64,000 nt of DNA from contig VFZN01000001.1 of NCBI GenBank assembly GCA_016871195.1, forward strand, positions 1 through 64,000, given 5' to 3'. The notes under the pieces are model-generated. The model did not search any database and had not been told where the DNA came from. It worked only from the letters and a program-made list of their open reading frames with translations. Position numbers and translations under genes: made by a program. Positions within the stretch are counted from its first letter, which is position 1. Each line of letters starts with the position of its first letter. Of the stretch, positions 1 to 64,000 are shown one piece after another. This DNA is from Acidobacteriota bacterium (GTDB lineage Bacteria > Acidobacteriota > Vicinamibacteria > Vicinamibacterales > UBA2999).

Positions 1-218
1 AGCGCCATCCCGCGTGCGGCAGAGGGCGTGCCGGCACAATCCACGTCGGTCCCGTCCAGCTGATACTGTCCGCCCTGCTGGGTGACGGTCAGCGTCAATC
101 GATTGCAGTAGGGCTGCAGCTGCCATGAAAAAGTCCCGACGGTCTGTGCCGACGCCGATACCGCTGCTAGCAGCGAATACCCCAGGACGATACTCAGTCG
201 GATCACGTGACAACGCAT
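1..218 (-). CDS. Secreted hypothetical protein, N-terminal part (runs off the window)
   Basis: Reading leftward from an ATG at 218, the first 72 codons are open to the window edge. The N-terminus is a clear signal peptide: MRCHVIRLSIV followed by a hydrophobic stretch and an ASAQ cleavage site near residue 25. The mature part begins TVGTFSWQLQPYCN and continues with a beta-rich stretch containing LTLTVTQQGGQYQLDG. A GGGAG Shine-Dalgarno sequence lies about seven bases upstream. Similar short secreted proteins of unknown function are common in acidobacteria (family memory, not a search). The C-terminus is missing, so nothing can be said about function. Confidence 0.6.
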   Translation of the reverse strand, partial: MRCHVIRLSIVLGYSLLAAVSASAQTVGTFSWQLQPYCNRLTLTVTQQGGQYQLDGTDVDCAGTPSAARGMA

Positions 219-342
219 GGACGTCTCCCGCAAATGTGGACGCCTCCGTGGCGCCGACGGGTGATCGTATCTCAGCCACCCCGACCGTCTGCGTCGTGAG
301 ACCACCGGCGCACATCAGAGCCTCCGCGCGCTGCTCCGACCC

Positions 343-362
343 CGTCGACCGTCGGGTCGACG
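343..362. other. Perfect stem-loop between two minus-strand genes
   Basis: CGTCGACC and GGTCGACG form an 8-bp stem around a GTCG loop. It lies about 60 bases beyond the stop of the Fn3 remnant and upstream of the secreted protein that starts at 218. No T-run follows on either strand, so it is not a classical intrinsic terminator. It may stop or stabilise an upstream transcript. The rest of 219-421 shows nothing recognisable. Confidence 0.3.
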
Positions 363-421
363 AGACCGGGGTATCGCGGAGGAGAGGGGCCCGGCCGAGC
401 GGAACGGTCGCCCGGTAGGCT

Positions 422-558
422 CTAGGGAATCGTCACGGTCTGGGCGCTGGTGGCGGCGCTCGCGCCGCAGGCGTTCTGCGCCGCCACGGTGAAGCTGTAG
501 GTGCCCGGCGGCGCCGGGCTGCTGAGGGTGCGCCCGGTGACTGGCACCGCGGTGGACG
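422..558 (-). pseudogene. C-terminal remnant of an Fn3-domain protein
   Basis: The last 40 or so codons before the stop at 422 read like the end of a fibronectin type III repeat. They include PPGTYSFTVAAQNACG and finish TVTIP. The same kind of sequence, PPGTYYVRVKAMN, occurs in the Fn3 repeats of the large surface protein starting at 801. The frame stays open up to about 811, but the upstream part is arginine/proline-rich and has no protein-like features, and no start or signal peptide is visible. I read this as the tail of a surface protein whose body was deleted. The stretch 559-760 is G/C-run-rich and holds nothing else recognisable. Confidence 0.5.
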
Positions 559-800
559 GCGGTCGCCTCCGGTCGCCGCCCGTGGCCCCCCGTGTTGGAG
601 ACATTGTGGAGACGGCGCCCACCCCCCTACATCCTGCCCCCGGGGTGGGTCGGGGGGCGTGAAAGCCGGCGCACAATTTTCCCGGCCCTCCACCCTCGGG
701 CCGACGGGGCTTCAGGCACCTATGTGCTACGGATGATCTGGTAAGCTTCCTTTCGTCTCCCGTGGGTCTCCACAGGAAGACCGGAACAAAGAGGGTCTCG

Positions 801-3623
801 ATGCGTCTCAATCGTCGTGTGCGCAGTGGTGTTGCTCTGGTGCTCGCGGCGCTGGGTGCCGTGATCTTGGCGACCGAGCAGACGAACTCTCAGGTGGGGC
901 AGCTGGTGATTTCGCCCTCCACCATACGATTCGGTAGCGACTCGGCCGATGCCGTCACACTGGGAGCGTCCGCCACGCAGACGGTCACGCTGAGGAATAC
1001 TGGCACGTTGTACACCCTCAATGGCTACTGCTCAGGGCCCTCTGGTGATTCGTTGCCGATTGTCGGCGGCACCTGCCGCAGCGATGCGAACTTGGGCGGC
1101 GTCACCCAGCTTGGTCCAGGGGAAAGTTGCACGTACGAATTCCGCTTCACTCCCACGGTCAAGAAAATCCACAGCGGCAGCTGGCAGTTCGGGATGAGTT
1201 CGCCACTCGCAATCGGCACGTGCGATGTGTTCGCGAGCGTGGGGTGGTCGGCGCAGGCCCGCGGCACGACGGCGCTCAGCCTGACTCCATCGTCGTTTAA
1301 CTTCGGTTCGGTTCCTGTGGGTAGCAGCGGGCCGGCTCAGACATTCACGCTTACGAACCAGTCCCCTTCCACGCTTTACGGCTGGTCGGGAGGCACCAAA
1401 GGTCCAACCGACGTCAAAAAAGTGGGAGGGACATGCAAGTACGGCTCGGACGATTCCGTCGGCACCGTGACATCACTTGCACCGGGGGAGAGCTGCACGT
1501 TTGTGTTCCGGTATTCGCCCGAAGCGTTGCGCCCCGGCCCGCAATCGGGCTCCGTGTTCATGGCGATGTTGTCGCCTGGATTCACCTACTCTGATGAGCA
1601 GGCCAATCTGGCGTGGACAGGCACGGTGACGGCCTCCCATGCGTTGAGTTCCACGCAGTACGAAATGCCCGCATCCGGCGGGTCGCGCACCGTGACGATG
1701 ACCGCCGTAGCGGCAGGGCTGCCGTGGACGGCGTCGGTAATCAACCCCGGCAACAATGCCTGGCTGACGGTTACCACGTCGCCCGCGAGTGGGACGGGGA
1801 ACGGCACCGTGGCATTTGCAGTGGCGCCGACGACCAGAACGAGTGAGCGTATCGCCGGTGCCTACGTGGCCGGCATCTCGGTCAGCTTCATTCAAGCCGG
1901 CGCGGCGGTGTCGTTCACGCCGGAGTATCCGGGGATTGGCCCGACGGGTGGCACGAAGCAGATCACGGTAACGAGCACGTCGAGCGCGTTACCGTGGACG
2001 GCGACGAGCAGCGCGGCGTGGCTGACGTTCGACGGGGCGACGAGCGGGACGGGGAGCGGGAGCGTGACGGTGAAGGCCGGGCCGCTGCCGACGTCGACGG
2101 CGCGGACGGCGAGGGTGACGGTGGCGGGCAAGACGGTGACGGTCACGCAGTTTGCGACGGAATATTCGTTTGCGCCGAACGCGGTGACGATTCCAGGCGA
2201 GGGCGGGACGCAGACGGTGACGTTCACCAGCGCCTTGGGCAGCGCGTGGACGGCGACGAGCACGGCGCCGTGGCTGACGGTGACGCCGACGAGCGGCGCG
2301 GCCGGCACGGTGAACACGACGATGACGCTGACGGCGGCACGCACGACGTCGGACGCGGCGCGTACGGCAACGGTGACGGTGGGCGGGCAGGCGCTGACGG
2401 TGACGCAGCCCGGACTGTCGGCAGCAGGGCTGCCCTCAGCGCCGACGGGGCTGACGGCGACGGTGGCGGGCAGCACGGTGACGTTTGACTGGGTGGCGCC
2501 GCTGACGGGCGAGCCGTTGAGCCGGTATGTGCTGGAGGCGGGACTGGCGCCGGGGCGGTCAGACATCGCGTCGCTGCATGTGACGGACGGGACGCGATTT
2601 GTGGTGGGCGGGGTGCCGAACGGGCGGTTCTTCGTGCGGGTGCGGTCGGCGAACAGCTTTGGCGCGAGCGGGCCGTCGAACGAGGTGGAGGTGCTGGTGG
2701 GCAGCACCGGGACGGCGCCGCGCCCGCCGACGGGGCTGACGGTGACGGTGACGGGGGCGAGCCTGCAGCTGACGTGGATCGCGGCGAGCACAGGCGATGC
2801 GCCGACGGGGTACACGCTGGAGGCGGGCTCGGCGCCCAGCCAATCGAACATCGCGACGGTGAACCTTGGACCGTTTACGAGCTTCAGCGTGGGCGGGGTG
2901 CCGAACGGGCTGTATTACGTGCGGGTGCGGGCGTCGAACAGCTTCGGGGTGAGCGGGCCCTCGAACGAAGCGTCGTTCAGCGTGGGCGGGGTAGCGGCGG
3001 CGCCGGGCGCACCGAGCGGGCTGACGGCGACGGTGACGGGCGGGACGGTGGCGCTGGCGTGGACGGCGCCGGCGACGGGCGGGCCGCCGACGGAGTATGT
3101 GCTGGAGGCGGGGACGGGCCCAGGGCGGTCGGACATCGTGCCGGGGATTGCGACGGGGAGCACGCTGACGGCGTTTTCGGCGGCCGGGGTGCCGCCGGGG
3201 ACGTATTACGTGCGGGTGAAGGCGATGAACATCCTGGGGCTGAGCGCGGCGTCGAACGAGGTGCGCTTAACGGTGACCTCGGCGGATGTGCCGGCGCCGA
3301 CGCTGGTCACGGGGACGGCGGTGCCGCTGGCGGAGACGGACGCGCTGGGGGCGCCGACGTCGCTGGCGGGGGTGGTGGAGGCCGATACGGTGGCGCTGCA
3401 GTGGGGCGCGCCGGTAAGCGGGACGGCGTTTACGCAGTATGTGCTGGAGGTGCGGGCGGCACAGGCGGCGGATGACGCGGCGTGGACGGTGGCGGCGACG
3501 AGTGCGACGCCGACGCTGCGGCTGGCGGACGTGCCGGCCGGGGCGTATTACGTGCGGGTCCGCACGACGGACGGGACGCAGGTCAGTCCGACCTCCAACG
3601 CGCTGCTCGTCCTCGTCCCCTGA
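801..3623 (+). CDS. Large surface protein with anchor-D-like, BACON and Fn3 repeats
   Basis: The protein has 940 residues. I chose the ATG at 801 (MRLNRRVRSG) over an ATG 39 bases upstream because a signal peptide or N-terminal anchor follows at once, at about residues 8-30. Domains in order are two HYDIN/choice-of-anchor-D-like modules (about 33-155 and 155-280), three BACON-type modules (about 282, 369 and 451, each with a 'P-x-x-GG' start and a W-T/W-L core), and four Fn3 repeats starting near residues 543, 637, 732 and 848. The Fn3 repeats share the phrases YVLEAG and YYVRVR. Such proteins are exported and bind carbohydrate or protein surfaces; no catalytic motif is visible. From about 1,930 on the DNA is highly repetitive (GACGG/GGCGA words), which suggests repeat expansion. 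A hairpin follows the stop. Confidence 0.75.
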   Translation: MRLNRRVRSGVALVLAALGAVILATEQTNSQVGQLVISPSTIRFGSDSADAVTLGASATQTVTLRNTGTLYTLNGYCSGPSGDSLPIVGGTCRSDANLGGVTQLGPGESCTYEFRFTPTVKKIHSGSWQFGMSSPLAIGTCDVFASVGWSAQARGTTALSLTPSSFNFGSVPVGSSGPAQTFTLTNQSPSTLYGWSGGTKGPTDVKKVGGTCKYGSDDSVGTVTSLAPGESCTFVFRYSPEALRPGPQSGSVFMAMLSPGFTYSDEQANLAWTGTVTASHALSSTQYEMPASGGSRTVTMTAVAAGLPWTASVINPGNNAWLTVTTSPASGTGNGTVAFAVAPTTRTSERIAGAYVAGISVSFIQAGAAVSFTPEYPGIGPTGGTKQITVTSTSSALPWTATSSAAWLTFDGATSGTGSGSVTVKAGPLPTSTARTARVTVAGKTVTVTQFATEYSFAPNAVTIPGEGGTQTVTFTSALGSAWTATSTAPWLTVTPTSGAAGTVNTTMTLTAARTTSDAARTATVTVGGQALTVTQPGLSAAGLPSAPTGLTATVAGSTVTFDWVAPLTGEPLSRYVLEAGLAPGRSDIASLHVTDGTRFVVGGVPNGRFFVRVRSANSFGASGPSNEVEVLVGSTGTAPRPPTGLTVTVTGASLQLTWIAASTGDAPTGYTLEAGSAPSQSNIATVNLGPFTSFSVGGVPNGLYYVRVRASNSFGVSGPSNEASFSVGGVAAAPGAPSGLTATVTGGTVALAWTAPATGGPPTEYVLEAGTGPGRSDIVPGIATGSTLTAFSAAGVPPGTYYVRVKAMNILGLSAASNEVRLTVTSADVPAPTLVTGTAVPLAETDALGAPTSLAGVVEADTVALQWGAPVSGTAFTQYVLEVRAAQAADDAAWTVAATSATPTLRLADVPAGAYYVRVRTTDGTQVSPTSNALLVLVP

Positions 3624-3658
3624 CCGGCCGCACGGCCACGACACGCACGGCCATTCAA

Positions 3659-3690
3659 GGGCCCCGCGGGCACCCTGTGCCCCGGGGCCC
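3659..3690 (+). terminator. Strong GC hairpin after the surface-protein gene
   Basis: GGGCCCCG pairs with CGGGGCCC, and inside it GGGCAC pairs with GTGCCC around a CCT loop. It begins 35 bases after the stop codon. The downstream sequence TTGGTGCTTCTC is only weakly T-rich, so it is an imperfect intrinsic terminator. Confidence 0.5.
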
Positions 3691-3868
3691 TTGGTGCTTC
3701 TCCCGCACTCCTCGTATTGTTATAAAGCAAGACTCCCAGGAAGGACACCCTGGGTCTTGCGGGTTCATGGTTGGTCAGACAGAGCGATACAAGAGCGACA
3801 TGGGACGCCTACTTCCTCTGCGGGCCCTATTCTTCATCGTGCTTGATCCGATCTGGTGGACGGTTTAG

Positions 3869-4190
3869 TTACGCTGCGTAAGTCATCCTTTGTCCGTACG
3901 CTGCCGGATTCATTCGCCCCGCAGAGACTGCCGACGCCGTTGCGCGAGGAACGCTTTGTTGTTGTCTAGCGACTGGGTCGTGGCTTCGCCGGAGCTGTCA
4001 AACTACAAGCCGAGTTCGCTCTTGACCGTCGAGAAGAACTCCTCCATCACCGCGTTGTCGTAACAATTGCCTCGGCGGCTCATGCTACAGGTGATGCCGC
4101 GCGTCGCCAAGACCTCGCGCTAGTCCTCGTTGGCGCCGTCGCCGGGTTCGTGAGCACGGCCCTGCTGCGTCGCTGACGCGACCGATACCG
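3869..4190 (-). mobile_element. Degraded IS3-family transposase (OrfB C-terminal end)
   Basis: On the minus strand the sequence reads [18 protein letters not shown], then [19 protein letters not shown]. This is the hallmark end of the IS3 OrfB integrase core, including the catalytic glutamate of the DDE triad (E in MEEFF). A stop codon interrupts the frame just before REVLA and another follows SELG. A frameshift lies before the terminal MNPAAYGQRMTYAA, which ends at the TAA at 3869. Upstream of about 4131 the match decays to RRRSRAVL-like debris. The N-terminal half, OrfA and inverted ends are not visible. The element is dead and marks past transposition in this accessory stretch. Confidence 0.75.
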
Positions 4191-4224
4191 CAGGTCGCCG
4201 GCCCGATCGGCCTCGGCCCCCCAG

Positions 4225-4285
4225 CGATGGGGCGCGCCCGCGCCCCGGTGAGCGGGGGGTGGGGGGGGGCGGCCAGCCCCCCACA
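4225..4285. other. Low-complexity G/C-run region
   Basis: Long runs of G and C alternate here, including a nine-G run near 4262. No protein-like frame crosses it. It could form G-quadruplex structures, and it is also the kind of place where an assembly may be unreliable. It lies between the IS3 remnant and the repeat at 4351. Confidence 0.35.
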
Positions 4286-4350
4286 GGGCTCGGGATTGTC
4301 GTCAATGCAGGCGCGCGGGGCCCTCTGGGGGCCACGGGGGCCTGCTCACT

Positions 4351-4377
4351 GGGAGGCCGCTAATACGGCCTATCGTC
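4351..4377. repeat. 27-bp hairpin repeat, copy 1, at the XRE gene break
   Basis: This 27-bp segment is identical to 5837-5863. Its core is an inverted repeat, AGGCCG-CTAATA-CGGCCT. Read on the minus strand it adds the residues TIGRISGLP to the truncated XRE protein. The flanks of the two copies also resemble each other: a GGCCT...TCAC block precedes both. It sits exactly where the regulator's coding similarity stops. Confidence 0.7.
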
Positions 4378-4532
4378 ATCTTGCCGCGCTCCAGCTTCGA
4401 CAGCAGCGCGGGCGACAGTCCGGAGTGCCGGCCGAGGTCCACCAGCCCGAGCTTCTTCTTGAGTCGCAGCGCCTTGAGCTTGCCGCCAATCTCGTAGCGG
4501 AAGAGTTCGTTGTCCAGCGTGCGGTGAGCCAC
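4378..4532 (-). pseudogene. Truncated XRE-family helix-turn-helix regulator
   Basis: From a GTG at 4532 the product starts MAHRTLDNELFRYEIGG and carries a textbook XRE helix-turn-helix, KLKALRLKKKLGLVDLG followed by HSGLSPALLSKLERGK. Intact relatives of this type continue with FPTLPTLLRIA and a cupin domain and reach about 200 residues or more (family knowledge). Here similarity ends abruptly after ERGKM, where the 27-bp repeat begins, leaving roughly 50 authentic residues. It may bind DNA poorly or not at all. The stretch 4533-4811 upstream has no other gene that I can recognise. Confidence 0.65.
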
Positions 4533-4811
4533 AGTTCGAAGACTGTGCTACTACGACAAGATTTTGCTCAATAAGAACACGGTGGTGCTCGGCGGCACGG
4601 CGCGAGCCGCACCTGCACGGCCAGCATCTGAACACGTGTTCCTGTGAAGCAAATATCGGCGGCCTTTTGTCTGCTGGCTCACACGACTTTCGAAGTGACG
4701 GCATTTAACTCTGCAGAAACAAATTATTCCTATAAGCTGTGGTTATCGCGCCCTGAGTTCGCCGGTAGCGGCCAACATCGATGAGCGCTCTCTGAGAAAG
4801 GTGTTACGGGC

Positions 4812-4997
4812 ATGTTCAAGATCCAGGACTTCATGATTCTCGGCGCCGCGTTCATCTCCTTCCTGTTCTCGGTGTCGCTGTGGTTCGGCGCCTTCTGGCC
4901 GCCAAACCGGGAGGCCGGCGTCTTCGTCGGGCTGTGGGTGCCGTCAATCCTGGCGGCAGGCATCTATGTTCAGCTGCTGCGGACCGCAAGGCAATAA
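4812..4997 (+). CDS. Small membrane protein (61 aa), first gene of a three-gene unit
   Basis: The product is a 61-residue inner-membrane protein with two hydrophobic segments, about residues 8-28 and 36-56. They are separated by a short charged loop containing PPNREAG. An AAAGG Shine-Dalgarno-like sequence lies eleven bases before the ATG. The next micro-ORF starts three bases after the stop, and it is in turn overlapped by the FAD oxidoreductase remnant, so the three were once an operon. I do not recognise the family. Adjacency to the oxidoreductase hints at a small accessory subunit; that is inference. Confidence 0.55.
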   Translation: MFKIQDFMILGAAFISFLFSVSLWFGAFWPPNREAGVFVGLWVPSILAAGIYVQLLRTARQ

Positions 4998-4999
4998 CC

Positions 5000-5152
5000 A
5001 TGGATCTCTGGATTCTGACGGTTGGTTTCGTGACCTTCGGCCTGTTGATGGGTGGGTTGTTTTTCACAATCAGGGAGTTTCGGCAGATGAAGCCGGGCGA
5101 TACGGACGGTATCCGTCAGGCGATGATGGCGCGCGACTACCAGCCGAAATGA
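5000..5152 (+). CDS. Small membrane protein (50 aa), second gene of the unit
   Basis: The ATG at 5000 gives MDLWILTVGFVTFGLLMGG, a single N-terminal transmembrane helix. A charged cytoplasmic tail follows (REFRQMKPGDTDGIRQAMM). It starts three bases after the previous stop, and its own stop overlaps the oxidoreductase start as ATGA. The compact spacing and good charge pattern argue that it is real despite its size. Function is unknown. Confidence 0.55.
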   Translation: MDLWILTVGFVTFGLLMGGLFFTIREFRQMKPGDTDGIRQAMMARDYQPK

Positions 5153-5816
5153 CAGCCGGACCTCGGATTCCTGTCTCGCCATTGAGCGCCGCCGAAAAAA
5201 CAGTGCTGATCGTGGGCGGCGGCCTGGCCGGCCTGGCCTGCGCCATCCGGCTGCAGGAAGCCGGTGTCCGCACCACCATCTTCGAGCGCAGTTACGACGT
5301 CGGCGGGTCAGGACCGATCCAATGGAGGGGTTTCTGCTGGACCGCGGGTTCCAGGTGTTTCTGGACGCCTATCCCGAAGCGGGACACCTGCTGAACCAGC
5401 AGAGCCTGGACCTTCGGGCATTCAAACCATGCGCCTTGATCTACACGCCGTCCGGCATGCAACGCGTCATGGATGTAACCCGTGAACCCCGGCACCTCAC
5501 TGCAAGCGTTCTCGCTCAGGTCGGGTCGTTGGCTGACAAGCTGCGGGTCGCGGCCCTCAAGACCCGGCTGACGAGTGTCTCTGTTGAAGACATCGCTGCG
5601 CACGAGGACATGACTACGGCGCGCTATCTCGAGCGGGCGGGATTCACGCCATCGATGGTCGACGGCTTCTTCCGCTCTTTCTATGGCGGCATTTTTCTCG
5701 AGCGGGATCTCCACACCTCGAGCCGAATGTTCGAGTCCACGTTCAAGATGTTTTCACAGGGCAGCGCCACGCTGCCGTCGAAAGGAATGGGGGCTGGGTC
5801 TGAAAGCTGGGTCTGA
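5149..5816 (+). pseudogene. FAD-dependent oxidoreductase (amine-oxidase type), frameshifted and truncated
   Basis: The start overlaps the previous gene as ATGA. The N-terminus has the Rossmann dinucleotide fold VLIVGGGLAGLACAIRLQEA followed by FERSYDVGG. At about 5,308 the frame is lost. The continuation, RVRTDPMEGFLLDRGFQVF, is in another frame and runs to LPSKGMGA near 5,795. Relatives are about 420 residues long (NAD(P)/FAD-dependent oxidoreductases of the phytoene desaturase/protoporphyrinogen oxidase class). Here the C-terminal half, including the second FAD-contact motif, is gone. After the break comes a 13-bp near-tandem duplication (GCTGGGTCTGA twice) and then the 27-bp repeat. The frameshift could be a sequencing error; the truncation could not. 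Confidence 0.7.
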
Positions 5817-5836
5817 GCACAGGCCTTCCGTTCACC

Positions 5837-5863
5837 GGGAGGCCGCTAATACGGCCTATCGTC
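5837..5863. repeat. 27-bp hairpin repeat, copy 2, at an oxidoreductase/glycosyltransferase junction
   Basis: Identical to 4351-4377, with the same AGGCCG/CGGCCT hairpin. On the left lies the broken FAD oxidoreductase. Immediately on the right begins an in-frame glycosyltransferase C-terminus. Two unrelated genes are therefore joined through this element. Confidence 0.7.
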
Positions 5864-6033
5864 CGGATGCCACCGCCTGCGCCGCCGCCATGATGCGCCT
5901 CGTCGCCGACCCGACCCTGCAGCGGGCGCTGCGCGACGGCGCCCGTCGCTGGGCCGAGCGCCGCACCTGGGAGCACGAACTCGACCGGCTCGACACCTCG
6001 TACCGCGAGGTGCTCCGCCGGTCGGCACGATGA
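5864..6033 (+). pseudogene. C-terminal fragment of a group 1 glycosyltransferase
   Basis: The frame reads MMRLVADPTLQRALRDGAR, then RWAERRTWEHELDRL, and ends at 6033. This is the terminal helical segment seen after the GT4/GT1 nucleotide-sugar-binding domain (compare LMTDPERRARFGEAGRR in the intact glycosyltransferase ending at 33896). All catalytic parts are missing. The fragment starts precisely at the 27-bp repeat. It is presumably non-functional. Confidence 0.6.
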
Positions 6034-6080
6034 CGCGTCGACAGCCGCCGCCGCGGGCGGGGCGCGGCGCGGCGCCGCGC

Positions 6081-8921
6081 CTAGAACGTCAGCTTCGCGC
6101 CAATGCGCGCCAGACGCGGCGGCACGACACTGAGCGGACGGTTGTACGACGTGCCAGAGCTCCACTGCAGGTTCTGGGCCGGGTTCTCGTTGAACATGTT
6201 GTAGAGGTCGAAGAAGATCCCGAGCTTGCGGAACGTGCCCAGGCCGACTTCCTTCTCGACGCGCAGGTCGGTGATGACGATCGCGTCCTGGCGCTGCGTG
6301 CCCATGGGCTCGGCCAGGATGCGGACGTTGCCCACGAAGAAGCCGGTCGCCGCAAATGTGCGGCCGAACGGGTACCCCTGCTGGTAGCGCACCATCGGCG
6401 AGACGTTCACGCCCCACGGCGCCTGATACGTCCCCGAGAGCTTGAAGTTCGCGCGCGTGTATTCGAAGCGGCCGTCGTCGGTGTTGATGAGGTCGTTCGG
6501 TGTTGCCGGCAGCGTGTTCTGACGCACGGCGTTCCCCTGGAAGGCCGAGAAGCCGTTGTCGTAGCTCTTGGTGATGCCGTATGAGATGAGCGCGCTCCAG
6601 CGGTTGCTCATCCGCTTGGTGCCGGTGATCTCGAACGTGTGGAAGTCGCCGGTGTTCAGATCCGAGTTGCGCGTCTGGTTAACGACCGGCAGCGCACGGA
6701 ACGCCGGATCGAGATCGAAGGCCTGGATCGTGCCGCCGTCGTCAGGGGTGCCGATACGGCCGTCCGGACCGGGGTCCCGCACCGGGAACGGCACCGTGAA
6801 GGCACTGATCGGCCGGTTGATATTCTCGCGCTGGTAGAGATTCCGGTTGCCGCGCCAGACGTAGCCGGCGCGCACGCCGAAGTTGGCGATCACCTCGCGC
6901 TCGAGGAAGAGCGCGATCTCGTCGGTGCGCGCGTTCTTCAGGTTCGGGTCGATCGACTCGGCGGCGCGGCCGCCGCGGCTGTCGATGAGGCGGCCTTCCT
7001 CGCCGGCATCCCAGCGGTTGTTGTTGTTCGTGTCGGTCCAGGCGTGTCGCCGCCACCAGGCCGGTGAATTTTCGCTGACGTTGAAGACGAAGTCGGCGCC
7101 TGGGTTCCACCAGTACTGGCCGTAGTTGGCCTTGAGCACCGTCTTCTGGTCGCCGAAGACGTCGTAGGTGACGCCGATGCGGGGCGCGAAGAGATTCCAC
7201 GCGATGATGCTGTCGTTGGCCGCGAACCGGATGGCCGTGGGGTTGAAGCGGCTCACGCCGTGTTCCTGCTCGGGCAGGTAGGCGCGGTAGCGATCCATGC
7301 GCACGCCGAGGTTCAGGGTGAGGCGGTTGCTCACCCGCCACGTGTCGTTCACGAACGTGCCGTAGGTGCGCAGCTTGCCGACCGCTTCGCCCGGCTGGAA
7401 CAGATACACCTCGATCTTCGCGCCGTTGTTCAGCACGTGGAGAACATCGTCTTCGTAGCCGTCCACGTAGATGTCGGTGACCGCCTCGTCGAAGACCTCG
7501 CCGCCGGCCTTGAAGTTGTGCTCGCCCAGCCAGCCGTTCTTGAAGTAGCTGACCGTGCCCAGAACCTGATCGCGCTTCCTGTCGCGCCCCCAGTTCCTGT
7601 TCCGTCCCGCCAGCAGGTTGTTGCCGATGTCCTCGTAGCGCCGGCCGGTGCCGTTCGGCGTGTTGTCCCAGTCGTAGCCGTACTGGCCGACGCGTACTTC
7701 GGCGAAGGCGTTGGCGCCGAGCACGCCGTTCCACTCGGCCTTGTGCACCCAGGCCCAGAAGTTCTGGTTCCAGGTGGTCTCGAGCGTGTTGATGCCGGTG
7801 TCGACGCCGAGCAGGAACGAGTCGAAGCGCTGCGGCTGCAGCTTCTGCGAGGGCTGCGAGTAGGCGATGAACTTGTTGTTCTGCGACAGGTTGTAGGTCA
7901 GCTTGCCGCTGAAGTTGTTGAGGATGGTCTGCTGCGGGCCGGCCGCGTAGTTGGCGAAGCGGGCCTTGATGTCCTGGTTGCGATACGACCCGTACCACCA
8001 GATCTTGTCCTTGACGACGTAGCCGCCGAACCCGAGGTTGTTGTCGCGGTACGACGACAGGCGGTTCAGAGCTTCGGCCGCCAGATTACCGCTGCCGCGC
8101 AGGCCGCGGGCGATCTGGTCGTCGTCGATGTTCGTGCCCTGCCAGCTCTCGTGCGAGTAGCCGCCGAAGTAGGTGCCGCGGAACTGATTGCCGCCCGACT
8201 TGCTGATGAACTGCGACTGCACGCCGGGGGTCGACGCCTCGGCGGTGTGCGCCGCCTGGTTGATGACCACTTCCTCCATGGCGCCGACGTCGGGATAGTT
8301 GCCGAAGGCGCCCGTGGCCTCGGTGGCGTTGATGCCCTCGATGCTGGCCCGCACCTGGCCCGAGGTGCCGTAGGAGACGAAGGCCTGCTGCGTGCCGTTG
8401 GTGCTGCCGCCGACGTCGATGCGGCTCATCTGCACCGACGGCGAGCCAGCCAGCAGCGAGAAGTAGTCACGCGAGGTTGGCAGCGCCGCGAGCTGCTCGG
8501 CGTTGAACGTGGTGCCCACCTGCGTGGCCGACGTGTCGACGACCGGCGACTGTCCGGTCACAGTCACCGACTCCTCGAGGCTCGCCACCTTCATCTCGGC
8601 GTTGATGGTGCCGGTGAAGCCGGTGCTGATCCGGATGCCTTCGTTGCGCACCGTCCGGAAGCCGGCCAGCTCGAACTGCACCACGTAGTCGCCCGGCGGC
8701 ACGGCGGTGAACCGGTACTGCCCCTCGGCGTCGCTCACGGCGGTTCTCTCGCCCATCATCGCCGGGCTCGTGATGGTGACGGTGACGCCCGGCATCACGG
8801 CGCCGGTGTCGTCCAGCACCCGGCCGTTCATGGCACCCGTGCCCGACGTGGTGGCTTGCCCGAAGGCGACCGAGATGTCACCGAGAACCAGCAGGAATGC
8901 AATGACCAGGCTGCGACGCAT
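6081..8921 (-). CDS. TonB-dependent receptor with N-terminal carboxypeptidase-regulatory-like domain
   Basis: This 946-residue outer-membrane protein begins with a signal peptide (MRRSLVIAFLLVLG..., cleavage about residue 21). A carboxypeptidase-regulatory-like beta-sandwich follows at about 28-115 (GRVLDDTGAVMPGVTVTI). Then comes a plug domain at about 120-240 (SVTVTGQSPVVDTSATQ) and a long barrel ending in RIGAKLTF, the terminal aromatic expected for BAM insertion. The ATG at 8921 has a strong GAGGAGG seven bases upstream. An EF-hand-like loop (DTNNNNRWDAGE, about residues 630-641) and a DGRIGTPDD loop near 720 suggest calcium-binding outer loops. A canonical TonB box is not obvious. The substrate is unknown; relatives in acidobacteria are thought to import oligosaccharides or peptides. 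Confidence 0.85.
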   Translation of the reverse strand: MRRSLVIAFLLVLGDISVAFGQATTSGTGAMNGRVLDDTGAVMPGVTVTITSPAMMGERTAVSDAEGQYRFTAVPPGDYVVQFELAGFRTVRNEGIRISTGFTGTINAEMKVASLEESVTVTGQSPVVDTSATQVGTTFNAEQLAALPTSRDYFSLLAGSPSVQMSRIDVGGSTNGTQQAFVSYGTSGQVRASIEGINATEATGAFGNYPDVGAMEEVVINQAAHTAEASTPGVQSQFISKSGGNQFRGTYFGGYSHESWQGTNIDDDQIARGLRGSGNLAAEALNRLSSYRDNNLGFGGYVVKDKIWWYGSYRNQDIKARFANYAAGPQQTILNNFSGKLTYNLSQNNKFIAYSQPSQKLQPQRFDSFLLGVDTGINTLETTWNQNFWAWVHKAEWNGVLGANAFAEVRVGQYGYDWDNTPNGTGRRYEDIGNNLLAGRNRNWGRDRKRDQVLGTVSYFKNGWLGEHNFKAGGEVFDEAVTDIYVDGYEDDVLHVLNNGAKIEVYLFQPGEAVGKLRTYGTFVNDTWRVSNRLTLNLGVRMDRYRAYLPEQEHGVSRFNPTAIRFAANDSIIAWNLFAPRIGVTYDVFGDQKTVLKANYGQYWWNPGADFVFNVSENSPAWWRRHAWTDTNNNNRWDAGEEGRLIDSRGGRAAESIDPNLKNARTDEIALFLEREVIANFGVRAGYVWRGNRNLYQRENINRPISAFTVPFPVRDPGPDGRIGTPDDGGTIQAFDLDPAFRALPVVNQTRNSDLNTGDFHTFEITGTKRMSNRWSALISYGITKSYDNGFSAFQGNAVRQNTLPATPNDLINTDDGRFEYTRANFKLSGTYQAPWGVNVSPMVRYQQGYPFGRTFAATGFFVGNVRILAEPMGTQRQDAIVITDLRVEKEVGLGTFRKLGIFFDLYNMFNENPAQNLQWSSGTSYNRPLSVVPPRLARIGAKLTF

Positions 8922-9009
8922 GACCGATCCTCCTCACGCACATGGAACGACCCGACGATGACACCGGCGGACTGTGGGGGTTCTAGTCGATCCGGGCGCA
9001 GATGTCAAT

Positions 9010-9395
9010 CGGGAACGTGAGCGTCGGCCAGCAGCCGGGCGTGAGACGCTGGCGGCCGCGCGCGCAGCAGGGGAATCGCGTCGAACAGGCGTGAGGCCGG
9101 CGCCGTTGAACGCGGCAAGCCGCCACACCGGCGCGCCCGGCGCGTCGAGCTTCTCGCGGACGGTGCCGCCACCGGCCACGAACTGGCCGTGCACGAGATA
9201 CGAATTGCCGAAGGCATCCCCGGCGCTGTCATCCGCTGTCAGGCTGGGCACGCCAGCGTCGGCCCAGATCAGGCAGCCATCGAGGTCGATCTTGGCGCAG
9301 CCGGCGCGGCTCGCGATGATCGACTGGCCGGTCATGAGGATGGTCCCGTCGGGAGTCAGCCACGTGATCTGCCCCAGCGTCTGATAGAAACCGTC
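9010..9395 (-). pseudogene. Remnant of a secreted beta-propeller-type protein
   Basis: A frame open from a TGA near 9395 reads QTLGQITWLTPDGTILMTGQ, later KIDLDGCLIWADAG, then TVREKLDAPGAPVW. The repeated pattern of 'K-x-D-x-x-G-x-x-x-W' resembles blades of PQQ/SBBP-like propellers. There is no start or signal peptide, and beyond about 9,080 the sequence turns arginine-rich and unprotein-like. I treat it as a fragment of a larger lost gene. A degenerate copy of the 27-bp repeat lies just outside its upstream edge, at 9409-9432. Confidence 0.4.
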
Positions 9396-9408
9396 ATGTC
9401 ATCGGAAC

Positions 9409-9432
9409 AGCCACTTCATACGGACTATCGAC
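9409..9432. repeat. Possible degenerate third copy of the 27-bp repeat
   Basis: The segment agrees with the right-hand part of copies 1 and 2 at about three quarters of positions, allowing one 1-base gap. It shares TACGG and CTATCG in the same order. The hairpin is no longer perfect. Like the other two it borders a broken reading frame. The similarity could be chance. Confidence 0.3.
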
Positions 9433-9572
9433 GGGGGAAGAATGAGGGAGTGAACTCAGAAAGAGTAGAAACGTGCCTGGACGCCTGGACGGATGGGCGG
9501 TGGGGTGTCGCAGGCTGACGCCCAGGGGGGCGTTGGCAGGCGGCGCACGGTGCTGAGGGGCCGCCAGTCGCG

Positions 9573-10328
9573 CTACGGTGGCGGGGCGGCTTTCGTGGCG
9601 CGGTGGTGGCGGAGCTTGCAGGTGTTCGAACAGAACTCGCGGTTCTTCGAGAAGCCACCCTTGCCGATGCGCATCCACTTGTTGCACTGCTTGCATTTTC
9701 GGAGTGACACAGCCGAAGAACCCGACATGTCTCCAAGGCTGACCCACAGCGCCTGATGCAGGGTTTTCGGAATCGGCTGCCACCTCCCGTCCCTCAGAGT
9801 CATGCCCATCGGTTCCGCCCCTACAAGCGGGAGTAACGCGGCCTCTACGTGCTGTTGAATGTCAGCCCTACAGGTAGTCATGCGTTTCCAGAACCCGTGA
9901 AGTTCCCTGACCGTTGCGTCGACCACCTGCGGAAGGTGTCGCATCGGCAGAATCTCCGCGTCACCGCGGCGCTCGAATTCCTGGAACATCTCGCCCAGTT
10001 TTACCCACTGCATGACCACCGGGTGCAGTGCCTGAATCGCCGCCACCCAATCGGCAATCGGCTCCACCACCGTAAACCTGGGGAATCCTTGCACGACCGC
10101 AAAGGACACCGGTGCGTTGAGCCAACCGCGCGATTCCGCGAATCTCCGAATGGCCTCTCCATGCGGCTCCAGCACGGCCACGTCGAGCACGGCGCCTTCA
10201 TAGGCCCGGGCTTCGAGCGGCGGGAGTTCTCCGTCACCGGTCTGCACAAGCACCAACTCCGCTTCAGAGTCGGCATATCGCTTACCGAGCGTGAGGCCGA
10301 ATGTCGCGGCTGACACACAGACAGTCAA
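9573..10328 (-). CDS. Hypothetical protein with C-terminal CGNR-like zinc finger
   Basis: The product is about 251 residues long, from a TTG at 10328; a GTG at 10316 is equally possible, and neither has a good ribosome-binding site. The body is helical and acidic with no recognised enzyme motif. The C-terminus carries CKQCNKWM, then GFSKNREFCSNTCKLRHH. Four cysteines in a CxxC...CxxxC layout with flanking basic residues resemble the zinc-finger end of CGNR/treble-clef proteins. Those are usually nucleic-acid-binding and often transcriptional. It faces an unusually AT-rich upstream region holding a palindrome. Lying beside a tRNA and among remnants, it could be cargo of a decayed element. Function is unknown. 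Confidence 0.6.
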   Translation of the reverse strand: MTVCVSAATFGLTLGKRYADSEAELVLVQTGDGELPPLEARAYEGAVLDVAVLEPHGEAIRRFAESRGWLNAPVSFAVVQGFPRFTVVEPIADWVAAIQALHPVVMQWVKLGEMFQEFERRGDAEILPMRHLPQVVDATVRELHGFWKRMTTCRADIQQHVEAALLPLVGAEPMGMTLRDGRWQPIPKTLHQALWVSLGDMSGSSAVSLRKCKQCNKWMRIGKGGFSKNREFCSNTCKLRHHRATKAAPPP

Positions 10329-10379
10329 CGACTTATCGTGTCATTAGTCAACTATTTTCAGAATCTTTAAGTGTGCATT

Positions 10380-10405
10380 GTGACACCACAAAAAGTGTCA
10401 ACACA
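10380..10405. promoter_or_regulatory. Imperfect inverted repeat upstream of the zinc-finger gene
   Basis: TGACAC and GTGTCA form 6-bp arms about eight A/C-rich bases apart. They lie in the AT-rich divergent region between the zinc-finger gene and the small ORF at 10510. This is a candidate operator half-site pair; the evidence is only the symmetry. Confidence 0.3.
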
Positions 10406-10457
10406 GAATCAGCCAGATTCAAAGGCGCAATCATGGTGTTCAAGGAAACTCGAAGAA

Positions 10458-10480
10458 ACCATATAAATACTTTATATGGT
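10458..10480. promoter_or_regulatory. Perfect 10-bp inverted repeat, operator-like
   Basis: ACCATATAAA and TTTATATGGT are exact complements around the 3-base centre TAC. The site is strikingly AT-rich in a GC-rich genome. It ends 30 bases before the ATG at 10510, so a protein bound here would cover the promoter. The form (23 bp, dyad) fits a dimeric repressor; it is not a terminator because no T-run follows. Which protein binds it cannot be told from sequence. Confidence 0.55.
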
Positions 10481-10509
10481 ATCAGTGAGTGGCAGACAAA
10501 GGAGACCAG

Positions 10510-10821
10510 ATGACGCACAAGAAGATTCCGACGACGACACCGGAGCCCAAGGCCGCTCGGCCTGCCGGTCGTGCCGACCATGCCGGTCGGCCTTTTGAGA
10601 AGTTCCTGCGCACGTTGACGTCCGCCCTGGTGCTGTTCCGGTGGGCGGGAGACTTGTTTGTGACGGTCCTGATGCAGCCGTGGACGCGGACCCTCCCCCT
10701 GGAGGGGCAGGAGTTCAAGGATTGGGTGTCAGGGCGCCTGTATGCGGCCAAGCAAGGAGTTAACTGGTACCGGTACGGGGATTCGAACCCCGGTTACATG
10801 GCTGAGAACCACGTGTCCTGA
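10510..10821 (+). CDS. Small ORF running into tRNA-Glu, probably truncated
   Basis: The ATG at 10510 follows an AAGGAG Shine-Dalgarno by six bases, which is why I prefer it to an upstream ATG. About 85 residues follow: a basic, Ala/Pro/Arg-rich N-terminus (TTTPEPKAARPAGRADHAGR), then an amphipathic helical part (FEKFLRTLTSALVLFRWAGD). The last 17 residues are simply antisense tRNA translated (YRYGDSNPGYMAE). The original C-terminus was therefore lost at the tRNA boundary, or the ORF stops being meaningful there. The operator-like palindrome lies just upstream. The family is not recognised. Confidence 0.4.
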   Translation: MTHKKIPTTTPEPKAARPAGRADHAGRPFEKFLRTLTSALVLFRWAGDLFVTVLMQPWTRTLPLEGQEFKDWVSGRLYAAKQGVNWYRYGDSNPGYMAENHVS

Positions 10822-10839
10822 CCCCTAGACGATACCGGC
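10765..10839 (-). tRNA. tRNA-Glu (anticodon CTC)
   Basis: On the minus strand the acceptor stem starts GCCGGTA. The D-loop region is TCTAGGGGTCAGGACA, the anticodon stem CGTGG/CCATG holds the loop TTCTCAG (anticodon CTC), and the T-arm is CGGGG-TTCGAAT-CCCCG. The 3' CCA is encoded at 10765-10767. The core CAGGACA...TAAC matches bacterial tRNA-Glu. The first acceptor pair reads G-U, slightly unusual. The 3' end faces the gene debris to the left, the side on which an integrative element using this tRNA would lie. Confidence 0.92.
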
Positions 10840-10923
10840 ACGTAGGGAAGACCTCAGATGTTAGCGGCTGATTCGTACGACCGTCAAGAACGATTCCGCC
10901 GCACCGAGTGCCATAATGCAGAC

Positions 10924-11793
10924 ATGGCCGTGCCTTCGCGGTTCGCCGACTTTCTGGCACTGACCAAACCCCGACTCAACCTGCTCGTGCTGCTGACGAC
11001 GGCCGCCGCCTACCGGCTCGGCCTCGACGGGCCGCTCGCCCCGGCCCCGTTCATCCACACGCTGACCGGCACGGCACTCGTCGCCGGCGGCGCCGCCGCG
11101 CTCAATCAGGTGTGGGAACGCGAGTCAGACCGACTGATGGCCCGCACGCGCCTGCGCCCGTTGCCCGACGCCCGACTCGACACCGGCCAGGCGACGTGGT
11201 TTGGCCGCGTCCTCTCGATCGCCGGGCTCGTGCAGCTCGCCGTCTTCGTCAACGTGCTGACCGCCGCGGTGGCACTGGCCACGCTGGTCAGCTACGTGTG
11301 GTGGTACACCCCACTCAAATTCCGCACCTCGCTCTCAACCATCGTCGGTGCCCTGCCCGGCGCTCTGCCCGCCGTCATCGGCTGGACCGGCGCCACCAAT
11401 CAGCTCACGCCCGAAGCCTGGGTGCTCTTCGGCATCGTCTTCATGTGGCAGATGCCGCACTTTCTCGCCATCGCCTGGATGTATCGCGACGAATACGCAC
11501 GGGCCGGCATGCCGCTGCTGCCCGTCATTCATCCCGATGGACGGTCGACCGGACGCCAGGCCTCGCTCTACACCGCCGGCCTGCTGCCGCTGACCCTGAT
11601 GCCCACGCTGATGGGCATGGCCTCGGCCTACTATCTCGCCGGGGCCGTGGTGCTCGGGGCGTGCCTGCTGGTGCTGAGCCTCGAGTTTTCGCTGGTGCGC
11701 TCACAGGCCGCCGCGCGCCGGCTGTTCTTCGGTTCCATCCTCTACTTGTCGCTGCTCTGGGGCCTACTCGTGTGGGATCACGTCTCACACTAG
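10924..11793 (+). CDS. ctaB: Protoheme IX farnesyltransferase (heme O synthase)
   Basis: This 289-residue polytopic membrane enzyme transfers a farnesyl group to heme B, giving heme O for terminal oxidases. The ATG at 10924 (MAVPSRFADF) is chosen because the conserved core LTKPRLNLLVLL follows directly. The two polyprenyl-diphosphate motifs are visible: NQVWERESDRLMARTRLRPL near residue 60, and IAWMYRDEYARAGMPLLP near 175. About eight or nine hydrophobic segments fit the UbiA fold. The DUF420 gene follows 34 bases downstream, a common partner in cytochrome oxidase assembly loci. No oxidase subunits are in the window. Confidence 0.93.
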   Translation: MAVPSRFADFLALTKPRLNLLVLLTTAAAYRLGLDGPLAPAPFIHTLTGTALVAGGAAALNQVWERESDRLMARTRLRPLPDARLDTGQATWFGRVLSIAGLVQLAVFVNVLTAAVALATLVSYVWWYTPLKFRTSLSTIVGALPGALPAVIGWTGATNQLTPEAWVLFGIVFMWQMPHFLAIAWMYRDEYARAGMPLLPVIHPDGRSTGRQASLYTAGLLPLTLMPTLMGMASAYYLAGAVVLGACLLVLSLEFSLVRSQAAARRLFFGSILYLSLLWGLLVWDHVSH

Positions 11794-11827
11794 ACCGCCA
11801 CACGCTCATCGCCGCGAGCCCGCACCC

Positions 11828-12241
11828 ATGACCGTCTACGACCTGCCCACGCTCAACGCCTCGCTCAACGCCCTTGCCACCGTGCTGCTCACCGCCGGGT
11901 GGTACTTCATCCGCACAGGCCAGCGACACGCCCACCGGCTCTGCATGCTGTCGGCCTTCGGCGTGTCGGCCGCGTTCCTGACGTCGTATCTCGTCTACCA
12001 CTACAACGTCGGCTCGGTCGCCTTCACCGGCGTCGGTGCGATTCGTGTCGTCTACTTCACGATTCTCATCACCCACGTCGTGCTGGCCGCCGCCATCGTC
12101 CCGATGATTCTGATGTCGCTGTCGCGCGCGCTGTCGTCGCGCTTCGACCAGCACCGCCGCATCGCCCGATGGACGCTGCCCCTGTGGCTCTACGTGTCGG
12201 TCACCGGCGTGGTGGTCTACTGGATGCTCTATCGCCTCTAG
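11828..12241 (+). CDS. DUF420 membrane protein (CtaM/YozB-like)
   Basis: This 137-residue protein has four hydrophobic segments. It carries the DUF420 phrases LPTLNASLNALAT near the N-terminus and HYNVG later, then VVYFTILITHVVLA and an end in WLYVSVTGVVVYWMLY. Conserved histidines in the second and third helices are retained. DUF420 proteins accompany heme-copper oxidase biogenesis genes; CtaM of Staphylococcus is needed for aa3-type oxidase function. Its place directly after ctaB supports such a role here. It overlaps the convergent hydrolase stop by four bases. Confidence 0.85.
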   Translation: MTVYDLPTLNASLNALATVLLTAGWYFIRTGQRHAHRLCMLSAFGVSAAFLTSYLVYHYNVGSVAFTGVGAIRVVYFTILITHVVLAAAIVPMILMSLSRALSSRFDQHRRIARWTLPLWLYVSVTGVVVYWMLYRL

Positions 12242-14706
12242 CGGTATCGCACATAGCGCGCCCACACCTGACGCCACCGCGCTTCGTCTGCCGCCCACCC
12301 GGCCGCCACCACCGCCGGGTCGTCGCCGCGCACGACGCGCTCGAGGCTCAGGCGTGACCCCAGCAGCACCGACGTGTTCGCCAGCTGATACTGCGAGGGA
12401 TAGAGCCGGCCGAGGGCACCGGCGACCTCGAGCCCGAGACGCACCGAGGGCAGTGCGCCGCGATCGGTCACCGTCATGAACACGCCCTGGCACACCTCGC
12501 CGGCATAGCGGCTGGTCGACGGCGTGAAGGTCACCGGATAAAAGCGGACGCCGGGAATGCGACGCGCGTTGAGCGCAGCCGCCAGCGCGGCGCCATCAAT
12601 CCACGGCGCCCCAATCTGCTCGAAGGGCTGGTCGGTGCCGCGCCCCACGGAAATGTTCGAATACTCGATGGCCCCGATGCCCGGGTAGAGCGTCGCCTGC
12701 GTCAGGCTGCGCATGTTCGGCGAGGGATTGACCCAGCGCACGCCCGTCTGATCGAACCACGCATCACGCACCCAGTTGGCCATGGGCACCACCGTCAGAT
12801 CGGCGCCGAGCGTCTTCTCGCTGTTGAACAGCGTCGCCAGCTCGCCCATGGTCAGGCCATGGCGCACCGGCATCGGGTGATATAGCGTGAACGACGCGAT
12901 GTCGGCATCGGGCAGCGGCCCTTCGACCTGCCAGCCGTTAATGGGGTTCGGTCGGTCGAGGACGATGACGGCCTTCTTCCCGGCCGCAGCGGCTTCGAGG
13001 ACGAGACCAAGCGTGGTCTGGTACGTGTAGAACCGACTGCCCACGTCGGCAATGTCGAACACCAGCGTGTCGAGGTCGCGCAGCATCTCGGGCGTCGGCT
13101 TCCGTGTGTCTCCGTAGAGCGAATGCACCGGAAGGCCCGTCGCCGCGTCGGTAGACGAGGCGATGTCCTCGCGGTCTTCCGTTCCCCTGATGCCGTGTTC
13201 CGGGCTGAACAGCGCCACAAGACGCGGGCCGAGGGCATCACGCAGCACGTCGATGGTGCTGCGCCCCGTGCGGTCACGGCCCGTGTGATTCGTCACCAGA
13301 CCCACACGCCGCCCCTGCAGCAGCGCAAAGCCGTCGCGGGCGAGCACGTCGATGCCCGTCAGCACCGGGGCGGCAGGCGCCGAAGCGGGCACACTGGCCA
13401 TCGCCAGGGTCGGGGTCGGCAGCGACGGCACCTGCAGCCGCGCAGGGCCCGCCTCGTGCATGGCCGCCGCGGCCAGTGTCGCCACCCGCGCGCGCACCGG
13501 GGTAACGTCACCCACGCCATCGGGATGGAGGCGACTGGCCAGAAACACCACCCAGCCCCCCGAGGCAGGGTCGACCCACAGGCTGGTGCCGGTAAAGCCG
13601 GTGTGCCCATACGACCCGACGGGGAAGAGTTCTCCGCGATTCGACGAATACGAGGTGTCGATGTCCCACCCCAGCCCCCGCACGGCCGGCATGGTGGGTG
13701 GCGTCGCGCGTGATGTCATGCGCGCCACGGTCGCCGAGGCTAGCACGCGCCGCCCCCCGAGCGTGCCGCCGTTGAGCAGCATCTGGGCGAACCGGGCGAG
13801 ATCAGGGGCTGATCCGAAGAGGCCCGCGTGCCCGGCGACACCTCCCATGCGCCGTGCAGTCGGGTCATGCACGACGCCTCGAAGCGGCTCGGCCGTCGGG
13901 CGCCGACAGGGCCACGCATCGAGCGTGTCGCAGCGTTCGGTCGGCGCTATGCGCGACCGCAGGGTCGCCGGCGGAAGAAATCCCGTATCGCGCATGCCGA
14001 GCGGCTCGAAGATGTGCCGACGCACATAGACATCGAGCGTCTCTCCCGAGACCGCCCGGACGATGTCGCCCAGCAGGAAGAAGTTGATGTCGCTGTAGAC
14101 AAAGCGTTCGCCGGGGGCCGCGGTGGGCACTTCGTTCCGGGCCAGTTCGATGGCGGCGTCGTAGCCCGTCCATGGGTCGGCCAGGTCGACATCCGGACGC
14201 AGGCCCGACGTGTGGGCCAGCAGGTGCCCGACGGTGATGGGCCCCTTCCCGAACCGCTCGAACCCGCGCACGTGCGTCGACACCGGATCGTTCAACCGGA
14301 TGCGTCCCTGCTCGACCAGCGACATGACGGCCGAGGTGGTGGCCACCACTTTGGTCAGCGATGCGAGGTCGAAAATCGTATCCAGCGTCATCGCTTCCCG
14401 GGAGGGCACCCGCGCGCGGTCGCCGTAGGCCCGGGCATGCAGCACCTGCGCACGTCTGCCCACCATGACCACCGCGCCCGGCATCTGGCCGGCCTGCATC
14501 GCCTCGTTCACCACGCGGTCGATGCCGGGAATGCCAGGGGGGCTCAGCGCAGGCGTTGCGGGCGCCGCCGCGCTGCGGGTCGACCCCCGCCCCACTGGAC
14601 TCTGGGCCGACAGTGGCAGCGACGTCAGCGCAAGAAGGGCCAGCAGCAGGCCAGCGCGGCGGGGAAAGGATCTGAGGTGCACGCGGATAACATATACTTC
14701 TGGCAT
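12238..14706 (-). CDS. Fusion of beta-lactamase-like serine hydrolase and NamZ-type exo-muramidase (DUF1343)
   Basis: The 822-residue exported protein starts with a signal peptide (RRAGLLLALLALTSLPLSAQ). Residues about 55-430 are a class C beta-lactamase/penicillin-binding fold. It has SLTK near residue 116 (SxxK nucleophile), YSD near 203 (the YxN position) and GHTGFTG later. Residues about 445-822 form a DUF1343 domain: GRRVGLVTNHTG, SPEHGIRG, VFDIADVGSRFYTYQTTL, VLDRPNPINGW, then NPSPNM. DUF1343 members include NamZ, an exo-beta-N-acetylmuramidase releasing MurNAc from peptidoglycan fragments. The fusion joins peptide and glycan trimming of muropeptides in one periplasmic enzyme. The joint role is inferred; each domain call is strong. 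Neighbours show no recycling kinases. Confidence 0.88.
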   Translation of the reverse strand: MPEVYVIRVHLRSFPRRAGLLLALLALTSLPLSAQSPVGRGSTRSAAAPATPALSPPGIPGIDRVVNEAMQAGQMPGAVVMVGRRAQVLHARAYGDRARVPSREAMTLDTIFDLASLTKVVATTSAVMSLVEQGRIRLNDPVSTHVRGFERFGKGPITVGHLLAHTSGLRPDVDLADPWTGYDAAIELARNEVPTAAPGERFVYSDINFFLLGDIVRAVSGETLDVYVRRHIFEPLGMRDTGFLPPATLRSRIAPTERCDTLDAWPCRRPTAEPLRGVVHDPTARRMGGVAGHAGLFGSAPDLARFAQMLLNGGTLGGRRVLASATVARMTSRATPPTMPAVRGLGWDIDTSYSSNRGELFPVGSYGHTGFTGTSLWVDPASGGWVVFLASRLHPDGVGDVTPVRARVATLAAAAMHEAGPARLQVPSLPTPTLAMASVPASAPAAPVLTGIDVLARDGFALLQGRRVGLVTNHTGRDRTGRSTIDVLRDALGPRLVALFSPEHGIRGTEDREDIASSTDAATGLPVHSLYGDTRKPTPEMLRDLDTLVFDIADVGSRFYTYQTTLGLVLEAAAAGKKAVIVLDRPNPINGWQVEGPLPDADIASFTLYHPMPVRHGLTMGELATLFNSEKTLGADLTVVPMANWVRDAWFDQTGVRWVNPSPNMRSLTQATLYPGIGAIEYSNISVGRGTDQPFEQIGAPWIDGAALAAALNARRIPGVRFYPVTFTPSTSRYAGEVCQGVFMTVTDRGALPSVRLGLEVAGALGRLYPSQYQLANTSVLLGSRLSLERVVRGDDPAVVAAGWAADEARWRQVWARYVRYR

Positions 14707-14745
14707 TGGACGTGTCGTCGGATATCGCCTCGGAGACCCAGATCA

Positions 14746-15693
14746 ATGCGTGATTTCAAGACTCTGTTCAGTGCGACAGTGATGGCGCTGGTCGTGTCGG
14801 TGCTCCCCGCGCTGGCGCAGACCGGTCGCATCGGCGGCACCATCAAGGACACCAACGGCCAGCCCATCAAGGGCGCTACCGTCGTGGCCGAAAACCCTGC
14901 CGCAGCCCCGTCATCCTTCACCGCGACGACCGATGACAAAGGTCGCTACTCGATGATCGGCCTCAAGTCGGGCGTCTGGAAGATCACGGCGTCGGCTCCG
15001 GGCTTCCAGCCCCAGGCCGGCAACGTGCCCATCAAAACCATCGGCGCACCCATGCCGCCGGTCGACTTCGCACTCGCTCCTGGCGCTGGTGCCGGTGGCG
15101 GTGGGGCACTGGGCGGTGCCAACACCAAGGAACTGCAGGCCGAACTCTCCAAGGCCGAGGCCATGATCAACGCCAAGGACTACACCGGCGCGATCGGCAT
15201 CTACGAGGCCATGATTGCCAAGGTGCCGGCCCTCACCGCCCTGCAGCTGCAGATTGGCGGTCTCTACCGCATGCAGAAGCAGTACGACCAGGCCATTGCC
15301 ACCTACAAGAAGATTCCCGCCGGCGATGCCAACACGGACAAGGCCACCATCGAAATCGGCATGACGCTGCTCGAGAAGAACGACCTCGCCGGCGCCGAAG
15401 CCACCCTGACGACGGCCGCCCAGTCGACCAGCGCCAACAAGGAAGTGTTCTATGCCCTCGGCGAAGTGATGTTCGCCAAGGGGTCGACCGATGAGGCCGT
15501 CAAGCACTACGAGCGTGCCGCGGAGATTGATCCGAACTGGGGCAAGCCGCTCTTCAAGCTCGGCCTCGCCAAGCTGCAGAAGGCCGACACCGCCGGCACG
15601 ATCACGATCATGGAAAAGCTGATTCAGGTCGACCCGAATTCGGCCGAGGCCGCACAGGCCAAGGCGCTGGTCGAGCAGCTCAAGAAGCAGTAA
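14746..15693 (+). CDS. Exported Pep-reg-like plus TPR protein
   Basis: This 315-residue protein has a signal peptide (MRDFKTLFSATVMALVVSVL...ALAQ). A carboxypeptidase-regulatory-like beta-sandwich follows at about 26-105 (GGTIKDTNGQPIKGATVVAEN). A Gly/Ala linker (GAGAGGGGALGG) comes next. The C-terminus holds about five TPR units at 120-315, such as EVFYALGEVMFAKGSTDEAV and HYERAAEIDPNWGKPLFKLG. GGAG is present ten bases before the ATG. TPR repeats mediate protein contacts; with the surface-sandwich domain this suggests a periplasmic scaffold. It is divergent from the NamZ fusion, with 39 bases between, so they may share control. No enzyme motif is present. Confidence 0.8.
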   Translation: MRDFKTLFSATVMALVVSVLPALAQTGRIGGTIKDTNGQPIKGATVVAENPAAAPSSFTATTDDKGRYSMIGLKSGVWKITASAPGFQPQAGNVPIKTIGAPMPPVDFALAPGAGAGGGGALGGANTKELQAELSKAEAMINAKDYTGAIGIYEAMIAKVPALTALQLQIGGLYRMQKQYDQAIATYKKIPAGDANTDKATIEIGMTLLEKNDLAGAEATLTTAAQSTSANKEVFYALGEVMFAKGSTDEAVKHYERAAEIDPNWGKPLFKLGLAKLQKADTAGTITIMEKLIQVDPNSAEAAQAKALVEQLKKQ

Positions 15694-15747
15694 GCATCGC
15701 CGCGGCGATGCCCGCGGGTCGCCTCCCGGCGACCGTCACATCACCAC

Positions 15748-15780
15748 AACGGCCGGAGTACTCACGCATTCCGGCCGTTT
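15748..15780 (+). terminator. Intrinsic terminator after the Pep-reg/TPR gene
   Basis: ACGGCCGGA pairs with TCCGGCCGT around a loop of about eleven bases and is followed by TTTGTC. It lies about 55 bases past the stop of the TPR gene, on the same strand. Confidence 0.75.
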
Positions 15781-15851
15781 GTCATTGCGCCCCGTTGGTT
15801 ACCGACGACCGCGCGTGCACGCGCCACCCGCACCGCTCGGATCAGCCGTAC

Positions 15852-15880
15852 AAAAAAAGAGGGCCCGATATTCCGGGCCC
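15852..15880 (-). terminator. Strong minus-strand intrinsic terminator
   Basis: On the minus strand GGGCCCG pairs with CGGGCCC around a six-base loop and is followed by TCTTTTTTTG, a classical U-tract. It lies 250 bases beyond the stop of the tryptophan dioxygenase gene. Either that gene has a long 3' untranslated region, or the terminator ends a separate small RNA transcribed from within 15,880-16,130. That interval has no protein-like ORF. Confidence 0.75.
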
Positions 15881-16132
15881 CGTGAGCCAATCACTAGAGG
15901 GTGGGGCTCTCACAACAGGTGGCGTCCCGCGAGCGGGTCACGCCGAAGTTACACGTAATGCAGAAGCAATGATCGTGCCGCGCACCTGCCTTATGACACA
16001 TGCAAATTCGGGCCTGTTTTCAGCGATCGTGCCGAGGAAATCCACTCGCCCGCGTCGCGCGATCCAGCGAGATGGATTTACGGATTCAGCATTCCGTAGA
16101 CTGACCGCTTCACGGCAGTCGGTCGACAACCG

Positions 16133-16924
16133 TCAGAGCTGCGACCGAATCGCCCAGAGGTCGGGAAACAGCGGCGTCATCAGCGTCGACTGCAGATAAC
16201 CCGCGCCGCTCGATCCCCCGGTGCCCGGCTTCATGCCGATGGTGCGCTGCACCATCTTGACGTGGCGATAGCGCCACTCCTGCAGGCCCTCATCCAGATC
16301 GACCAGCCGTTCAGCCAGCGCCGACATGCCCGGATCGTTGCGATACATGCGCACCAGCTCGGCCTGAAGTTCGGCATCGGGAACCACCGGAGTGGTGACG
16401 TCGCGCGCCAGCACCGCTGCCGGCACACTAAATCCCTGCCGCGCCAGCAGGCTCACAAACGCATCCCAGAGCGTCGGCGCCTGTAAGCGTCGCTCGAGTG
16501 CCACGCGCGCCCGGCTGCCCTCCGGAAAGCGGCTGACGACGGCGGACGACTTGTGTCCGAGGAGGAATTCGAGCTGACGGAACTGGTCTGACTGAAACCC
16601 GCTGGCCGCCTCGAGCCTCGCGCGGAACGACTGGAACTCGAGCGGTGTCATCGTCTCGAGGATGTCGAGCTGCCCGACCTGCACTTTCAGGATGGTGAGA
16701 ATCCGCTTGAGGGTGTGCTGCGCCCGCACCAGATCACCGGCCTCGAGCAGGGCGACGACATGGTCAAGCTCATGCAGCAGCTCCTTGAACCACAGCTCGT
16801 ACACCTGATGAATCACGATGAACAGCAGTTCGTCGTGCTCGGGACCGTCCGATCGCGGACGCTGCAGCGTCAGCAGTTCATCGATGGCCAGATAGCTGCC
16901 GTAGGTCACGGCGCGATCAGTCAT
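16133..16924 (-). CDS. kynA: Tryptophan 2,3-dioxygenase
   Basis: This 263-residue cytosolic heme enzyme opens the indole ring of L-tryptophan to N-formylkynurenine, the first step of the kynurenine pathway. The N-terminus has TYGSYLAIDELLTLQRP. The substrate-site helix IVIHQVYELWFKELLHEL lies at about 35-52 with the active-site histidine. The heme-ligand region WRYRHVKMVQRTIG is followed by the GTGGSSGAGYLQ loop that closes over substrate. The ATG at 16924 gives the usual short N-terminus. No kynureninase or formamidase gene is adjacent, so further degradation must be encoded elsewhere. It may also feed NAD synthesis. Confidence 0.95.
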   Translation of the reverse strand: MTDRAVTYGSYLAIDELLTLQRPRSDGPEHDELLFIVIHQVYELWFKELLHELDHVVALLEAGDLVRAQHTLKRILTILKVQVGQLDILETMTPLEFQSFRARLEAASGFQSDQFRQLEFLLGHKSSAVVSRFPEGSRARVALERRLQAPTLWDAFVSLLARQGFSVPAAVLARDVTTPVVPDAELQAELVRMYRNDPGMSALAERLVDLDEGLQEWRYRHVKMVQRTIGMKPGTGGSSGAGYLQSTLMTPLFPDLWAIRSQL

Positions 16925-17000
16925 CGCCGACGCCTCGCAGGGGCGGGCGCCGCAGCGCCCGACGCCAGCGCTCGCGGCGCCCCGCAGGACGCCGCGGGTC

Positions 17001-19862
17001 TCACCACAGCAACCGCACGCCGATGCGTCCGGTCAGCGGCGCGAGAATGGCGGCCGGGCGCTGGAAGTTCACCCCGGTCGTCTGCGTGATTGTTTCCGAC
17101 GCATGGCTGTTCGTCAGGTTGAAGCCATCCAGGAACAGCCGCGCCCTGATGCGCCCGGTCAGCGCCAGGGTCTTCTCGACGCGCGTATCGAGCACCCAGA
17201 TGTTGTCGACGCGAAAATCCGTGGCAGCCGTGGCGTAGATGGTCATCGTGGGCACCACCAGGCCGAACGCCGACGCCGCTGTCCCGGGCACCGAGATGGC
17301 ACGGGCATAGTTCGCCCCCGACTGATGGCGAAGCACCGGCGACACGCGAATGCCGTACGGCAGGTCGTAGCTGCCCGTCGCCTTCACGCTCCACTGGGTC
17401 GTGCTCTGGATGCCGGGCTGGTCGGGATGCACCGGATACCCGTTGAGGAACGACTGCAGCCACGTGTACGCACCGCCCAGCTGGAACGACCACTTGTTGC
17501 TGTAGCGGCGCGTGAACGCCAGCTCGACCGTCTTGAAGTTCTCATCCTGATCGACGTTCTGCACGACCCGCGTCAGGGGGAAGTTGGCTTCATAAATACG
17601 CGGAAGGCCGCGCAGCGCGATGACCTGGTCGTCGGCCGTACCCGCACGTCCATCGGCCCCGATGTCGGTAAACGGAAACACCACGCTGTAGGCGCCGCTG
17701 AGCAGCGACCGCTGCGGCGTGTAGGTCGCAATCAGATCGGCCTGCGTCTTGTAGACGAAGCCGCCACGGATGCCCATCGTGCCGGTCAGCTCGCGCTCGA
17801 GCCACGTGCTGATTTCATGGGTCAGCGGCGACCTGATGGCCGGATCAAGCTGGATGGCCCCCGCCAGTGCCTGTCCGGTGACGGCGCCCTCCTCGCCCGA
17901 CTGCCACACACGATCGCCGTTGCGATCGGTCCAGGCGTAGCTGCGGAACTTGCCCGCCGTGTTCGGGTTGGCACTGCTGCCGACGCCCACGCCCGGGTTG
18001 TGCCAGAACATCCCGTAATTGGCCTTGAACAGCGTCTTGCCGTCGCCCGTCAGGTCGAACGTCACGCCCGCGCGCGGCGCAAACTGGTTCCATACATACA
18101 GCTCGCGCTCGGCAAACGTGGCGGCCGGCAGCTGCAGCAGCGGATGCGAGAAGGCCAGTTGCTGCTGCTCGGGCAGCCACCCGCGATAGCGGTCATAGCG
18201 CACGCCGGCGTTGAGCGTCAGGCGTCCCACCTGCCAGGTGTCGTTGATGAAGGCGCCCCACACATCGAGTGCCGCACGCGAGGTCAGGTCGCCGTTGTCG
18301 TTGTTCTTCAGCCCGCCGATGGCGCGCGCCGTGGGCGGCGCAATCTCAATCGACGATGACACGCCGTTTGCGTAAAAGTGCCCGACGTTGCCGCCGTACT
18401 GCTGCTGATAGCCTTCCCAGCCCTGCTCGAGCAGCATCTCGCCCCCGACCTTCAGGCTGTGACTGCCCCAGCCGGCATCCACAAACAGCGTCGACGCCGT
18501 GGTCACCTGCTTGCGGTCGCGATCGATCTGCCACTTCTGCTGCGCCCCGGCCAGTTCGCCGGCACCCGTGTCGCGCCAGAAATATGCCTGGTCGCTGTTG
18601 GCGATGAGCGGAAAGTAGTAGCCGAAGTCGCCGACGCGGGTTTCAAAGTAGAGCCGGTCGGTGATGGTGCTGTTCCACTCGGCCTTCCACACCCAGCTGC
18701 CCGAGTCCTGCCGCAGCGTCGTGTCGGCGCTGCGGTAGATGTCCGAGGCATACGGCAGTCGGTTCGGCTGCACCTTCTGCCCCCACTGGTAGTACCCGAT
18801 GAGCTTGTTCCGGCTGTTCAGCTGTATCGTGGCCTTGCCCACCGGATTCCAGAGCTGTGTGTCGAACGTCTGATCGAACTGGAACTGGGGCTGCTGCACC
18901 GCGTTGAACTGTTCGCGATAGGTGCCGAACCACCAGATGCGATCCTTGACGATCGGCCCGCCCATGTTCACCGCGCGGTCATAGTAGCGATCGATCTCGT
19001 TTGACCCCTTGCGGATGCCGAAGCCCCCGTCCTTCTGCGCGGTCAGGTACCGATCCGGAAGGTTCGACCACTGCAGCAGGTTGTTGTACCAGTCGTAGTA
19101 GGCCTCGCCGGCAAATGTATTGCCGCCCGACTTGGCAATGAACTGGCTCTGCACACCGGGATTGGGCATCTCGGCGCCCTGGCCCGACGTCCCCAGAAAC
19201 ACTTCGTCGAGTGACGAATAGTCGAAGTAGAAGCCCGCGCCGCCGGTGCCTTCCGTCGTGTTGATGCCTTCGATGAGCACACGCACCTGGCCGCTGAAGC
19301 CGTAGGCCTGATAGCCCGTCTGCGTGCCGGCCCGGTTGCCGCCCACATCGATGCGCGCCATCTGCACCGACGGGGTCACGGCCAGCAGCGACCACATGTC
19401 GCGGCCGTTCGGAATCGACCGCAGGTTGTCGAGCGAGAAGTTCTGCTGCACGCGCGTCGAGGTGGCGTCGATGAGCGGCGAGGCGCCCTTGACCGTCACC
19501 GTCTCCTGCACCGCAGCCAGGATCAGCTCGACATTCAGCGCCGCCGTGAAGCCCAGCACAATCTGCACGCCCTCGCGCCTGAGCGTGTTGAAGCCGGCAA
19601 GCTCATAGGTCACGGTGTAGACGCCCGGAGGCACGGCGGGAAAGCGGTAAGTGCCGCTCTCGCTGCTGACAGTCGACTGCACGCCCGGCATGGAGGGACT
19701 GGTGGCCGTCACCGTCACGCCCGGGAGCACGGCGCCCTGCGCGTCACTCACGCGCCCCTGAATGGTGCCGGTACTGCTTGCTCCGCCGCCCTGCGCCTGC
19801 ACGGGCAGCGCGGATCCCAGCGCCAGCACACAGGCCAGGGCTGCGATTGACCAACGCGACAT
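17001..19862 (-). CDS. Second TonB-dependent receptor with carboxypeptidase-regulatory-like domain
   Basis: I chose the ATG at 19862 (MSRWSIAALACVLALG...AQG). A signal peptide starts there, and GGAGGAG lies seven bases upstream; the longer frame adds only arginine-rich residues. The 953-residue product has the regulatory sandwich (GRVSDAQGAVLPGVTVTAT, about 35-115) and a plug (ETVTVKGASPLIDATSTRVQ, about 125-240). A large barrel ends in RIGVRLLW. Like the receptor at 6081-8921 it has an EF-hand-like loop, DRNGDRVWQSGE (about residues 644-655), and a DIGADGRAGTADD loop near 732. The two are paralogues with divergent outer loops, so probably different ligands. An EamA gene follows; nothing nearby names the substrate. 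Confidence 0.85.
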   Translation of the reverse strand: MSRWSIAALACVLALGSALPVQAQGGGASSTGTIQGRVSDAQGAVLPGVTVTATSPSMPGVQSTVSSESGTYRFPAVPPGVYTVTYELAGFNTLRREGVQIVLGFTAALNVELILAAVQETVTVKGASPLIDATSTRVQQNFSLDNLRSIPNGRDMWSLLAVTPSVQMARIDVGGNRAGTQTGYQAYGFSGQVRVLIEGINTTEGTGGAGFYFDYSSLDEVFLGTSGQGAEMPNPGVQSQFIAKSGGNTFAGEAYYDWYNNLLQWSNLPDRYLTAQKDGGFGIRKGSNEIDRYYDRAVNMGGPIVKDRIWWFGTYREQFNAVQQPQFQFDQTFDTQLWNPVGKATIQLNSRNKLIGYYQWGQKVQPNRLPYASDIYRSADTTLRQDSGSWVWKAEWNSTITDRLYFETRVGDFGYYFPLIANSDQAYFWRDTGAGELAGAQQKWQIDRDRKQVTTASTLFVDAGWGSHSLKVGGEMLLEQGWEGYQQQYGGNVGHFYANGVSSSIEIAPPTARAIGGLKNNDNGDLTSRAALDVWGAFINDTWQVGRLTLNAGVRYDRYRGWLPEQQQLAFSHPLLQLPAATFAERELYVWNQFAPRAGVTFDLTGDGKTLFKANYGMFWHNPGVGVGSSANPNTAGKFRSYAWTDRNGDRVWQSGEEGAVTGQALAGAIQLDPAIRSPLTHEISTWLERELTGTMGIRGGFVYKTQADLIATYTPQRSLLSGAYSVVFPFTDIGADGRAGTADDQVIALRGLPRIYEANFPLTRVVQNVDQDENFKTVELAFTRRYSNKWSFQLGGAYTWLQSFLNGYPVHPDQPGIQSTTQWSVKATGSYDLPYGIRVSPVLRHQSGANYARAISVPGTAASAFGLVVPTMTIYATAATDFRVDNIWVLDTRVEKTLALTGRIRARLFLDGFNLTNSHASETITQTTGVNFQRPAAILAPLTGRIGVRLLW

Positions 19863-20006
19863 ACACGCTCCTCCTGCGGCCCGACGACTCACCAGCGAGT
19901 CGCGGAGGCCGGTACCAGGGACGCGCCGCGGCAGGGGGCCTGCCACTGGACGCATCCGGCAGTTCTATCAGAAATCCGTCGGGCGTGGATAGACGGCCCG
20001 GGGCCG

Positions 20007-20903
20007 TCATCCCCGCCGCGTCATGATGAGCCCGGCGAAGATCACGGCGGCACCCGCCAGTTGCCGCACCGCCAGGCCCTCGCCAATCCATAGCGCCGCA
20101 ATCGACATGGCCATCACCGGCGTCAGGTTGCTCCACGCCGCCGTGCGCGTGCTGCCCACGCGCTGCACGCTCGAGTACCAGATCAGGTAGGCCAGCGCCA
20201 GGGCAAAGACCGCCGAGGCGACCATCAGCCCCCACCCGGTCATCGACACCTGCGCCCAGTCCATCGACTGCAGGGCCGGCACGGCTGCCAGTGTGTAGGC
20301 CGTCGCCCCCACCGTCATCGTGTAGCCGGTCACCACCATGGGCGAGTGCTTCTTCAGCAGCGGTACCGAGGCCACGGAATAGGTGGCCCAGCAGACGGTG
20401 CTGGCCAGCACCAGCAGGTCGCCGATCGGGTTGCCCGCGCCGGCCTGCGCCCCGACGACGATGTAGAGGCCGGTGAAGGAGATAGCTGCACCGATCCAGC
20501 GCTGCAGGCTGATGCGCTCGTGGCCGGTCCAGGCAGACAGCAGGGCCACAATCACCGGCGTCGTGCCCATGATGAGCGACCCGTTGGCCACGCTCGTGCG
20601 CTTGAGGCCTCCGAGAAACAGGAACTGGTAGACCAGGTGCCCGATGAGGCCGAGCACGACCACGCGCTGCCACTCGGTGCGCGTCAGGGCCGGGCGGGGC
20701 GTCGCGCGCTGCTGCCACCAGATGGCACCGAGAAAGAGACTCGAGGCAATCAGCAGGCGTAACGCGTTGAAGACGAGTTCCGGAAACTCGCGGAGCGCGA
20801 TTTTGACGAGCGAGAAATTGGCGCCCCAGATGGACACCATCAGGAAGAGCAGCAGGTCGAAGCGCGTGAGCGCGGGGCTACCGCCTGGTCGGGATGAGGA
20901 CAC
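20007..20903 (-). CDS. EamA/DMT-family transporter
   Basis: The 298-residue protein starts at a GTG and has ten hydrophobic helices arranged as two EamA repeats. Repeat one includes LMVSIWGANFSLVKIALREF. Repeat two starts near residue 150 with LVLASTVCWATYSVASVPLL. The GLKRTSVANGSLIMGTTPV segment is typical of RhaT/YdcZ-like drug/metabolite exporters. The substrate cannot be read from sequence. It follows the F0 c-subunit gene by 106 bases on the same strand, probably by chance rather than functional linkage. Confidence 0.85.
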   Translation of the reverse strand: MSSSRPGGSPALTRFDLLLFLMVSIWGANFSLVKIALREFPELVFNALRLLIASSLFLGAIWWQQRATPRPALTRTEWQRVVVLGLIGHLVYQFLFLGGLKRTSVANGSLIMGTTPVIVALLSAWTGHERISLQRWIGAAISFTGLYIVVGAQAGAGNPIGDLLVLASTVCWATYSVASVPLLKKHSPMVVTGYTMTVGATAYTLAAVPALQSMDWAQVSMTGWGLMVASAVFALALAYLIWYSSVQRVGSTRTAAWSNLTPVMAMSIAALWIGEGLAVRQLAGAAVIFAGLIMTRRG

Positions 20904-21009
20904 GGGCTGCCGCTGACGAGGAAAACGAGTGGGCTGCGGACCGGAACGGCCCGAAGCGCCACTCGTCGGGAAAGGCCGTGCCGGCCACGGCAGACCGGGG
21001 CCGAGCGTG

Positions 21010-21354
21010 TTAGCCGCCGAACGGCTTGATGAAGAAGAGAATCAGCGTCACGAGCAGCACGTAAATCACGAGCGACTCGATCAGCACAAGACCCAAAATC
21101 AGCGCGCCGCGGATTTCGCCGGCGGCCCCGGGGTTGCGCGCGATGGCCTCGGCGGCAGCGGCCACGGCACGACCCTGCCCCAGCGCTGCACCGAACGCGG
21201 CCACGGCCAGCGCAAAGCCGGCAGTGATGATCGACCACTGGACCAGACCCGAGTCAGCGACCGCGCCAGCGGCCTCCTGCGCATGGGCCGGAGCCACCAG
21301 GCCGAGAACAAAGAACCCGAACATCATGGACAGCACTGACCGTCGTGTGCTCAC
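21010..21354 (-). CDS. atpE: F-type ATP synthase subunit c, with N-terminal signal-like extension
   Basis: I prefer a GTG at 21354, since GAGGGAGG lies eight bases before it; an upstream ATG at 21381 would add nine residues. The 114-residue product begins with a cleavable-looking hydrophobic leader ([22 protein letters not shown]). It then has the two-helix hairpin [25 protein letters not shown], written here as [12 protein letters not shown] and [12 protein letters not shown], and [18 protein letters not shown]. The RNP turn and the ion-binding Glu are intact. Q in GQG, E-S, and the Tyr four residues later match the Na+-binding pattern of Ilyobacter-type c rings, although the V and T positions are Leu here. 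Subunits a and b are absent from the locus. Confidence 0.85.
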
Positions 21355-21389
21355 AGCGAACGCCTCCCTCACGCAAACCATTGAACCTG

Positions 21390-21806
21390 TTACGACCCCC
21401 GGTGCCCGAGCCTGACGGCTTCGGCAGCGACTGCCGCCACTGGCGCGGTGACCCCCACTACCAGCGCGACCGGGTCAAACTGCAAACGCACCATCATACC
21501 GTAGGCCGCGAGTGCGAGCATAACATGCCGTGTGAAACATTTCACGAGCAGCCAGCTCACTGCCGGAACCGGCCGGGACGGGCGTCCGCCTGCCGGGCCA
21601 CCCGCGTCCACGGCGCGTCGCCCCGCGTCATCGGCCCGACCCATCAGCCCCTCGACCAGATCGCGAATCACCCACGCCGACGCCCCGAGCAGCGCCGCCC
21701 CGCCCAGCACACCGCCCGCCCACCGCCAGCCCGAGGGCCACAGCCCTCCGGGCACCGCCAGACAGACCGACAGGGCGCACGTCCACAGCACCACGCGGCG
21801 GGTCAC
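21390..21806 (-). CDS. ATP synthase subunit I-like membrane protein
   Basis: From a GTG at 21806, whose GTGA overlaps the upstream stop, 138 residues follow with four hydrophobic segments: [19 protein letters not shown], then a central Trp-rich pair, then [23 protein letters not shown]. The size, layout and position between an AtpZ-like gene and the c-subunit gene fit the AtpI/AtpR subunit I family, which helps assemble the c ring and load Mg2+. The primary sequence is weakly conserved, so the call rests mostly on context. The frame extends further upstream, but that part overlaps the AtpZ gene and is not protein-like. Confidence 0.6.
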
Positions 21807-22042
21807 CCCGTCCGCTCCCGGCCGCCCCCGCCACCCATCGTGGCCTGCATGACCCGGTACACGTTGAGCACCCCGGCCGAAAGACCCAGAAAGAACCCCG
21901 CAAACGCCAGCCACGGTGCCGTCTCCAGATAGCCGTCGAGCCAGTAGCCGCCGCCGAAGCCCAGCGCCAGGGCCATCACGAATGACAACCCGACGGTGCT
22001 CAGCTGACCCAGCAGGCGCGCAGTAGAGGGAGGCGTGGACAT
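21803..22042 (-). CDS. AtpZ/AtpI-type F0 assembly protein
   Basis: This 79-residue protein has two transmembrane helices: LSTVGLSFVMALALGFGGGYWLDGYL and WLAFAGFFLGLSAGVLNVYRV, cited here by their ends LSTVGLSF and LNVYRV. The 'GYWLD' turn and the 'G...aG..n.yR' second helix are the signature of the F0F1-ATPase gene 1 family. These proteins sit first in atp operons and assist F0 assembly. Its stop overlaps the next GTG by four bases. It is divergent from the VWFA gene at 22132. Confidence 0.75.
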   Translation of the reverse strand: MSTPPSTARLLGQLSTVGLSFVMALALGFGGGYWLDGYLETAPWLAFAGFFLGLSAGVLNVYRVMQATMGGGGGRERTG

Positions 22043-22131
22043 GACCCCGGCAGTCTACTCCGCACTATACTCGCCCGAGGGCAGACAGCACGCGCGGCGC
22101 TGCCCCCTGATCACTCCGCTCGGCCACCACG

Positions 22132-23058
22132 ATGTCCGCACTGTCGTTCCGCATCCTGCGCCTCTTCGCCGTCACGCTGTTCGTCGCAGCGATGGCCGCC
22201 ACCGTCTCGGGCCAGGACATCTTCCGCGCCAGTGTCGATGTCGTCACCCTGAACGTGACCGTCGCCGATGGTCAGGGACGGTTCATCACCGATCTCGAGA
22301 AGGACCAGTTCACGGTGCTGGAAAACGGGGTGCGCCAGGATGTGCTGATCTTCAGCCGCGAGAACCTGCCGGTGGCGCTGTCGCTGCTCATCGACACCAG
22401 CGCCAGCATGGAAAGCCGGATGCAGATTGCCCAGGATGCGGCCGTCGGATTCGCGCAGTGCATCCGTCCCCAGGACCTGGTGCAGATCATCGACTTCGAC
22501 AACCGCGTCACCGTGGCGCAGGCGTTCACCGCAGACAAGGCCCTGCTCGAGCAGGCGATCCGCGGCACGCAGTCGGGGGGCATGACGTCGATGTATCAGG
22601 CGGTCTACATCGCGCTGCGCGAGCTGGCCAAAATCAGGAACCAGACGCGCGAAGACGTCCACCGCCAGGCCATCGTCCTGCTGTCTGACGGCGAAGATAC
22701 CACCAGCCTCATCAAGTTCGAGGATGTGCTCGATCTGGCGAAGCGGTCTGAAACCAGCATCTACACGATCGGCCTGCAGCCCGACGATTCGATGACCCTC
22801 GGCGGGTTCCGCGAGGCGGCGTATGTGCTGCGGCAGCTGGCGCAGGAAACCGGCGGCAAGGCGTTCTTTGTGCAGAAGCCCGAAGAGCTGCCGGCCATCT
22901 ACGGGCAGATTGCCGACGAAATCTCGAGCCAGTACGCCATGGGATTTGCCTCGAACAATCCGCGCCGTGACGGGACATGGCGGCGACTGCAGGTGCAGGT
23001 GGCCCGCCCGAACACCTCTGTCCGCACGAGGCGCGGCTACTTCGCGCCCTCGCGCTAG
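22132..23058 (+). CDS. Exported VWFA-domain protein (acidobacterial VWFA-related family)
   Basis: The product has 308 residues with a signal peptide ending ATVSGQ near residue 28. The conserved entry motif FRASVDVVTLNVTVAD follows, then TDLEKDQFTVLENG and a von Willebrand A domain. The MIDAS metal site is DTSAS near residue 88, with a later T in GGMTSMYQA and D in LLSDGEDTTS. The C-terminus LQVQVARPNTSVRTRRGYFAP matches the VWFA-related proteins that are strongly expanded in Acidobacteria (TIGR03436-like, from memory). The role is probably protein binding at the outer envelope. It is followed 51 bases later by the deacylase on the same strand. Confidence 0.85.
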   Translation: MSALSFRILRLFAVTLFVAAMAATVSGQDIFRASVDVVTLNVTVADGQGRFITDLEKDQFTVLENGVRQDVLIFSRENLPVALSLLIDTSASMESRMQIAQDAAVGFAQCIRPQDLVQIIDFDNRVTVAQAFTADKALLEQAIRGTQSGGMTSMYQAVYIALRELAKIRNQTREDVHRQAIVLLSDGEDTTSLIKFEDVLDLAKRSETSIYTIGLQPDDSMTLGGFREAAYVLRQLAQETGGKAFFVQKPEELPAIYGQIADEISSQYAMGFASNNPRRDGTWRRLQVQVARPNTSVRTRRGYFAPSR

Positions 23059-23109
23059 AATCAGCCCGCGGCAGCACCCTGCGGCCGCCCGTCTCGAAAG
23101 GACCTCACC

Positions 23110-24762
23110 GTGAACCGCCGTGTGGCCACCCTCCTGCTTGCCTCGTTCGGTGCCGGATGCTCGACGCCGCCGCCGCCGGCGCCGGCATACGACCTGCTCA
23201 TCACCAACGCCAGCCTGATCGACGGCACCGGTGCTTCGGCCCGCGCGGGACAGCTGGCCATCAAGGATGGCCGCATCGTGGCCGTCGACACGGCGGTCCC
23301 GGGCACGGCGACACGGGTGATTGATGCGAAGGGCCGCACGGTCGCCCCGGGCTTCATCGACATGCACAGCCATTCGGACATGCCGCTGGTCACCGATGGC
23401 CGTGCGCACAGCAAGATCCGTCAGGGCGTCACGACCGAAGTCATTGGCGAGTCGGGCTCGATTGCCCCGCGCGACGCGGCGTCGCCCTCGCAGCCCTGGA
23501 CCGATTTCGCCGGATATTTTTCCCATCTGAAGACCCAGGGCATTTCCGTCAACGTGCTCTCGTACATCGGCCTCGGCCAGGTGCGCGAACTGGCCGTCGG
23601 CACCGCCGACGTCACACCGACGCCCGCACAGGTCGAGACGATGAAGACGCTGATCTCGACGGCACTCGATCAGGGAGTGTTCGGCGTGTCGACCGGCCTC
23701 ATCTATCCGCCGAACGCGTACCAGTCCCTCGATGAACTGACCACGCTCTCGGCCGTGGCGGCGGCGCGCGGCGGGCTCTACGCATCGCACCTGCGCTACG
23801 ACGGCGCCAAACTGCGCGAGGGCATCGAAGAGGCCATCGCCATCGGCGAACGGGCCGGCATGCCCGTGCATGTCTTCCACATCAAGGTCACCGGCCAGGC
23901 CAACCGCGGCCGCATGCGCGAGGTCGTTTCGCTCGTCGAGGCCGCGCGGGCGCGGGGTGTGCGGGTTACGGCCGACCAGTATCCGTACATTGCCAGCAGC
24001 ACGAGCCTGACCGCGACGATTCCGCAGTGGGCCGAGGACGGTGGCCCCGACAAGATGGCCGAACGCCTGCGCAACCCGCAACTGCGCGCGCGCATCCGCC
24101 GCGAGATGGAAGACCGGAATCCTGACTGGGAAAGCCGCTATCAGTCGGCGGGCTCGTGGGACAACATTCAGCTCGCCTCGATCGGCCGCGGTCGCGACGA
24201 GGCCTCACCCAACCGCCAGTACGAAGGCCTGCGCATTGCCGAGGCCGCGCGTCGCGCGGGCAAAGATCCCTTCGACTTCGTGTTCGATCTGCTCATCGAG
24301 GAGCGGGGCGCCGTCGGCTGCGTCTACTTCATCATCGACGAGACCGACGTCGAGCTCGCCATGCAGCAGCCGTGGGTGGCCATCGGATCCGATGGCTCGG
24401 CGCTGTCGATCGAAGGTCCGCTGCGCAGCGGCGTGCCGCATCCGCGCAACTTCGGAACGTTTCCCCGCGTGCTCGGACGCTATGTGCGCGAGCGGGGCGT
24501 GATCAGCCTCGAGGAGGCCGTGCGCAAGATGACGTCGCTGCCCGCCGGGATTCTCGGCCTGACCGACCGGGGCAGCCTGACGCCAGGCCGCTGGGCCGAT
24601 GTGGTGATCTTCGACCCGGCGACCGTCGGTGACCGTGCCGACTTCGACAATCCCTTCCAGTATCCCGTAGGCATCGACACCGTCATCGTGAACGGTGCCG
24701 TGGTGCTGGACGAAGGGACGCACACGGGCACGCGGCCCGGGCAGGTGCTGCGGCGGCCGTAG
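23110..24762 (+). CDS. N-acyl-D-amino-acid deacylase (amidohydrolase superfamily)
   Basis: The GTG at 23110 follows AAAGGA. The 550-residue product begins with an export signal containing a possible lipobox (FGAGC at about residue 17), so it may be a lipoprotein. The amidohydrolase core has DLLITNASLIDGTGA, the HxH motif in GFIDMHSHSD, and KIRQGVTTEVIGESG, where Glu replaces the more common Cys of the NCG motif. Further ligands are in YASHLRYDG, FHIKVTG and GSDGSA, and the end is GLTDRGSLTPGRWADVVIFD. The family hydrolyses N-acyl-D-amino acids or D-peptide ends. A paralogue is encoded at 34877-36847. Confidence 0.88.
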   Translation: MNRRVATLLLASFGAGCSTPPPPAPAYDLLITNASLIDGTGASARAGQLAIKDGRIVAVDTAVPGTATRVIDAKGRTVAPGFIDMHSHSDMPLVTDGRAHSKIRQGVTTEVIGESGSIAPRDAASPSQPWTDFAGYFSHLKTQGISVNVLSYIGLGQVRELAVGTADVTPTPAQVETMKTLISTALDQGVFGVSTGLIYPPNAYQSLDELTTLSAVAAARGGLYASHLRYDGAKLREGIEEAIAIGERAGMPVHVFHIKVTGQANRGRMREVVSLVEAARARGVRVTADQYPYIASSTSLTATIPQWAEDGGPDKMAERLRNPQLRARIRREMEDRNPDWESRYQSAGSWDNIQLASIGRGRDEASPNRQYEGLRIAEAARRAGKDPFDFVFDLLIEERGAVGCVYFIIDETDVELAMQQPWVAIGSDGSALSIEGPLRSGVPHPRNFGTFPRVLGRYVRERGVISLEEAVRKMTSLPAGILGLTDRGSLTPGRWADVVIFDPATVGDRADFDNPFQYPVGIDTVIVNGAVVLDEGTHTGTRPGQVLRRP

Positions 24763-24764
24763 GC

Positions 24765-26102
24765 TCAGCGCCAGAACATCAGGCGCTCGAGCCAGGCGAT
24801 GCGTGTGAGGTCGTTGTAGATGACCGTCACCATGAGCGTCATCAGCACGGCGAAGCCGGCCAGATGCAGCTTCTCCTTGACCGCGACGCTGAAGTCGCGA
24901 CGCACGATCGTTTCGAGCGCCATGATGAAGATGTGACCGCCGTCGAGCACGGGAATCGGCAGCAGGTTGAGCAGGCCGAGGTTGAGGCTGAGCGTGACCA
25001 TCAGGCCGAGCAGCGCCACCCAGCCGGCCTTGGCCGTCTCGCCAGAGAGCTGCGCGATGCCGACCGGGCCCATCAGCTGCTTGGGCGAAGCTTCGCCGGT
25101 GAACAGGTCGCGCAGCGTCCTGAGAATCGTGACCGACATCTCGACATTGCGCTGCACGCTGAGGCCGACGGCCTGCAGCGGTGTGGGCGTGAATGTTTCG
25201 ACGGCGTCGCCAATGCTGATGCCGATGCGCGGGCGGTCGCCTTCACGCACCGGCGTCACCTCGATGGTCTGGCGTGTGCCGGCCCGCTCGACCTCGACCC
25301 GCACCGGGCCGTCGGTCGTCGACGCAATGGCCTCTGAGACCTGCGCGCTGAAGACCATGCGCCGGCCGTTGATGCTGATGATGGTGTCGTTGGCCTGCAA
25401 TCCGGCAGCCGCGGCCGGCTGGCCGCTGAGGGCGTCGCGAATCACCGGATAGACATCGGGCAGCACGCCGATCGTGCCGACCTCGAACTGCGGCGATTCC
25501 CCGGGGCCCACTTTGGTCGTGGCCGGACGAATCGGCAACCGCACTTCCTGCCGGTCGCGAATCACGACCACATCGACCTCGGCGTCGGGCCGCGCCGCCA
25601 CCGCCAGCTCGAGCTGTTCCCAGGTCGACACTTCGGCCGAGCCGAGCCGCGTCACGAGGTCGCCGGGGCGCACGCCGGCGACTTCTGCCGGTGACCCGGC
25701 ACTGACCACGCCGACCAGTGCCGGCTTCCGCAGGTAAGACGGGGTCGTCGCGCCCTGCATCAGCACCACGGCCATCACGACCACGGCGAGCAGCAGGTTC
25801 ATGGCCGGGCCCATGATGAGAATCTGGAACCGCTGCCACTTGGTCTTCGAGAGGAACTCGTCCGGCTGGCCCGCACGCGGATCGTCGGGCGATTCGCCCG
25901 CCATCTTCACAAAGCCGCCGAGCGGAATGATGCTCAGCACATATTCGGTGTCGCCGCGCCGGAAGCCGAAGATGCGCGGGCCGAAGCCGATCGAGAACGT
26001 CAGCACCCGCACCCCGTTCCAGCGGGCGGCCATGAAATGGCCCAGCTCGTGCACGAAGACCAGCACTCCCAGGACAAACGCAAACGCCAGCAGGGTCGTC
26101 AC
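24765..26102 (-). CDS. rseP: Site-2 intramembrane metalloprotease
   Basis: The 445-residue protein starts at a GTG. Zinc motif HELGH is in the first transmembrane helix (about residues 18-22). A second motif, LDGGH, lies near residue 390 in a C-terminal helix (LLPIPVLDGGHIF). Between them are two PDZ domains (about 115-200 and 205-290) with GVRPGDLVTRLG and GLQANDTIISINGRRM. This architecture is RseP/YluC, which cleaves anti-sigma factors and clears signal peptides. It is the last gene of the uppS-cdsA-dxr-rseP operon, the canonical bacterial order, 12 bases after dxr. Confidence 0.95.
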   Translation of the reverse strand: MTTLLAFAFVLGVLVFVHELGHFMAARWNGVRVLTFSIGFGPRIFGFRRGDTEYVLSIIPLGGFVKMAGESPDDPRAGQPDEFLSKTKWQRFQILIMGPAMNLLLAVVVMAVVLMQGATTPSYLRKPALVGVVSAGSPAEVAGVRPGDLVTRLGSAEVSTWEQLELAVAARPDAEVDVVVIRDRQEVRLPIRPATTKVGPGESPQFEVGTIGVLPDVYPVIRDALSGQPAAAAGLQANDTIISINGRRMVFSAQVSEAIASTTDGPVRVEVERAGTRQTIEVTPVREGDRPRIGISIGDAVETFTPTPLQAVGLSVQRNVEMSVTILRTLRDLFTGEASPKQLMGPVGIAQLSGETAKAGWVALLGLMVTLSLNLGLLNLLPIPVLDGGHIFIMALETIVRRDFSVAVKEKLHLAGFAVLMTLMVTVIYNDLTRIAWLERLMFWR

Positions 26103-26114
26103 AGGCGGAAACCT

Positions 26115-27287
26115 CTATGTCGATTGTAACGCCGCGATGCGGTCGGCCACGTGCTGCCGGGTCCAGCGGTCGATGCCGCGCACATCAGCCAGGGTCGTCA
26201 CCGGCGCAGGCACGTGGGCATCCATCGCCTCGGCAATGACGTCGGGAATGGCATTGAACCCCAGGCGCCCGTCGAGGAAGGCCGCCACCGCCTCCTCGTT
26301 CGCCGCGTTGAGTACCACGGGCAGGCTGCGGTCGGATTCCAGTGCACGATAGGCCAGCCGCAGGCACGGAAAGTCATCCCATGCCGGAGGCTGGAACTCG
26401 AGGGGCCCGACGCGGGTCAGGTCGAGAAAGGGCACCGGCGCGTCCCATCGCTCGGGATAGGAGAACGCATACTGGATAGGCAGGCGCATGTCGGTGATGC
26501 CCATCTGCGCCAGCACCGACCCATCACGCAGTTCGACCATCGAGTGCACGATCGACTGCGGATGCACCACCACGTCGATCGCCGACGCAGGCATGCCGAA
26601 GAGCCAGTGCGCTTCGATCACTTCGAGGCCCTTGTTCATCAGTGTGGCCGAGTCGATAGTGATCTTCGCGCCCATCTTCCACGTCGGATGCCGCAGCGCA
26701 TCGGCGGCGGTGACGGTAGCGAGACTGTCGCGCCGGCGTCCCCGGAAGGGGCCACCTGAGGCGGTCAGCACCAGCCGCCGCACCTCGGATGCGCGTTGTC
26801 CTTCGAGACACTGATGGATGGCATTGTGTTCGCTGTCGACGGGCAGCACCGCCACGCCCTTCTGGCGTGCCGCCTCCATCACCAGACCACCGGCCATGAC
26901 GAGCACTTCCTTGTTGGCCAGGGCAATCGTCTTGCCGCAGTCAATGGCCGCCAGCACGGCTTCCAGCGCCGCCGTACCGGACGAGGCGCAGAGCACGATG
27001 TCGGCATCGGGGCACGTCGCCACGGCCAGCAGCCCCTCGGCCCCTGCCTGCACACGCGGAGTCGTGACACCGGTCGCCATCACGGCGGACGCGGCCTCTG
27101 GTGTCGCCATGGCCACCACCTGCGGTCGGTGGGCCTCGACCTGTGCGGCCATCTGCGTGGCATTGGCACCGGCGGCCAGGGCCACCACCGCCAGCCGATC
27201 AGGATGCGTCGCCACCACCGACAGCGCGCTGGTGCCAATCGACCCGGTCGACCCCAGAATCGCCACGCGAATCACGGGTCGGCTCAC
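26115..27287 (-). CDS. dxr: 1-deoxy-D-xylulose 5-phosphate reductoisomerase
   Basis: This 390-residue cytosolic enzyme of the MEP isoprenoid pathway makes 2-C-methyl-D-erythritol 4-phosphate with NADPH. The N-terminal NADPH loop is AILGSTGSIGTSAL. The metal and substrate site includes DSEHNAIHQCL, then LTASGGPFRG, KGLEVIEAHWLF and HPQSIVHSMVELRDGS. The length is typical. The GTG start overlaps the cdsA stop by four bases (GTGA), implying translational coupling. Confidence 0.96.
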   Translation of the reverse strand: MSRPVIRVAILGSTGSIGTSALSVVATHPDRLAVVALAAGANATQMAAQVEAHRPQVVAMATPEAASAVMATGVTTPRVQAGAEGLLAVATCPDADIVLCASSGTAALEAVLAAIDCGKTIALANKEVLVMAGGLVMEAARQKGVAVLPVDSEHNAIHQCLEGQRASEVRRLVLTASGGPFRGRRRDSLATVTAADALRHPTWKMGAKITIDSATLMNKGLEVIEAHWLFGMPASAIDVVVHPQSIVHSMVELRDGSVLAQMGITDMRLPIQYAFSYPERWDAPVPFLDLTRVGPLEFQPPAWDDFPCLRLAYRALESDRSLPVVLNAANEEAVAAFLDGRLGFNAIPDVIAEAMDAHVPAPVTTLADVRGIDRWTRQHVADRIAALQST

Positions 27288-28060
27288 CGCAGCACCCAGT
27301 ACAGCAGCGGCACCGTGAACAGCAGGGCATCAATGCGATCGAGCACGCCGCCGTGACCGGGAATCAGCGTGCTGCTGTCCTTCATGCCGGCCGCGCGCTT
27401 GATCATCGACTCGAATAAATCGCCGGTGATGCCGGCCACGACCATCAGGAGGCCCACGAGCCCGAGGACGGGTGTCGCCACGTCTGGTGCCCACATCCGC
27501 CCGAGCGTCATCAGCACGAGCGGGGCCACGACGACGCCGCCCAGGGCCCCCTCGATGGTCTTCTTGGGGCTGCGCGCGGGCGCCAGGGCATGCCGGCCAA
27601 AGGTCCGTCCCACGTAGTACTGGGCCGAATCACTGGCGACGACCGTGGCGAGCAGCAGGAACACGGCGTCACGGCCCCGACCGGCGTGCAGTGCGACCAG
27701 CGCACCGAGCGGCCAGCCGATATAGAGCGGCGTCAGCACCGCCACCGCCACCGATGTCAGCGTCGCAGGCCCCGTGACGGGCGAGCGCAGTACAACCAGC
27801 GCCGTCACCAGGAACAAGGCCCACACGACGAGAAGCGGGCTGACATGCGGATACGGCACCATCGCACACGTCAGCAGCGTGGCCACGAGCGTGGGCCAGA
27901 ACGGCATCGCGGCGCCCGTGGCGGTGACCATGCGGTGCCACTCGCGGAAGGCGGCGGCGGTCACCGCCAGCGCCATCGCCAGCAGGGCTGTCGGTGGCAG
28001 CGACCACAGCACGGCCAGCGTCAGCGCGGCCATCGCCAGGGCACTCAGGATGCGTGTCAT
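27284..28060 (-). CDS. cdsA: Phosphatidate cytidylyltransferase
   Basis: This 258-residue membrane enzyme makes CDP-diacylglycerol from CTP and phosphatidate. Several hydrophobic helices fill the N-terminal two thirds. The signature near residue 145-175 includes VASDSAQYYVGRTFGRH and RSPKKTIEGALGG, and the C-terminal motif is PGHGGVLDRIDALLF. The ATG lies eight bases after uppS. Place and order match the conserved lipid-precursor operon. Confidence 0.94.
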   Translation of the reverse strand: MTRILSALAMAALTLAVLWSLPPTALLAMALAVTAAAFREWHRMVTATGAAMPFWPTLVATLLTCAMVPYPHVSPLLVVWALFLVTALVVLRSPVTGPATLTSVAVAVLTPLYIGWPLGALVALHAGRGRDAVFLLLATVVASDSAQYYVGRTFGRHALAPARSPKKTIEGALGGVVVAPLVLMTLGRMWAPDVATPVLGLVGLLMVVAGITGDLFESMIKRAAGMKDSSTLIPGHGGVLDRIDALLFTVPLLYWVLR

Positions 28061-28068
28061 ACCGGAAA

Positions 28069-28857
<789 letters not shown>

Positions 28858-28906
28858 GAAAGACTGCCCTGATTCTATATCCGTCGGTCGCACCGTGTGC
28901 GCGGCG

Positions 28907-29674
28907 TCAATACCGCACCCGCACCAGCACCAGCCCCTCGGGCGGGGCCGTGGCTCCCGCACGCCGGCGGTCACGCGACGCCAGCAGCTCGTGCATATAC
29001 TCGGCCGGCCAGCGTCCGCGTCCGATCTCGACCAGCGTGCCGACGATATTGCGCACCATGTGGCGCAGAAAGCCCGTGCCCTCGATGTCGTAGTGCACGC
29101 AGGCGGGTGGCCCTGGCCCCATGCGGAGCCGCGACCGCAGCACGCGTCGCACGGAGGTGCGCACATCACCACCGGCCGCCTGGAAGGCGGCAAAATCGTG
29201 TTCGCCGACCACCATCGCCGCCGCCTGATGCATGGCCGTCAGGTCGAGCCGCGGAGGCATCGCCCAGACGACGCGCCGCACAAACGGTGAGGGTGACGGA
29301 TCGAGCAGCAGCGTATAGCGATAGGCCTTGCTGCGCGCATCGCGGCGGGCGTTGAAGCCCGGGGGCTTCTCGGCCACCTGCGTGACACGCACATCCCCGG
29401 GCAGGCGCACATTGAGCGCACGTTGCAACGTCGCGGCAGGCAGGCGGTTGGTCACGTCAACGCTGACGACCTGGGCGAGCGCATGCACGCCCGCATCGGT
29501 GCGGCCGGCGGCGACGACGCCGACCTGTTGCCCCTCGATGATCGCCAGCGCCGACTCGAGCGCCTCCTGCACGGTGCGTGCCCCGGGCTGCCGCTGCCAG
29601 CCGGCGAAATCGGTGCCCTCGTAGGCCACCGTCAGCGCCAGCGTGCGGGTCGGCCGCTGGCCCGCGGCGTCCAT
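28907..29674 (-). CDS. truA: tRNA pseudouridine(38-40) synthase
   Basis: The 255-residue enzyme has the TruA N-terminal motif YEGTDFAGWQRQPGARTVQ. The catalytic Asp lies in AGRTDAGVHALAQ (about residue 60). Other core motifs are ARSKAYRY, HDFAAFQAAG and GTGFLRHMVRNIVGTLVEIG. It modifies uridines in the anticodon stem-loop of several tRNAs. It starts one base after the pyrE stop, so the two are cotranscribed; the coupling to uppS (49 bases downstream) is likely. Confidence 0.95.
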   Translation of the reverse strand: MDAAGQRPTRTLALTVAYEGTDFAGWQRQPGARTVQEALESALAIIEGQQVGVVAAGRTDAGVHALAQVVSVDVTNRLPAATLQRALNVRLPGDVRVTQVAEKPPGFNARRDARSKAYRYTLLLDPSPSPFVRRVVWAMPPRLDLTAMHQAAAMVVGEHDFAAFQAAGGDVRTSVRRVLRSRLRMGPGPPACVHYDIEGTGFLRHMVRNIVGTLVEIGRGRWPAEYMHELLASRDRRRAGATAPPEGLVLVRVRY

Positions 29675-29675
29675 G

Positions 29676-30260
29676 CTAGCGGGCCGCAGCGCCCGGACGC
29701 GATCCGGGCTTGATCACCGGCAGCCCCTGCGCGCAGAGCGGACAGGCCTCGGGCTGATAGGTCGGCAGGGCCATGGGCAGCAGGCTGTGGAAGGGCACGT
29801 CGAGCCCCGGCTGTCCGCCGCTGCGATCGACGATCGAGCAGGCGCCCACGACGGTGGCGCCGGCGGCCCGGGCCACGTCGATGGTTTCGCGGGTCGACCC
29901 CCCGGTGGTCACCACGTCCTCGACGACGAGGACCCGATCATCAGGCCCCAGGGCGAACCCGCGCCGCAGGGCCAGAGTGCCCTCGACGCGCTCGGCAAAC
30001 AGGGCGGGCACATCGAGGGTCCGGCCGACTTCCTGCCCGATCACGATGCCGCCCATGGCGGGCGACAGCACCACGGTGGCCCCGAGGCTGCGCACGCGAG
30101 CGCCGAGGGCGGCGCCGAGGGCTTCGGCGTCGCGCGGAAACATCAGCACGCGGGCGCACTGGAGATAGCCGGGGCTGTGCAGTCCCGACGAGAGCTTGAA
30201 ATGACCCTCGAGCAGTGCACCCGAGCGGCGGAAGGTGGCGAGCACATCGGCGTCAGTCAT
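29676..30260 (-). CDS. pyrE: Orotate phosphoribosyltransferase
   Basis: This 194-residue enzyme adds PRPP to orotate to give OMP. The N-terminus has GHFKLSSGLHSPGYLQ, the usual orotate-site segment. The PRPP-binding loop is VLVVEDVVTTGGST near residue 110. The C-terminus carries a CPLC motif (EACPLCAQGLPVIKPGS), which suggests a structural zinc. It heads the truA-uppS-cdsA-dxr-rseP operon rather than the pyrimidine operon, where a second, diverged PRTase occupies the expected place (38777-39394). I judge this one the better match to true PyrE. Confidence 0.88.
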   Translation of the reverse strand: MTDADVLATFRRSGALLEGHFKLSSGLHSPGYLQCARVLMFPRDAEALGAALGARVRSLGATVVLSPAMGGIVIGQEVGRTLDVPALFAERVEGTLALRRGFALGPDDRVLVVEDVVTTGGSTRETIDVARAAGATVVGACSIVDRSGGQPGLDVPFHSLLPMALPTYQPEACPLCAQGLPVIKPGSRPGAAAR

Positions 30261-30346
30261 CGCCCGGTAGTATAGCCAGACTCACTGAACCGTCCGCGGC
30301 CTATCGACGTCTAACAAAAGCGGAATTGTTTCCGAGGGAGTGTGGA

Positions 30347-32017
30347 ATGGCCGTGAGGACACGAGGAATGGCGCAGCGCGCGCTGAGTGTGACGCTGATT
30401 CTGCTGGGGCTGACACTGTCCGGGGTCGGGATGGCCTGGAGCCAGACGACCGGAGGCGACGCCAGTCAGGCGCGGCGCATCAGCATGGACGAAGCCGTGG
30501 CGCTGGCCCTCGAAAACAATCTCGACCTGCAGGTCGAGCGCATCACCCCGCAGGTGCAGGACCTCAGCGTGGCGCAGGTACGCACCGGCTACACGCCCAC
30601 ATTCACCTCGAACATCAACTGGAACGACCAGACACAACCACCGGTCAGCCTGCTCGCCGGCAACAACCTTGAGATTGTGACCAACACGTCGCGGTACGAG
30701 TTCGGACTCGGCGCGCTCAACCGCTTCGGCGGCAACTACAACGTGTCGCTCAACAACAACCGCGTCACGACCAACAACATCTTCACCAACTTCAACCCGC
30801 AGCTGTCCGCCAACGTCAGCCTCAACTACACGCAGCCGCTGCTGCGCAACTTCAAGATCGACGGCACGAGGCAGCAGCTGCTCATCAGTCAGAAGACCCG
30901 TGAAATCTCCGGTGTCCAGCTGCAGCAGTCCATCGCGCTGACAGCGCGCAACGTCAAGACGGCTTATTACGACCTGGTCTTCGCGATCAGCAATCTCGGG
31001 GCGCAGCAGCAGTCGCTCGAGCTGGCGAGGCAGTCGCTCAAGGACAGCCGGGCCCGCGTCGAAATCGGCACCGTGGCCCCCATCGACCTGGTGCAGGGCG
31101 AATCCGAGGTGGCCCAGCGCGAGGAAAGCGTCATCCTGGCGGAGGCCGCGATTGCCCGCGCCGAAGATCGCCTGCGCACGCTCGTGTTCAACCCCGGACA
31201 GCCCGACTTCTGGCGCATGCACATCGAACCGGCCGACGCCGTGTCGTTCCGCGCCATTGCCGTCGATACGGATGCCGCGATCGCCCGCGCCCTGCAGTCG
31301 CGCACCGACCTGGTGGCCTCGCGCAAGCAGATTGAATCGAACGACGTGAACATCCGCTTCTTCAAGAACCAGACGATGCCCGACGTCAGCGCCTCGCTGG
31401 CGTACTTCTCGCAGGGCGTCGGCGGCACGTCGTTCATCCGCGGCCCCGGCGGCTTCCCCGGCCCCATTATCGGGCAGGTCGAGAAGAGCTTCGGCGCCAC
31501 ACTGAAGGACATGTTCACAGGGAACTTCCCCACATGGACGCTCGGCGTGCAGGTCTCCTACCCCATCGGTCAGGCCAACACCGAAGCCGCCCTCGCGCGT
31601 GCCCGGCTGCAGGACCAGCAGGCCCGCAAGCAGCTGCAGAGCCAGGAGCTGCAGGTGGCCTCGCAGATTCGCGAGCTGGCCCGCCAGGTGCAGACCAATG
31701 CCAAGCGCGTCGACGCCACCCGCGCCTCGCGTACGCTGGCCGAGCGCAGGCTCGAGGCCGAAGAAAAGAAGCTGGCCGCCGGCACGTCGACCAGCTTCCT
31801 AGTCTTTCAGGCGCAGCGCGACCTCAATCAGGCGCGCAACAACGAGCTGTCGGCGCTGCTCGACTACAGCAAGTCGGCAGTCGATTTCGAAACCGCCCAG
31901 GACGTGCCGCTCACCGGCGGCGCGGGGGTGACGGCCGTCTCGACGGCCGGGGTCACCGGAGGCACCACCACCGGCAGCACTGCGTCGACGGGTGCCGGCG
32001 GCTTCCGCCAGCAGTAA
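30347..32017 (+). CDS. TolC-like outer-membrane efflux protein
   Basis: The ATG at 30347 follows GAGGGAG by seven bases. The 556-residue product has a signal peptide (RALSVTLILLGLTLSGVGMAWSQ, cleaved near residue 33) and two OEP repeats with long coiled coils: about 50-260 (ISMDEAVALALENNLDLQVER) and about 310-520 (QARKQLQSQELQVASQIREL). A Gly/Thr-rich tail follows (TTTGSTASTGAGG). TolC proteins form trimeric exit ducts for tripartite pumps. No membrane-fusion or pump gene is adjacent; the next genes are glycosyltransferases, so it may serve several exporters. Confidence 0.9.
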   Translation: MAVRTRGMAQRALSVTLILLGLTLSGVGMAWSQTTGGDASQARRISMDEAVALALENNLDLQVERITPQVQDLSVAQVRTGYTPTFTSNINWNDQTQPPVSLLAGNNLEIVTNTSRYEFGLGALNRFGGNYNVSLNNNRVTTNNIFTNFNPQLSANVSLNYTQPLLRNFKIDGTRQQLLISQKTREISGVQLQQSIALTARNVKTAYYDLVFAISNLGAQQQSLELARQSLKDSRARVEIGTVAPIDLVQGESEVAQREESVILAEAAIARAEDRLRTLVFNPGQPDFWRMHIEPADAVSFRAIAVDTDAAIARALQSRTDLVASRKQIESNDVNIRFFKNQTMPDVSASLAYFSQGVGGTSFIRGPGGFPGPIIGQVEKSFGATLKDMFTGNFPTWTLGVQVSYPIGQANTEAALARARLQDQQARKQLQSQELQVASQIRELARQVQTNAKRVDATRASRTLAERRLEAEEKKLAAGTSTSFLVFQAQRDLNQARNNELSALLDYSKSAVDFETAQDVPLTGGAGVTAVSTAGVTGGTTTGSTASTGAGGFRQQ

Positions 32018-32043
32018 CGGCACCCCTGCTACACTCTCAGGCC

Positions 32044-32844
32044 GTGCCGCCCGTCACGGCCATCGTCATCACCCGGAACGAGGCCGCCCACATCCGGGCG
32101 GCCCTCGAGTCGCTTGCGTTTGCCGACGAAATCATCGTGGTCGACAGCGAGAGCACCGACGACACGGTGCCCATCGCGCGCGAGTGTGCGGCCCGCGTGG
32201 TCGTGCGGGCGTGGCCGGGCTACGTCGCACAGAAGAACTTCGCGGCCTCACTGGCCACCCACGACTGGATCTTCTCGCTCGACGCCGATGAGCGGGTCAC
32301 CCCGGCGCTGGCCGATCAGATGCGCACGGCGCTTGACTCGGCGCCCGATACCGTTGCCGGGTTCCGTGTGCCGAGAGTCACCTGGCACCTCGGCCGATGG
32401 ATTCGGTCAACAGACTGGTACCCCGACCATCAGCTGCGCCTCTATCACCGCGCGCGCGCGCGGTGGGACGGCCACCTGGTGCACGAATCGGTGCAAGCCG
32501 ACGGCGCCGTGCACACGCTGAGCGGCGAGCTGCTGCACTATGCCTACCGCGACATCGCGCATCACTGGCAGACCATGAACCACTACACGTCGCTGGCGGC
32601 GCGCCAGATGTTCGAGCGCGAGCGGCGTGCACACTGGTGGGACCTGCTGCTGCATCCACCGGCCGCATTTCTGCGCAACTACCTGCTGCGGGGCGGATTC
32701 CGGGACGGCGTCCCCGGTCTCGTCATTTCCGCCATGAATGCCCGCTATGTGGGTCTCAAGTACGCCAAGCTGTGGGAACTGTGGTCAGCCTCCACCTCGA
32801 CACCGCCCGGACCTGGCGCGGCGGACAGCAACAGGCCCTCCTGA
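32044..32844 (+). CDS. Family 2 glycosyltransferase (LPS core WaaE/KdtX type)
   Basis: I choose the GTG at 32044 because the GT-A fold starts directly after it (VTAIVITRNEAAHIRAALES). The upstream frame only shadows the tolC-like gene. The 266-residue product carries the nucleotide-sugar motifs IIVVDSESTDDT and DWIFSLDADERV (DxD-like) and the acceptor-side HLVHESVQ. The GYVAQKNFA phrase is typical of WaaE/KdtX enzymes that add glucose to inner-core heptose. Two C-terminal helices probably associate with the membrane. Its end overlaps the next glycosyltransferase by 64 bases. Confidence 0.88.
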   Translation: MPPVTAIVITRNEAAHIRAALESLAFADEIIVVDSESTDDTVPIARECAARVVVRAWPGYVAQKNFAASLATHDWIFSLDADERVTPALADQMRTALDSAPDTVAGFRVPRVTWHLGRWIRSTDWYPDHQLRLYHRARARWDGHLVHESVQADGAVHTLSGELLHYAYRDIAHHWQTMNHYTSLAARQMFERERRAHWWDLLLHPPAAFLRNYLLRGGFRDGVPGLVISAMNARYVGLKYAKLWELWSASTSTPPGPGAADSNRPS

Positions 32845-33896
32845 CCGTCGAGGGGCTGCGCGCCCGGGGGCACCGCACGCTGCTGGTGGCCCCAACCGAT
32901 GGCGAGCTGTACAGGCGTGCGCCCGACACGCCCGATCGCATCGGTCTGAGCGCCTCGTCGGAAATCGACCTCACGGCCGCCTGGCGCCTCTCACGGCTGC
33001 TGGCCGCGCATCGTCCTGACATCGTGCATGCCCACGACTCGCACGGGCTGGCGACCGCCGCTACAGCCCTGTCGTTCGGCGCCGTGGCACCGGCGCCGCA
33101 GCTGGTCGCGGCACGCCGCGTCGACTTCCACCTCAACCGCAATTCTTTCTCACGCTGGAAACATCGGCAGGTGGCGCGATTCATCGCCGCGTCACAGGCC
33201 ATTGCCGACATGCTGTACTCCGACGGCATCGCACGCGACCGTATCAGCGTCGTGCACGACGGCATCGACGTTGAACGCATCGGGCGCATGGCGCCCACCG
33301 ACCTGCATCAGGAGTTCTGGCTGCCGCACGGTGTGCCGGTTCTTGTGAACATCGGAGCCCTCGTCGACCACAAGGGACAGCGTTTTCTGCTTGACGCCCT
33401 TCCCCTAGCCATGAAGCGCATCCCCGACCTGCATCTGATAATTCTTGGCGAGGGTGAACTGCGGCGCCCGCTCGAGCAGCAGGTGCAGCGTCTGCATCTG
33501 GAACGCGCCGTGCGGCTGCCGGGCTTCCGCAACGATGTGCTCGCGCTGGCACGATCGGCCGACCTCTTCGTCATGAGTTCGGTCACCGAGGGCCTGGGGT
33601 CCACGGTGCTCGACGCCATGGCCATGGGACTGGCCGTCGTGGGCACGCGCGCGGGCGGCATTCCCGAGGCCGTCGTCGACGGCGAGACAGGCCTGCTGGT
33701 TCCGGTGGCCGATCCGTCCGCGCTGGCAGAGGCCATCGTGTCGCTGATGACCGACCCCGAACGGCGCGCCCGGTTCGGCGAGGCCGGTCGGCGCCACGTG
33801 GCCCAGCACTTCTCCGTCGACCAACTGGTCGATCGCACCTTCGCGGTCTACCAGGACGTGGTGTCACGCGCCGCGCGCGTGCCCGACCGCGGCTAG
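32781..33896 (+). CDS. Family 4 (group 1) glycosyltransferase
   Basis: The GTG at 32781 is taken because the N-terminal Rossmann domain begins there (VVSLHLDTARTWRGGQQQ). The product has 371 residues of GT-B fold. Motifs include DIVHAHDSHGLATA, NIGALVDHKGQRFLLDAL, and the E-x7-E region SVTEGLGSTVLDAMAMGLAVVGT. Together with the preceding gene it probably adds sugars to LPS core or another surface glycan. The stop overlaps the convergent corA stop by four bases. Confidence 0.88.
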   Translation: MVSLHLDTARTWRGGQQQALLTVEGLRARGHRTLLVAPTDGELYRRAPDTPDRIGLSASSEIDLTAAWRLSRLLAAHRPDIVHAHDSHGLATAATALSFGAVAPAPQLVAARRVDFHLNRNSFSRWKHRQVARFIAASQAIADMLYSDGIARDRISVVHDGIDVERIGRMAPTDLHQEFWLPHGVPVLVNIGALVDHKGQRFLLDALPLAMKRIPDLHLIILGEGELRRPLEQQVQRLHLERAVRLPGFRNDVLALARSADLFVMSSVTEGLGSTVLDAMAMGLAVVGTRAGGIPEAVVDGETGLLVPVADPSALAEAIVSLMTDPERRARFGEAGRRHVAQHFSVDQLVDRTFAVYQDVVSRAARVPDRG

Positions 33897-34858
33897 AGCC
33901 AGCCGGCCTTGCGGAACCGATAGACGAGGTAGGCGTCAATCAGTCCCATCGCCGCAAGCGCCGCGGGATAGCCCCAGCGCCACTGCAGTTCGGGCATCAC
34001 CTCGAAATTCATGCCGTACACGCCGGCAATGAGCGTCGGCACCGCGACCAGCGCGGCATAGGCGGCCAGCCGCTTGGTGACTTCGTTTTCCTGGATGGTG
34101 ATGAGCGACAGGTTGACCGACATCACCGTGGTCGTCATGTCGCGCAGGTTCTCTTCCGACTGCTTGAGGCGCAGCAGATGGTCGAAGACGTCACGGAAGT
34201 AATCGTCGAGCCCCGCGCACACCGGAGGCACACGGCCGCCATGCAGCTTGCCGGTCACCTCGAGCAGCGGACTGATGGCACGGTCCAGCAGCATCAGTTT
34301 GCGCTTCAGCAGATAGAGCGCTTCAATCTGTGCACGCGTGTTCTGGCCGTTGAAGATGAGTTCCTCGATGTCCTCGGCCTCTTCGGTCAGGGCATCGAGC
34401 ACGGGGAAGTAGCGATCGACCACCGCATCCATCAGGGCATACAGCACATACGCTGGCCCATGGCGCAGCAGCTCGGGCTCGAGTTCGCAACGGCGCCGCA
34501 CGTCGGCAAAGCCGGCTTCGGTATCGCGGCGCACCGAGACGATATAGGTCGGGCCCACGAAGATGGCGATTTCGCCGTGGGTGACTTCGTCATGGCTCCG
34601 CTCGACCACATGCAGGACGACAAACAGTGCCTGACCGTACTCCTCGAGCTTGGGACGCTGATGCCCGTGGCGGGCATCCTCGACAGCCAGCTCGGGCAGG
34701 TCGAACTCGTCCTCGAGCGTGCGTAGCTCCTCGTCGTCCGGATCCTTCAGCGCCACCCAGACAAACGAGTTGCTCTGGTCGAGGGTGCTGCGAATCTGGT
34801 GAAGCGGAATGTCGGCGACGCGCTCGCCGTCGCGGTAGGCAACACAATTGACCAGCAT
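33893..34858 (-). CDS. corA: CorA-type Mg2+/Co2+ channel
   Basis: The 321-residue protein has a soluble alpha/beta N-terminal domain, a long stalk helix region at about 170-255, and two C-terminal membrane helices. The GMN signature follows the first helix (IAGVYGMNFEVMP, about residue 280). The short connecting loop MPELQWRWGYP and the basic tail RFRKAGWL are typical. It is the last gene of the pyrimidine-headed cluster, 18 bases after the deacylase-like gene, so it may be cotranscribed. A functional link with pyrimidine synthesis (Mg2+ demand) is speculative. Confidence 0.94.
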   Translation of the reverse strand: MLVNCVAYRDGERVADIPLHQIRSTLDQSNSFVWVALKDPDDEELRTLEDEFDLPELAVEDARHGHQRPKLEEYGQALFVVLHVVERSHDEVTHGEIAIFVGPTYIVSVRRDTEAGFADVRRRCELEPELLRHGPAYVLYALMDAVVDRYFPVLDALTEEAEDIEELIFNGQNTRAQIEALYLLKRKLMLLDRAISPLLEVTGKLHGGRVPPVCAGLDDYFRDVFDHLLRLKQSEENLRDMTTTVMSVNLSLITIQENEVTKRLAAYAALVAVPTLIAGVYGMNFEVMPELQWRWGYPAALAAMGLIDAYLVYRFRKAGWL

Positions 34859-34876
34859 GACCGTCCGCGCCGCTCC

Positions 34877-36847
34877 TTACCGAGGCGCCGTCGACACGCG
34901 AATCGCGTCGCCCGGCAGGGTATACGCCGTGGACACGCCGTCCTCGCCGACCATCGTCAGCCGCGTCGAGGGGGTGCCGGAGTCGGTGACAAGGTCGAGC
35001 GTCAGCGTGAGGGCACCGGCGTATGCCGAACCCGGCGTCGCATAGAACGTGACGCCCGTCCAGCCGCCGGTGGTGTGCAGGGGACCAAAGGCGTCGGCAC
35101 TGACGCGGCGCCCGGTGGCCTGATCCGTCATCTGCAGCCGGCCACGCGCACCGCGGTCGCCGGGGGCCCAGTCGAGACTGATGTCGACCTCGACTGCATC
35201 CGTCGATGCGCGCCCTGCGACGCGGATGCGACCCGTAGTGGGCTGCGGCCGGCTCGGTTCATGGCGTCCGCGGGTCAGCACCCGACCCGTGTGTACGCCG
35301 GTAGGCCGTCCCTCGGTCCACGCGAGGGCGCCGTTGATGACGACGTGCCTGATGCCCTCGGGCATGGCCGCAGGGTCGGCAAAGGTCGCGTGATCGATGA
35401 CCGTCGCCGGGTCGAACACCGTGATGTCCGCCGCCATTCCAGGGGCCAGCCATCCGCGATTGACGAGGCCGATCGTGGCGGCGGGCAGGCCGGTCATGCG
35501 CCTCACCGCTTCTTCCCACGAGAACACTCGCTGTTCCCGCACATACCGGCCCAGCACGCGCGGATACGTACCGTAATAACGGGGATGCGAGACCCGACCA
35601 TCAACGGCTCCGCAATCGCAGGCCACCGATGCCGTTGGCTCCTTGAGGATCGCGACGAGATCAGACTCGATGCCGAATCGCAGAATCGCCCCGCCGTCGC
35701 GCTGCTCAAGCAGCCGTAGCAGGGCCTCGCCCGGTGACAAGGTGCCGAACGATCGCATGGCATCGACGAGTTCTACCTGCTGTCCGGTGGCATACACGCC
35801 TTCGGGCCCGCCAAATCGTGCGCGCATGGCCTCCTCGGCCTCAGCCACGATGCGCCGTCGCTGCACCGGATCTCCAAAGCGGACCAGCATCGCGTCACGG
35901 CCACCCTCGAGCGCCCACCCGGGAATGAGCAACGCGCCGAGGCCTGATTGTCCGGCCAGGTAGGGATACACGTCGGCCGCGGTGTAGGTGCCGCGCACGG
36001 TCGTCTCGCGCATCATGGCGAGCAGTGCCGGGGCCGTCCCCTGTTCACGGCCCTGGGCCTTCATGTGCGTGACGATGGGCATGAGTCCGGCACGCGCGGC
36101 CACCGACAGCGTTTCGGCGACACCCACCTTCGAGCTAAAGCCCGATTCGGGCGTCAGGCGATCGTGATTGGTGAAGAACGTCCGCCAGGGGCGCGCCACG
36201 TCGATGATCTGCGTCACTTCCTCGGCCGTGGCGTAGTAGGCCGGCTTGTAATCGAGGCCCGCCGACACCCCGTACGCGCCGGCCATCAGGCCCTGCTCGA
36301 GCAACGCTCGCATCCGTCCCGTGTCATCGGCCGTGGGCCGACGGTCGGTGCTGCCCATGACCTGCGCCCACACCGCGTTGAATCCGATCGAAGTCGCCAC
36401 GTTCAGCGCCAGCGGCGCGTCGGCGAGCGTCCGATGCTGACTGGCCAGATCGTACGGGCCGCCGCCGTCGGCATTGAGCAGCTCGGTAGTCACGCCCTGG
36501 GCCAGCATGTTCACGCCCGTCCGAAGGCCTGCGACCGTGGCGTGTGAATGGATATTGATGAAGCCGGGCGTCACGTAGAGCCCGCGGGCATCGATGTCGC
36601 GGGTCGCGGTGTGACCCGAGAGATCCCCCACCTGCCTGATGGCACCACGCACGACACCGACGTCGGTGCGCACCCCCGGTGCGCCGGTTCCATCGAACAT
36701 CGTGCCGCCACGGATGATCAGGTCAAACCCGGGTGACGGAGGCGCCTGTGCCAGGCCGCCAGTGAACGCCAGCGCGGCCAGCACCATGCACAGCACACCG
36801 TGCACTCCACGTCGTGAGAAGCGGGACATCATGCGTGCCGCGAGCAT
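34877..36847 (-). CDS. Second N-acyl-D-amino-acid deacylase-like amidohydrolase, extended C-terminus
   Basis: The 656-residue exported protein has a signal peptide (GVHGVLCMVLAALAFTGGLAQ). The start may be the ATG at 36847 or the ATGs fifteen to eighteen bases later. The amidohydrolase core includes DLIIRGGTMFDGTGAPG, HSHA in GFINIHSHAT, QGVTTELLNADGGG, FTNHDRL, VTHMKAQG and ESDLVAILKEP. Compared with the paralogue at 23110 it has about 110 extra residues after GRVLTRGRHE, a beta-rich stretch (RIRVAGRASTDAVEVDISLD). Several ligand positions differ between the two (NAD versus ESG), so substrates probably differ. It lies in a minus-strand operon, 10 bases after the TIGR02757 gene. Confidence 0.82.
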   Translation of the reverse strand: MLAARMMSRFSRRGVHGVLCMVLAALAFTGGLAQAPPSPGFDLIIRGGTMFDGTGAPGVRTDVGVVRGAIRQVGDLSGHTATRDIDARGLYVTPGFINIHSHATVAGLRTGVNMLAQGVTTELLNADGGGPYDLASQHRTLADAPLALNVATSIGFNAVWAQVMGSTDRRPTADDTGRMRALLEQGLMAGAYGVSAGLDYKPAYYATAEEVTQIIDVARPWRTFFTNHDRLTPESGFSSKVGVAETLSVAARAGLMPIVTHMKAQGREQGTAPALLAMMRETTVRGTYTAADVYPYLAGQSGLGALLIPGWALEGGRDAMLVRFGDPVQRRRIVAEAEEAMRARFGGPEGVYATGQQVELVDAMRSFGTLSPGEALLRLLEQRDGGAILRFGIESDLVAILKEPTASVACDCGAVDGRVSHPRYYGTYPRVLGRYVREQRVFSWEEAVRRMTGLPAATIGLVNRGWLAPGMAADITVFDPATVIDHATFADPAAMPEGIRHVVINGALAWTEGRPTGVHTGRVLTRGRHEPSRPQPTTGRIRVAGRASTDAVEVDISLDWAPGDRGARGRLQMTDQATGRRVSADAFGPLHTTGGWTGVTFYATPGSAYAGALTLTLDLVTDSGTPSTRLTMVGEDGVSTAYTLPGDAIRVSTAPR

Positions 36848-36857
36848 ACACCGGCCG

Positions 36858-37766
36858 CTAGGCCGTTCGGCGGCGCCGGGGCATGACCGGATGGCACGCC
36901 CCGCGCAGCGGACAGTGTTCGTCGCGCCGGGCCGTGCCGAGGCCGCACGCGTCCATCATGCCTAGATGGCACAGGGCAAAGTCATACCGCACGGGGTCAT
37001 CGGCATCAAGCTGCCGTAGCACAGTCGTGATCTCTGCGGCCATGCGCCAGCCTGGTGTCACGCGGCGCGTCAACCTGAGACAGCGGCCCACCCTGATGAC
37101 GTGCGTATCGAGGGGAATGACGAGCTGCGACGGTCGCACGTGCGTCCAGTGCCCGACGTCGACACGGTCAGCACGCACCATCCACCTGAGAAACAGGTTG
37201 AGGCGCTTGCATGCCCCACCGGTCGACGGCCGCGAAAAGAAATAGGCCACCCCTGGCCGTGCCGGCACGCGACCGTAGGCCGCCGTCAGATCAAGCGCGA
37301 GCGCCCGGCGCGAAAACGACTCGAGAGCCTCAGCCACCGTCACGGCCTCTGCAGGGTGGCCCCCGGCAAAGAAGCCTTCAATCGAACCCGCCCGCGCAAT
37401 CATCTGCCGCAGCACCCACAGCAGGGCGACGAGGTCGACGCCACGAATCCACCGATGACCCAGCGAGGCCAGAGCCCGGCCATCCCTGACGGGTTCGAAC
37501 TCCTGCACAAACCTGGCGGGCCGCGGACCCATGACCTCGAGCAGCGACTCGAGTGACTGCAGGATGCTCTGCACGCGACCGAAGGCCAGCGCAGCCGCGC
37601 AGAAGGCCACGACCTCGCGGTCGGCGGCCTCGGGATAGCGGCGCACGACCCAGATCGGATCAGACACTACATGTTCGACGTCGTACGCGGCATAGAGGGC
37701 GTCGAGACGCGGCTTGAGCTGCAGCAGCGCCTCGCGCCCGGGGCCGCGACCTACAGAACGGGCCAC
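36858..37766 (-). CDS. TIGR02757-family protein (HhH-GPD/Fe-S relative)
   Basis: The 302-residue protein starts at a GTG and overlaps the upstream peptidase gene by 16 bases. Conserved family phrases are VSDPIWVVRRYPEAADREVVAF, AYGRVPARPGVAYFFSRPS, KRLNLFLRWMVR and PLDTHVIRVGRCLRLT. These lie in a helical core related to endonuclease III-type HhH proteins. The end has cysteines, FALCHLGMMDACGLG then HCPLRGACHP, arranged like the Fe-S loop of DNA glycosylases. The biochemical role is not established to my knowledge. A DNA-repair role is inferred from fold. Confidence 0.82.
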   Translation of the reverse strand: MARSVGRGPGREALLQLKPRLDALYAAYDVEHVVSDPIWVVRRYPEAADREVVAFCAAALAFGRVQSILQSLESLLEVMGPRPARFVQEFEPVRDGRALASLGHRWIRGVDLVALLWVLRQMIARAGSIEGFFAGGHPAEAVTVAEALESFSRRALALDLTAAYGRVPARPGVAYFFSRPSTGGACKRLNLFLRWMVRADRVDVGHWTHVRPSQLVIPLDTHVIRVGRCLRLTRRVTPGWRMAAEITTVLRQLDADDPVRYDFALCHLGMMDACGLGTARRDEHCPLRGACHPVMPRRRRTA

Positions 37767-38764
37767 CCGGCGTCCAGCGCGCGGAGCGCATCCAGAATGG
37801 TCGCCGCGACCTTCGCGAAAACCTCGCCATTGACGCGGTCTGGCGTATCGGTGGGCCGGTGATAGTCGGCGTGATCTTCCACACCGAAATACACGAAGGG
37901 CAGACCTGCCGTGTGAAACACCCCGTGGTCAGACTGCTGCGTCCAGTCGTCACGACCGGTGGCCGGGTCGTCGTGCCCGAAGCGAAGCGTGATCGGCGCA
38001 CGGGTGGCCACAGGCTGCAGCAGCGTCTTCAGCAACGGGGTGTAGCGTGTGCCCGCCGCATACAGCTCGCCATTGTCGGCACGAGCCACCATGTCGAGGT
38101 TCACGTTGAGCGCGAGACGTTCGCGAGGCACCGGCAGCGCATCGACAAACGCCCGCGCCCCCTGAAGGCCGTTTTCCTCGGCATCGAAAGCGGCCACGAT
38201 GATCGTGCGCGCAAACGGGGCCGTGCGACACACCTCGGCGATGGCCAGCAGCACCGCCACACCCGACGCGTTGTCATCGGCCCCGGGGTGCAGCTGCCCG
38301 GCCCGTGTACCCAGGTGGTCGAAATGAGCCGACAGCACGATCGCTGGCAGGTCGGGCCGGCGTCCCTCACAGCGCCCGATGAGGTTCGTGCCGGCCACCG
38401 GCATCGCCGTCGCGCCACCGCGCGCCCGCGGCGTAAAGGTGAACGTCTGCTCGAAGCGATCGCCAATTCCTGGCTGCAGCTGCGCGGCGACGAACCGCTC
38501 GCGCACATATGCCCTCGCGCGGGCATTGCCCTCGGTGCCTGCTGCGCGTCCGCCAAACTCCTCGGATGCCAGCCGCCTGACGGTCGCCATCAGGGCCTCG
38601 ACACGCATCGGCTCGAGCACGGATGCAGCGGCCACCACCGGCCGGCCGCCGGCGGCCGCCGCCGATGCGGGCGACGGAACCTGTGCCGCCAGCACCATCG
38701 GCAGCGCGGCTACGGCCAGTGCCGCTAACGCGCTCGTGCGTGTCACCACCCGGCTGAGCACCAT
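37751..38764 (-). CDS. M28-family zinc aminopeptidase, exported
   Basis: The 337-residue protein has a signal peptide (TSALAALAVAALPMVLAAQ). The M28 di-zinc site is complete: LSAHFDHLG, HPGADDNASGVAVLL (bridging Asp and general-base region), AAFDAEENGLQGA (catalytic Glu), NVNLDMVAR, and the final His in EDHADYHRPTD. Such enzymes release N-terminal residues from peptides in the periplasm. It sits between the pyrimidine genes and a D-aminoacylase-like gene, so peptide scavenging may be coordinated with nucleotide synthesis; that is inference. The ATG lies 12 bases after the PRTase stop. Confidence 0.9.
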   Translation of the reverse strand: MVLSRVVTRTSALAALAVAALPMVLAAQVPSPASAAAAGGRPVVAAASVLEPMRVEALMATVRRLASEEFGGRAAGTEGNARARAYVRERFVAAQLQPGIGDRFEQTFTFTPRARGGATAMPVAGTNLIGRCEGRRPDLPAIVLSAHFDHLGTRAGQLHPGADDNASGVAVLLAIAEVCRTAPFARTIIVAAFDAEENGLQGARAFVDALPVPRERLALNVNLDMVARADNGELYAAGTRYTPLLKTLLQPVATRAPITLRFGHDDPATGRDDWTQQSDHGVFHTAGLPFVYFGVEDHADYHRPTDTPDRVNGEVFAKVAATILDALRALDAGWPVL

Positions 38765-38776
38765 GGGGGCATGCCC

Positions 38777-39394
38777 TCAGAACTGCGTAATCGGAATGCC
38801 CGACGCACACATCGGGCATTCGCGGGCCGCCACGTTCGGCGGGGCTGTGTATTCGATGAGCGAGACGCGAGGCTCTGGCAGTGCCACCTGCGACTCACAC
38901 CGGTCGATGATGTGCAGAATCGCCAGCGCGGTGCCGCCGGCCTGCCGCACCAGCTCGACACACCGCGCCATCGTCTGACCGGTATTGAGCACATCATCTG
39001 CCAGCACGACGCGGCGTCCGCGGATGAGTGACGCATAGAAGGGACTCAGCTGCAGTGTCCCCTCGTGCGTGCTGAATGGTGCAAACTCACAGCGTGCCCG
39101 CGCCATCGGACGCCGGCCATCGAGCAGCCCGGCGATCGTGTGCGCCAGCAGTGCGCCTCCCGTAGACGGCCCGGCGACCACGTCGGCCTGTTCCAGCATG
39201 TCCCACGGCGTCACATCCATCAGGTCCTGCGCCACACGCCAGATGACCGACGGTGACCGGAACAGCTGATGTGGATTGAGGTAGAGCGGTCCGTGGAAGC
39301 CGTTGCCGTAGTCGAAGTGTCCCTGCAGCACGACCTGATGCGTGCGGAGGTCATCGGCCGCACGCCGCCGGATCTCTGCCTGGCGCGCGTCCAT
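38777..39394 (-). CDS. Phosphoribosyltransferase, PyrE-like, in the pyrimidine operon
   Basis: The ATG at 39394 shares a base with the pyrC stop; the frame continues upstream only as a shadow of pyrC. The 205-residue product has the substrate segment VVLQGHFDYGNGFHGPLYLN and the PRPP loop VVLADDVLNTGQTMARCVE. It ends with CPMCASGIPITQF, parallel to the CPLC tail of the pyrE at 29676. GPSTGGALLAHTIAG replaces the usual GxxxGG orotate-site loop. It is either a second OPRTase or a paralogue with another base specificity. The operon position (after pyrR, B, C) argues for orotate. Confidence 0.75.
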   Translation of the reverse strand: MDARQAEIRRRAADDLRTHQVVLQGHFDYGNGFHGPLYLNPHQLFRSPSVIWRVAQDLMDVTPWDMLEQADVVAGPSTGGALLAHTIAGLLDGRRPMARARCEFAPFSTHEGTLQLSPFYASLIRGRRVVLADDVLNTGQTMARCVELVRQAGGTALAILHIIDRCESQVALPEPRVSLIEYTAPPNVAARECPMCASGIPITQF

Positions 39395-40719
39395 CAGCGC
39401 GCCTCCGCAGGCCATCCGGCCGCCTGATTGCCGAACACCACCCGGCCTCCGACGATCGTGGCGGCCACACCGCCGGTAAAGGTCCACCCATGGTACGGCG
39501 TGTTCTTCGACTTGCTCTTGAGCGCAGCCCGGTCGATAGTCACCCGCAGGTCGGGGTCGAGGATGGTGATGTCGGCCACGGCGCCCGGCACCAGTGACCC
39601 GCCCTGCACGTTGAGGATGCGGGCGGGATTGACTGACATCATCTCGACGAGCCGAGGCAATCCGATAACGCCGGCGCCGACGAGACGGTCGAGGCAGATG
39701 GGTACGGCCGTCTCGAGGCCCACAATGCCGAACGGTGCCTTGTCGAACTCGACATTTTTTTCGTCGGCATGGTGCGGCGCATGGTCTGTGGCGATGACAT
39801 CGACGCTGCCATCTGCGATGCCCGCGAGCATCGCGTCCCGGTCGCGCGCCTCGCGCAGTGGCGGATTCATCTTGGTGTCGGTGTCGTAGGGCACCGGCGC
39901 CGCCAGCAGGTCGTCGGTCAGCGTGAAGTGATGCGGACACACCTCGGCCGTCACCCTCACGCCCCGGCTCTTCCCCTGCCTCACCGCCTCAAGCGTCGTC
40001 CACGCGCTCATGTGCGCGATGTGCACATGACCTCCGGTCATCTCGGCCAGCAGGATGTCGCGTCCCGCGGTGATTGCTTCAGCCGCACCGGGAATGCCCT
40101 TCAGCCCCAGCGAGGCCGCCACGGGTCCCTCATGCGCACAGCCTTCGCCCTTGAGTGACTGGTCTTCACAATGCTCGATGACCGGCATGCCGAACATCCG
40201 CGTGTATTCGAGAGCGCGCCGCGCCAGCAGCGCCGTCGAAATCGGCAGGCCATCGTCTGTGACCGCTACGCAGCCGGCGGTGTGCAGTTCGGCAATGTCC
40301 GCCAGCTCCTCGCCCTTCTGCCCGCGCGATACGGCGCCGATCGGATAGACCCGCGCCAGGTTGGCTTCGCGGGCCTTCTGCAGGATGAGCTGCGTGACGC
40401 CGGCGCTGTCGTTCACCGGCCGCGTGTTCGGCATGCAGGCCACGGCCGTAAAGCCACCGGTAACGGCCGACAGCACGCCAGTCGCCACCGTTTCCTTGTG
40501 CTCCTGTCCGGGTTCGCGCAGGTGCACATGCATGTCGATGAAGCCCGGGCAAATCACCAGGCGCGGCGCGAGCCGCACCACCGAGCCATCAGCCGCGAGC
40601 GCCTCGGGCAGATCGCGCCCGACCTGCACAATGCGGTCGCCGTCGATCAGCACATCGAACTGCCCGTCTACGCCATTGGCCGGGTCAACGACCCGGGCTC
40701 CCTTAAGCAACCATTTCAT
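39394..40719 (-). CDS. pyrC: Dihydroorotase
   Basis: I choose the ATG at 40719 ([16 protein letters not shown]), where the conserved beta-sandwich starts. The 441-residue enzyme cyclises carbamoyl-aspartate. Zinc motifs are [14 protein letters not shown], the DHAPHH segment late in the barrel ([14 protein letters not shown]), and ligand histidines in VIEHCEDQ and HIAHMSA. PSPNAR-type residues of the TIM barrel are replaced by MPNTRPVND, normal for type I dihydroorotases. It overlaps pyrB by 17 bases. Confidence 0.96.
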
Positions 40720-41662
40720 GTTCAACTCCACCTGCCAGAAGAAACAGCACAGCCATGCGCACGGCGATGCCGTTGGCCACCTGCTCGAGAATGACCGATT
40801 GCGGTCCATCGGCGACGTCAGAGGCAATCTCAACGCCGCGGTTGATCGGACCGGGATGCATCACCAGACAATCGGGCCGGGCGAGGGCCAGCCGCTCTTC
40901 GGTCAGCCCGAACAGGAGAAAGTACTCGCGCAGCGAGGGAAAGAAGTGCCCCTGCATCCGCTCGAGCTGGATGCGCAGCATCATCACGGCATCGGCATCA
41001 GCCACGGCCTCCTCAACGCGCGTCGTCACGTGCACGCCCAGGTGTTCGAGTCCGGCCGGAATGAGGGTGGCGGGCCCGCACACCCACACCTCGGCGCCGA
41101 GGCGTGTCAGCAGCAGCACATTCGACCGCAATACGCGACTGTGCAGCAGGTCGCCGATGATGGCCACTTTCAATCCGGCGAGGCGCCCCTTCTTTTCACG
41201 AATCGTAAAGGCATCAAGCAGGGCCTGGGTCGGATGCTCGTGCATGCCGTCGCCGGCATTGATGATGCGGGCCCGGCACACGCGCGACAGCAGATGGGCC
41301 GCGCCGGACGAGGCATGCCGCAGCACGATCATGCTGGGCGACATGGCTTCGATGTTGTGCACGGTATCGATCAGCGTCTCGCCCTTGACGACACTCGAGG
41401 TGCTGACGGCGATGCTGAGGGTGTCGGCGCTGAGGCGCTTTTCGGCCACCTCGAATGATGTCCGCGTGCGCGTGCTGGGCTCGAAAAACAGGTTGGCCAC
41501 CGTCTGCCCGCGCAGCGTCGGCACTTTCTTGATGGCGCGCTGCCCCACTTCCTTCATGGCGACAGCCGTGTCGAGGATGAGCAGAATTTCGGCCGGCGTC
41601 AGCTCGGCGATGCCGAGCAGGTGTCGCTGACTGAGGGCGGTTGCCGGAACCACGGTCTCCAT
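40703..41662 (-). CDS. pyrB: Aspartate carbamoyltransferase, catalytic chain
   Basis: The 319-residue enzyme has the carbamoyl-phosphate motif [19 protein letters not shown], the [11 protein letters not shown] loop, [14 protein letters not shown], and [11 protein letters not shown] at the aspartate site. No pyrI regulatory chain is present, so control is probably through PyrR. It starts five bases after pyrR and overlaps pyrC, as in PyrR-governed operons. Confidence 0.97.
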
Positions 41663-41667
41663 ACGCG

Positions 41668-42309
<642 letters not shown>

Positions 42310-42330
42310 ACCGCTGTCAGGCGCGCCAGC

Positions 42331-43119
42331 TCAACCGCGCAGCTGCCACGCATCTCCCTCCACAGACACCCGCCCATCGTCGGCCAGCTTGCGCAGATGC
42401 GCCAGCACGCCCTCACGCGCCAGCGGCACCAGCGCCGGTTCCAGCGACACATAGATGCGGCTGGCAATCGACTCGACCGTGTCGCGCCCCTCCGCCAGGG
42501 CGGCGAGCACCTGGTCTTCACGCTGCTGACGATGGTCGAGATACCGGTCGATCAATCCCACCGCGTCGTGAATGACGGCCCCGTGGGCGGGCAACACCAC
42601 GCGTGGGGCCAGCGCCCTGATGCGACGCAGCGACGCCAGATACGCCGACAGGTCACCCCCATGCCGGGCCGGAATGGTGACGGTCGTCCCCGCCAGCAGC
42701 AGATCGGCGCCAAACAGCGTCCGAGTATCCGCATGCCAGAGCACGAGATGGTCGGGCGCGTGCCCCGGCGTATGCAGCACCTGCAGCGGGCCCTGCTCGG
42801 TCTCGAAAACTGTACCGTCGCCGATGGCGTGCCACGGCACCGCGGCCAGGTCCCGTTCCGGCCAGGGGATCTTGCAGAACGACGCGGCCGGCCATCGGTC
42901 GCACAGGATGGGCGCACCCGAGGCATGGTCGCTGTGCGCGTGCGTCACGACCACCGTGGAGGCTCCCTGCGGCAGTACATCATCAAGGGCGTCGAGATGG
43001 TCGGGGTGACCGACGCCGGCATCGATCAGCAACGGACGGGCGCCTGGCACCACGTAGGTCCAGTTGCCGGCTCCTGTGATGGGACCGGGATTATGCGCGT
43101 GCAGGGTGCAAACTCTCAA
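42331..43119 (-). CDS. MBL-fold hydrolase, LACTB2/endoribonuclease-like
   Basis: I choose a TTG at 43119 whose TTGA overlaps the upstream stop, with GAAGG eight bases before. The 262-residue product begins LRVCTLHAHNPGPITGAGNW, the LACTB2-type opening. The metal motif is THAHSDHASG, followed by HTPGHAPDHLVLW, a DxLL ligand Asp in FGADLLLAG, and LPAHG. A C-terminal winged-helix-like part (LVPLAREGVLAHLRKLADDG) completes the LACTB2 architecture. Human LACTB2 is an endoribonuclease; other relatives hydrolyse thioesters. The substrate here is unknown. Confidence 0.8.
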   Translation of the reverse strand: MRVCTLHAHNPGPITGAGNWTYVVPGARPLLIDAGVGHPDHLDALDDVLPQGASTVVVTHAHSDHASGAPILCDRWPAASFCKIPWPERDLAAVPWHAIGDGTVFETEQGPLQVLHTPGHAPDHLVLWHADTRTLFGADLLLAGTTVTIPARHGGDLSAYLASLRRIRALAPRVVLPAHGAVIHDAVGLIDRYLDHRQQREDQVLAALAEGRDTVESIASRIYVSLEPALVPLAREGVLAHLRKLADDGRVSVEGDAWQLRG

Positions 43120-44396
43120 TAGAACACCTTCAGTCGGAGCGAGACGAGGTCGCGAGATCTGAGACGGCTGAGCGCGTCCGTGCCTGCGCCCCAGAACATG
43201 CCGGCAACGGCATCGACCCACCAGCCGTCCCGCAGATTCACGGATGTACTCAGACGGGCGAAACCGCTGCCTTCATCCGGCGAAACGACGCCGACCGCGC
43301 GCAGGATGCGGGTCTCGCGTGCGAAGTTGCGCTCGAGAATGCCGACGACCGTGACATCGTGCGTCACCGCGTGACGCTCCGGGGCGCGCCGTGTCCACAC
43401 CGTGTTGGCCGCCACCCGATAGGCGCCGGCCTTCCGGTCAACGCCCACACCGGCTGACAGCGACTGTCCCGCCACTGCAGGCTCGCCATCGCGCACCGAC
43501 AGCGACCGCGACGGAAACCACGCCATCTCGCCGCGCACGCCCCACTCGCCCTTCACCGTCTCGGCATCTGCCCCCAGCATGGTGAAGCGCGGGTGCACCC
43601 CGTGAAGCACGGGCGCGGCCGGCTGTCCGTCCCCCACTGCAGGCACGGCAACGTCGTAGAGCGCCTGGCCTTCAAATCCCCGATAGGCACTGACCGCCCA
43701 GTCGACCCGCCCCGTGGTCACACTCGCCCTGGTGCCGCCCTGCAGGTGCGACCACCGCACGTCGGGGCGCTGGGACTCGAACGTCAGCGGCACGCAGCCC
43801 GCCACGGCACAGACGCTCGTGGGCCTCAGGGAAAATGGTGACGACGACTCGTCGAGCTGGTCGAAGGTGGAGGGCCTGAACTGCGGAACGAGCACGGTCT
43901 CGATCTGGAAGCGTTCGGAAGGAATCCATCGGGTGCGCGCGTGCGCCACGGCCAGGCGCGCCTCGCTGCGCCCGTCGAGAAAAAAACGCGTGAGGTCGAT
44001 TGGTGAGATCACATCAGTGGGCTGCACCTCGTCCAGCCGCCCCCAAACCACGCGGCCATAGCCCACTCGCACATCGGCCTTGTCGAACCGAAGCTCGGCC
44101 ACCACATCCTCAGGACGCACAATGGCCGCCGTCGTAATCGTGGACGACTGGCGACGCGCCACCAGGGCATCAAAGAATCCCGATGCGGTCAGCCTCAGGC
44201 GTCCCTGCGTCCACTCGGTACGCGCCGTCGCATGCCACCGCACTTCGTGTGCGCCGCGTTCACCGATGCCTCCCGGTCGCTGAACCCGCGGCAGCGAATC
44301 GGCGGTCACCCCCACCACGCCTGTCGGCCGCCCCTGCGCCCCTGCGGTCTGTGCCAGCATCCCCAGCAACAGGGCCGCCCATCCGATCCACGTCAC
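43116..44396 (-). CDS. Outer-membrane beta-barrel protein of the RND/LolA-like operon
   Basis: The 426-residue protein starts at a GTG overlapping the RND gene stop (GTGA). It has a signal peptide (WIGWAALLLGMLAQTAGAQ) and alternating amphipathic strands, with phrases like VRVGYGRVVWGRLDEVQPTDV and FQIETVLVPQFRPSTF. It ends in a terminal strand LVSLRLKVFY with the aromatic last residue. The 'R-G-R-V-x-W-G-x-x-D' pattern resembles DUF1302-type barrels that partner RND exporters and LolA-like proteins. The role may be delivery or uptake of hydrophobic molecules at the outer membrane (inferred from context). Confidence 0.7.
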   Translation of the reverse strand: MTWIGWAALLLGMLAQTAGAQGRPTGVVGVTADSLPRVQRPGGIGERGAHEVRWHATARTEWTQGRLRLTASGFFDALVARRQSSTITTAAIVRPEDVVAELRFDKADVRVGYGRVVWGRLDEVQPTDVISPIDLTRFFLDGRSEARLAVAHARTRWIPSERFQIETVLVPQFRPSTFDQLDESSSPFSLRPTSVCAVAGCVPLTFESQRPDVRWSHLQGGTRASVTTGRVDWAVSAYRGFEGQALYDVAVPAVGDGQPAAPVLHGVHPRFTMLGADAETVKGEWGVRGEMAWFPSRSLSVRDGEPAVAGQSLSAGVGVDRKAGAYRVAANTVWTRRAPERHAVTHDVTVVGILERNFARETRILRAVGVVSPDEGSGFARLSTSVNLRDGWWVDAVAGMFWGAGTDALSRLRSRDLVSLRLKVFY

Positions 44397-46720
44397 GACG
44401 ACCGCAGCCTCATCGCCACGACCGGCGCCGACAGCCAGCGTGGCAGGGCGGCAATCACCGCAGGCACCAGCAGCACCTCGGTCAGAAACGCCACGGCCAT
44501 GGTCAGGGCCAGCAGTCCGCCGAACCAGGCCGTCGGACGATACGGCGAAAAGGCCAGCAGCCCGAATCCGACGGTATTGATGATGGCGGTGGTGAGCGCC
44601 GCGCGGCCTTCGTGGGTGGTCGCCCGTTCGACCGCCTCGGCCGTGTCGGCCCCGGTTTCCGCTTCCCGCCGATAGCGACTGATGAAATGAATCGTGTCAT
44701 CGTCGACAATGCCGAGCGTGACGCTGGCGACCATGATGGTGGCAATGTTCAGTGAGATGCCGAGCCAACCCATCACGCCCATCACGATCACAATGGGGAG
44801 GATATTGGCAACGATGCCGAGCAGCCCGAAGCGTATCGACCGGAAGATCAGGAAAATGACTGCGAACACCGTCACAAACGCGGTCGCGAAGCTGCTCAGC
44901 TGTGAATCAACCATATAGTGGTCGAGGGTCGCGAAGATGCGCCCCGATCCGGTGACCTCGGTGCGCAGATCCGTACCGTCGAAGGCCGTCCGTGCGAGCT
45001 GCTCGGCACGATCGATTTGCGCAAACACCACGTCGGAACTCATTGACGCCAGCTTGACGCTGATGCGGGCGCGCGAATAATCGCTGGCCGCCATCCGCGC
45101 CAGCTCGCTTCGTCCCTCGTCCGAGAGACCAAACACAAAGAGTTCCTGCGCGACGGCCTCGGGCGAATCGGGAATGACCGCGGCCTCGGGCGCCCCGTCA
45201 GCCAGTTGCTGATGCACTCGCTGCACATAGTCGGCTAGCGAGGTGACCTTCCGCACGTTCGGCAACTCATGCAACTGCCCGCTCAGGCGCGCCATGCGCT
45301 GCAGCGTGTCTGGCTGCCGCATCGACTCGGCAGGGCCTTCCAGCAGGACGTCGAAGGTATAAATGCCCGACAGGTCGCGATCGATCACCCGGGCCGAAGT
45401 GGTGATGGGATGCTCCGACGGAAAGAAGTTGATGTGGTTCGTGTCGACGCGCACTCGCAGCAGGCCGGCCACAGCCACCATGGCCACGAGCACCGTTGCC
45501 ATCAGCACGATGCGCCAGCGTCCGAAAGCGACGCGTCCGGCCCTCGCGAGGGGCTCCCTGAACCAGAAGTCCTGCGGCGGGGCCGCGACGGGCGGCGGCA
45601 TCCACATCATCAGGGTGGGCACCAGCACCAGCGACACCAGCACATCGAACATGACGCCGATCGCGGCGCCGATGCCGAAGGTCTTCACCGCCACCACGTC
45701 ACTCGTTGCCAGCGACAGCAGCCCAAGCGCCGTTGTCGCACTGGCACCGATGAGCGGCGCGAACAGGTGCACGATCGACGACACAAACGCCTCTGCCGCA
45801 TCGCCCGTCTGCCGCCAGACCTCCGTAAAGTGCTGGACGATGTGTACGTCGTCTGCGATGGCGAGCACCACGATGAGCGGCATCAGCATGCTAGTGAGCA
45901 CGTTGAACTGGAACCCCAGCACCGCATAAAGCCCCATCGTCAGGGCGACCGAGACGCCGATGGCGGTGGCGATCAGCAGCATGGTCCGCACACTGCGGAA
46001 CAGCACGTACAGTGCCAGGAGCGTCACCCCTAGAATCGGCAGCGTCAGCTGGCGCGTGTTGGCGACGGTGACGCGGTTGTAGGTTTCGCTGATTTCGAGG
46101 GAGCCATTGAAGTGAGCCTTGAAGCCGGGCGGCAGCCGTCGACGTACCGCGTCCTCCACAGCAGTCACCGTGTCGCCGCGGGCCTCGTCGATGCGGCGTT
46201 CATCGAATACCACGACAATCGCCGTGACGCGGCCATCCTGTGAGACCAGATCGCCTCGCAGCAGAGGATCGCTGAGGGCCTCACGCCTGATGCGTGCAAC
46301 GGCGCCAGGGTCGGTGACATCATCGCCGAGCAGCGGTGTGACCTCAATGACCCCCGCATCGTCTTCCCGTGCGGGCAGGGGCCGAACAATGTTGGCCGTC
46401 GACAGGCTGTAGACCTGCTGCACGAGGGGAATCTGGACGATGGCACGGGTGATCGCGTCGACACCCTGCAGGCCGTCCACGCTGAAGATCTCGCCCTCTA
46501 GGGCCACGATCACGTTGCGCGTGCCGCCAAACTCCTCGATGAAACGCTCGTAGGTCTGATACTCGCGCGTGTCCCTGGCCACCCACGCGCTGAGGTCGTT
46601 GTTGATGGTGACGACGTCGGCCTGTGTCGCCAGGGCGAGCGCCGCCGCGATGATGAGGCCCGACAGCGGCAGACGCCACCTGAAAATCGCATGGGCGAGT
46701 CGATGCGGATGCCAGACCAT
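44393..46720 (-). CDS. RND/MMPL-superfamily exporter
   Basis: The 775-residue protein has two sets of membrane helices. Helix 1 is near residue 20, and clusters lie at about 225-380 and 610-760 (TLGIVDDDTIHFISRYRREAE). Large periplasmic loops lie between them. The functional Asp pair of RND pumps is seen in IVVLAIADDVHIVQHF and LGIVDDDTIHF. It belongs to the COG1033-type predicted exporters that often carry lipids or hopanoids. Upstream (18 bases) is the LolA-like gene and downstream the barrel gene with a four-base overlap, forming a likely trans-envelope system. Confidence 0.88.
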   Translation of the reverse strand: MVWHPHRLAHAIFRWRLPLSGLIIAAALALATQADVVTINNDLSAWVARDTREYQTYERFIEEFGGTRNVIVALEGEIFSVDGLQGVDAITRAIVQIPLVQQVYSLSTANIVRPLPAREDDAGVIEVTPLLGDDVTDPGAVARIRREALSDPLLRGDLVSQDGRVTAIVVVFDERRIDEARGDTVTAVEDAVRRRLPPGFKAHFNGSLEISETYNRVTVANTRQLTLPILGVTLLALYVLFRSVRTMLLIATAIGVSVALTMGLYAVLGFQFNVLTSMLMPLIVVLAIADDVHIVQHFTEVWRQTGDAAEAFVSSIVHLFAPLIGASATTALGLLSLATSDVVAVKTFGIGAAIGVMFDVLVSLVLVPTLMMWMPPPVAAPPQDFWFREPLARAGRVAFGRWRIVLMATVLVAMVAVAGLLRVRVDTNHINFFPSEHPITTSARVIDRDLSGIYTFDVLLEGPAESMRQPDTLQRMARLSGQLHELPNVRKVTSLADYVQRVHQQLADGAPEAAVIPDSPEAVAQELFVFGLSDEGRSELARMAASDYSRARISVKLASMSSDVVFAQIDRAEQLARTAFDGTDLRTEVTGSGRIFATLDHYMVDSQLSSFATAFVTVFAVIFLIFRSIRFGLLGIVANILPIVIVMGVMGWLGISLNIATIMVASVTLGIVDDDTIHFISRYRREAETGADTAEAVERATTHEGRAALTTAIINTVGFGLLAFSPYRPTAWFGGLLALTMAVAFLTEVLLVPAVIAALPRWLSAPVVAMRLRSS

Positions 46721-46738
46721 CAGTGTGCAGGCCTGGCC

Positions 46739-47533
46739 CTATGGTGTCTCGAGCGCACGGCGCGTGAAGGCGGCCGCCGTCAGCCCGAGGTTGTAACGGG
46801 CCGTCGTCACCGTGAGTTCGGTGCGTGTGCGCTGCCCATGGTTGACCATCGACAGTCCGGTAGCGGTCCAGATGCCGTCAAACTGCCGCAGCGCCCTGAC
46901 TTCGTACGACTTCTCACGTTCGTTGCGCCGGTTGAAGATGTCGGCGGCCACGATCATCAGAATGTCCTGGCGTACCACCGACACCACGCGGGGATAGGCG
47001 GCATCGGCCGCGCGTGCACGAGACTCGAGGTGCCACACCGGGTGCGACTGGCCATCAGGCCCTGTCCACGCAGACGGGCCCTGTACTAGCGTGTAGGTGT
47101 AGTGATCGAGTTCACGCCCACCGATGTCCTCGTATGTCAGGTCGCTGCCGACGAAGCTTTCCTGTGTTTCGGCGCCGGCAATGCGGCGGACACGTCCGAG
47201 GGCCGGCAGGTAGAGGAAGCGCTCGTCATCGGCATCAGGATGTTCCCAGACAAGAAAGCCCGTGCCCCTGATGTCTGTAGGCGACTGGAAGCGCACCAGC
47301 ATGCGGTCGCCCTCGCGTCCCTGTGCGCGCATGGCCTGCACCACCAGCGCGCGTTCGCGCACGCGCCCCTGCCGATCGAACAGCCGCATGGTCATCTCGA
47401 GGCGCGAGTCGCGGCCCGTGTCGCGCGCATCCACACGACGTGCCACCTCGTCCGCCGACGGCGCCTGTGCCTGCGACACGGCCAGCGTAACCGGCAGCAG
47501 CATGCTCACCCATATCGCCTGCCTGCGACGCAT
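46739..47533 (-). CDS. LolA-like outer-membrane lipoprotein-sorting protein
   Basis: The 264-residue protein has a signal peptide (IWVSMLLPVTLAVSQAQA). It then has the LolA-like fold phrases DSRLEMTMRLFDRQGRVRER, MLVRFQSPTDIRGTGFLVWE, ESFVGSDLTYEDIGGRELDH and LMIVAADIFNRRNEREKSYE. This matches the PF17131-type 'outer membrane lipoprotein-sorting' family, which is usually encoded beside COG1033 RND exporters. It probably shuttles a lipid across the periplasm between pump and barrel. It starts directly at the base after the MFS stop. Confidence 0.82.
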   Translation of the reverse strand: MRRRQAIWVSMLLPVTLAVSQAQAPSADEVARRVDARDTGRDSRLEMTMRLFDRQGRVRERALVVQAMRAQGREGDRMLVRFQSPTDIRGTGFLVWEHPDADDERFLYLPALGRVRRIAGAETQESFVGSDLTYEDIGGRELDHYTYTLVQGPSAWTGPDGQSHPVWHLESRARAADAAYPRVVSVVRQDILMIVAADIFNRRNEREKSYEVRALRQFDGIWTATGLSMVNHGQRTRTELTVTTARYNLGLTAAAFTRRALETP

Positions 47534-48682
47534 TCACACCCTCCGCAACTGCGTGACGGCCACACCCACCGACAGCAGCAGGATCATGGCGCTGCTCACG
47601 TAGGGTGCACCGATGCCGTAGTGGTCGAACAGCCAGCCGCCCCACGCGGGCCCCACGACGCGCCCGAGGCTTGACAGTGACGACGCCAAGCCCAGCATGC
47701 CGCCCTGGTCGTCGGGGTGCGTCAGCTTTGACACCAGGGAACTGAGCGACGGACCGTTGAAGCCGCTGCCAGCCGACAGGATGGCCACGGCCAGCAGCAG
47801 CATCGGTACGCTGCCCGCCACCGGAATCAGCAGCAGCCCCGCGGCAATGGCCGTCATGCCCAGAGGAATGAGGCGCGCTTCGCCGAGTCGCGCAACAGCC
47901 CTGCCCACCAGGGCGCCCTGCACGATAGCCGTCGTGATGCCCGCAAACGCAAACACATACCCGAGCGTGCCGACGGTAAACCCGAAGCGTCGTTCGCTGA
48001 ACAGGGCGAACGTCGACTCGAAGCCCGAGAATGCTGCTGTCACGAGGAAGTAGAGCGCCAGCAGCACGGTGAGCCGCGAATCACCCAGCGCGCGCCGCAG
48101 CGCCTCGAGTCGGCCGAGCGCGGGCCGCGCCTCATCGCGCGTCGTGTGCGACTCGGGCAGCAGCCACCAGGCGGCCAGCAGGTTGGAGCCACAGAGGGCT
48201 GAGGCCACCCACATCGGCATCGAGGGCCCCAGTCGGCTCAGCAGTCCGCCGATGGCTGGCCCGAAGATGAATCCGAGCCCGAATGCCGCACCAACCATAC
48301 CCATCCCCTTGGCGCGGTGCTCGGGTGTCGTGATATCGGCGATGTAGGCCTGCGCCGTCGGAATATTCGCACCGGCGATGCCGCCGAGAATGCGCGCGGC
48401 AAACAGCAGGGGCAGGGACTCGGCGAGCGCCAGCATCAGGTACGACGCACATGACCCGGCGAGCCCGAGCAGGATGATGGGCCGGCGCCCGATGCGGTCT
48501 GACAGGCGCCCCCAGACCGGTGACCAGAGAAACTGCATCAGCGAAAAGCTCGTGCTGATGAGCCCGACGGCGAACGCCGTCGCCCCGAAGCGCTCGGCAT
48601 AAAAGGGCAGCAGTGGAATGATGATGCCGAAGCCGAGCAGGTCGATGAAGACTGTCAGGAAAATGATGACCAGGGGCGACAC
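47534..48682 (-). CDS. MFS transporter, Tet/TCR-type exporter
   Basis: The 382-residue protein starts at a GTG and has 12 predicted helices. Motif A in loop 2-3 is GRLSDRIGRRPIILLG; helix 1 has FIDLLGFGIIIPLLPFYA, which is typical of TetA-like drug:H+ antiporters. AYIADITTPEHRAKGMG is the usual loop 4-5. The substrate is unknown. It sits 27 bases after thyX and abuts the LolA-like gene, so it is in the same transcript as the RND system. Confidence 0.9.
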   Translation of the reverse strand: MSPLVIIFLTVFIDLLGFGIIIPLLPFYAERFGATAFAVGLISTSFSLMQFLWSPVWGRLSDRIGRRPIILLGLAGSCASYLMLALAESLPLLFAARILGGIAGANIPTAQAYIADITTPEHRAKGMGMVGAAFGLGFIFGPAIGGLLSRLGPSMPMWVASALCGSNLLAAWWLLPESHTTRDEARPALGRLEALRRALGDSRLTVLLALYFLVTAAFSGFESTFALFSERRFGFTVGTLGYVFAFAGITTAIVQGALVGRAVARLGEARLIPLGMTAIAAGLLLIPVAGSVPMLLLAVAILSAGSGFNGPSLSSLVSKLTHPDDQGGMLGLASSLSSLGRVVGPAWGGWLFDHYGIGAPYVSSAMILLLSVGVAVTQLRRV

Positions 48683-48709
48683 GGCCCCCTGATCTTAGCG
48701 TGAGCGGCC

Positions 48710-50251
48710 CTACAGCCGTCGTTCGGCGTGTGGAAACGACTGCCACACCGGCACGCCGCAGAAGTGCGTGCCCTCGGTACAGCGCGGCGACACGATACGG
48801 TTGCGCAGGACACAGGGGGGACCGAGGTGGCGGGCCAACTGGGGATGCACGGCCTGCACCTGCGAGATTTCGTCCATCGAGGCCAGGTAAATCTCTTCCT
48901 GGGCATTGAAGCAGGTGCGCAGGGTCCACTTGTGCTGCAGCGACAGGAACGATCCCGATTCCACCATGCGCAGCGCCTTGGCGTTGGGCAGCACATAGAG
49001 GGCAAACTCGAGGGGTACCCCGAGCGACAGCAGCCGATTCTTGGCCGTCCACGCGTCAGCCATGGCCCGGTGATACACGGCCTCCGCCGCGCTGTTCTGC
49101 CTGATCAGCCGCGGCGTAATCACGTCAGGCTCACGGGTGTCGGCAAACGTCAGCATCGGCCGTGAGGCGGGCACCATCCGGTGCCGCTGGTCCTGCGAGT
49201 CGGCGGTGTGGCTGAGCCGCTTCTCGAAGACATACGAGGGATGATTGAGCGATCGCATCAGGGGCGAGTGATGCGATACGTTGAGCATGTCGATGCGGTA
49301 GGGATTCCGTGCCGGGTTCATCACGCGGTCGATCGCCTCATGGTCGCTGAGCTCGGCCGTCGTCAGCCCAAACGTCGCACGCACCGCATCGGCGACGACG
49401 CGTTCGGCGCCGGCTGACCAGTCGCGCAGCCGCGACACTCGCCCCCCGAGGCGTCGGTCGAATTCCCTTGCAAAGGCATCCCCCGATTCGGTTGGGCGCG
49501 GCATGGCCAGTTCCGGCAGGCGCTCCTGCTCAAGCATGGCGAGCCCGACCTTCTCGAAAAACAGTGGGTCGACCTCGCGCACCAAGTCGACCATCGCCCC
49601 GATGACCATGCGGGCTTCGTACGGCGTATCGGCGGTGTTCATCATGCGGTGCAGGCGATGCAGCACGAGCCCCGACACGGTGTGCACCATCGAGGTGAAC
49701 GCCGCGATCGGAATCACATAGCGTGCGGTTTCAATGGCCTTCTTCTCGGCCTCGCGCTCGACGGTTGCCAGACGCGCCGGCGAGTTGGTGGGCCGCACGT
49801 ACCGCAATTCCTTCAGGATGGCCCAGGCATCGTCCTTGAGGAGGGCTGAGAGCTCGGCATAAGCGTCCCACGCACGCAGGACGGCCTGCTCGAAGACATC
49901 GCGCGCCTCGCCCTCGAGCGGCGGCATGAACGCCCGCGGCTCTCGCAGCTTCACATAGCGCTGGCTCGACTGTTCCGAATTGTAGAAGGGATACGCGTGA
50001 AGAAAGCTCCACACAAACTGGCGCGAGACATTCTCGAGCCCGAATTCGAAATGCGCGTGCTGGAAGACGGTGTGATGGCCGCCCTCGAAGGTCAGCGGCC
50101 CGATGGAATCGCGCTGGCGTTCGGTGACCTCATCGCGCGTGATGACCCGGGGCGAATAGCACGTGCGCGCCGCCGCGATGGCTCCGTCGTAGGGAGCCAC
50201 CGGCGCACTCAGCAGGGTGACGCGGGGTGGCGCGGTCGTGAACGCAGACAT
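48710..50251 (-). CDS. thyX: Double-length FAD-dependent thymidylate synthase (ThyX)
   Basis: The 513-residue product is about twice the usual 220-250 residues. The first half has AAARTCYS, EGGHHTVFQHAHFEFG and RQFVWSFLHAYPFYNSEQSS followed by QRYV. This is the ThyX motif region but without the canonical RHR triplet. The second half (from about residue 290) has NVSHHSPLMRSLNHPSYVFE, then HTADSQDQRHRMVPASRP with an RHR. The protein thus looks like two ThyX units with a divided active-site motif. ThyX methylates dUMP with methylene-THF and FAD. No thyA is visible. It lies 49 bases after def. Confidence 0.85.
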   Translation of the reverse strand: MSAFTTAPPRVTLLSAPVAPYDGAIAAARTCYSPRVITRDEVTERQRDSIGPLTFEGGHHTVFQHAHFEFGLENVSRQFVWSFLHAYPFYNSEQSSQRYVKLREPRAFMPPLEGEARDVFEQAVLRAWDAYAELSALLKDDAWAILKELRYVRPTNSPARLATVEREAEKKAIETARYVIPIAAFTSMVHTVSGLVLHRLHRMMNTADTPYEARMVIGAMVDLVREVDPLFFEKVGLAMLEQERLPELAMPRPTESGDAFAREFDRRLGGRVSRLRDWSAGAERVVADAVRATFGLTTAELSDHEAIDRVMNPARNPYRIDMLNVSHHSPLMRSLNHPSYVFEKRLSHTADSQDQRHRMVPASRPMLTFADTREPDVITPRLIRQNSAAEAVYHRAMADAWTAKNRLLSLGVPLEFALYVLPNAKALRMVESGSFLSLQHKWTLRTCFNAQEEIYLASMDEISQVQAVHPQLARHLGPPCVLRNRIVSPRCTEGTHFCGVPVWQSFPHAERRL

Positions 50252-50300
50252 CGGGCAGCAGTATAGGCGAGGGGGCAGATCGGGGGGGCGTCGCGGGCCG

Positions 50301-50840
50301 TTACTCGTCGTCTTCCTCGTCGGGCTGTGCCTTGTAGCGCGAGAACTCTTCCATGAAGGTGAGCGATTCGAACGTGCGCATGCGATCGAAGAACAGCACG
50401 CCGTCGAGGTGATCGGCCTCGTGCTGGACCACCCGGGCCGGAAAGTCGCGCAGCTCGAGTTCGAAGCGCTTGCCCTCGCGGTTGAGCGCGCTGATCTTCA
50501 CGTGGGGTGCCCGGGGTACGCGACCCCGGATGTCGGGGATGCTGAGGCAGCCTTCCCATCCGTCGACCCTGGCGTCAGACAGCGGCGTGATTTCCGGATT
50601 GACGAACACCATCGGCTCGCCCTCGCCGCGGCCGGACGGGTCGAGCAGGGCCACAAAGAGGCGCTTGCCTTCGTGCACCTGTGGTGCGGCCAGGCCGACG
50701 CCCGAGTACTCCTCCATGGTCTCGATCATGTCGTCAACGAGCTTCTGGAAGACCTCGGTGCGGATTTCGTGCTTGTCGATGACGCGGGTTCGCGCGCGGA
50801 GCACGGGGTGCCCCATGCGCGCCACTTTCAGGATGGACAT
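50301..50840 (-). CDS. def: Peptide deformylase
   Basis: The 179-residue metalloenzyme removes the formyl group from nascent proteins. All three motifs are present: GVGLAAPQ (about 48-55), EGCLS (about 96-100) and HEADH (HExxH, about 138-142). The C-terminal tail is rich in Asp/Glu (PDEEDDE), slightly longer than in short relatives. It heads the minus-strand run thyX, MFS, LolA-like, RND and barrel, and is divergent from the Nudix gene with 26 bases between. Confidence 0.96.
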   Translation of the reverse strand: MSILKVARMGHPVLRARTRVIDKHEIRTEVFQKLVDDMIETMEEYSGVGLAAPQVHEGKRLFVALLDPSGRGEGEPMVFVNPEITPLSDARVDGWEGCLSIPDIRGRVPRAPHVKISALNREGKRFELELRDFPARVVQHEADHLDGVLFFDRMRTFESLTFMEEFSRYKAQPDEEDDE

Positions 50841-50866
50841 GGCCCTGAAATCTTATACTGACGGGC

Positions 50867-51370
50867 ATGGTCGAGACTTACCGGTTCTGCCCCGTCTGCG
50901 GCGCCCCGCTCGACTCGCGCGTGCTGCGCCTGGGCGAACCGGCGCGACTGGTCTGCACCGCAGCCGCCTGCGGCTTTGTCTTCTACCTCGACCCCAAGCT
51001 CGCCGTCGGCACCATCATTGCCGGCCCGGACGGACGCATCGTGCTGATTCGTCGGGCCATCGAACCCGGCTACGGCCTGTGGGTGTTCCCCGGCGGCTAT
51101 GTCGATCGCGGCGAGGAGGTGACGCTCGCCGCCGTGCGCGAGGCCCGCGAAGAGTCGGGCCTCGACGTCGAGCTGGGCGAGCTGCTCGGGGTCTATTCCT
51201 ACGCCGGTCGCGTGCCCGTCATCATCGTCTATCGGGCAACGCCCGTCGGCGGCACGCTCGAGGTGGACGAAGAGGGCCTCGAGGCTCGATGGTTCGCACC
51301 CGACGAGATTCCGTGGGACGCGCTGGCGTTCCACAGCACCCGCGACGCCCTGCGCGCACACTTGGGGTAG
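50867..51370 (+). CDS. Nudix hydrolase with N-terminal zinc ribbon
   Basis: The 167-residue protein starts with a zinc ribbon, FCPVCGAPL then CTAAACG, spaced about 20 residues apart. A Nudix domain follows with the complete box GGYVDRGEEVTLAAVREARE-ESGL (G x5 E x7 REUxEExGU). The zinc-ribbon/Nudix arrangement is shared with NudC-like and ADP-ribose or NADH pyrophosphatase-like enzymes, but the NudC SQPWPFPxS motif is absent. A nucleotide-sugar or ADP-ribose substrate is possible. Confidence 0.85.
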   Translation: MVETYRFCPVCGAPLDSRVLRLGEPARLVCTAAACGFVFYLDPKLAVGTIIAGPDGRIVLIRRAIEPGYGLWVFPGGYVDRGEEVTLAAVREAREESGLDVELGELLGVYSYAGRVPVIIVYRATPVGGTLEVDEEGLEARWFAPDEIPWDALAFHSTRDALRAHLG

Positions 51371-51388
51371 CCGCCCGGGCCCCAGCCG

Positions 51389-52915
51389 CTACTGGGTGGC
51401 AGGCAAGATGGCGTCGGTGATGGCGCTGTGGAGCTGCCCAGCAGTGAAAGGCTTTTCCAGCAGCCTGCAGTGGCTGTCGACGAGGCCAATACCCCGCACG
51501 ACGTGCTCAGGGTGACCGCTGATCAGCACCGTCCGCAGGGCGGGAAACCGTGTTCTCAGGCGTGCGTTTAGAGCGGTGCCCGTCAGGTGGGGCAACACCA
51601 CGTCGGTCACCAGCGCGTCGAGGGCGTCCAGCTCGCTGGCCAGCGTCAGCGCCGCCAGGCTGGTTTCGGCTTCCAGGACCTGATAGCCCAGCGACACCAG
51701 GGCCTCACGGATGAAGTGCCGAACGCCGGCGTCGTCTTCGACGACGAGCACCATCGGATGTCCAGCCAGCGGCGGATGTGAGGCGCCGACAGTGGCTGAC
51801 AGGGATTCGCCCTTGGCCGTGGTGGCACCGGAGACCGCAGGAAACGACAAACGGAACACCGAGCCCGCGCCGGGGGTGCTCTCGACGGATACGTGCCCGT
51901 CGTATCGTGATACCAGCTCGACCACAGTCGGCAGGCCGAGACCAGTGCCGCTGTCACCCTTTGTCGTGAAATAGGGGTCGAACAGCCGGGCCCGTACTTC
52001 ATCGGCGATCCCGGTACCCGTGTCGTGCACCGCGAGGACGTTCAGCGATTCCCCACCTTCCCCCGTACGCCTGCAGGTTTCGACGGTCAGGCGTCCACCA
52101 TGGGGCATCGCGTCGCGAGCATTGATGACCAGGTTCATGAGGGCCTGCTGCACGTGCCCGACATCGGCATGGATGCGTGACACCTCGGGATCGAGTTGCA
52201 GGTGGCACTCGATGGACTCACCAACGCAGGTTCGCAGCGTGGGCTCCATGTCGGCCACCGCGGCATTGAGATGCACCGGTTGCGGCGAGATGTCCCTGCG
52301 CCGTCCGTAGGACAGCACCTGATGCGTCAGCAGTGCCGCCCGACGGCCATTCGCCACAATTTCATGCGCGTGCGCTTTCAACCCGTCACTCAGCCCGGGC
52401 GCCGTCGCCAGCATTTCGCCGTAGCCCAGGATCGGCGTCAAAAAATTATTAAAATCGTGCGCGAGTCCGGCAGCGAGGCGACCCAGGGTTTCGGACTTCT
52501 GCAGATGCAGCCGCTGCTCGTCGAGCTCGTCCGCGTCGGGGTGTGCTGGTCCGCGCGACGACTGCCGGGACAGCATCCGCACCGTCGCACACACGGTGCC
52601 ATCCGGTCCGTTGAGTGGCACCGCCTTCAGGCAGATAGGCACCGCAGCGCCGCTCTTGGAGATGCGGATGGTGTTGAGGGGACCGACCCGCTCGCCGAGA
52701 CGCAACCGCTTCAGGCAGTCAGCTGTCGGGGCGATCAGGTCGTCGGGAACAATAGTCGTGACAGGTTTCCCGACGATCTCACCGGCCGAATAGCCCAGCA
52801 GGCGTTCGGCTTCCGCATTCCACGCCAGCACATACCCGTCACTATCGGTCGCAACGAGAGCGTCCGGGAAGACGGTGCCTATGACCGACAGAAGTTCGTT
52901 GATCCAGTGCGTCAT
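51389..52915 (-). CDS. Hybrid histidine kinase: PAS, HisKA, HATPase, REC
   Basis: The 508-residue protein has no membrane segment, so it senses cytoplasmic signals. A PAS domain fills about 10-125 (ALVATDSDGYVLAWNAEAERLLGYS). The phospho-accepting H-box is GLAHDFNNFLTPILGYGE, with His about residue 153, the HDFNN type. ATPase boxes are NLVINARDAM and DTGTGIADEV, then GTGLGL. A C-terminal receiver at about 390-505 has the VVEDD acidic pocket and phospho-site Asp in LVTDVVLP (about residue 438) and ends with EKPFTAGQL. No output DNA-binding domain or response regulator is adjacent. Confidence 0.92.
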   Translation of the reverse strand: MTHWINELLSVIGTVFPDALVATDSDGYVLAWNAEAERLLGYSAGEIVGKPVTTIVPDDLIAPTADCLKRLRLGERVGPLNTIRISKSGAAVPICLKAVPLNGPDGTVCATVRMLSRQSSRGPAHPDADELDEQRLHLQKSETLGRLAAGLAHDFNNFLTPILGYGEMLATAPGLSDGLKAHAHEIVANGRRAALLTHQVLSYGRRRDISPQPVHLNAAVADMEPTLRTCVGESIECHLQLDPEVSRIHADVGHVQQALMNLVINARDAMPHGGRLTVETCRRTGEGGESLNVLAVHDTGTGIADEVRARLFDPYFTTKGDSGTGLGLPTVVELVSRYDGHVSVESTPGAGSVFRLSFPAVSGATTAKGESLSATVGASHPPLAGHPMVLVVEDDAGVRHFIREALVSLGYQVLEAETSLAALTLASELDALDALVTDVVLPHLTGTALNARLRTRFPALRTVLISGHPEHVVRGIGLVDSHCRLLEKPFTAGQLHSAITDAILPATQ

Positions 52916-53286
52916 ATCGCACCGAGCCTGCGCTCGGATGGCGCCGAACGGTCAGATGACGTTGGCCCTCGGCTGTGGACAGGCCCATCAAAGCCCGACT
53001 CGCGGGGGCTTCTTTCAATTCTGCCCCCGTGCTATCGGGCTACCTTACCTTTCGATGAGTATAGAGAACTTTCTGTATGGCTGTATGGTGTTGAAATCTC
53101 GCTCCTGATAGATGCCAGGGTCGTTCGCACGTGGTCAAGGCGCTCTCGCGTCTCGTCAGCCTGAGGTGGTGCTGATGCCACGAACATGGTCTGCAAGGGA
53201 GAGCTGAAGACGGCACTGGCACGTCCATCGATTGGCCGGCGCCCGAGTTCGGGAGGCACACGTCTCAATCGGCGACCGCCTGCCGC
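52916..53286. other. Intergenic stretch of about 370 bp without a convincing gene
   Basis: A minus-strand frame at 53032-53268 encodes up to 78 residues with a hydrophilic, Ser/Arg-rich composition (RERLDHVRTTLASIRSEIS). It has no good ribosome-binding site, and I cannot support it as a gene. The part around 53,040-53,100 is unusually AT-rich for this genome and might be the promoter area of the kinase. No hairpin terminator stands out after the aldolase. Confidence 0.3.
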
Positions 53287-54645
53287 CTAGTCGGCCAGCC
53301 CCTCGGCTTTCCGCTCGGCGGACGTGATGCGGCCGGCGGCTGCGGCCACCGTCTCGGCCTTCGTCGCCATGCCCATGTAGGGGGTGACGTACTTCGCCAC
53401 CACCCCGGCCGTGTGGCCGATGCACAGCTTCTGCATCAGGAACACGAATTGATCTTCGAGGCTCTGGCCAATCGCCGCGCGAACATCCTCTGGCAACGTC
53501 CACAGCTGGCGCTTGAACGGCCCTATCGCCTTCTTCCGCGTCTTGTAGATAAACTGCTCTTCGGTGTCTTTCGCCTTGCGCTCTTCCTGCGCATGCTCGC
53601 GCAGCCAGGCATACATCTCGTCCTTCAGGGCCACCGGGAACGCCGGGTGGTCGTAGACCATGTTCTGGAAGTTCGTGGCGAGGTGAATCTCGCACGCACC
53701 CACGCGCGGGAACGCGTCGAAGGCCTCGGCCGGCAGCGTCGAGGCGCCGTGCTGCACGGCCCCCCCCAGGCCATAGGCCGTGCGCGCCACCAACGACAGC
53801 TCTTCGAGCGCGACGAGGTCGATCTTCACGTCCATGCGCACCTTGCCGTCCGGTCCCACAAAACCGCCGTGGGCCGTGCCCGTCTGCACGCTGATCTTGC
53901 TGATGCCCACCGCCCCGGATGCACGACGTGCCAGCGCGGCATTGAAACCCGTCATGAAGGCATGCAGTTCGTGCGTGTCGGAATTCTTTCCGCCCACTTC
54001 ACCGATCTCGCCGCCAACCGACACGGTCACGCCCTGGGGCTCGTGCGCGCGGATGAATGCCGTGAAATCGGACGCCAGGTCGCAGTTGACGGCCTGCTGC
54101 GCCTCGAGAGTGGGCTGGTCGAGATCCACCAGCGTTGAGGTGTCGATGTCGATATTGAAGAAACCTGCCGCCATCTCTTCGCGGATGAGTGCGCGCAGCG
54201 TGTCGAGTTCCTTGTCGCGGTCGGGGCTGTGATATTTCTTCGCGTTGGTCTGCACGTGGTCGCCCTGCAGGAAGAGCGGCCCTCGGAAGCCCTCGCGCAG
54301 TGCCGCCGCCACCATGACCACCGCATACTCGTGCGGACGCTGTTCGGTGTAGCCGATTTCCGACCGCGCAATTTCCAGAATGAACGCCCCGGCCTCGAGG
54401 CGACGCGCCGCCCGCATCACGGCACGGCCTGTATCGTAGGCCATCGCCCGCACGTTGATCGCAGGCACCGTGAACCCACCCACCTCGCCCCGGCCCATCG
54501 CCATGTAGAGGCCGTGAATCGACGCGAAGCGGATGCCCGCAGCAGCGCCCGCCTCGAGAATCGCCTGGCGCGCCTCGCCCTTCTCTTCGGGCGTGGCGGC
54601 AAAGACCGCCATGTGAATGAGCGCATCAATCTGGGCAGGTGTCAT
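53287..54645 (-). CDS. Class II fructose-bisphosphate aldolase-like protein
   Basis: The 452-residue protein has TIM-barrel features of class II (metal-dependent) aldolases: FTVPAINVRAMAYDTGRAV near residue 60, LFLQGDHVQTNAKKY (zinc-ligand His), FFNIDIDTSTLVDLDQ, VGGEIGEVGGKNSD, and SVQTGTAHGGFVGPDG. It is longer than the usual 300-360 residues, with an N-terminal helical extension and a C-terminal helical region. This larger subfamily may act on other sugar phosphates, such as tagatose bisphosphate. It follows the cobalamin adenosyltransferase gene by 62 bases. Confidence 0.78.
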   Translation of the reverse strand: MTPAQIDALIHMAVFAATPEEKGEARQAILEAGAAAGIRFASIHGLYMAMGRGEVGGFTVPAINVRAMAYDTGRAVMRAARRLEAGAFILEIARSEIGYTEQRPHEYAVVMVAAALREGFRGPLFLQGDHVQTNAKKYHSPDRDKELDTLRALIREEMAAGFFNIDIDTSTLVDLDQPTLEAQQAVNCDLASDFTAFIRAHEPQGVTVSVGGEIGEVGGKNSDTHELHAFMTGFNAALARRASGAVGISKISVQTGTAHGGFVGPDGKVRMDVKIDLVALEELSLVARTAYGLGGAVQHGASTLPAEAFDAFPRVGACEIHLATNFQNMVYDHPAFPVALKDEMYAWLREHAQEERKAKDTEEQFIYKTRKKAIGPFKRQLWTLPEDVRAAIGQSLEDQFVFLMQKLCIGHTAGVVAKYVTPYMGMATKAETVAAAAGRITSAERKAEGLAD

Positions 54646-54707
54646 GGTTGCGTTCCTCTCACACAGGTATCGGGACGCCCGTCGGCATCCTCACGGAGAC
54701 AGCCGGG

Positions 54708-55256
54708 CTACCACTCGGTCTCGGTCACACCCCGACGATGATTGGCCGCGCGGGCCATGGTGAAGAGCAGGTCGGACACACGGTTGAGGTAGACCTGAAT
54801 GACCGGGTCGACCGCATCGGGCCCCAGCAGCAGCACCGCACGCTCGGCGCGACGGCAAATGGCACGCGCCAGGTGCAGCGCCGCGCCGGCCGGGCCGCCA
54901 CCAGACAGAATGAAGCGCCGCAGCGGCGGCAGCTCGGTATCGAGCACATCGATCCACCGCTCGAGCTGCGCGATGTGCGCCTCGTGTACATGCGCCTTCT
55001 CGACGCGGTCAGCGATGCGGTGCCTGGGGTCGGCCAGCTGTGCGCCCACCGCGAACAGGTCGCGCTGCATCGTCACGCACATGGTGTCGAGGTCGTCCGG
55101 AAGACCGGCGGCCCGGGCCATGCCGATCGAGGCCTGCAGCTCGTCGACTTCGCCGTAGGCGGCCACCCGGGGATGGGTCTTGCTGACCCTCGTGCCATCG
55201 AAGAGGCTCGTCTCGCCGGTGTCGCCGGTCTTTGTATAGATTTTCACGTGCGACAA
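54708..55256 (-). CDS. PduO-type cob(I)alamin adenosyltransferase
   Basis: The 182-residue protein has the ATP-binding N-terminus YTKTGDTGETSLFDGTRVSK and then HPRVAAYGEVDELQASIG. The helical core follows, with LPPLRRFILSGGGPAGAALH and ICRRAERAVLLL. These are the conserved motifs of PduO/MMAB enzymes, which convert cob(I)alamin to adenosylcobalamin. The start is a TTG at 55256, only 27 bases from the divergent mutY start, so the two share a very short promoter region. No B12-dependent mutase is in the window. Confidence 0.92.
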   Translation of the reverse strand: MSHVKIYTKTGDTGETSLFDGTRVSKTHPRVAAYGEVDELQASIGMARAAGLPDDLDTMCVTMQRDLFAVGAQLADPRHRIADRVEKAHVHEAHIAQLERWIDVLDTELPPLRRFILSGGGPAGAALHLARAICRRAERAVLLLGPDAVDPVIQVYLNRVSDLLFTMARAANHRRGVTETEW

Positions 55257-55283
55257 TTATAGGGCTTCGGCCTCATCCCCGGT

Positions 55284-55985
55284 TTGCCTCCTGTGCCCCG
55301 CCCTCGCCGTTCACGGCCGCATCCGCTGCCCCCACCCGCCGCCCGCCAGCGCTTCCGCCGGCAGCTGCTGGCCTGGTATCGCAGGCACGGGCGCGATTTA
55401 CCCTGGCGCCGTACCGACGACCCGTACCACATTCTCGTGTCGGAAGTGATGCTGCAGCAGACGCAGGTGGACCGCGTGCTGCCCAAGTATCACGAGTGGC
55501 TCGATCGGTACCCGACCTTCGAGGCCCTGTCCGACGCCCCCCCCGACGACCTGGTCCGCACGTGGTATCCGCTGGGCTACAACATCCGGCCGCACCGACT
55601 GCAGTCGATTGCACGGCAGGCCGTCGACGAACACGGGGGCCAGTTGCCGTCCGACCCCGACACGCTGCTGTCGTTCAAGGGCATTGGGGCCTACACCGCC
55701 GGGGCCATCCGCAGTTTTGCGTTCCGGCAGCGTGCCGCTATTCTCGACACCAACGTGGCCCGCGTGCTGTTCCGCGTGTTCATCGGCAAGGGCGAACTCA
55801 AGAGCCACGCGATGACCCAGCGCCTGTGGGCGCTGTCCGAAACACTGGTGCCCCGACAGAAGGACGCGTTCGACTTCAATCAGGCGCTGATGGATTTCGG
55901 TGCGATGCAGTGTCCCGCGCGCAAGCCGCGATGCCTCGTGTGCCCCATGCGGAAGCACTGCCGGTCGTATCCGCTGGACTGCTAG
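55284..55985 (+). CDS. mutY: A/G-specific adenine glycosylase, catalytic core only
   Basis: The 233-residue protein (TTG start at 55284; a GTG nine bases later is also possible) removes adenine opposite 8-oxoguanine. Motifs are DLPWRRTDDPYHILVSEVML-QQTQV, with the catalytic Glu and MutY-specific QQTQV. The HhH is FKGIGAYTAGAI, followed by the catalytic Asp in ILDTNVARV. The Fe-S loop CPARKPRCLVCPMRKHC has C-x6-C-x2-C-x5-C spacing. The usual C-terminal Nudix-like 8-oxoG-recognition domain is absent. The convergent neighbour is a separate MutT Nudix protein. Confidence 0.9.
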   Translation: MPPVPRPRRSRPHPLPPPAARQRFRRQLLAWYRRHGRDLPWRRTDDPYHILVSEVMLQQTQVDRVLPKYHEWLDRYPTFEALSDAPPDDLVRTWYPLGYNIRPHRLQSIARQAVDEHGGQLPSDPDTLLSFKGIGAYTAGAIRSFAFRQRAAILDTNVARVLFRVFIGKGELKSHAMTQRLWALSETLVPRQKDAFDFNQALMDFGAMQCPARKPRCLVCPMRKHCRSYPLDC

Positions 55986-56383
55986 CGCCCTTCCGACACC
56001 AGCTGCGCAATCAGCGCGCGGTCCGCGTCAGGAAACATCAGCTGCGCGAGACCCGCCCGCGGCACCCACTGCATCTGCTGGCCCAGCATGGGCTGCGGAG
56101 TGCCCTCGATGCGGCACCGGTAGAAGTGCAGGTGCACCACCTTCTCCGGGTAGGCATGGGAGACCGCCTGCACCAGGGCACCGACGTCGCACGGCACACC
56201 CAGCTCTTCGCGCACTTCGCGACGCAGCGCCGCGTCGTGCGACTCCCCGGGGTCAACTTTCCCCCCGGGAAACTCCCAGAGTCCTTCGAGGTGGGTGCCC
56301 TGCAACCGCCGCGTCAGCAGAAAGGCATCGTCCGACTCGATCACGGCCGCCACGACGGTCACCTCGCGCAGTAGCGCGGTCAC
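55982..56383 (-). CDS. mutT: MutT-type Nudix hydrolase
   Basis: From a GTG at 56383 (GTGA overlap with the YgfZ stop) 133 residues follow. The Nudix box is complete: GGKVDPGESHDAALRREVREELGV. The N-terminal strand AAVIESDDAFLLTRRLQGTHL and the WEFPGGK approach are those of 8-oxo-dGTP diphosphatase. The frame continues upstream only as an Arg/Ala-rich shadow of YgfZ. It cleanses oxidised nucleotides, complementing the convergent mutY, whose stop it overlaps by four bases. Confidence 0.85.
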   Translation of the reverse strand: MTALLREVTVVAAVIESDDAFLLTRRLQGTHLEGLWEFPGGKVDPGESHDAALRREVREELGVPCDVGALVQAVSHAYPEKVVHLHFYRCRIEGTPQPMLGQQMQWVPRAGLAQLMFPDADRALIAQLVSEGR

Positions 56384-57315
56384 GAGTGCCCCGTCATCGG
56401 CAGCGTCACGACACGCGCCGTGATCGGGCCTGCCGTGTCGGCGACCTCGACCTGATGCCCGGGCGTCAGATGGTCGCGGTGCAGTGTCGCCAGCGCCACG
56501 GCGCACCCGAGGCGCGACGAGACAGCCGTGCTGGTGAGCCGACCCACACTGCGGCCCGCCACCTGCACATCACGAGGCAGCGGCAGATCGGGGCTCAGGG
56601 GCCGATCGGATTGCAGCCCGACGAGGTGGCGCACGACGCGGCCGCCGCCACGCTGAGTGACGCGCACAATCAGCTCCTGCCCAACATAGCAGCCCTTGGT
56701 AAAGGAGATCGCTCGCGACTCGAGGCCGGCTTCGAGCGGAATGGTGTCGGTGTCCATGTCACGGCCGAAGGCGGGCACTCCGGATTCGATACGCAGCACG
56801 TCGAGGGCCTCGAGCCCGGATGGCTCTGCCTCGCGCAACTGGGGCAGCTGCTGTTCGTCGGCCACCGGTCGCCACGGTCCGTATACCACCACCGAGGGGC
56901 GACCGTACACGTCGCTCCTGACAGCGACGCCGGATACCGACACGCCATGCGCGTCCGTGGCCCCGATGAATTCAGATACCGGCATGGTGGCCGACACATC
57001 GGTCACCTGCACATTTTCCGAGAAGACGAGACCGTCGAGACGCGCGGCCAGCGACGACGCCAGCGGCGCAGGCACATCGAGGAGCAGGGCCGCGTCTGTG
57101 CCCACCAGCCACAGGTCGGTGATCATGCGGCCCTGCGGGGTCAGCCAGGCGGCATACACGCGGTGGCCCGGCGTCACGAGGCGCACATCGTTGGTCACCA
57201 GCCCCTGCAGCCAGTCGACGCGGTCGGTCCCGGTCACCTGCAGCACACCGCGATCCCGTCGGTCGAACCGATTGAGGCCCGTTACACGCCCGTCGTAGGC
57301 ATCCTGAGACCACAT
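56380..57315 (-). CDS. ygfZ: YgfZ/GcvT-family folate-binding protein
   Basis: The 311-residue protein has the GcvT-like fold with LQVTGTDRVDWLQGLVTNDV near residue 25 and the diagnostic KGCYVGQE motif (FTKGCYVGQELIVR, about residue 205). The C-terminal beta-barrel part has GRLTSTAVSSRLGCAVA. YgfZ uses tetrahydrofolate in repair or assembly of certain Fe-S enzymes. Pairing with a MutT gene by a four-base overlap and proximity to the Fe-S enzyme MutY suggest an oxidative-damage theme. It is divergent from the hydrolase, with 23 bases between. Confidence 0.9.
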   Translation of the reverse strand: MWSQDAYDGRVTGLNRFDRRDRGVLQVTGTDRVDWLQGLVTNDVRLVTPGHRVYAAWLTPQGRMITDLWLVGTDAALLLDVPAPLASSLAARLDGLVFSENVQVTDVSATMPVSEFIGATDAHGVSVSGVAVRSDVYGRPSVVVYGPWRPVADEQQLPQLREAEPSGLEALDVLRIESGVPAFGRDMDTDTIPLEAGLESRAISFTKGCYVGQELIVRVTQRGGGRVVRHLVGLQSDRPLSPDLPLPRDVQVAGRSVGRLTSTAVSSRLGCAVALATLHRDHLTPGHQVEVADTAGPITARVVTLPMTGHS

Positions 57316-57338
57316 GCACTAGGATTCTACCGGCCCCG

Positions 57339-59021
57339 ATGAGGAACCCCTGCATGCTGATGCGTCTTATGGCCGCGGCCTCGGTGGCCTGTGTCTGTGT
57401 CTTCGTCTCCACGCCCGCCGAGGCCCGGCAGGACACCGCCAGCTATCTGGTCTTCCTGCAGCAGCGGCCGATTGGCCGCGAAGAAGTGCGCATCACGACG
57501 ACGGCCGATGGCACGAGCGTGTCGGGCACCAGCCGTCTGGCGGCGCCGATCGACATCACCACCGACATGGTCGACATCCGGTATGACGCGCAGTGGCGTC
57601 CCGTCTCGGCGCAGGTCACCAGCGTCGCCCGCGGCACCCCCATCGAGCTCAGCACCCGCTTTGCCGAGGGTCAGGCCGTCAGCACGGTGATTGCCGGCGG
57701 CCAGAGTTCGCAGAAGACCGATGCCGTCGCCGAAACCACCATCGTGCTACCCAACACGTTTCTCGGGTCGTATGCCGTGCTGGTCCAGCGCCTGCGCGGA
57801 CGCAGCGTGGGCGACACGCTGCAGGGCTATGTGGTGCCGCAGATCGAGGTACCGATTCGCGTGCGCAACATCACCACTGAGCGCATCGACACGCCACGCG
57901 AGTCGATTCCCGCAACCCGCTATACGCTGTCGGTCGAGAATCCCCCGCCCGCCGGGGCCATCGAGGTCACGCTGTGGGCGTCAGTCAGCCGCGGTGAACT
58001 GCTGCGCATGACCATTCCGGGGCAGAGCCTCGAGCTCAGCCGCGAAGACATCGCCTCGGCCGCCACGCGCACGGCGCAGTTCTCGCTGCCCACCGACGAA
58101 CGCGTCACCATTCCCGCCGCAGGCTTCAACATCGCCGGAACCCTCACCCGACCTCCGGGCGTCATGGGCCTGCGACCCGCGGTCGTGCTGATTGCCGGGT
58201 CAGGACTCGTCGACCGCGATGAAACCGTCGCGGGCATTCCCATCTTCGGCCACCTCGCACGCGGCCTGGTCGATGCCGGCTTCATCGTAGTGCGCTACGA
58301 CAAGCGCGGAGTGGGGCAGACCGGTGGCCGTGCCGAGTCGGCCTCGCTGGCCGACTACGCCGAAGATGCACGCACCATCGTCCGGTGGCTCGAGCGACGC
58401 CCTGAGGTCGACCGCACACGCCTCGCTCTGGTGGGCCATAGCGAGGGTGCGGCGGTCGCCATGCTGCTGGCCGCGAGCGAGAAGCGCGTGAGGGCTGCCG
58501 TGCTGGTGGCTGGGCCCGGCACCACGGGCGCCGAGCTGATTCTCGAACAACAGCGCCACGCTCTCGATCTGATGAAGGCCTCTGACGCTGATCGTGCCGA
58601 GAAGATCGATCTGCAGCAGCGCATCCACGCTGCCGTGCTGAAAGGCACTGGCTGGGAAGGCATTCCCGATGAGATGCGCCGCGTAGCCGACTCGCAGTGG
58701 TTCCAGAGCCTGCTCAGCTTCGATCCGGCAAAAGCCATGACCCGGGTCGATCAGCCCCTGCTGGTGGTGCAGGGTGAGCTCGACACGCAGGTGCCACCCC
58801 ACCACGGTGACACACTGCTGGCGCTGGCGCTCAAGCGGAAGAAGAAGGCCGACGCGCAGCTGCTCCGGCTGCCGGGCATCAATCACCTGCTCGTGCCGGC
58901 CACCACCGGCGAGGTCAGCGAATATTCGTCGCTCAGCGGACGCGAGGTCGCTCCGGCCGTGACCTCGGGGATCAGCACCTGGCTCTCAAAGACGATGGCC
59001 GTGGCCCCCGCCCGGCCATAG
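57339..59021 (+). CDS. Exported alpha/beta hydrolase
   Basis: The 560-residue protein has a signal peptide (MAAASVACVCVFVSTPAEA). A beta-rich N-terminal domain covers about 30-235, with repeated short strands such as SYLVFLQQRPIGREEVRI. The hydrolase core follows at about 250-550: AVVLIAGSGLVDRDE (oxyanion), RYDKRGVGQTGG, the nucleophile elbow GHSEGA (Ser about residue 369), Asp in QGELDTQVPPHHG and His in GINHLLVP. It fits the COG1073-type exported esterase/peptidase family. The substrate is unknown. Confidence 0.88.
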   Translation: MRNPCMLMRLMAAASVACVCVFVSTPAEARQDTASYLVFLQQRPIGREEVRITTTADGTSVSGTSRLAAPIDITTDMVDIRYDAQWRPVSAQVTSVARGTPIELSTRFAEGQAVSTVIAGGQSSQKTDAVAETTIVLPNTFLGSYAVLVQRLRGRSVGDTLQGYVVPQIEVPIRVRNITTERIDTPRESIPATRYTLSVENPPPAGAIEVTLWASVSRGELLRMTIPGQSLELSREDIASAATRTAQFSLPTDERVTIPAAGFNIAGTLTRPPGVMGLRPAVVLIAGSGLVDRDETVAGIPIFGHLARGLVDAGFIVVRYDKRGVGQTGGRAESASLADYAEDARTIVRWLERRPEVDRTRLALVGHSEGAAVAMLLAASEKRVRAAVLVAGPGTTGAELILEQQRHALDLMKASDADRAEKIDLQQRIHAAVLKGTGWEGIPDEMRRVADSQWFQSLLSFDPAKAMTRVDQPLLVVQGELDTQVPPHHGDTLLALALKRKKKADAQLLRLPGINHLLVPATTGEVSEYSSLSGREVAPAVTSGISTWLSKTMAVAPARP

Positions 59022-59035
59022 CGGTCAGGTGGCGG

Positions 59036-61693
59036 TCAGATCGCCTGCCACATCGCCTCGACCACCGCGCGCAGCCGGGCAGCGGCCTCGGCGTCGGTCT
59101 CGTCGGGCCTCACCCTGAACGGCGGACCGAAGGCCAGGCGCACGCGGTGCCGCTGGCCGGGCAGGGCACCGCGCCACTGATACGACTCGTTCCTCGGCCA
59201 CACCTCGTACGCGCCGCGCAGGGCCACGGGAATGATGGGCACGTCGAGATGACGCGACAGAATCGGGGCGCCCTTCTTGAAGCGCTTGACGGTGCCGTCG
59301 ATCGACCGCTCGCCCTCGGGAAACAGGACGAGGATGCGACCGTGCCTGAGACCAAATGCCCCGGCCTTCATCGCCGGCACCAGGTTGGCATCGGGGTCGA
59401 CCGGCACGAGGTTGATGGCGCGCGCCATCGCCGCCGTTACGGGCGACGAGAAGTATTCGGCCGCACCCACAAAGAAGAGCCGCGCCTGCACCCAGAATGG
59501 CAGCACGCTGTGCAGCACGAACGCATCGACATAGCTCTGATGGTTGGGACAGATGAGAAATGCGCCGGTGCGCGGCAGGTGCTCGAGCCCGGTGACCTCG
59601 ACATGCCCGAACGCGGGTCGCAGCAGCCGGCTGCCGGCGAACAGCAGCGGCCGCAGCAGCGGCCGACTGGCCAGCACGTTCTTCAGCACCGGATCGGTGT
59701 CGGGCGGCAGGTCGCGCAACAGCGTCGCCCACGATTCCGCGGGCGCAGCCGCGGCCGCCGCCGCGCCTTCACGCGGGCGTACGGCATCAACCAGTTGTCC
59801 CAGCGTGAAGATGTGGTGCGTCTCTTCCTCGGGCACCTTCACGCCAAAGCTCTGCTCAAATTCACTGAGCAGCTCGACACGCGACATCGAGTCGAGCCCG
59901 AGATCGAGTTCAAGGTTCGAGCCGGGCCGCATCACTGTGGCCTCGCCCACCCGCTGACGCGCCATCGCCAGCGCTCTCTGCGTATGGACATCCTCGGGCC
60001 AACCCGCGTCGCCCGCTGACTCGGGCGGTGCCGCTGCCTCGGCGCGGGCCTGCGACAGGCGCCTGACAATTTCGTGCCGCTTGAGCTTGCCGGTACTGGT
60101 GCGCGGCAGCGGGTCGAATGTGATCTCGTAGCCCAGCACGCGCTTGGTCGACGGCAGCTTCGCGCCGAGCCCTTCCATCTCGAAGCGCAGCATGTCGCCG
60201 ACGTTGACGACCTTGCGCTCCTTGAGTACATCCATATCGGGCACGACGAGGGCATAGAGACGTTCGCCCGCGGGCTTGTCATCCTGGGCAATGGTCGTGA
60301 CGCACAGTTCCTTGATGAACGGCGACTGCCGGTAGTGCGATTCGATCTCTTCGGGATAGATGTTCTTGCCGTTGGCCAGGATGATGACTTCCTTCTTGCG
60401 GCCCGTGATGGTCACACGACCCTGCGCATCCATGCGCCCGAGGTCGCCGCTGAGAAACCAGCCGTCCTGCATCACGGCGGCGGTCGCATCAGGCCGATTG
60501 AAGTAGCCCTTCATCACGAGCGGCCCGCGAATCGCCACTTCGCCGTCGGCATGCTCTTCGTCGCCCGACTGCCGCGGGACGATGCGGATGTCGGTGCCGG
60601 GAAGCGGGCGGCCAACCGTGTCGACATGGGCCTCGTCGGGCGTATTGATGGTGCACGCTCCGCTGGTTTCGGTGAGGCCGTACGCCTGCAGGATCGTGAA
60701 GCCGAGGGCGTAGAGGTCGCGGCCGATGGCCGGGTCAAACTTTGACCCGCCGGTCACAAACAGCCGCATCTGCCGGCCCATGATGTCGTGCACCTTGCCG
60801 AAGAGGGACGGCCCGGCGTTGATGCCGAGTCGGCGCAGGCGGAAGCTGGTGTTGATGAGCGTGCGGAACACGCGCGTGGCCACGGGGCCCTTGCGCTGCA
60901 CCTCACGGATGATACGTTCGTGAATCAGGTAGAAGAACTGCGGTACGCACGCGAAGATCGTGATGCGCCGCTCTGAGAGCGCGCGCACCAGTTCCTGCGA
61001 GTTGAGGGTCTCGAGATAGACCACGCGCGCACCCACCGCGAATGGCAGCAGCAGATTGGCCAGCTGTGCCAGCGAGTGGAACAGCGGCAGCACGCCGAGC
61101 ACGCTGTCGTCGGACGACACATTCACCACGGCAAACGCCGAATCGCGCTCGGCGATCAGGTTGGCGTGGGTCAGCATCACGCCTTTCGGGTCGGAGGTCG
61201 TACCCGAGGTGTAGAGAATGACCGCCGTCTCGTCTGGCGTCACCTCGCGCCCGGGCACAGGCAGGTCGGATGCCGCTGACGGCCCTAGGGGCGCATGCAC
61301 ATCGAGGCGCAGCACGGCTGGTAGACTGGATAGGGCGTCGGTCGCCACCTGAGCGAGCCGCTCGCTGGCAAACAGCACGCGCGCGCCAGAGTCGCACAGA
61401 ATTGTGGCCACCTGGGTGGCCGAGTAGTTGGTATCAAACGGCACGACCGACGCCCCGGCCGACAGCACGGCCAGGTAGGCCGCGCACCAGTGCGCGTCGT
61501 TGTGCGCCAGAATCGCGCACCGGTCACCTGGCTGCACCCCGCACTCCCGCAGCTGCCGCAGCCGGTCGAGCCGAAGGGCATCGAGGTCGCGATAGGTGAA
61601 ACGGTCGAGGGCCTGGGCGCGCTGCACCTCGACGGCCACCCGGGCCCCGTCGCGCCGCACCGTCTCTTCGAAGATCGTGATCAGGTTGGCCAT
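59036..61693 (-). CDS. Fusion of acyl-CoA/ACP synthetase, acyl carrier protein and acyltransferase
   Basis: The 885-residue protein has three parts. Residues about 1-540 are an AMP-forming ligase with YTSGTTSDPKGVMLTHANL (P-loop), YGLTETSGACTIN, FLSGDLGRMDAQG and PRTSTGKLKRHEIV. Residues about 570-650 are a carrier domain with the phosphopantetheine Ser in DLGLDSMSRVELL. Residues about 680-885 are a PlsC domain with the NHxxxxD motif in CPNHQSYVDAFVL and LVLFPEGERSIDG. This recalls E. coli Aas in reversed order with an ACP inserted. It could activate free fatty acids and place them directly on a lysolipid. The start is an ATG at 61693. Confidence 0.9.
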   Translation of the reverse strand: MANLITIFEETVRRDGARVAVEVQRAQALDRFTYRDLDALRLDRLRQLRECGVQPGDRCAILAHNDAHWCAAYLAVLSAGASVVPFDTNYSATQVATILCDSGARVLFASERLAQVATDALSSLPAVLRLDVHAPLGPSAASDLPVPGREVTPDETAVILYTSGTTSDPKGVMLTHANLIAERDSAFAVVNVSSDDSVLGVLPLFHSLAQLANLLLPFAVGARVVYLETLNSQELVRALSERRITIFACVPQFFYLIHERIIREVQRKGPVATRVFRTLINTSFRLRRLGINAGPSLFGKVHDIMGRQMRLFVTGGSKFDPAIGRDLYALGFTILQAYGLTETSGACTINTPDEAHVDTVGRPLPGTDIRIVPRQSGDEEHADGEVAIRGPLVMKGYFNRPDATAAVMQDGWFLSGDLGRMDAQGRVTITGRKKEVIILANGKNIYPEEIESHYRQSPFIKELCVTTIAQDDKPAGERLYALVVPDMDVLKERKVVNVGDMLRFEMEGLGAKLPSTKRVLGYEITFDPLPRTSTGKLKRHEIVRRLSQARAEAAAPPESAGDAGWPEDVHTQRALAMARQRVGEATVMRPGSNLELDLGLDSMSRVELLSEFEQSFGVKVPEEETHHIFTLGQLVDAVRPREGAAAAAAAPAESWATLLRDLPPDTDPVLKNVLASRPLLRPLLFAGSRLLRPAFGHVEVTGLEHLPRTGAFLICPNHQSYVDAFVLHSVLPFWVQARLFFVGAAEYFSSPVTAAMARAINLVPVDPDANLVPAMKAGAFGLRHGRILVLFPEGERSIDGTVKRFKKGAPILSRHLDVPIIPVALRGAYEVWPRNESYQWRGALPGQRHRVRLAFGPPFRVRPDETDAEAAARLRAVVEAMWQAI

Positions 61694-61705
61694 GGGGCTC
61701 CCCGG

Positions 61706-63910
61706 TCAGAAACGTTTCGTATAAACCACTTTGGCAGCGGCCCGCCGATCGAGCGTGCTGAAGCGGGTCGCATGCGGATCGAGGGGGTCGTGCGTGTCGA
61801 GCCAGTTGTGGGTGTAGACGAAAAACACGTCATTCCCCGGCATCACAATCCACCGCATCCGTGACTGCCACCCCAGGATGCCGCTGACCGAATCGTACTG
61901 CACATTGTTCACGAGAAACAGGAATGGGCTGACCTGCGTGTCGGCGACGACCCGCCAGAGCCTGGTATCGAAGGTGCCTTCTGCCAGGCTGACCCGGTTG
62001 TATTCGTAGGTCGTGTTGACGCGCACGCCTGACATCGGCCGCACGTCGACGCCCAGCTCGAGTTCGGTGCGCCGGCCCGAGAAGAACGTGCCCCACTCGA
62101 ACCGCGGTCGCAGCGCCACGACGCGCCGATTGGCCGTGTTGGCCTGGATCTGGTAGCGCACAAACTCGTATTCGGCCCCGCGGGGCAGCACGACACCCGG
62201 GGCAATCGTGAAGTTGTCCTTCAACCGTTCATAGGTGGGCGTGACGCTCACATCCCAGTTGTCACCCGAATGCAGTTCCATCCGGAACAGCTGGATATCG
62301 CCGTAGATCGACTCTTTGCGTCCCTCGAGATCCGTGAAGAACGAGGGCCGCACGCCCATGCCCATGCGGCGGATATAGCGGTGCCCCTTCGGTCGCGGGT
62401 TCCAGCGGAAATCGGGCGCATACCTCCGGAAATCCCTGCGGGGCACAAACCCCACGGCCGGGTCGTACCCGGGCTGCACCTCCTGGAAATCGGCCCCGAG
62501 TTCCCAGATGTCATTCGGATAGTCGAACGACACGCCGTAGGCGGCGCTGCCCCGATCATCCGTCGACGAGTTCTGCACGTAGTAGCCCGTCACGTTCAGG
62601 TTTTTCGTGCCGCGGAACCGCCGTGTCGCCAGACGGAAATCGATGCCCGCCGTGTGCTTCATGCCTTGTGACGTGGCCCCCCCGTCATCGCGACCGGTGT
62701 AGATGACCCCGACATACGACTGCTCGAAGAGGCGACGCCGAAAGCGGCCGACGAGGAAGTGCTCCCCGATAGTGGCGTCCTGCTCGGCCGTGCGCACATA
62801 GAGGGCCCCGATGTCGCTGCGCCCCGCCTGTCCGGTGAGCTTGCCGCCGCCGACAATGGGCTGCGGCTCGCCGTTCACCAACCCGACGCGCCGCGAGAAG
62901 AACGCCGTCACCGGGAAATCAAAGAACGTCGCGCCGTCGAGAAAGAACGTGCGCCGCTCGGGAAAGAAGATGGGAAACCGCGTGAGGTTCACTCGCCGCA
63001 AGTCCACTTCCGTCTCGGCGAAATCCGTGTTCACGGTGGCCACGCCGCGCAGTGACGGCGTGATGTTGTAGGCCACGTCGACACCCACATCACCCACAGA
63101 TGTCCGCTGAAGCGGTGGCGTGCGCCCCTGCCCGTCGGTCAGGTAGCCTGACGTGTACGGCCGCACTTCGAAGCCACGCCCCTCGCTCACCTGCTGCTGC
63201 AGTCCCACCAGCAGGCCGGCATTGGCCATGCGACGCAGTCCCTGATTGCGCTGAATACCGGTCCACAGCAGTTCTTCCTGCTTGCGTCGCACCGTGCGCT
63301 GGAAGTTGATGCCCCACGCCGGCGCATTCGGGTCAAAGGCCAGCGACCGGAAGGGAATATCGACCTCGATGACCCAGCCGATCTCGCTCTGCCGCACACG
63401 CGCGTTCCAGATGCCGTCCCACTCGCGGTTGTTCGATCCGCCCGGGCCCATCAGCGCGTCGGCCATCAGGCCCGCCGGGTTCATCTCGAAGAAATAGCCC
63501 GTCTGCTGATTCAGGAACGTATCCATCGTCCACATGAATCGGTCGTCGGCGCTGAGGAATTCGTCGCGCTTCTTCGTGTTGCCCTGCAGCTTGTCAGGTT
63601 CCGAGTCAAAGTTGATCACGCCCATGTAGAGGTGATCGCGGTTGAAGGCAAAGCGCACCTCGGTGCGTTCGGTCGGCGCATTTCCGAGGATGGGATCCTG
63701 CATCACGAACTCGCCGGCGTGCACGGCGCGCTGCCAGACGGCTTCGTCGAGAACGCCATCGAGCACGATGCGCTCATCGTCTCGTAACCGTTCGGCGGTG
63801 ACCGCGCGCCGATCAGATTTCATGACCTCGAGTTGCGCCGGCGTCTGCGCCGCAGCGGCCGACACCAGCAGGCCGACCAGCCCGCCTGCCACGAAAAGTA
63901 CCCGGAACAT
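61706..63910 (-). CDS. DUF5916 outer-membrane protein with CBM9-like N-terminal domain
   Basis: The 734-residue protein has a signal peptide (FVAGGLVGLLVSAAAAQ). A carbohydrate-binding family 9-like domain follows at about 45-230 (IVLDGVLDEAVWQRAVHAGEF, EVRFAFNRDHLYMGVINFDS). A long beta-barrel-like region, DUF5916, continues to the C-terminal KVVYTKRF with the terminal aromatic. Typical phrases are FRSLAFDPNAPAWGINFQRT and NLTRFPIFFPERRTFFLDGA. These proteins are common in Bacteroidetes and Acidobacteria; function is unproven, and export or uptake of glycans or peptides is suggested by context. Its gene ends 12 bases before the fusion gene starts. Confidence 0.85.
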   Translation of the reverse strand: MFRVLFVAGGLVGLLVSAAAAQTPAQLEVMKSDRRAVTAERLRDDERIVLDGVLDEAVWQRAVHAGEFVMQDPILGNAPTERTEVRFAFNRDHLYMGVINFDSEPDKLQGNTKKRDEFLSADDRFMWTMDTFLNQQTGYFFEMNPAGLMADALMGPGGSNNREWDGIWNARVRQSEIGWVIEVDIPFRSLAFDPNAPAWGINFQRTVRRKQEELLWTGIQRNQGLRRMANAGLLVGLQQQVSEGRGFEVRPYTSGYLTDGQGRTPPLQRTSVGDVGVDVAYNITPSLRGVATVNTDFAETEVDLRRVNLTRFPIFFPERRTFFLDGATFFDFPVTAFFSRRVGLVNGEPQPIVGGGKLTGQAGRSDIGALYVRTAEQDATIGEHFLVGRFRRRLFEQSYVGVIYTGRDDGGATSQGMKHTAGIDFRLATRRFRGTKNLNVTGYYVQNSSTDDRGSAAYGVSFDYPNDIWELGADFQEVQPGYDPAVGFVPRRDFRRYAPDFRWNPRPKGHRYIRRMGMGVRPSFFTDLEGRKESIYGDIQLFRMELHSGDNWDVSVTPTYERLKDNFTIAPGVVLPRGAEYEFVRYQIQANTANRRVVALRPRFEWGTFFSGRRTELELGVDVRPMSGVRVNTTYEYNRVSLAEGTFDTRLWRVVADTQVSPFLFLVNNVQYDSVSGILGWQSRMRWIVMPGNDVFFVYTHNWLDTHDPLDPHATRFSTLDRRAAAKVVYTKRF

Positions 63911-63950
63911 GCCGGGCTAGCATACGACAGGCCCGCGCTCTGGCCGCCGC

Positions 63951-64000
63951 TCAACGCAGATGATCGGGCCAGGCCTCGGGGTGTTCGGCGGGATAGATAC
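63951..64000 (-). CDS. C-terminal end of a gene continuing beyond the window
   Basis: The minus-strand frame ends in YPAEHPEAWPDHLR before a TGA at 63951-63953. The charge pattern is protein-like and the stop lies 40 bases before the DUF5916 start, as expected for an operon partner. Only about 16 residues are visible, so neither family nor certainty can be given. Confidence 0.35.
   Translation of the reverse strand, partial: IYPAEHPEAWPDHLR

Follow-up and report, generated by a model that had tools for sequence, protein, structure and literature searches.

We observed the same 27 bp, GGGAGGCCGCTAATACGGCCTATCGTC, at 4351-4377 and at 5837-5863 of the window (the whole stretch of 64,000 nucleotides that was analysed), letter for letter, as a preliminary description of this DNA had stated. 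The identity of the two copies extended to 32 bp if one mismatch was allowed, and the 18-bp core matched twice in the window when up to 3 mismatches were tolerated, against 0.03 expected. An alignment of copies from the genome and its relatives showed the 27 bp to be the right end of a longer element. The degenerate third copy that had been suspected at 9409-9432 is real and divergent, and spans 9379-9432; it scored 16.3 bits with a broader profile, the maximum in 40 shuffled windows being 8.9, and had an E of 7e-4 with a separately built model. All three copies have one common orientation. They are listed in Table 1, under the reading that we argue for below, along with the genes around them. 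An Rfam scan of the window gave a tRNA as its sole match.

Table 1. Predicted oriIS ends, neighbouring genes and the duplicated unit (positions are those of the window unless a locus and contig are given)
Feature	Position	Strand	Details
Predicted oriIS end, copy 1	4346-4377	+	left-truncated, 32 bp, 28.8 bits, ends ..CCTATCGTC; truncated XRE gene is the right flank
Hairpin AGGCCG-CTAATA-CGGCCT, copy 1	4354-4371	+	single-strand DNA fold, -6.6 kcal/mol, z -2.4
XRE-family regulator, 5' part, cut off at copy 1	4378-4532	-	HTH_31, E 1.5e-5
FAD-dependent amine oxidoreductase, 5' part, frameshifted, cut off at copy 2	5173-5794	+	PF01593, E 4e-6
Predicted oriIS end, copy 2	5795-5863	+	69 bp, 49.4 bits; CTGGGTCTGA-type left end to ..CCTATCGTC
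Hairpin AGGCCG-CTAATA-CGGCCT, copy 2	5840-5857	+	single-strand DNA fold
Glycosyltransferase-like gene, 3' tail	5864-6033	+	weakly homologous to the C-terminal ends of longer proteins from relatives
Outer-membrane beta-barrel / TonB-type receptor gene, complete	6081-8921	-	PF25183, E 1.7e-37; PF13620; between copies 2 and 3
Predicted oriIS end, copy 3, divergent	9379-9432	+	GTCTGATA...TTCATACGGACTATCGAC
609-bp unit	L003, about 915-1524, contig C3		beside tRNA-Phe
609-bp unit	L005, about 915-1524, contig C10		beside tRNA-Leu

An intact XRE gene of 195 aa was found in a relative (G032), with 87% DNA identity, and the similarity to it sets in again right where copy 1 ends (..AAACATCTTGCC in G032 vs ..CGTCATCTTGCC in the window). 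The breakpoint that had been placed at 4377 was correct, the homology to intact relatives ending precisely there. The FAD oxidoreductase was 88% identical at the DNA level to an intact 442-aa gene of G032, with homology stopping at 5794. Because the homology runs to this position, the junction with the glycosyltransferase-like gene is best described as a 69-bp insert (5795-5863) standing between the two truncated genes. The junction itself had been recognised earlier, but the insert is this 69 bp and not merely the 27 bp. The glycosyltransferase-like tail begins where copy 2 ends, and its N-terminal part was not found left of 5795. Pfam gave no match for this tail, and the glycosyltransferase label is a reading of the sequence by eye.

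The segment from about 4377 to 5794 was colinear with one intact G032 locus (XRE, small genes, FAD oxidoreductase), and the rest of the XRE and FAD oxidoreductase genes was absent from the own genome, which is 98% complete. The segment is thus a fragment with a copy of the end on either side. Elsewhere in the window, 762-3623 encodes a long protein of secreted type whose domains are repeated (the DNA has several 285-bp repeats). An IS3-type transposase remnant at 3835-4135 was 84% identical to a fuller copy on contig C3 (L003 1525-2840), which lies directly right of an oriIS copy.

We further estimated the boundaries of the element, whose consensus from the aligned copies of the genome and relatives is C-T-GGGTCTGAGAAC..TTCCGTTAACC..GGAGGCCG-CTAATA-CGGCCTATCGTC. 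To the right of ..TATCGTC the copies diverge at once. We set five right flanks against homologues without the interruption (the XRE site; two flanks with intact counterparts in G028, G040, G035, G041 and G037; an IS701-like gene; and a G032 radical-SAM copy), and homology began immediately after GTC in 5/5. At the XRE site the terminal C is common to element and gene by chance. The GTC can be assigned to the element, since the base before the junction varies in the empty sites. The right flank started with a pyrimidine in 48/62 cases. No IS91-type GAAC/CAAG target tetranucleotide was seen at the right flank (62 flanks; the empty sites share none), which lowers the claim of close IS91/IS801 kinship, but not that of the rolling-circle class.

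The left end is mostly fixed at C[T/A]GGGTCTGA; in most copies the information at this boundary was 1.38 bits at the C of CTGG (CTGGGTCTGA) and at most 0.37 beyond. The left extent varies from 20 nt to more than 700 nt with the right end fixed. In the relative G001, 10 identical copies of a 96-bp unit were present, most of which had unrelated sequence on either side. Terminal inverted repeats were not found, the left CTGGGTCTGA and the right CCTATCGTC not being inverted repeats of one another. Most copies are miniature elements that have no terminal inverted repeats. The hairpin pairing was retained in 90% of cells (18 copies), and no compensatory changes or covariation were seen across these 18 copies.

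A model search of the own genome gave 10 ends, 3 of these in the window, and there were many more in relatives, so that the preliminary description is not refuted by a lack of further copies. Relatives had 20-45 ends, with 23 to 45 matches each in G001, G032, G037 and G040, of which the weakest are uncertain. The copies were clustered far above random (in G032, 20 neighbour pairs at ≤12 kb vs 4.4 expected). Neighbouring copies were in the same orientation in 38 cases vs opposite in 12 (two-sided binomial p 3e-4, the pairs not being fully independent). On G001:C214, six near-identical copies, five of them the exact 96-bp unit, lie in one orientation over 34 kb (74-34575), with large unrelated segments between the copies. 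A 13-kb contig (VGZI01000170.1; L045, L047) of a lake MAG labelled Planctomycetota carries 8 ends, 7 in one orientation, reflecting either cross-phylum spread or mis-binning. MAGs labelled Acidimicrobiia (L046, L049-L053) seem to match genomes in the family or order of the window genome, and their gene content (TonB-type receptors) suggests that the label is wrong.

Some copies share several hundred bases of leftward sequence, and a transposase frame there ends ~110-150 bp before the repeat. The ORFs directly left of these long copies were identified by Pfam as Y2_Tnp (PF04986, E 3e-12). About 40 Y2_Tnp loci were taken from relatives for a terminus search, and the terminus model matched about 100-350 bp 3' of intact or partial transposases, on the same strand, in at least 14 relatives. 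Two of the transposases (L113 and L115) matched NCBIfam ISCR_clade_Ia (NF052416) with E of 1e-93 and 1e-86, at scores below the curated ISCR clade Ia cut-off, and that of L115 was ~40% identical to the ISVsa3 (ISCR2) and ISCR1 transposases over 93% of the query. The transposases of the relatives show an HUH motif (HVHALVL) and have just one conserved tyrosine (CRYALRP), as is typical of ISCR.

The ends could also be compared directly. The end motif of the element matches the ISCR1 and ISCR2 ends (GTTTATACTTCCTAT / CTAATACGGCCTAT-CGTC). In plasmid records the 3' ends are GCGTTTATTCTTCCTATACG for ISCR2 and GGTTTATACTTCCTATACC for ISCR1, and the ISCR1 oriIS has been published as GTGGTTTATACTTCCTATACCC (PMC13023784). 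A member from the relatives (L142) ends in GTTTATGCTTCCTATCGTC, and the window copy reads GCTAATACGGCCTATCGTC. The linked Y2/ISCR transposases in relatives and the motif common to the ISCR1 and ISCR2 ends have led us to conclude, with a probability of roughly 0.88, that the repeat belongs to an ISCR-like HUH rolling-circle transposon of the IS91 superfamily, of which it forms the oriIS, the 3' terminus where replication starts. The own genome gave no match to Y2_Tnp, and the ends alone remain there. Present-day activity in this genome is unlikely for that reason, and its transposase-less end-pieces would be mobilisable only in trans. A search of viral contigs found neither relatives of the transposase query nor the exact repeat pattern.

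The repeat had initially been described as a REP/MITE-like small mobile element. It is indeed mobile and MITE-like, most copies being short and transposase-less with both ends defined, but it is not REP-like, as the linked transposase is Y2. REP/RAYT-type palindromic repeats are moved by a Y1 transposase, and the short hairpin, the GGGAG that adjoins its stem and the many dispersed copies would fit them. However, the same sequence forms the 3' terminus of Y2/ISCR-type transposons, the stem is not strictly conserved (it is lost in some members) whereas the tail TATCGTC is, and the array copies lie kilobases apart and not in BIME-like pairs. We consider a REP/RAYT origin to be extremely improbable.

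Arrays in one orientation, in which each gene fragment is ended by a hairpin site, could also be formed by a site-specific recombination site (integron attC-like or dif/Xer-like) that gathers gene cassettes, and the 28-bp left half of the element resembles a dif layout. But the RYYYAAC/GTTRRRY boxes of attC were absent from the consensus and the alignment, the likely chromosomal dif has only a loose layout in common with the repeat, and the repeat ends are transposon termini, which together make such a site very unlikely. A dif/Xer reading based on an 11+6+11 layout was dropped when the repeat turned out to lie 3' of Y2 transposases. The plausible chromosomal dif, TCCGATAATAATTATTATGTTAA, is at G000:C5:92741-92763 (L080), and a tyrosine recombinase gene (C5:86090) lies ~6 kb away.

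We also considered whether assembly or binning had gone wrong at a short repeat. The assemblies are MAG-like and several contigs end near copies. However, the copies differ in sequence and form long internal arrays within contigs, the same architecture, with diverged copies, is seen in numerous genomes that were assembled independently, and another genome has an intact locus with which the window segment is colinear. There is hardly any probability left for an artefact.

The ISCR-like end is likely to be the cause of the chimeric junctions, as had been proposed. The clearest sign of movement in the own genome is a duplicated 609-bp unit, made up of a phage-capsid fragment (PF05065, E 7e-9) and an end, that occurs at two sites with 95% identity and with unrelated flanks on both sides. 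Plain insertion fails to explain the junctions, since the other half of the interrupted genes was not found within about 4-9 kb leftward in the tested cases, and no site with both flanks contiguous (a simple empty site) was seen among the loci compared. A tblastx search for the missing halves of the interrupted genes was dominated by noise. When flanks were joined in G001, an ORF-spanning test showed no excess over frame-shifted controls, and one case looked like two genes.

We suggest a capture mechanism in which an ISCR-type transposase, acting in trans, would nick at ..TATCGTC, and single-strand displacement would proceed leftwards from the nick. Displacement would usually halt close to the end, at a CTG-type site, which would produce miniature copies; at times it would read through into flanking DNA and produce a unit of captured fragment plus oriIS. 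Such a unit might then be inserted elsewhere, often beside a resident oriIS copy, leaving gene fragments bounded by oriIS copies. We regard capture as a reasonably probable origin of the chimeras. For IS801 in its natural host, one-ended products were either solo right-end fragments or right ends with adjacent DNA (PMC3189936).

The main rival for the junctions, which leaves the identity of the element unchanged, is adjacent deletion. Here a miniature oriIS inserts simply, and the DNA rightward is then deleted to a random point, by transposase action or by replication slippage at the oriIS end, so that the element is left joined to a distant gene fragment. This agrees with sharp right junctions located randomly within genes, with missing halves that are not nearby, and with the loss of the XRE and FAD remainder from the genome. 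It also agrees with the 96-bp unit of G001, which has two fixed ends and still separates what by eye are seemingly different genes (in one example, a membrane protein vs apolipoprotein N-acyltransferase-like sequence). However, deletion leaves unexplained both the same-orientation clustering and the identical capsid-plus-end unit at two sites, and the XRE-FAD segment, being intact as one locus in a relative, would need deletions on both sides. We hold adjacent deletion to be somewhat unlikely.

A further form of capture would be integron-like, with circles of captured DNA and a miniature oriIS going preferentially into resident oriIS copies, and the transposase supplied in trans. The insertion of circles at a resident oriIS would explain the same-orientation arrays and the segments that start exactly at an oriIS end. 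For a resistance region, a circular ISVsa3 intermediate has been proposed to insert at a copy that is already resident (PMC8386438). This version is doubtful at present, and we put it forward tentatively.

The class of element is already known, and it is the clustered arrays that are unusual; in the open-licence literature searched, we found no report of miniature ISCR-type oriIS elements in chromosomal arrays. ISCR1 and ISCR2/ISVsa3 resemble the present family in having a related transposase (~40% identity), an oriIS-like end downstream and the motif TTAT-N-C-TTCCTAT in common, and the model accepted for ISCR is single-ended capture of adjoining DNA. In contrast to ISCR, most of the copies seen here are miniature end-pieces that lack a transposase and lie clustered in the chromosomes of environmental bacteria, and they terminate in CGTC (CGGC in some members), whereas ISCR ends in ACCC. 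The one-ended products of IS801/IS91 are similar in being solo right ends, or right ends plus adjacent DNA with a variable left end; however, the IS801 fragments are 229-679 nt with GAAC-type left borders (PMC3189936), whereas ours, commonly 57-96 bp long, have a CTG-type border on the left, and their right flank lacks a conserved target tetranucleotide. Helitrons have a hairpin that lies just a few bases in from the 3' end and capture flanking sequence by read-through, but they use a eukaryotic RepHel transposase, and their 3' hairpin is a terminator while the IS91-type 3' end is an origin (PMC4778049). MITEs and REP sequences are likewise short, multicopy, non-autonomous and hairpin-bearing; here no terminal inverted repeats were seen, and the parent element is a rolling-circle transposon of Y2 type instead of one with a DDE or Y1 transposase.

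ISCR elements have been blamed for the spread of many resistance genes. As of 2018, there was no experimental demonstration of ISCR transposition (PMC6218425). The natural end-pieces with their captured DNA amount to dozens of independent events from which the cleavage point, the termination signal and the capture length can be read, and the relatives supply a set of transposases open to laboratory testing. If integron-like capture is true, it would mean same-orientation arrays of random genome fragments extending over tens of kb in the chromosomes of environmental, probably acidobacterial, bacteria. ISCR-type end-pieces would explain the chimeric gene fragments that confuse annotation in these genomes.
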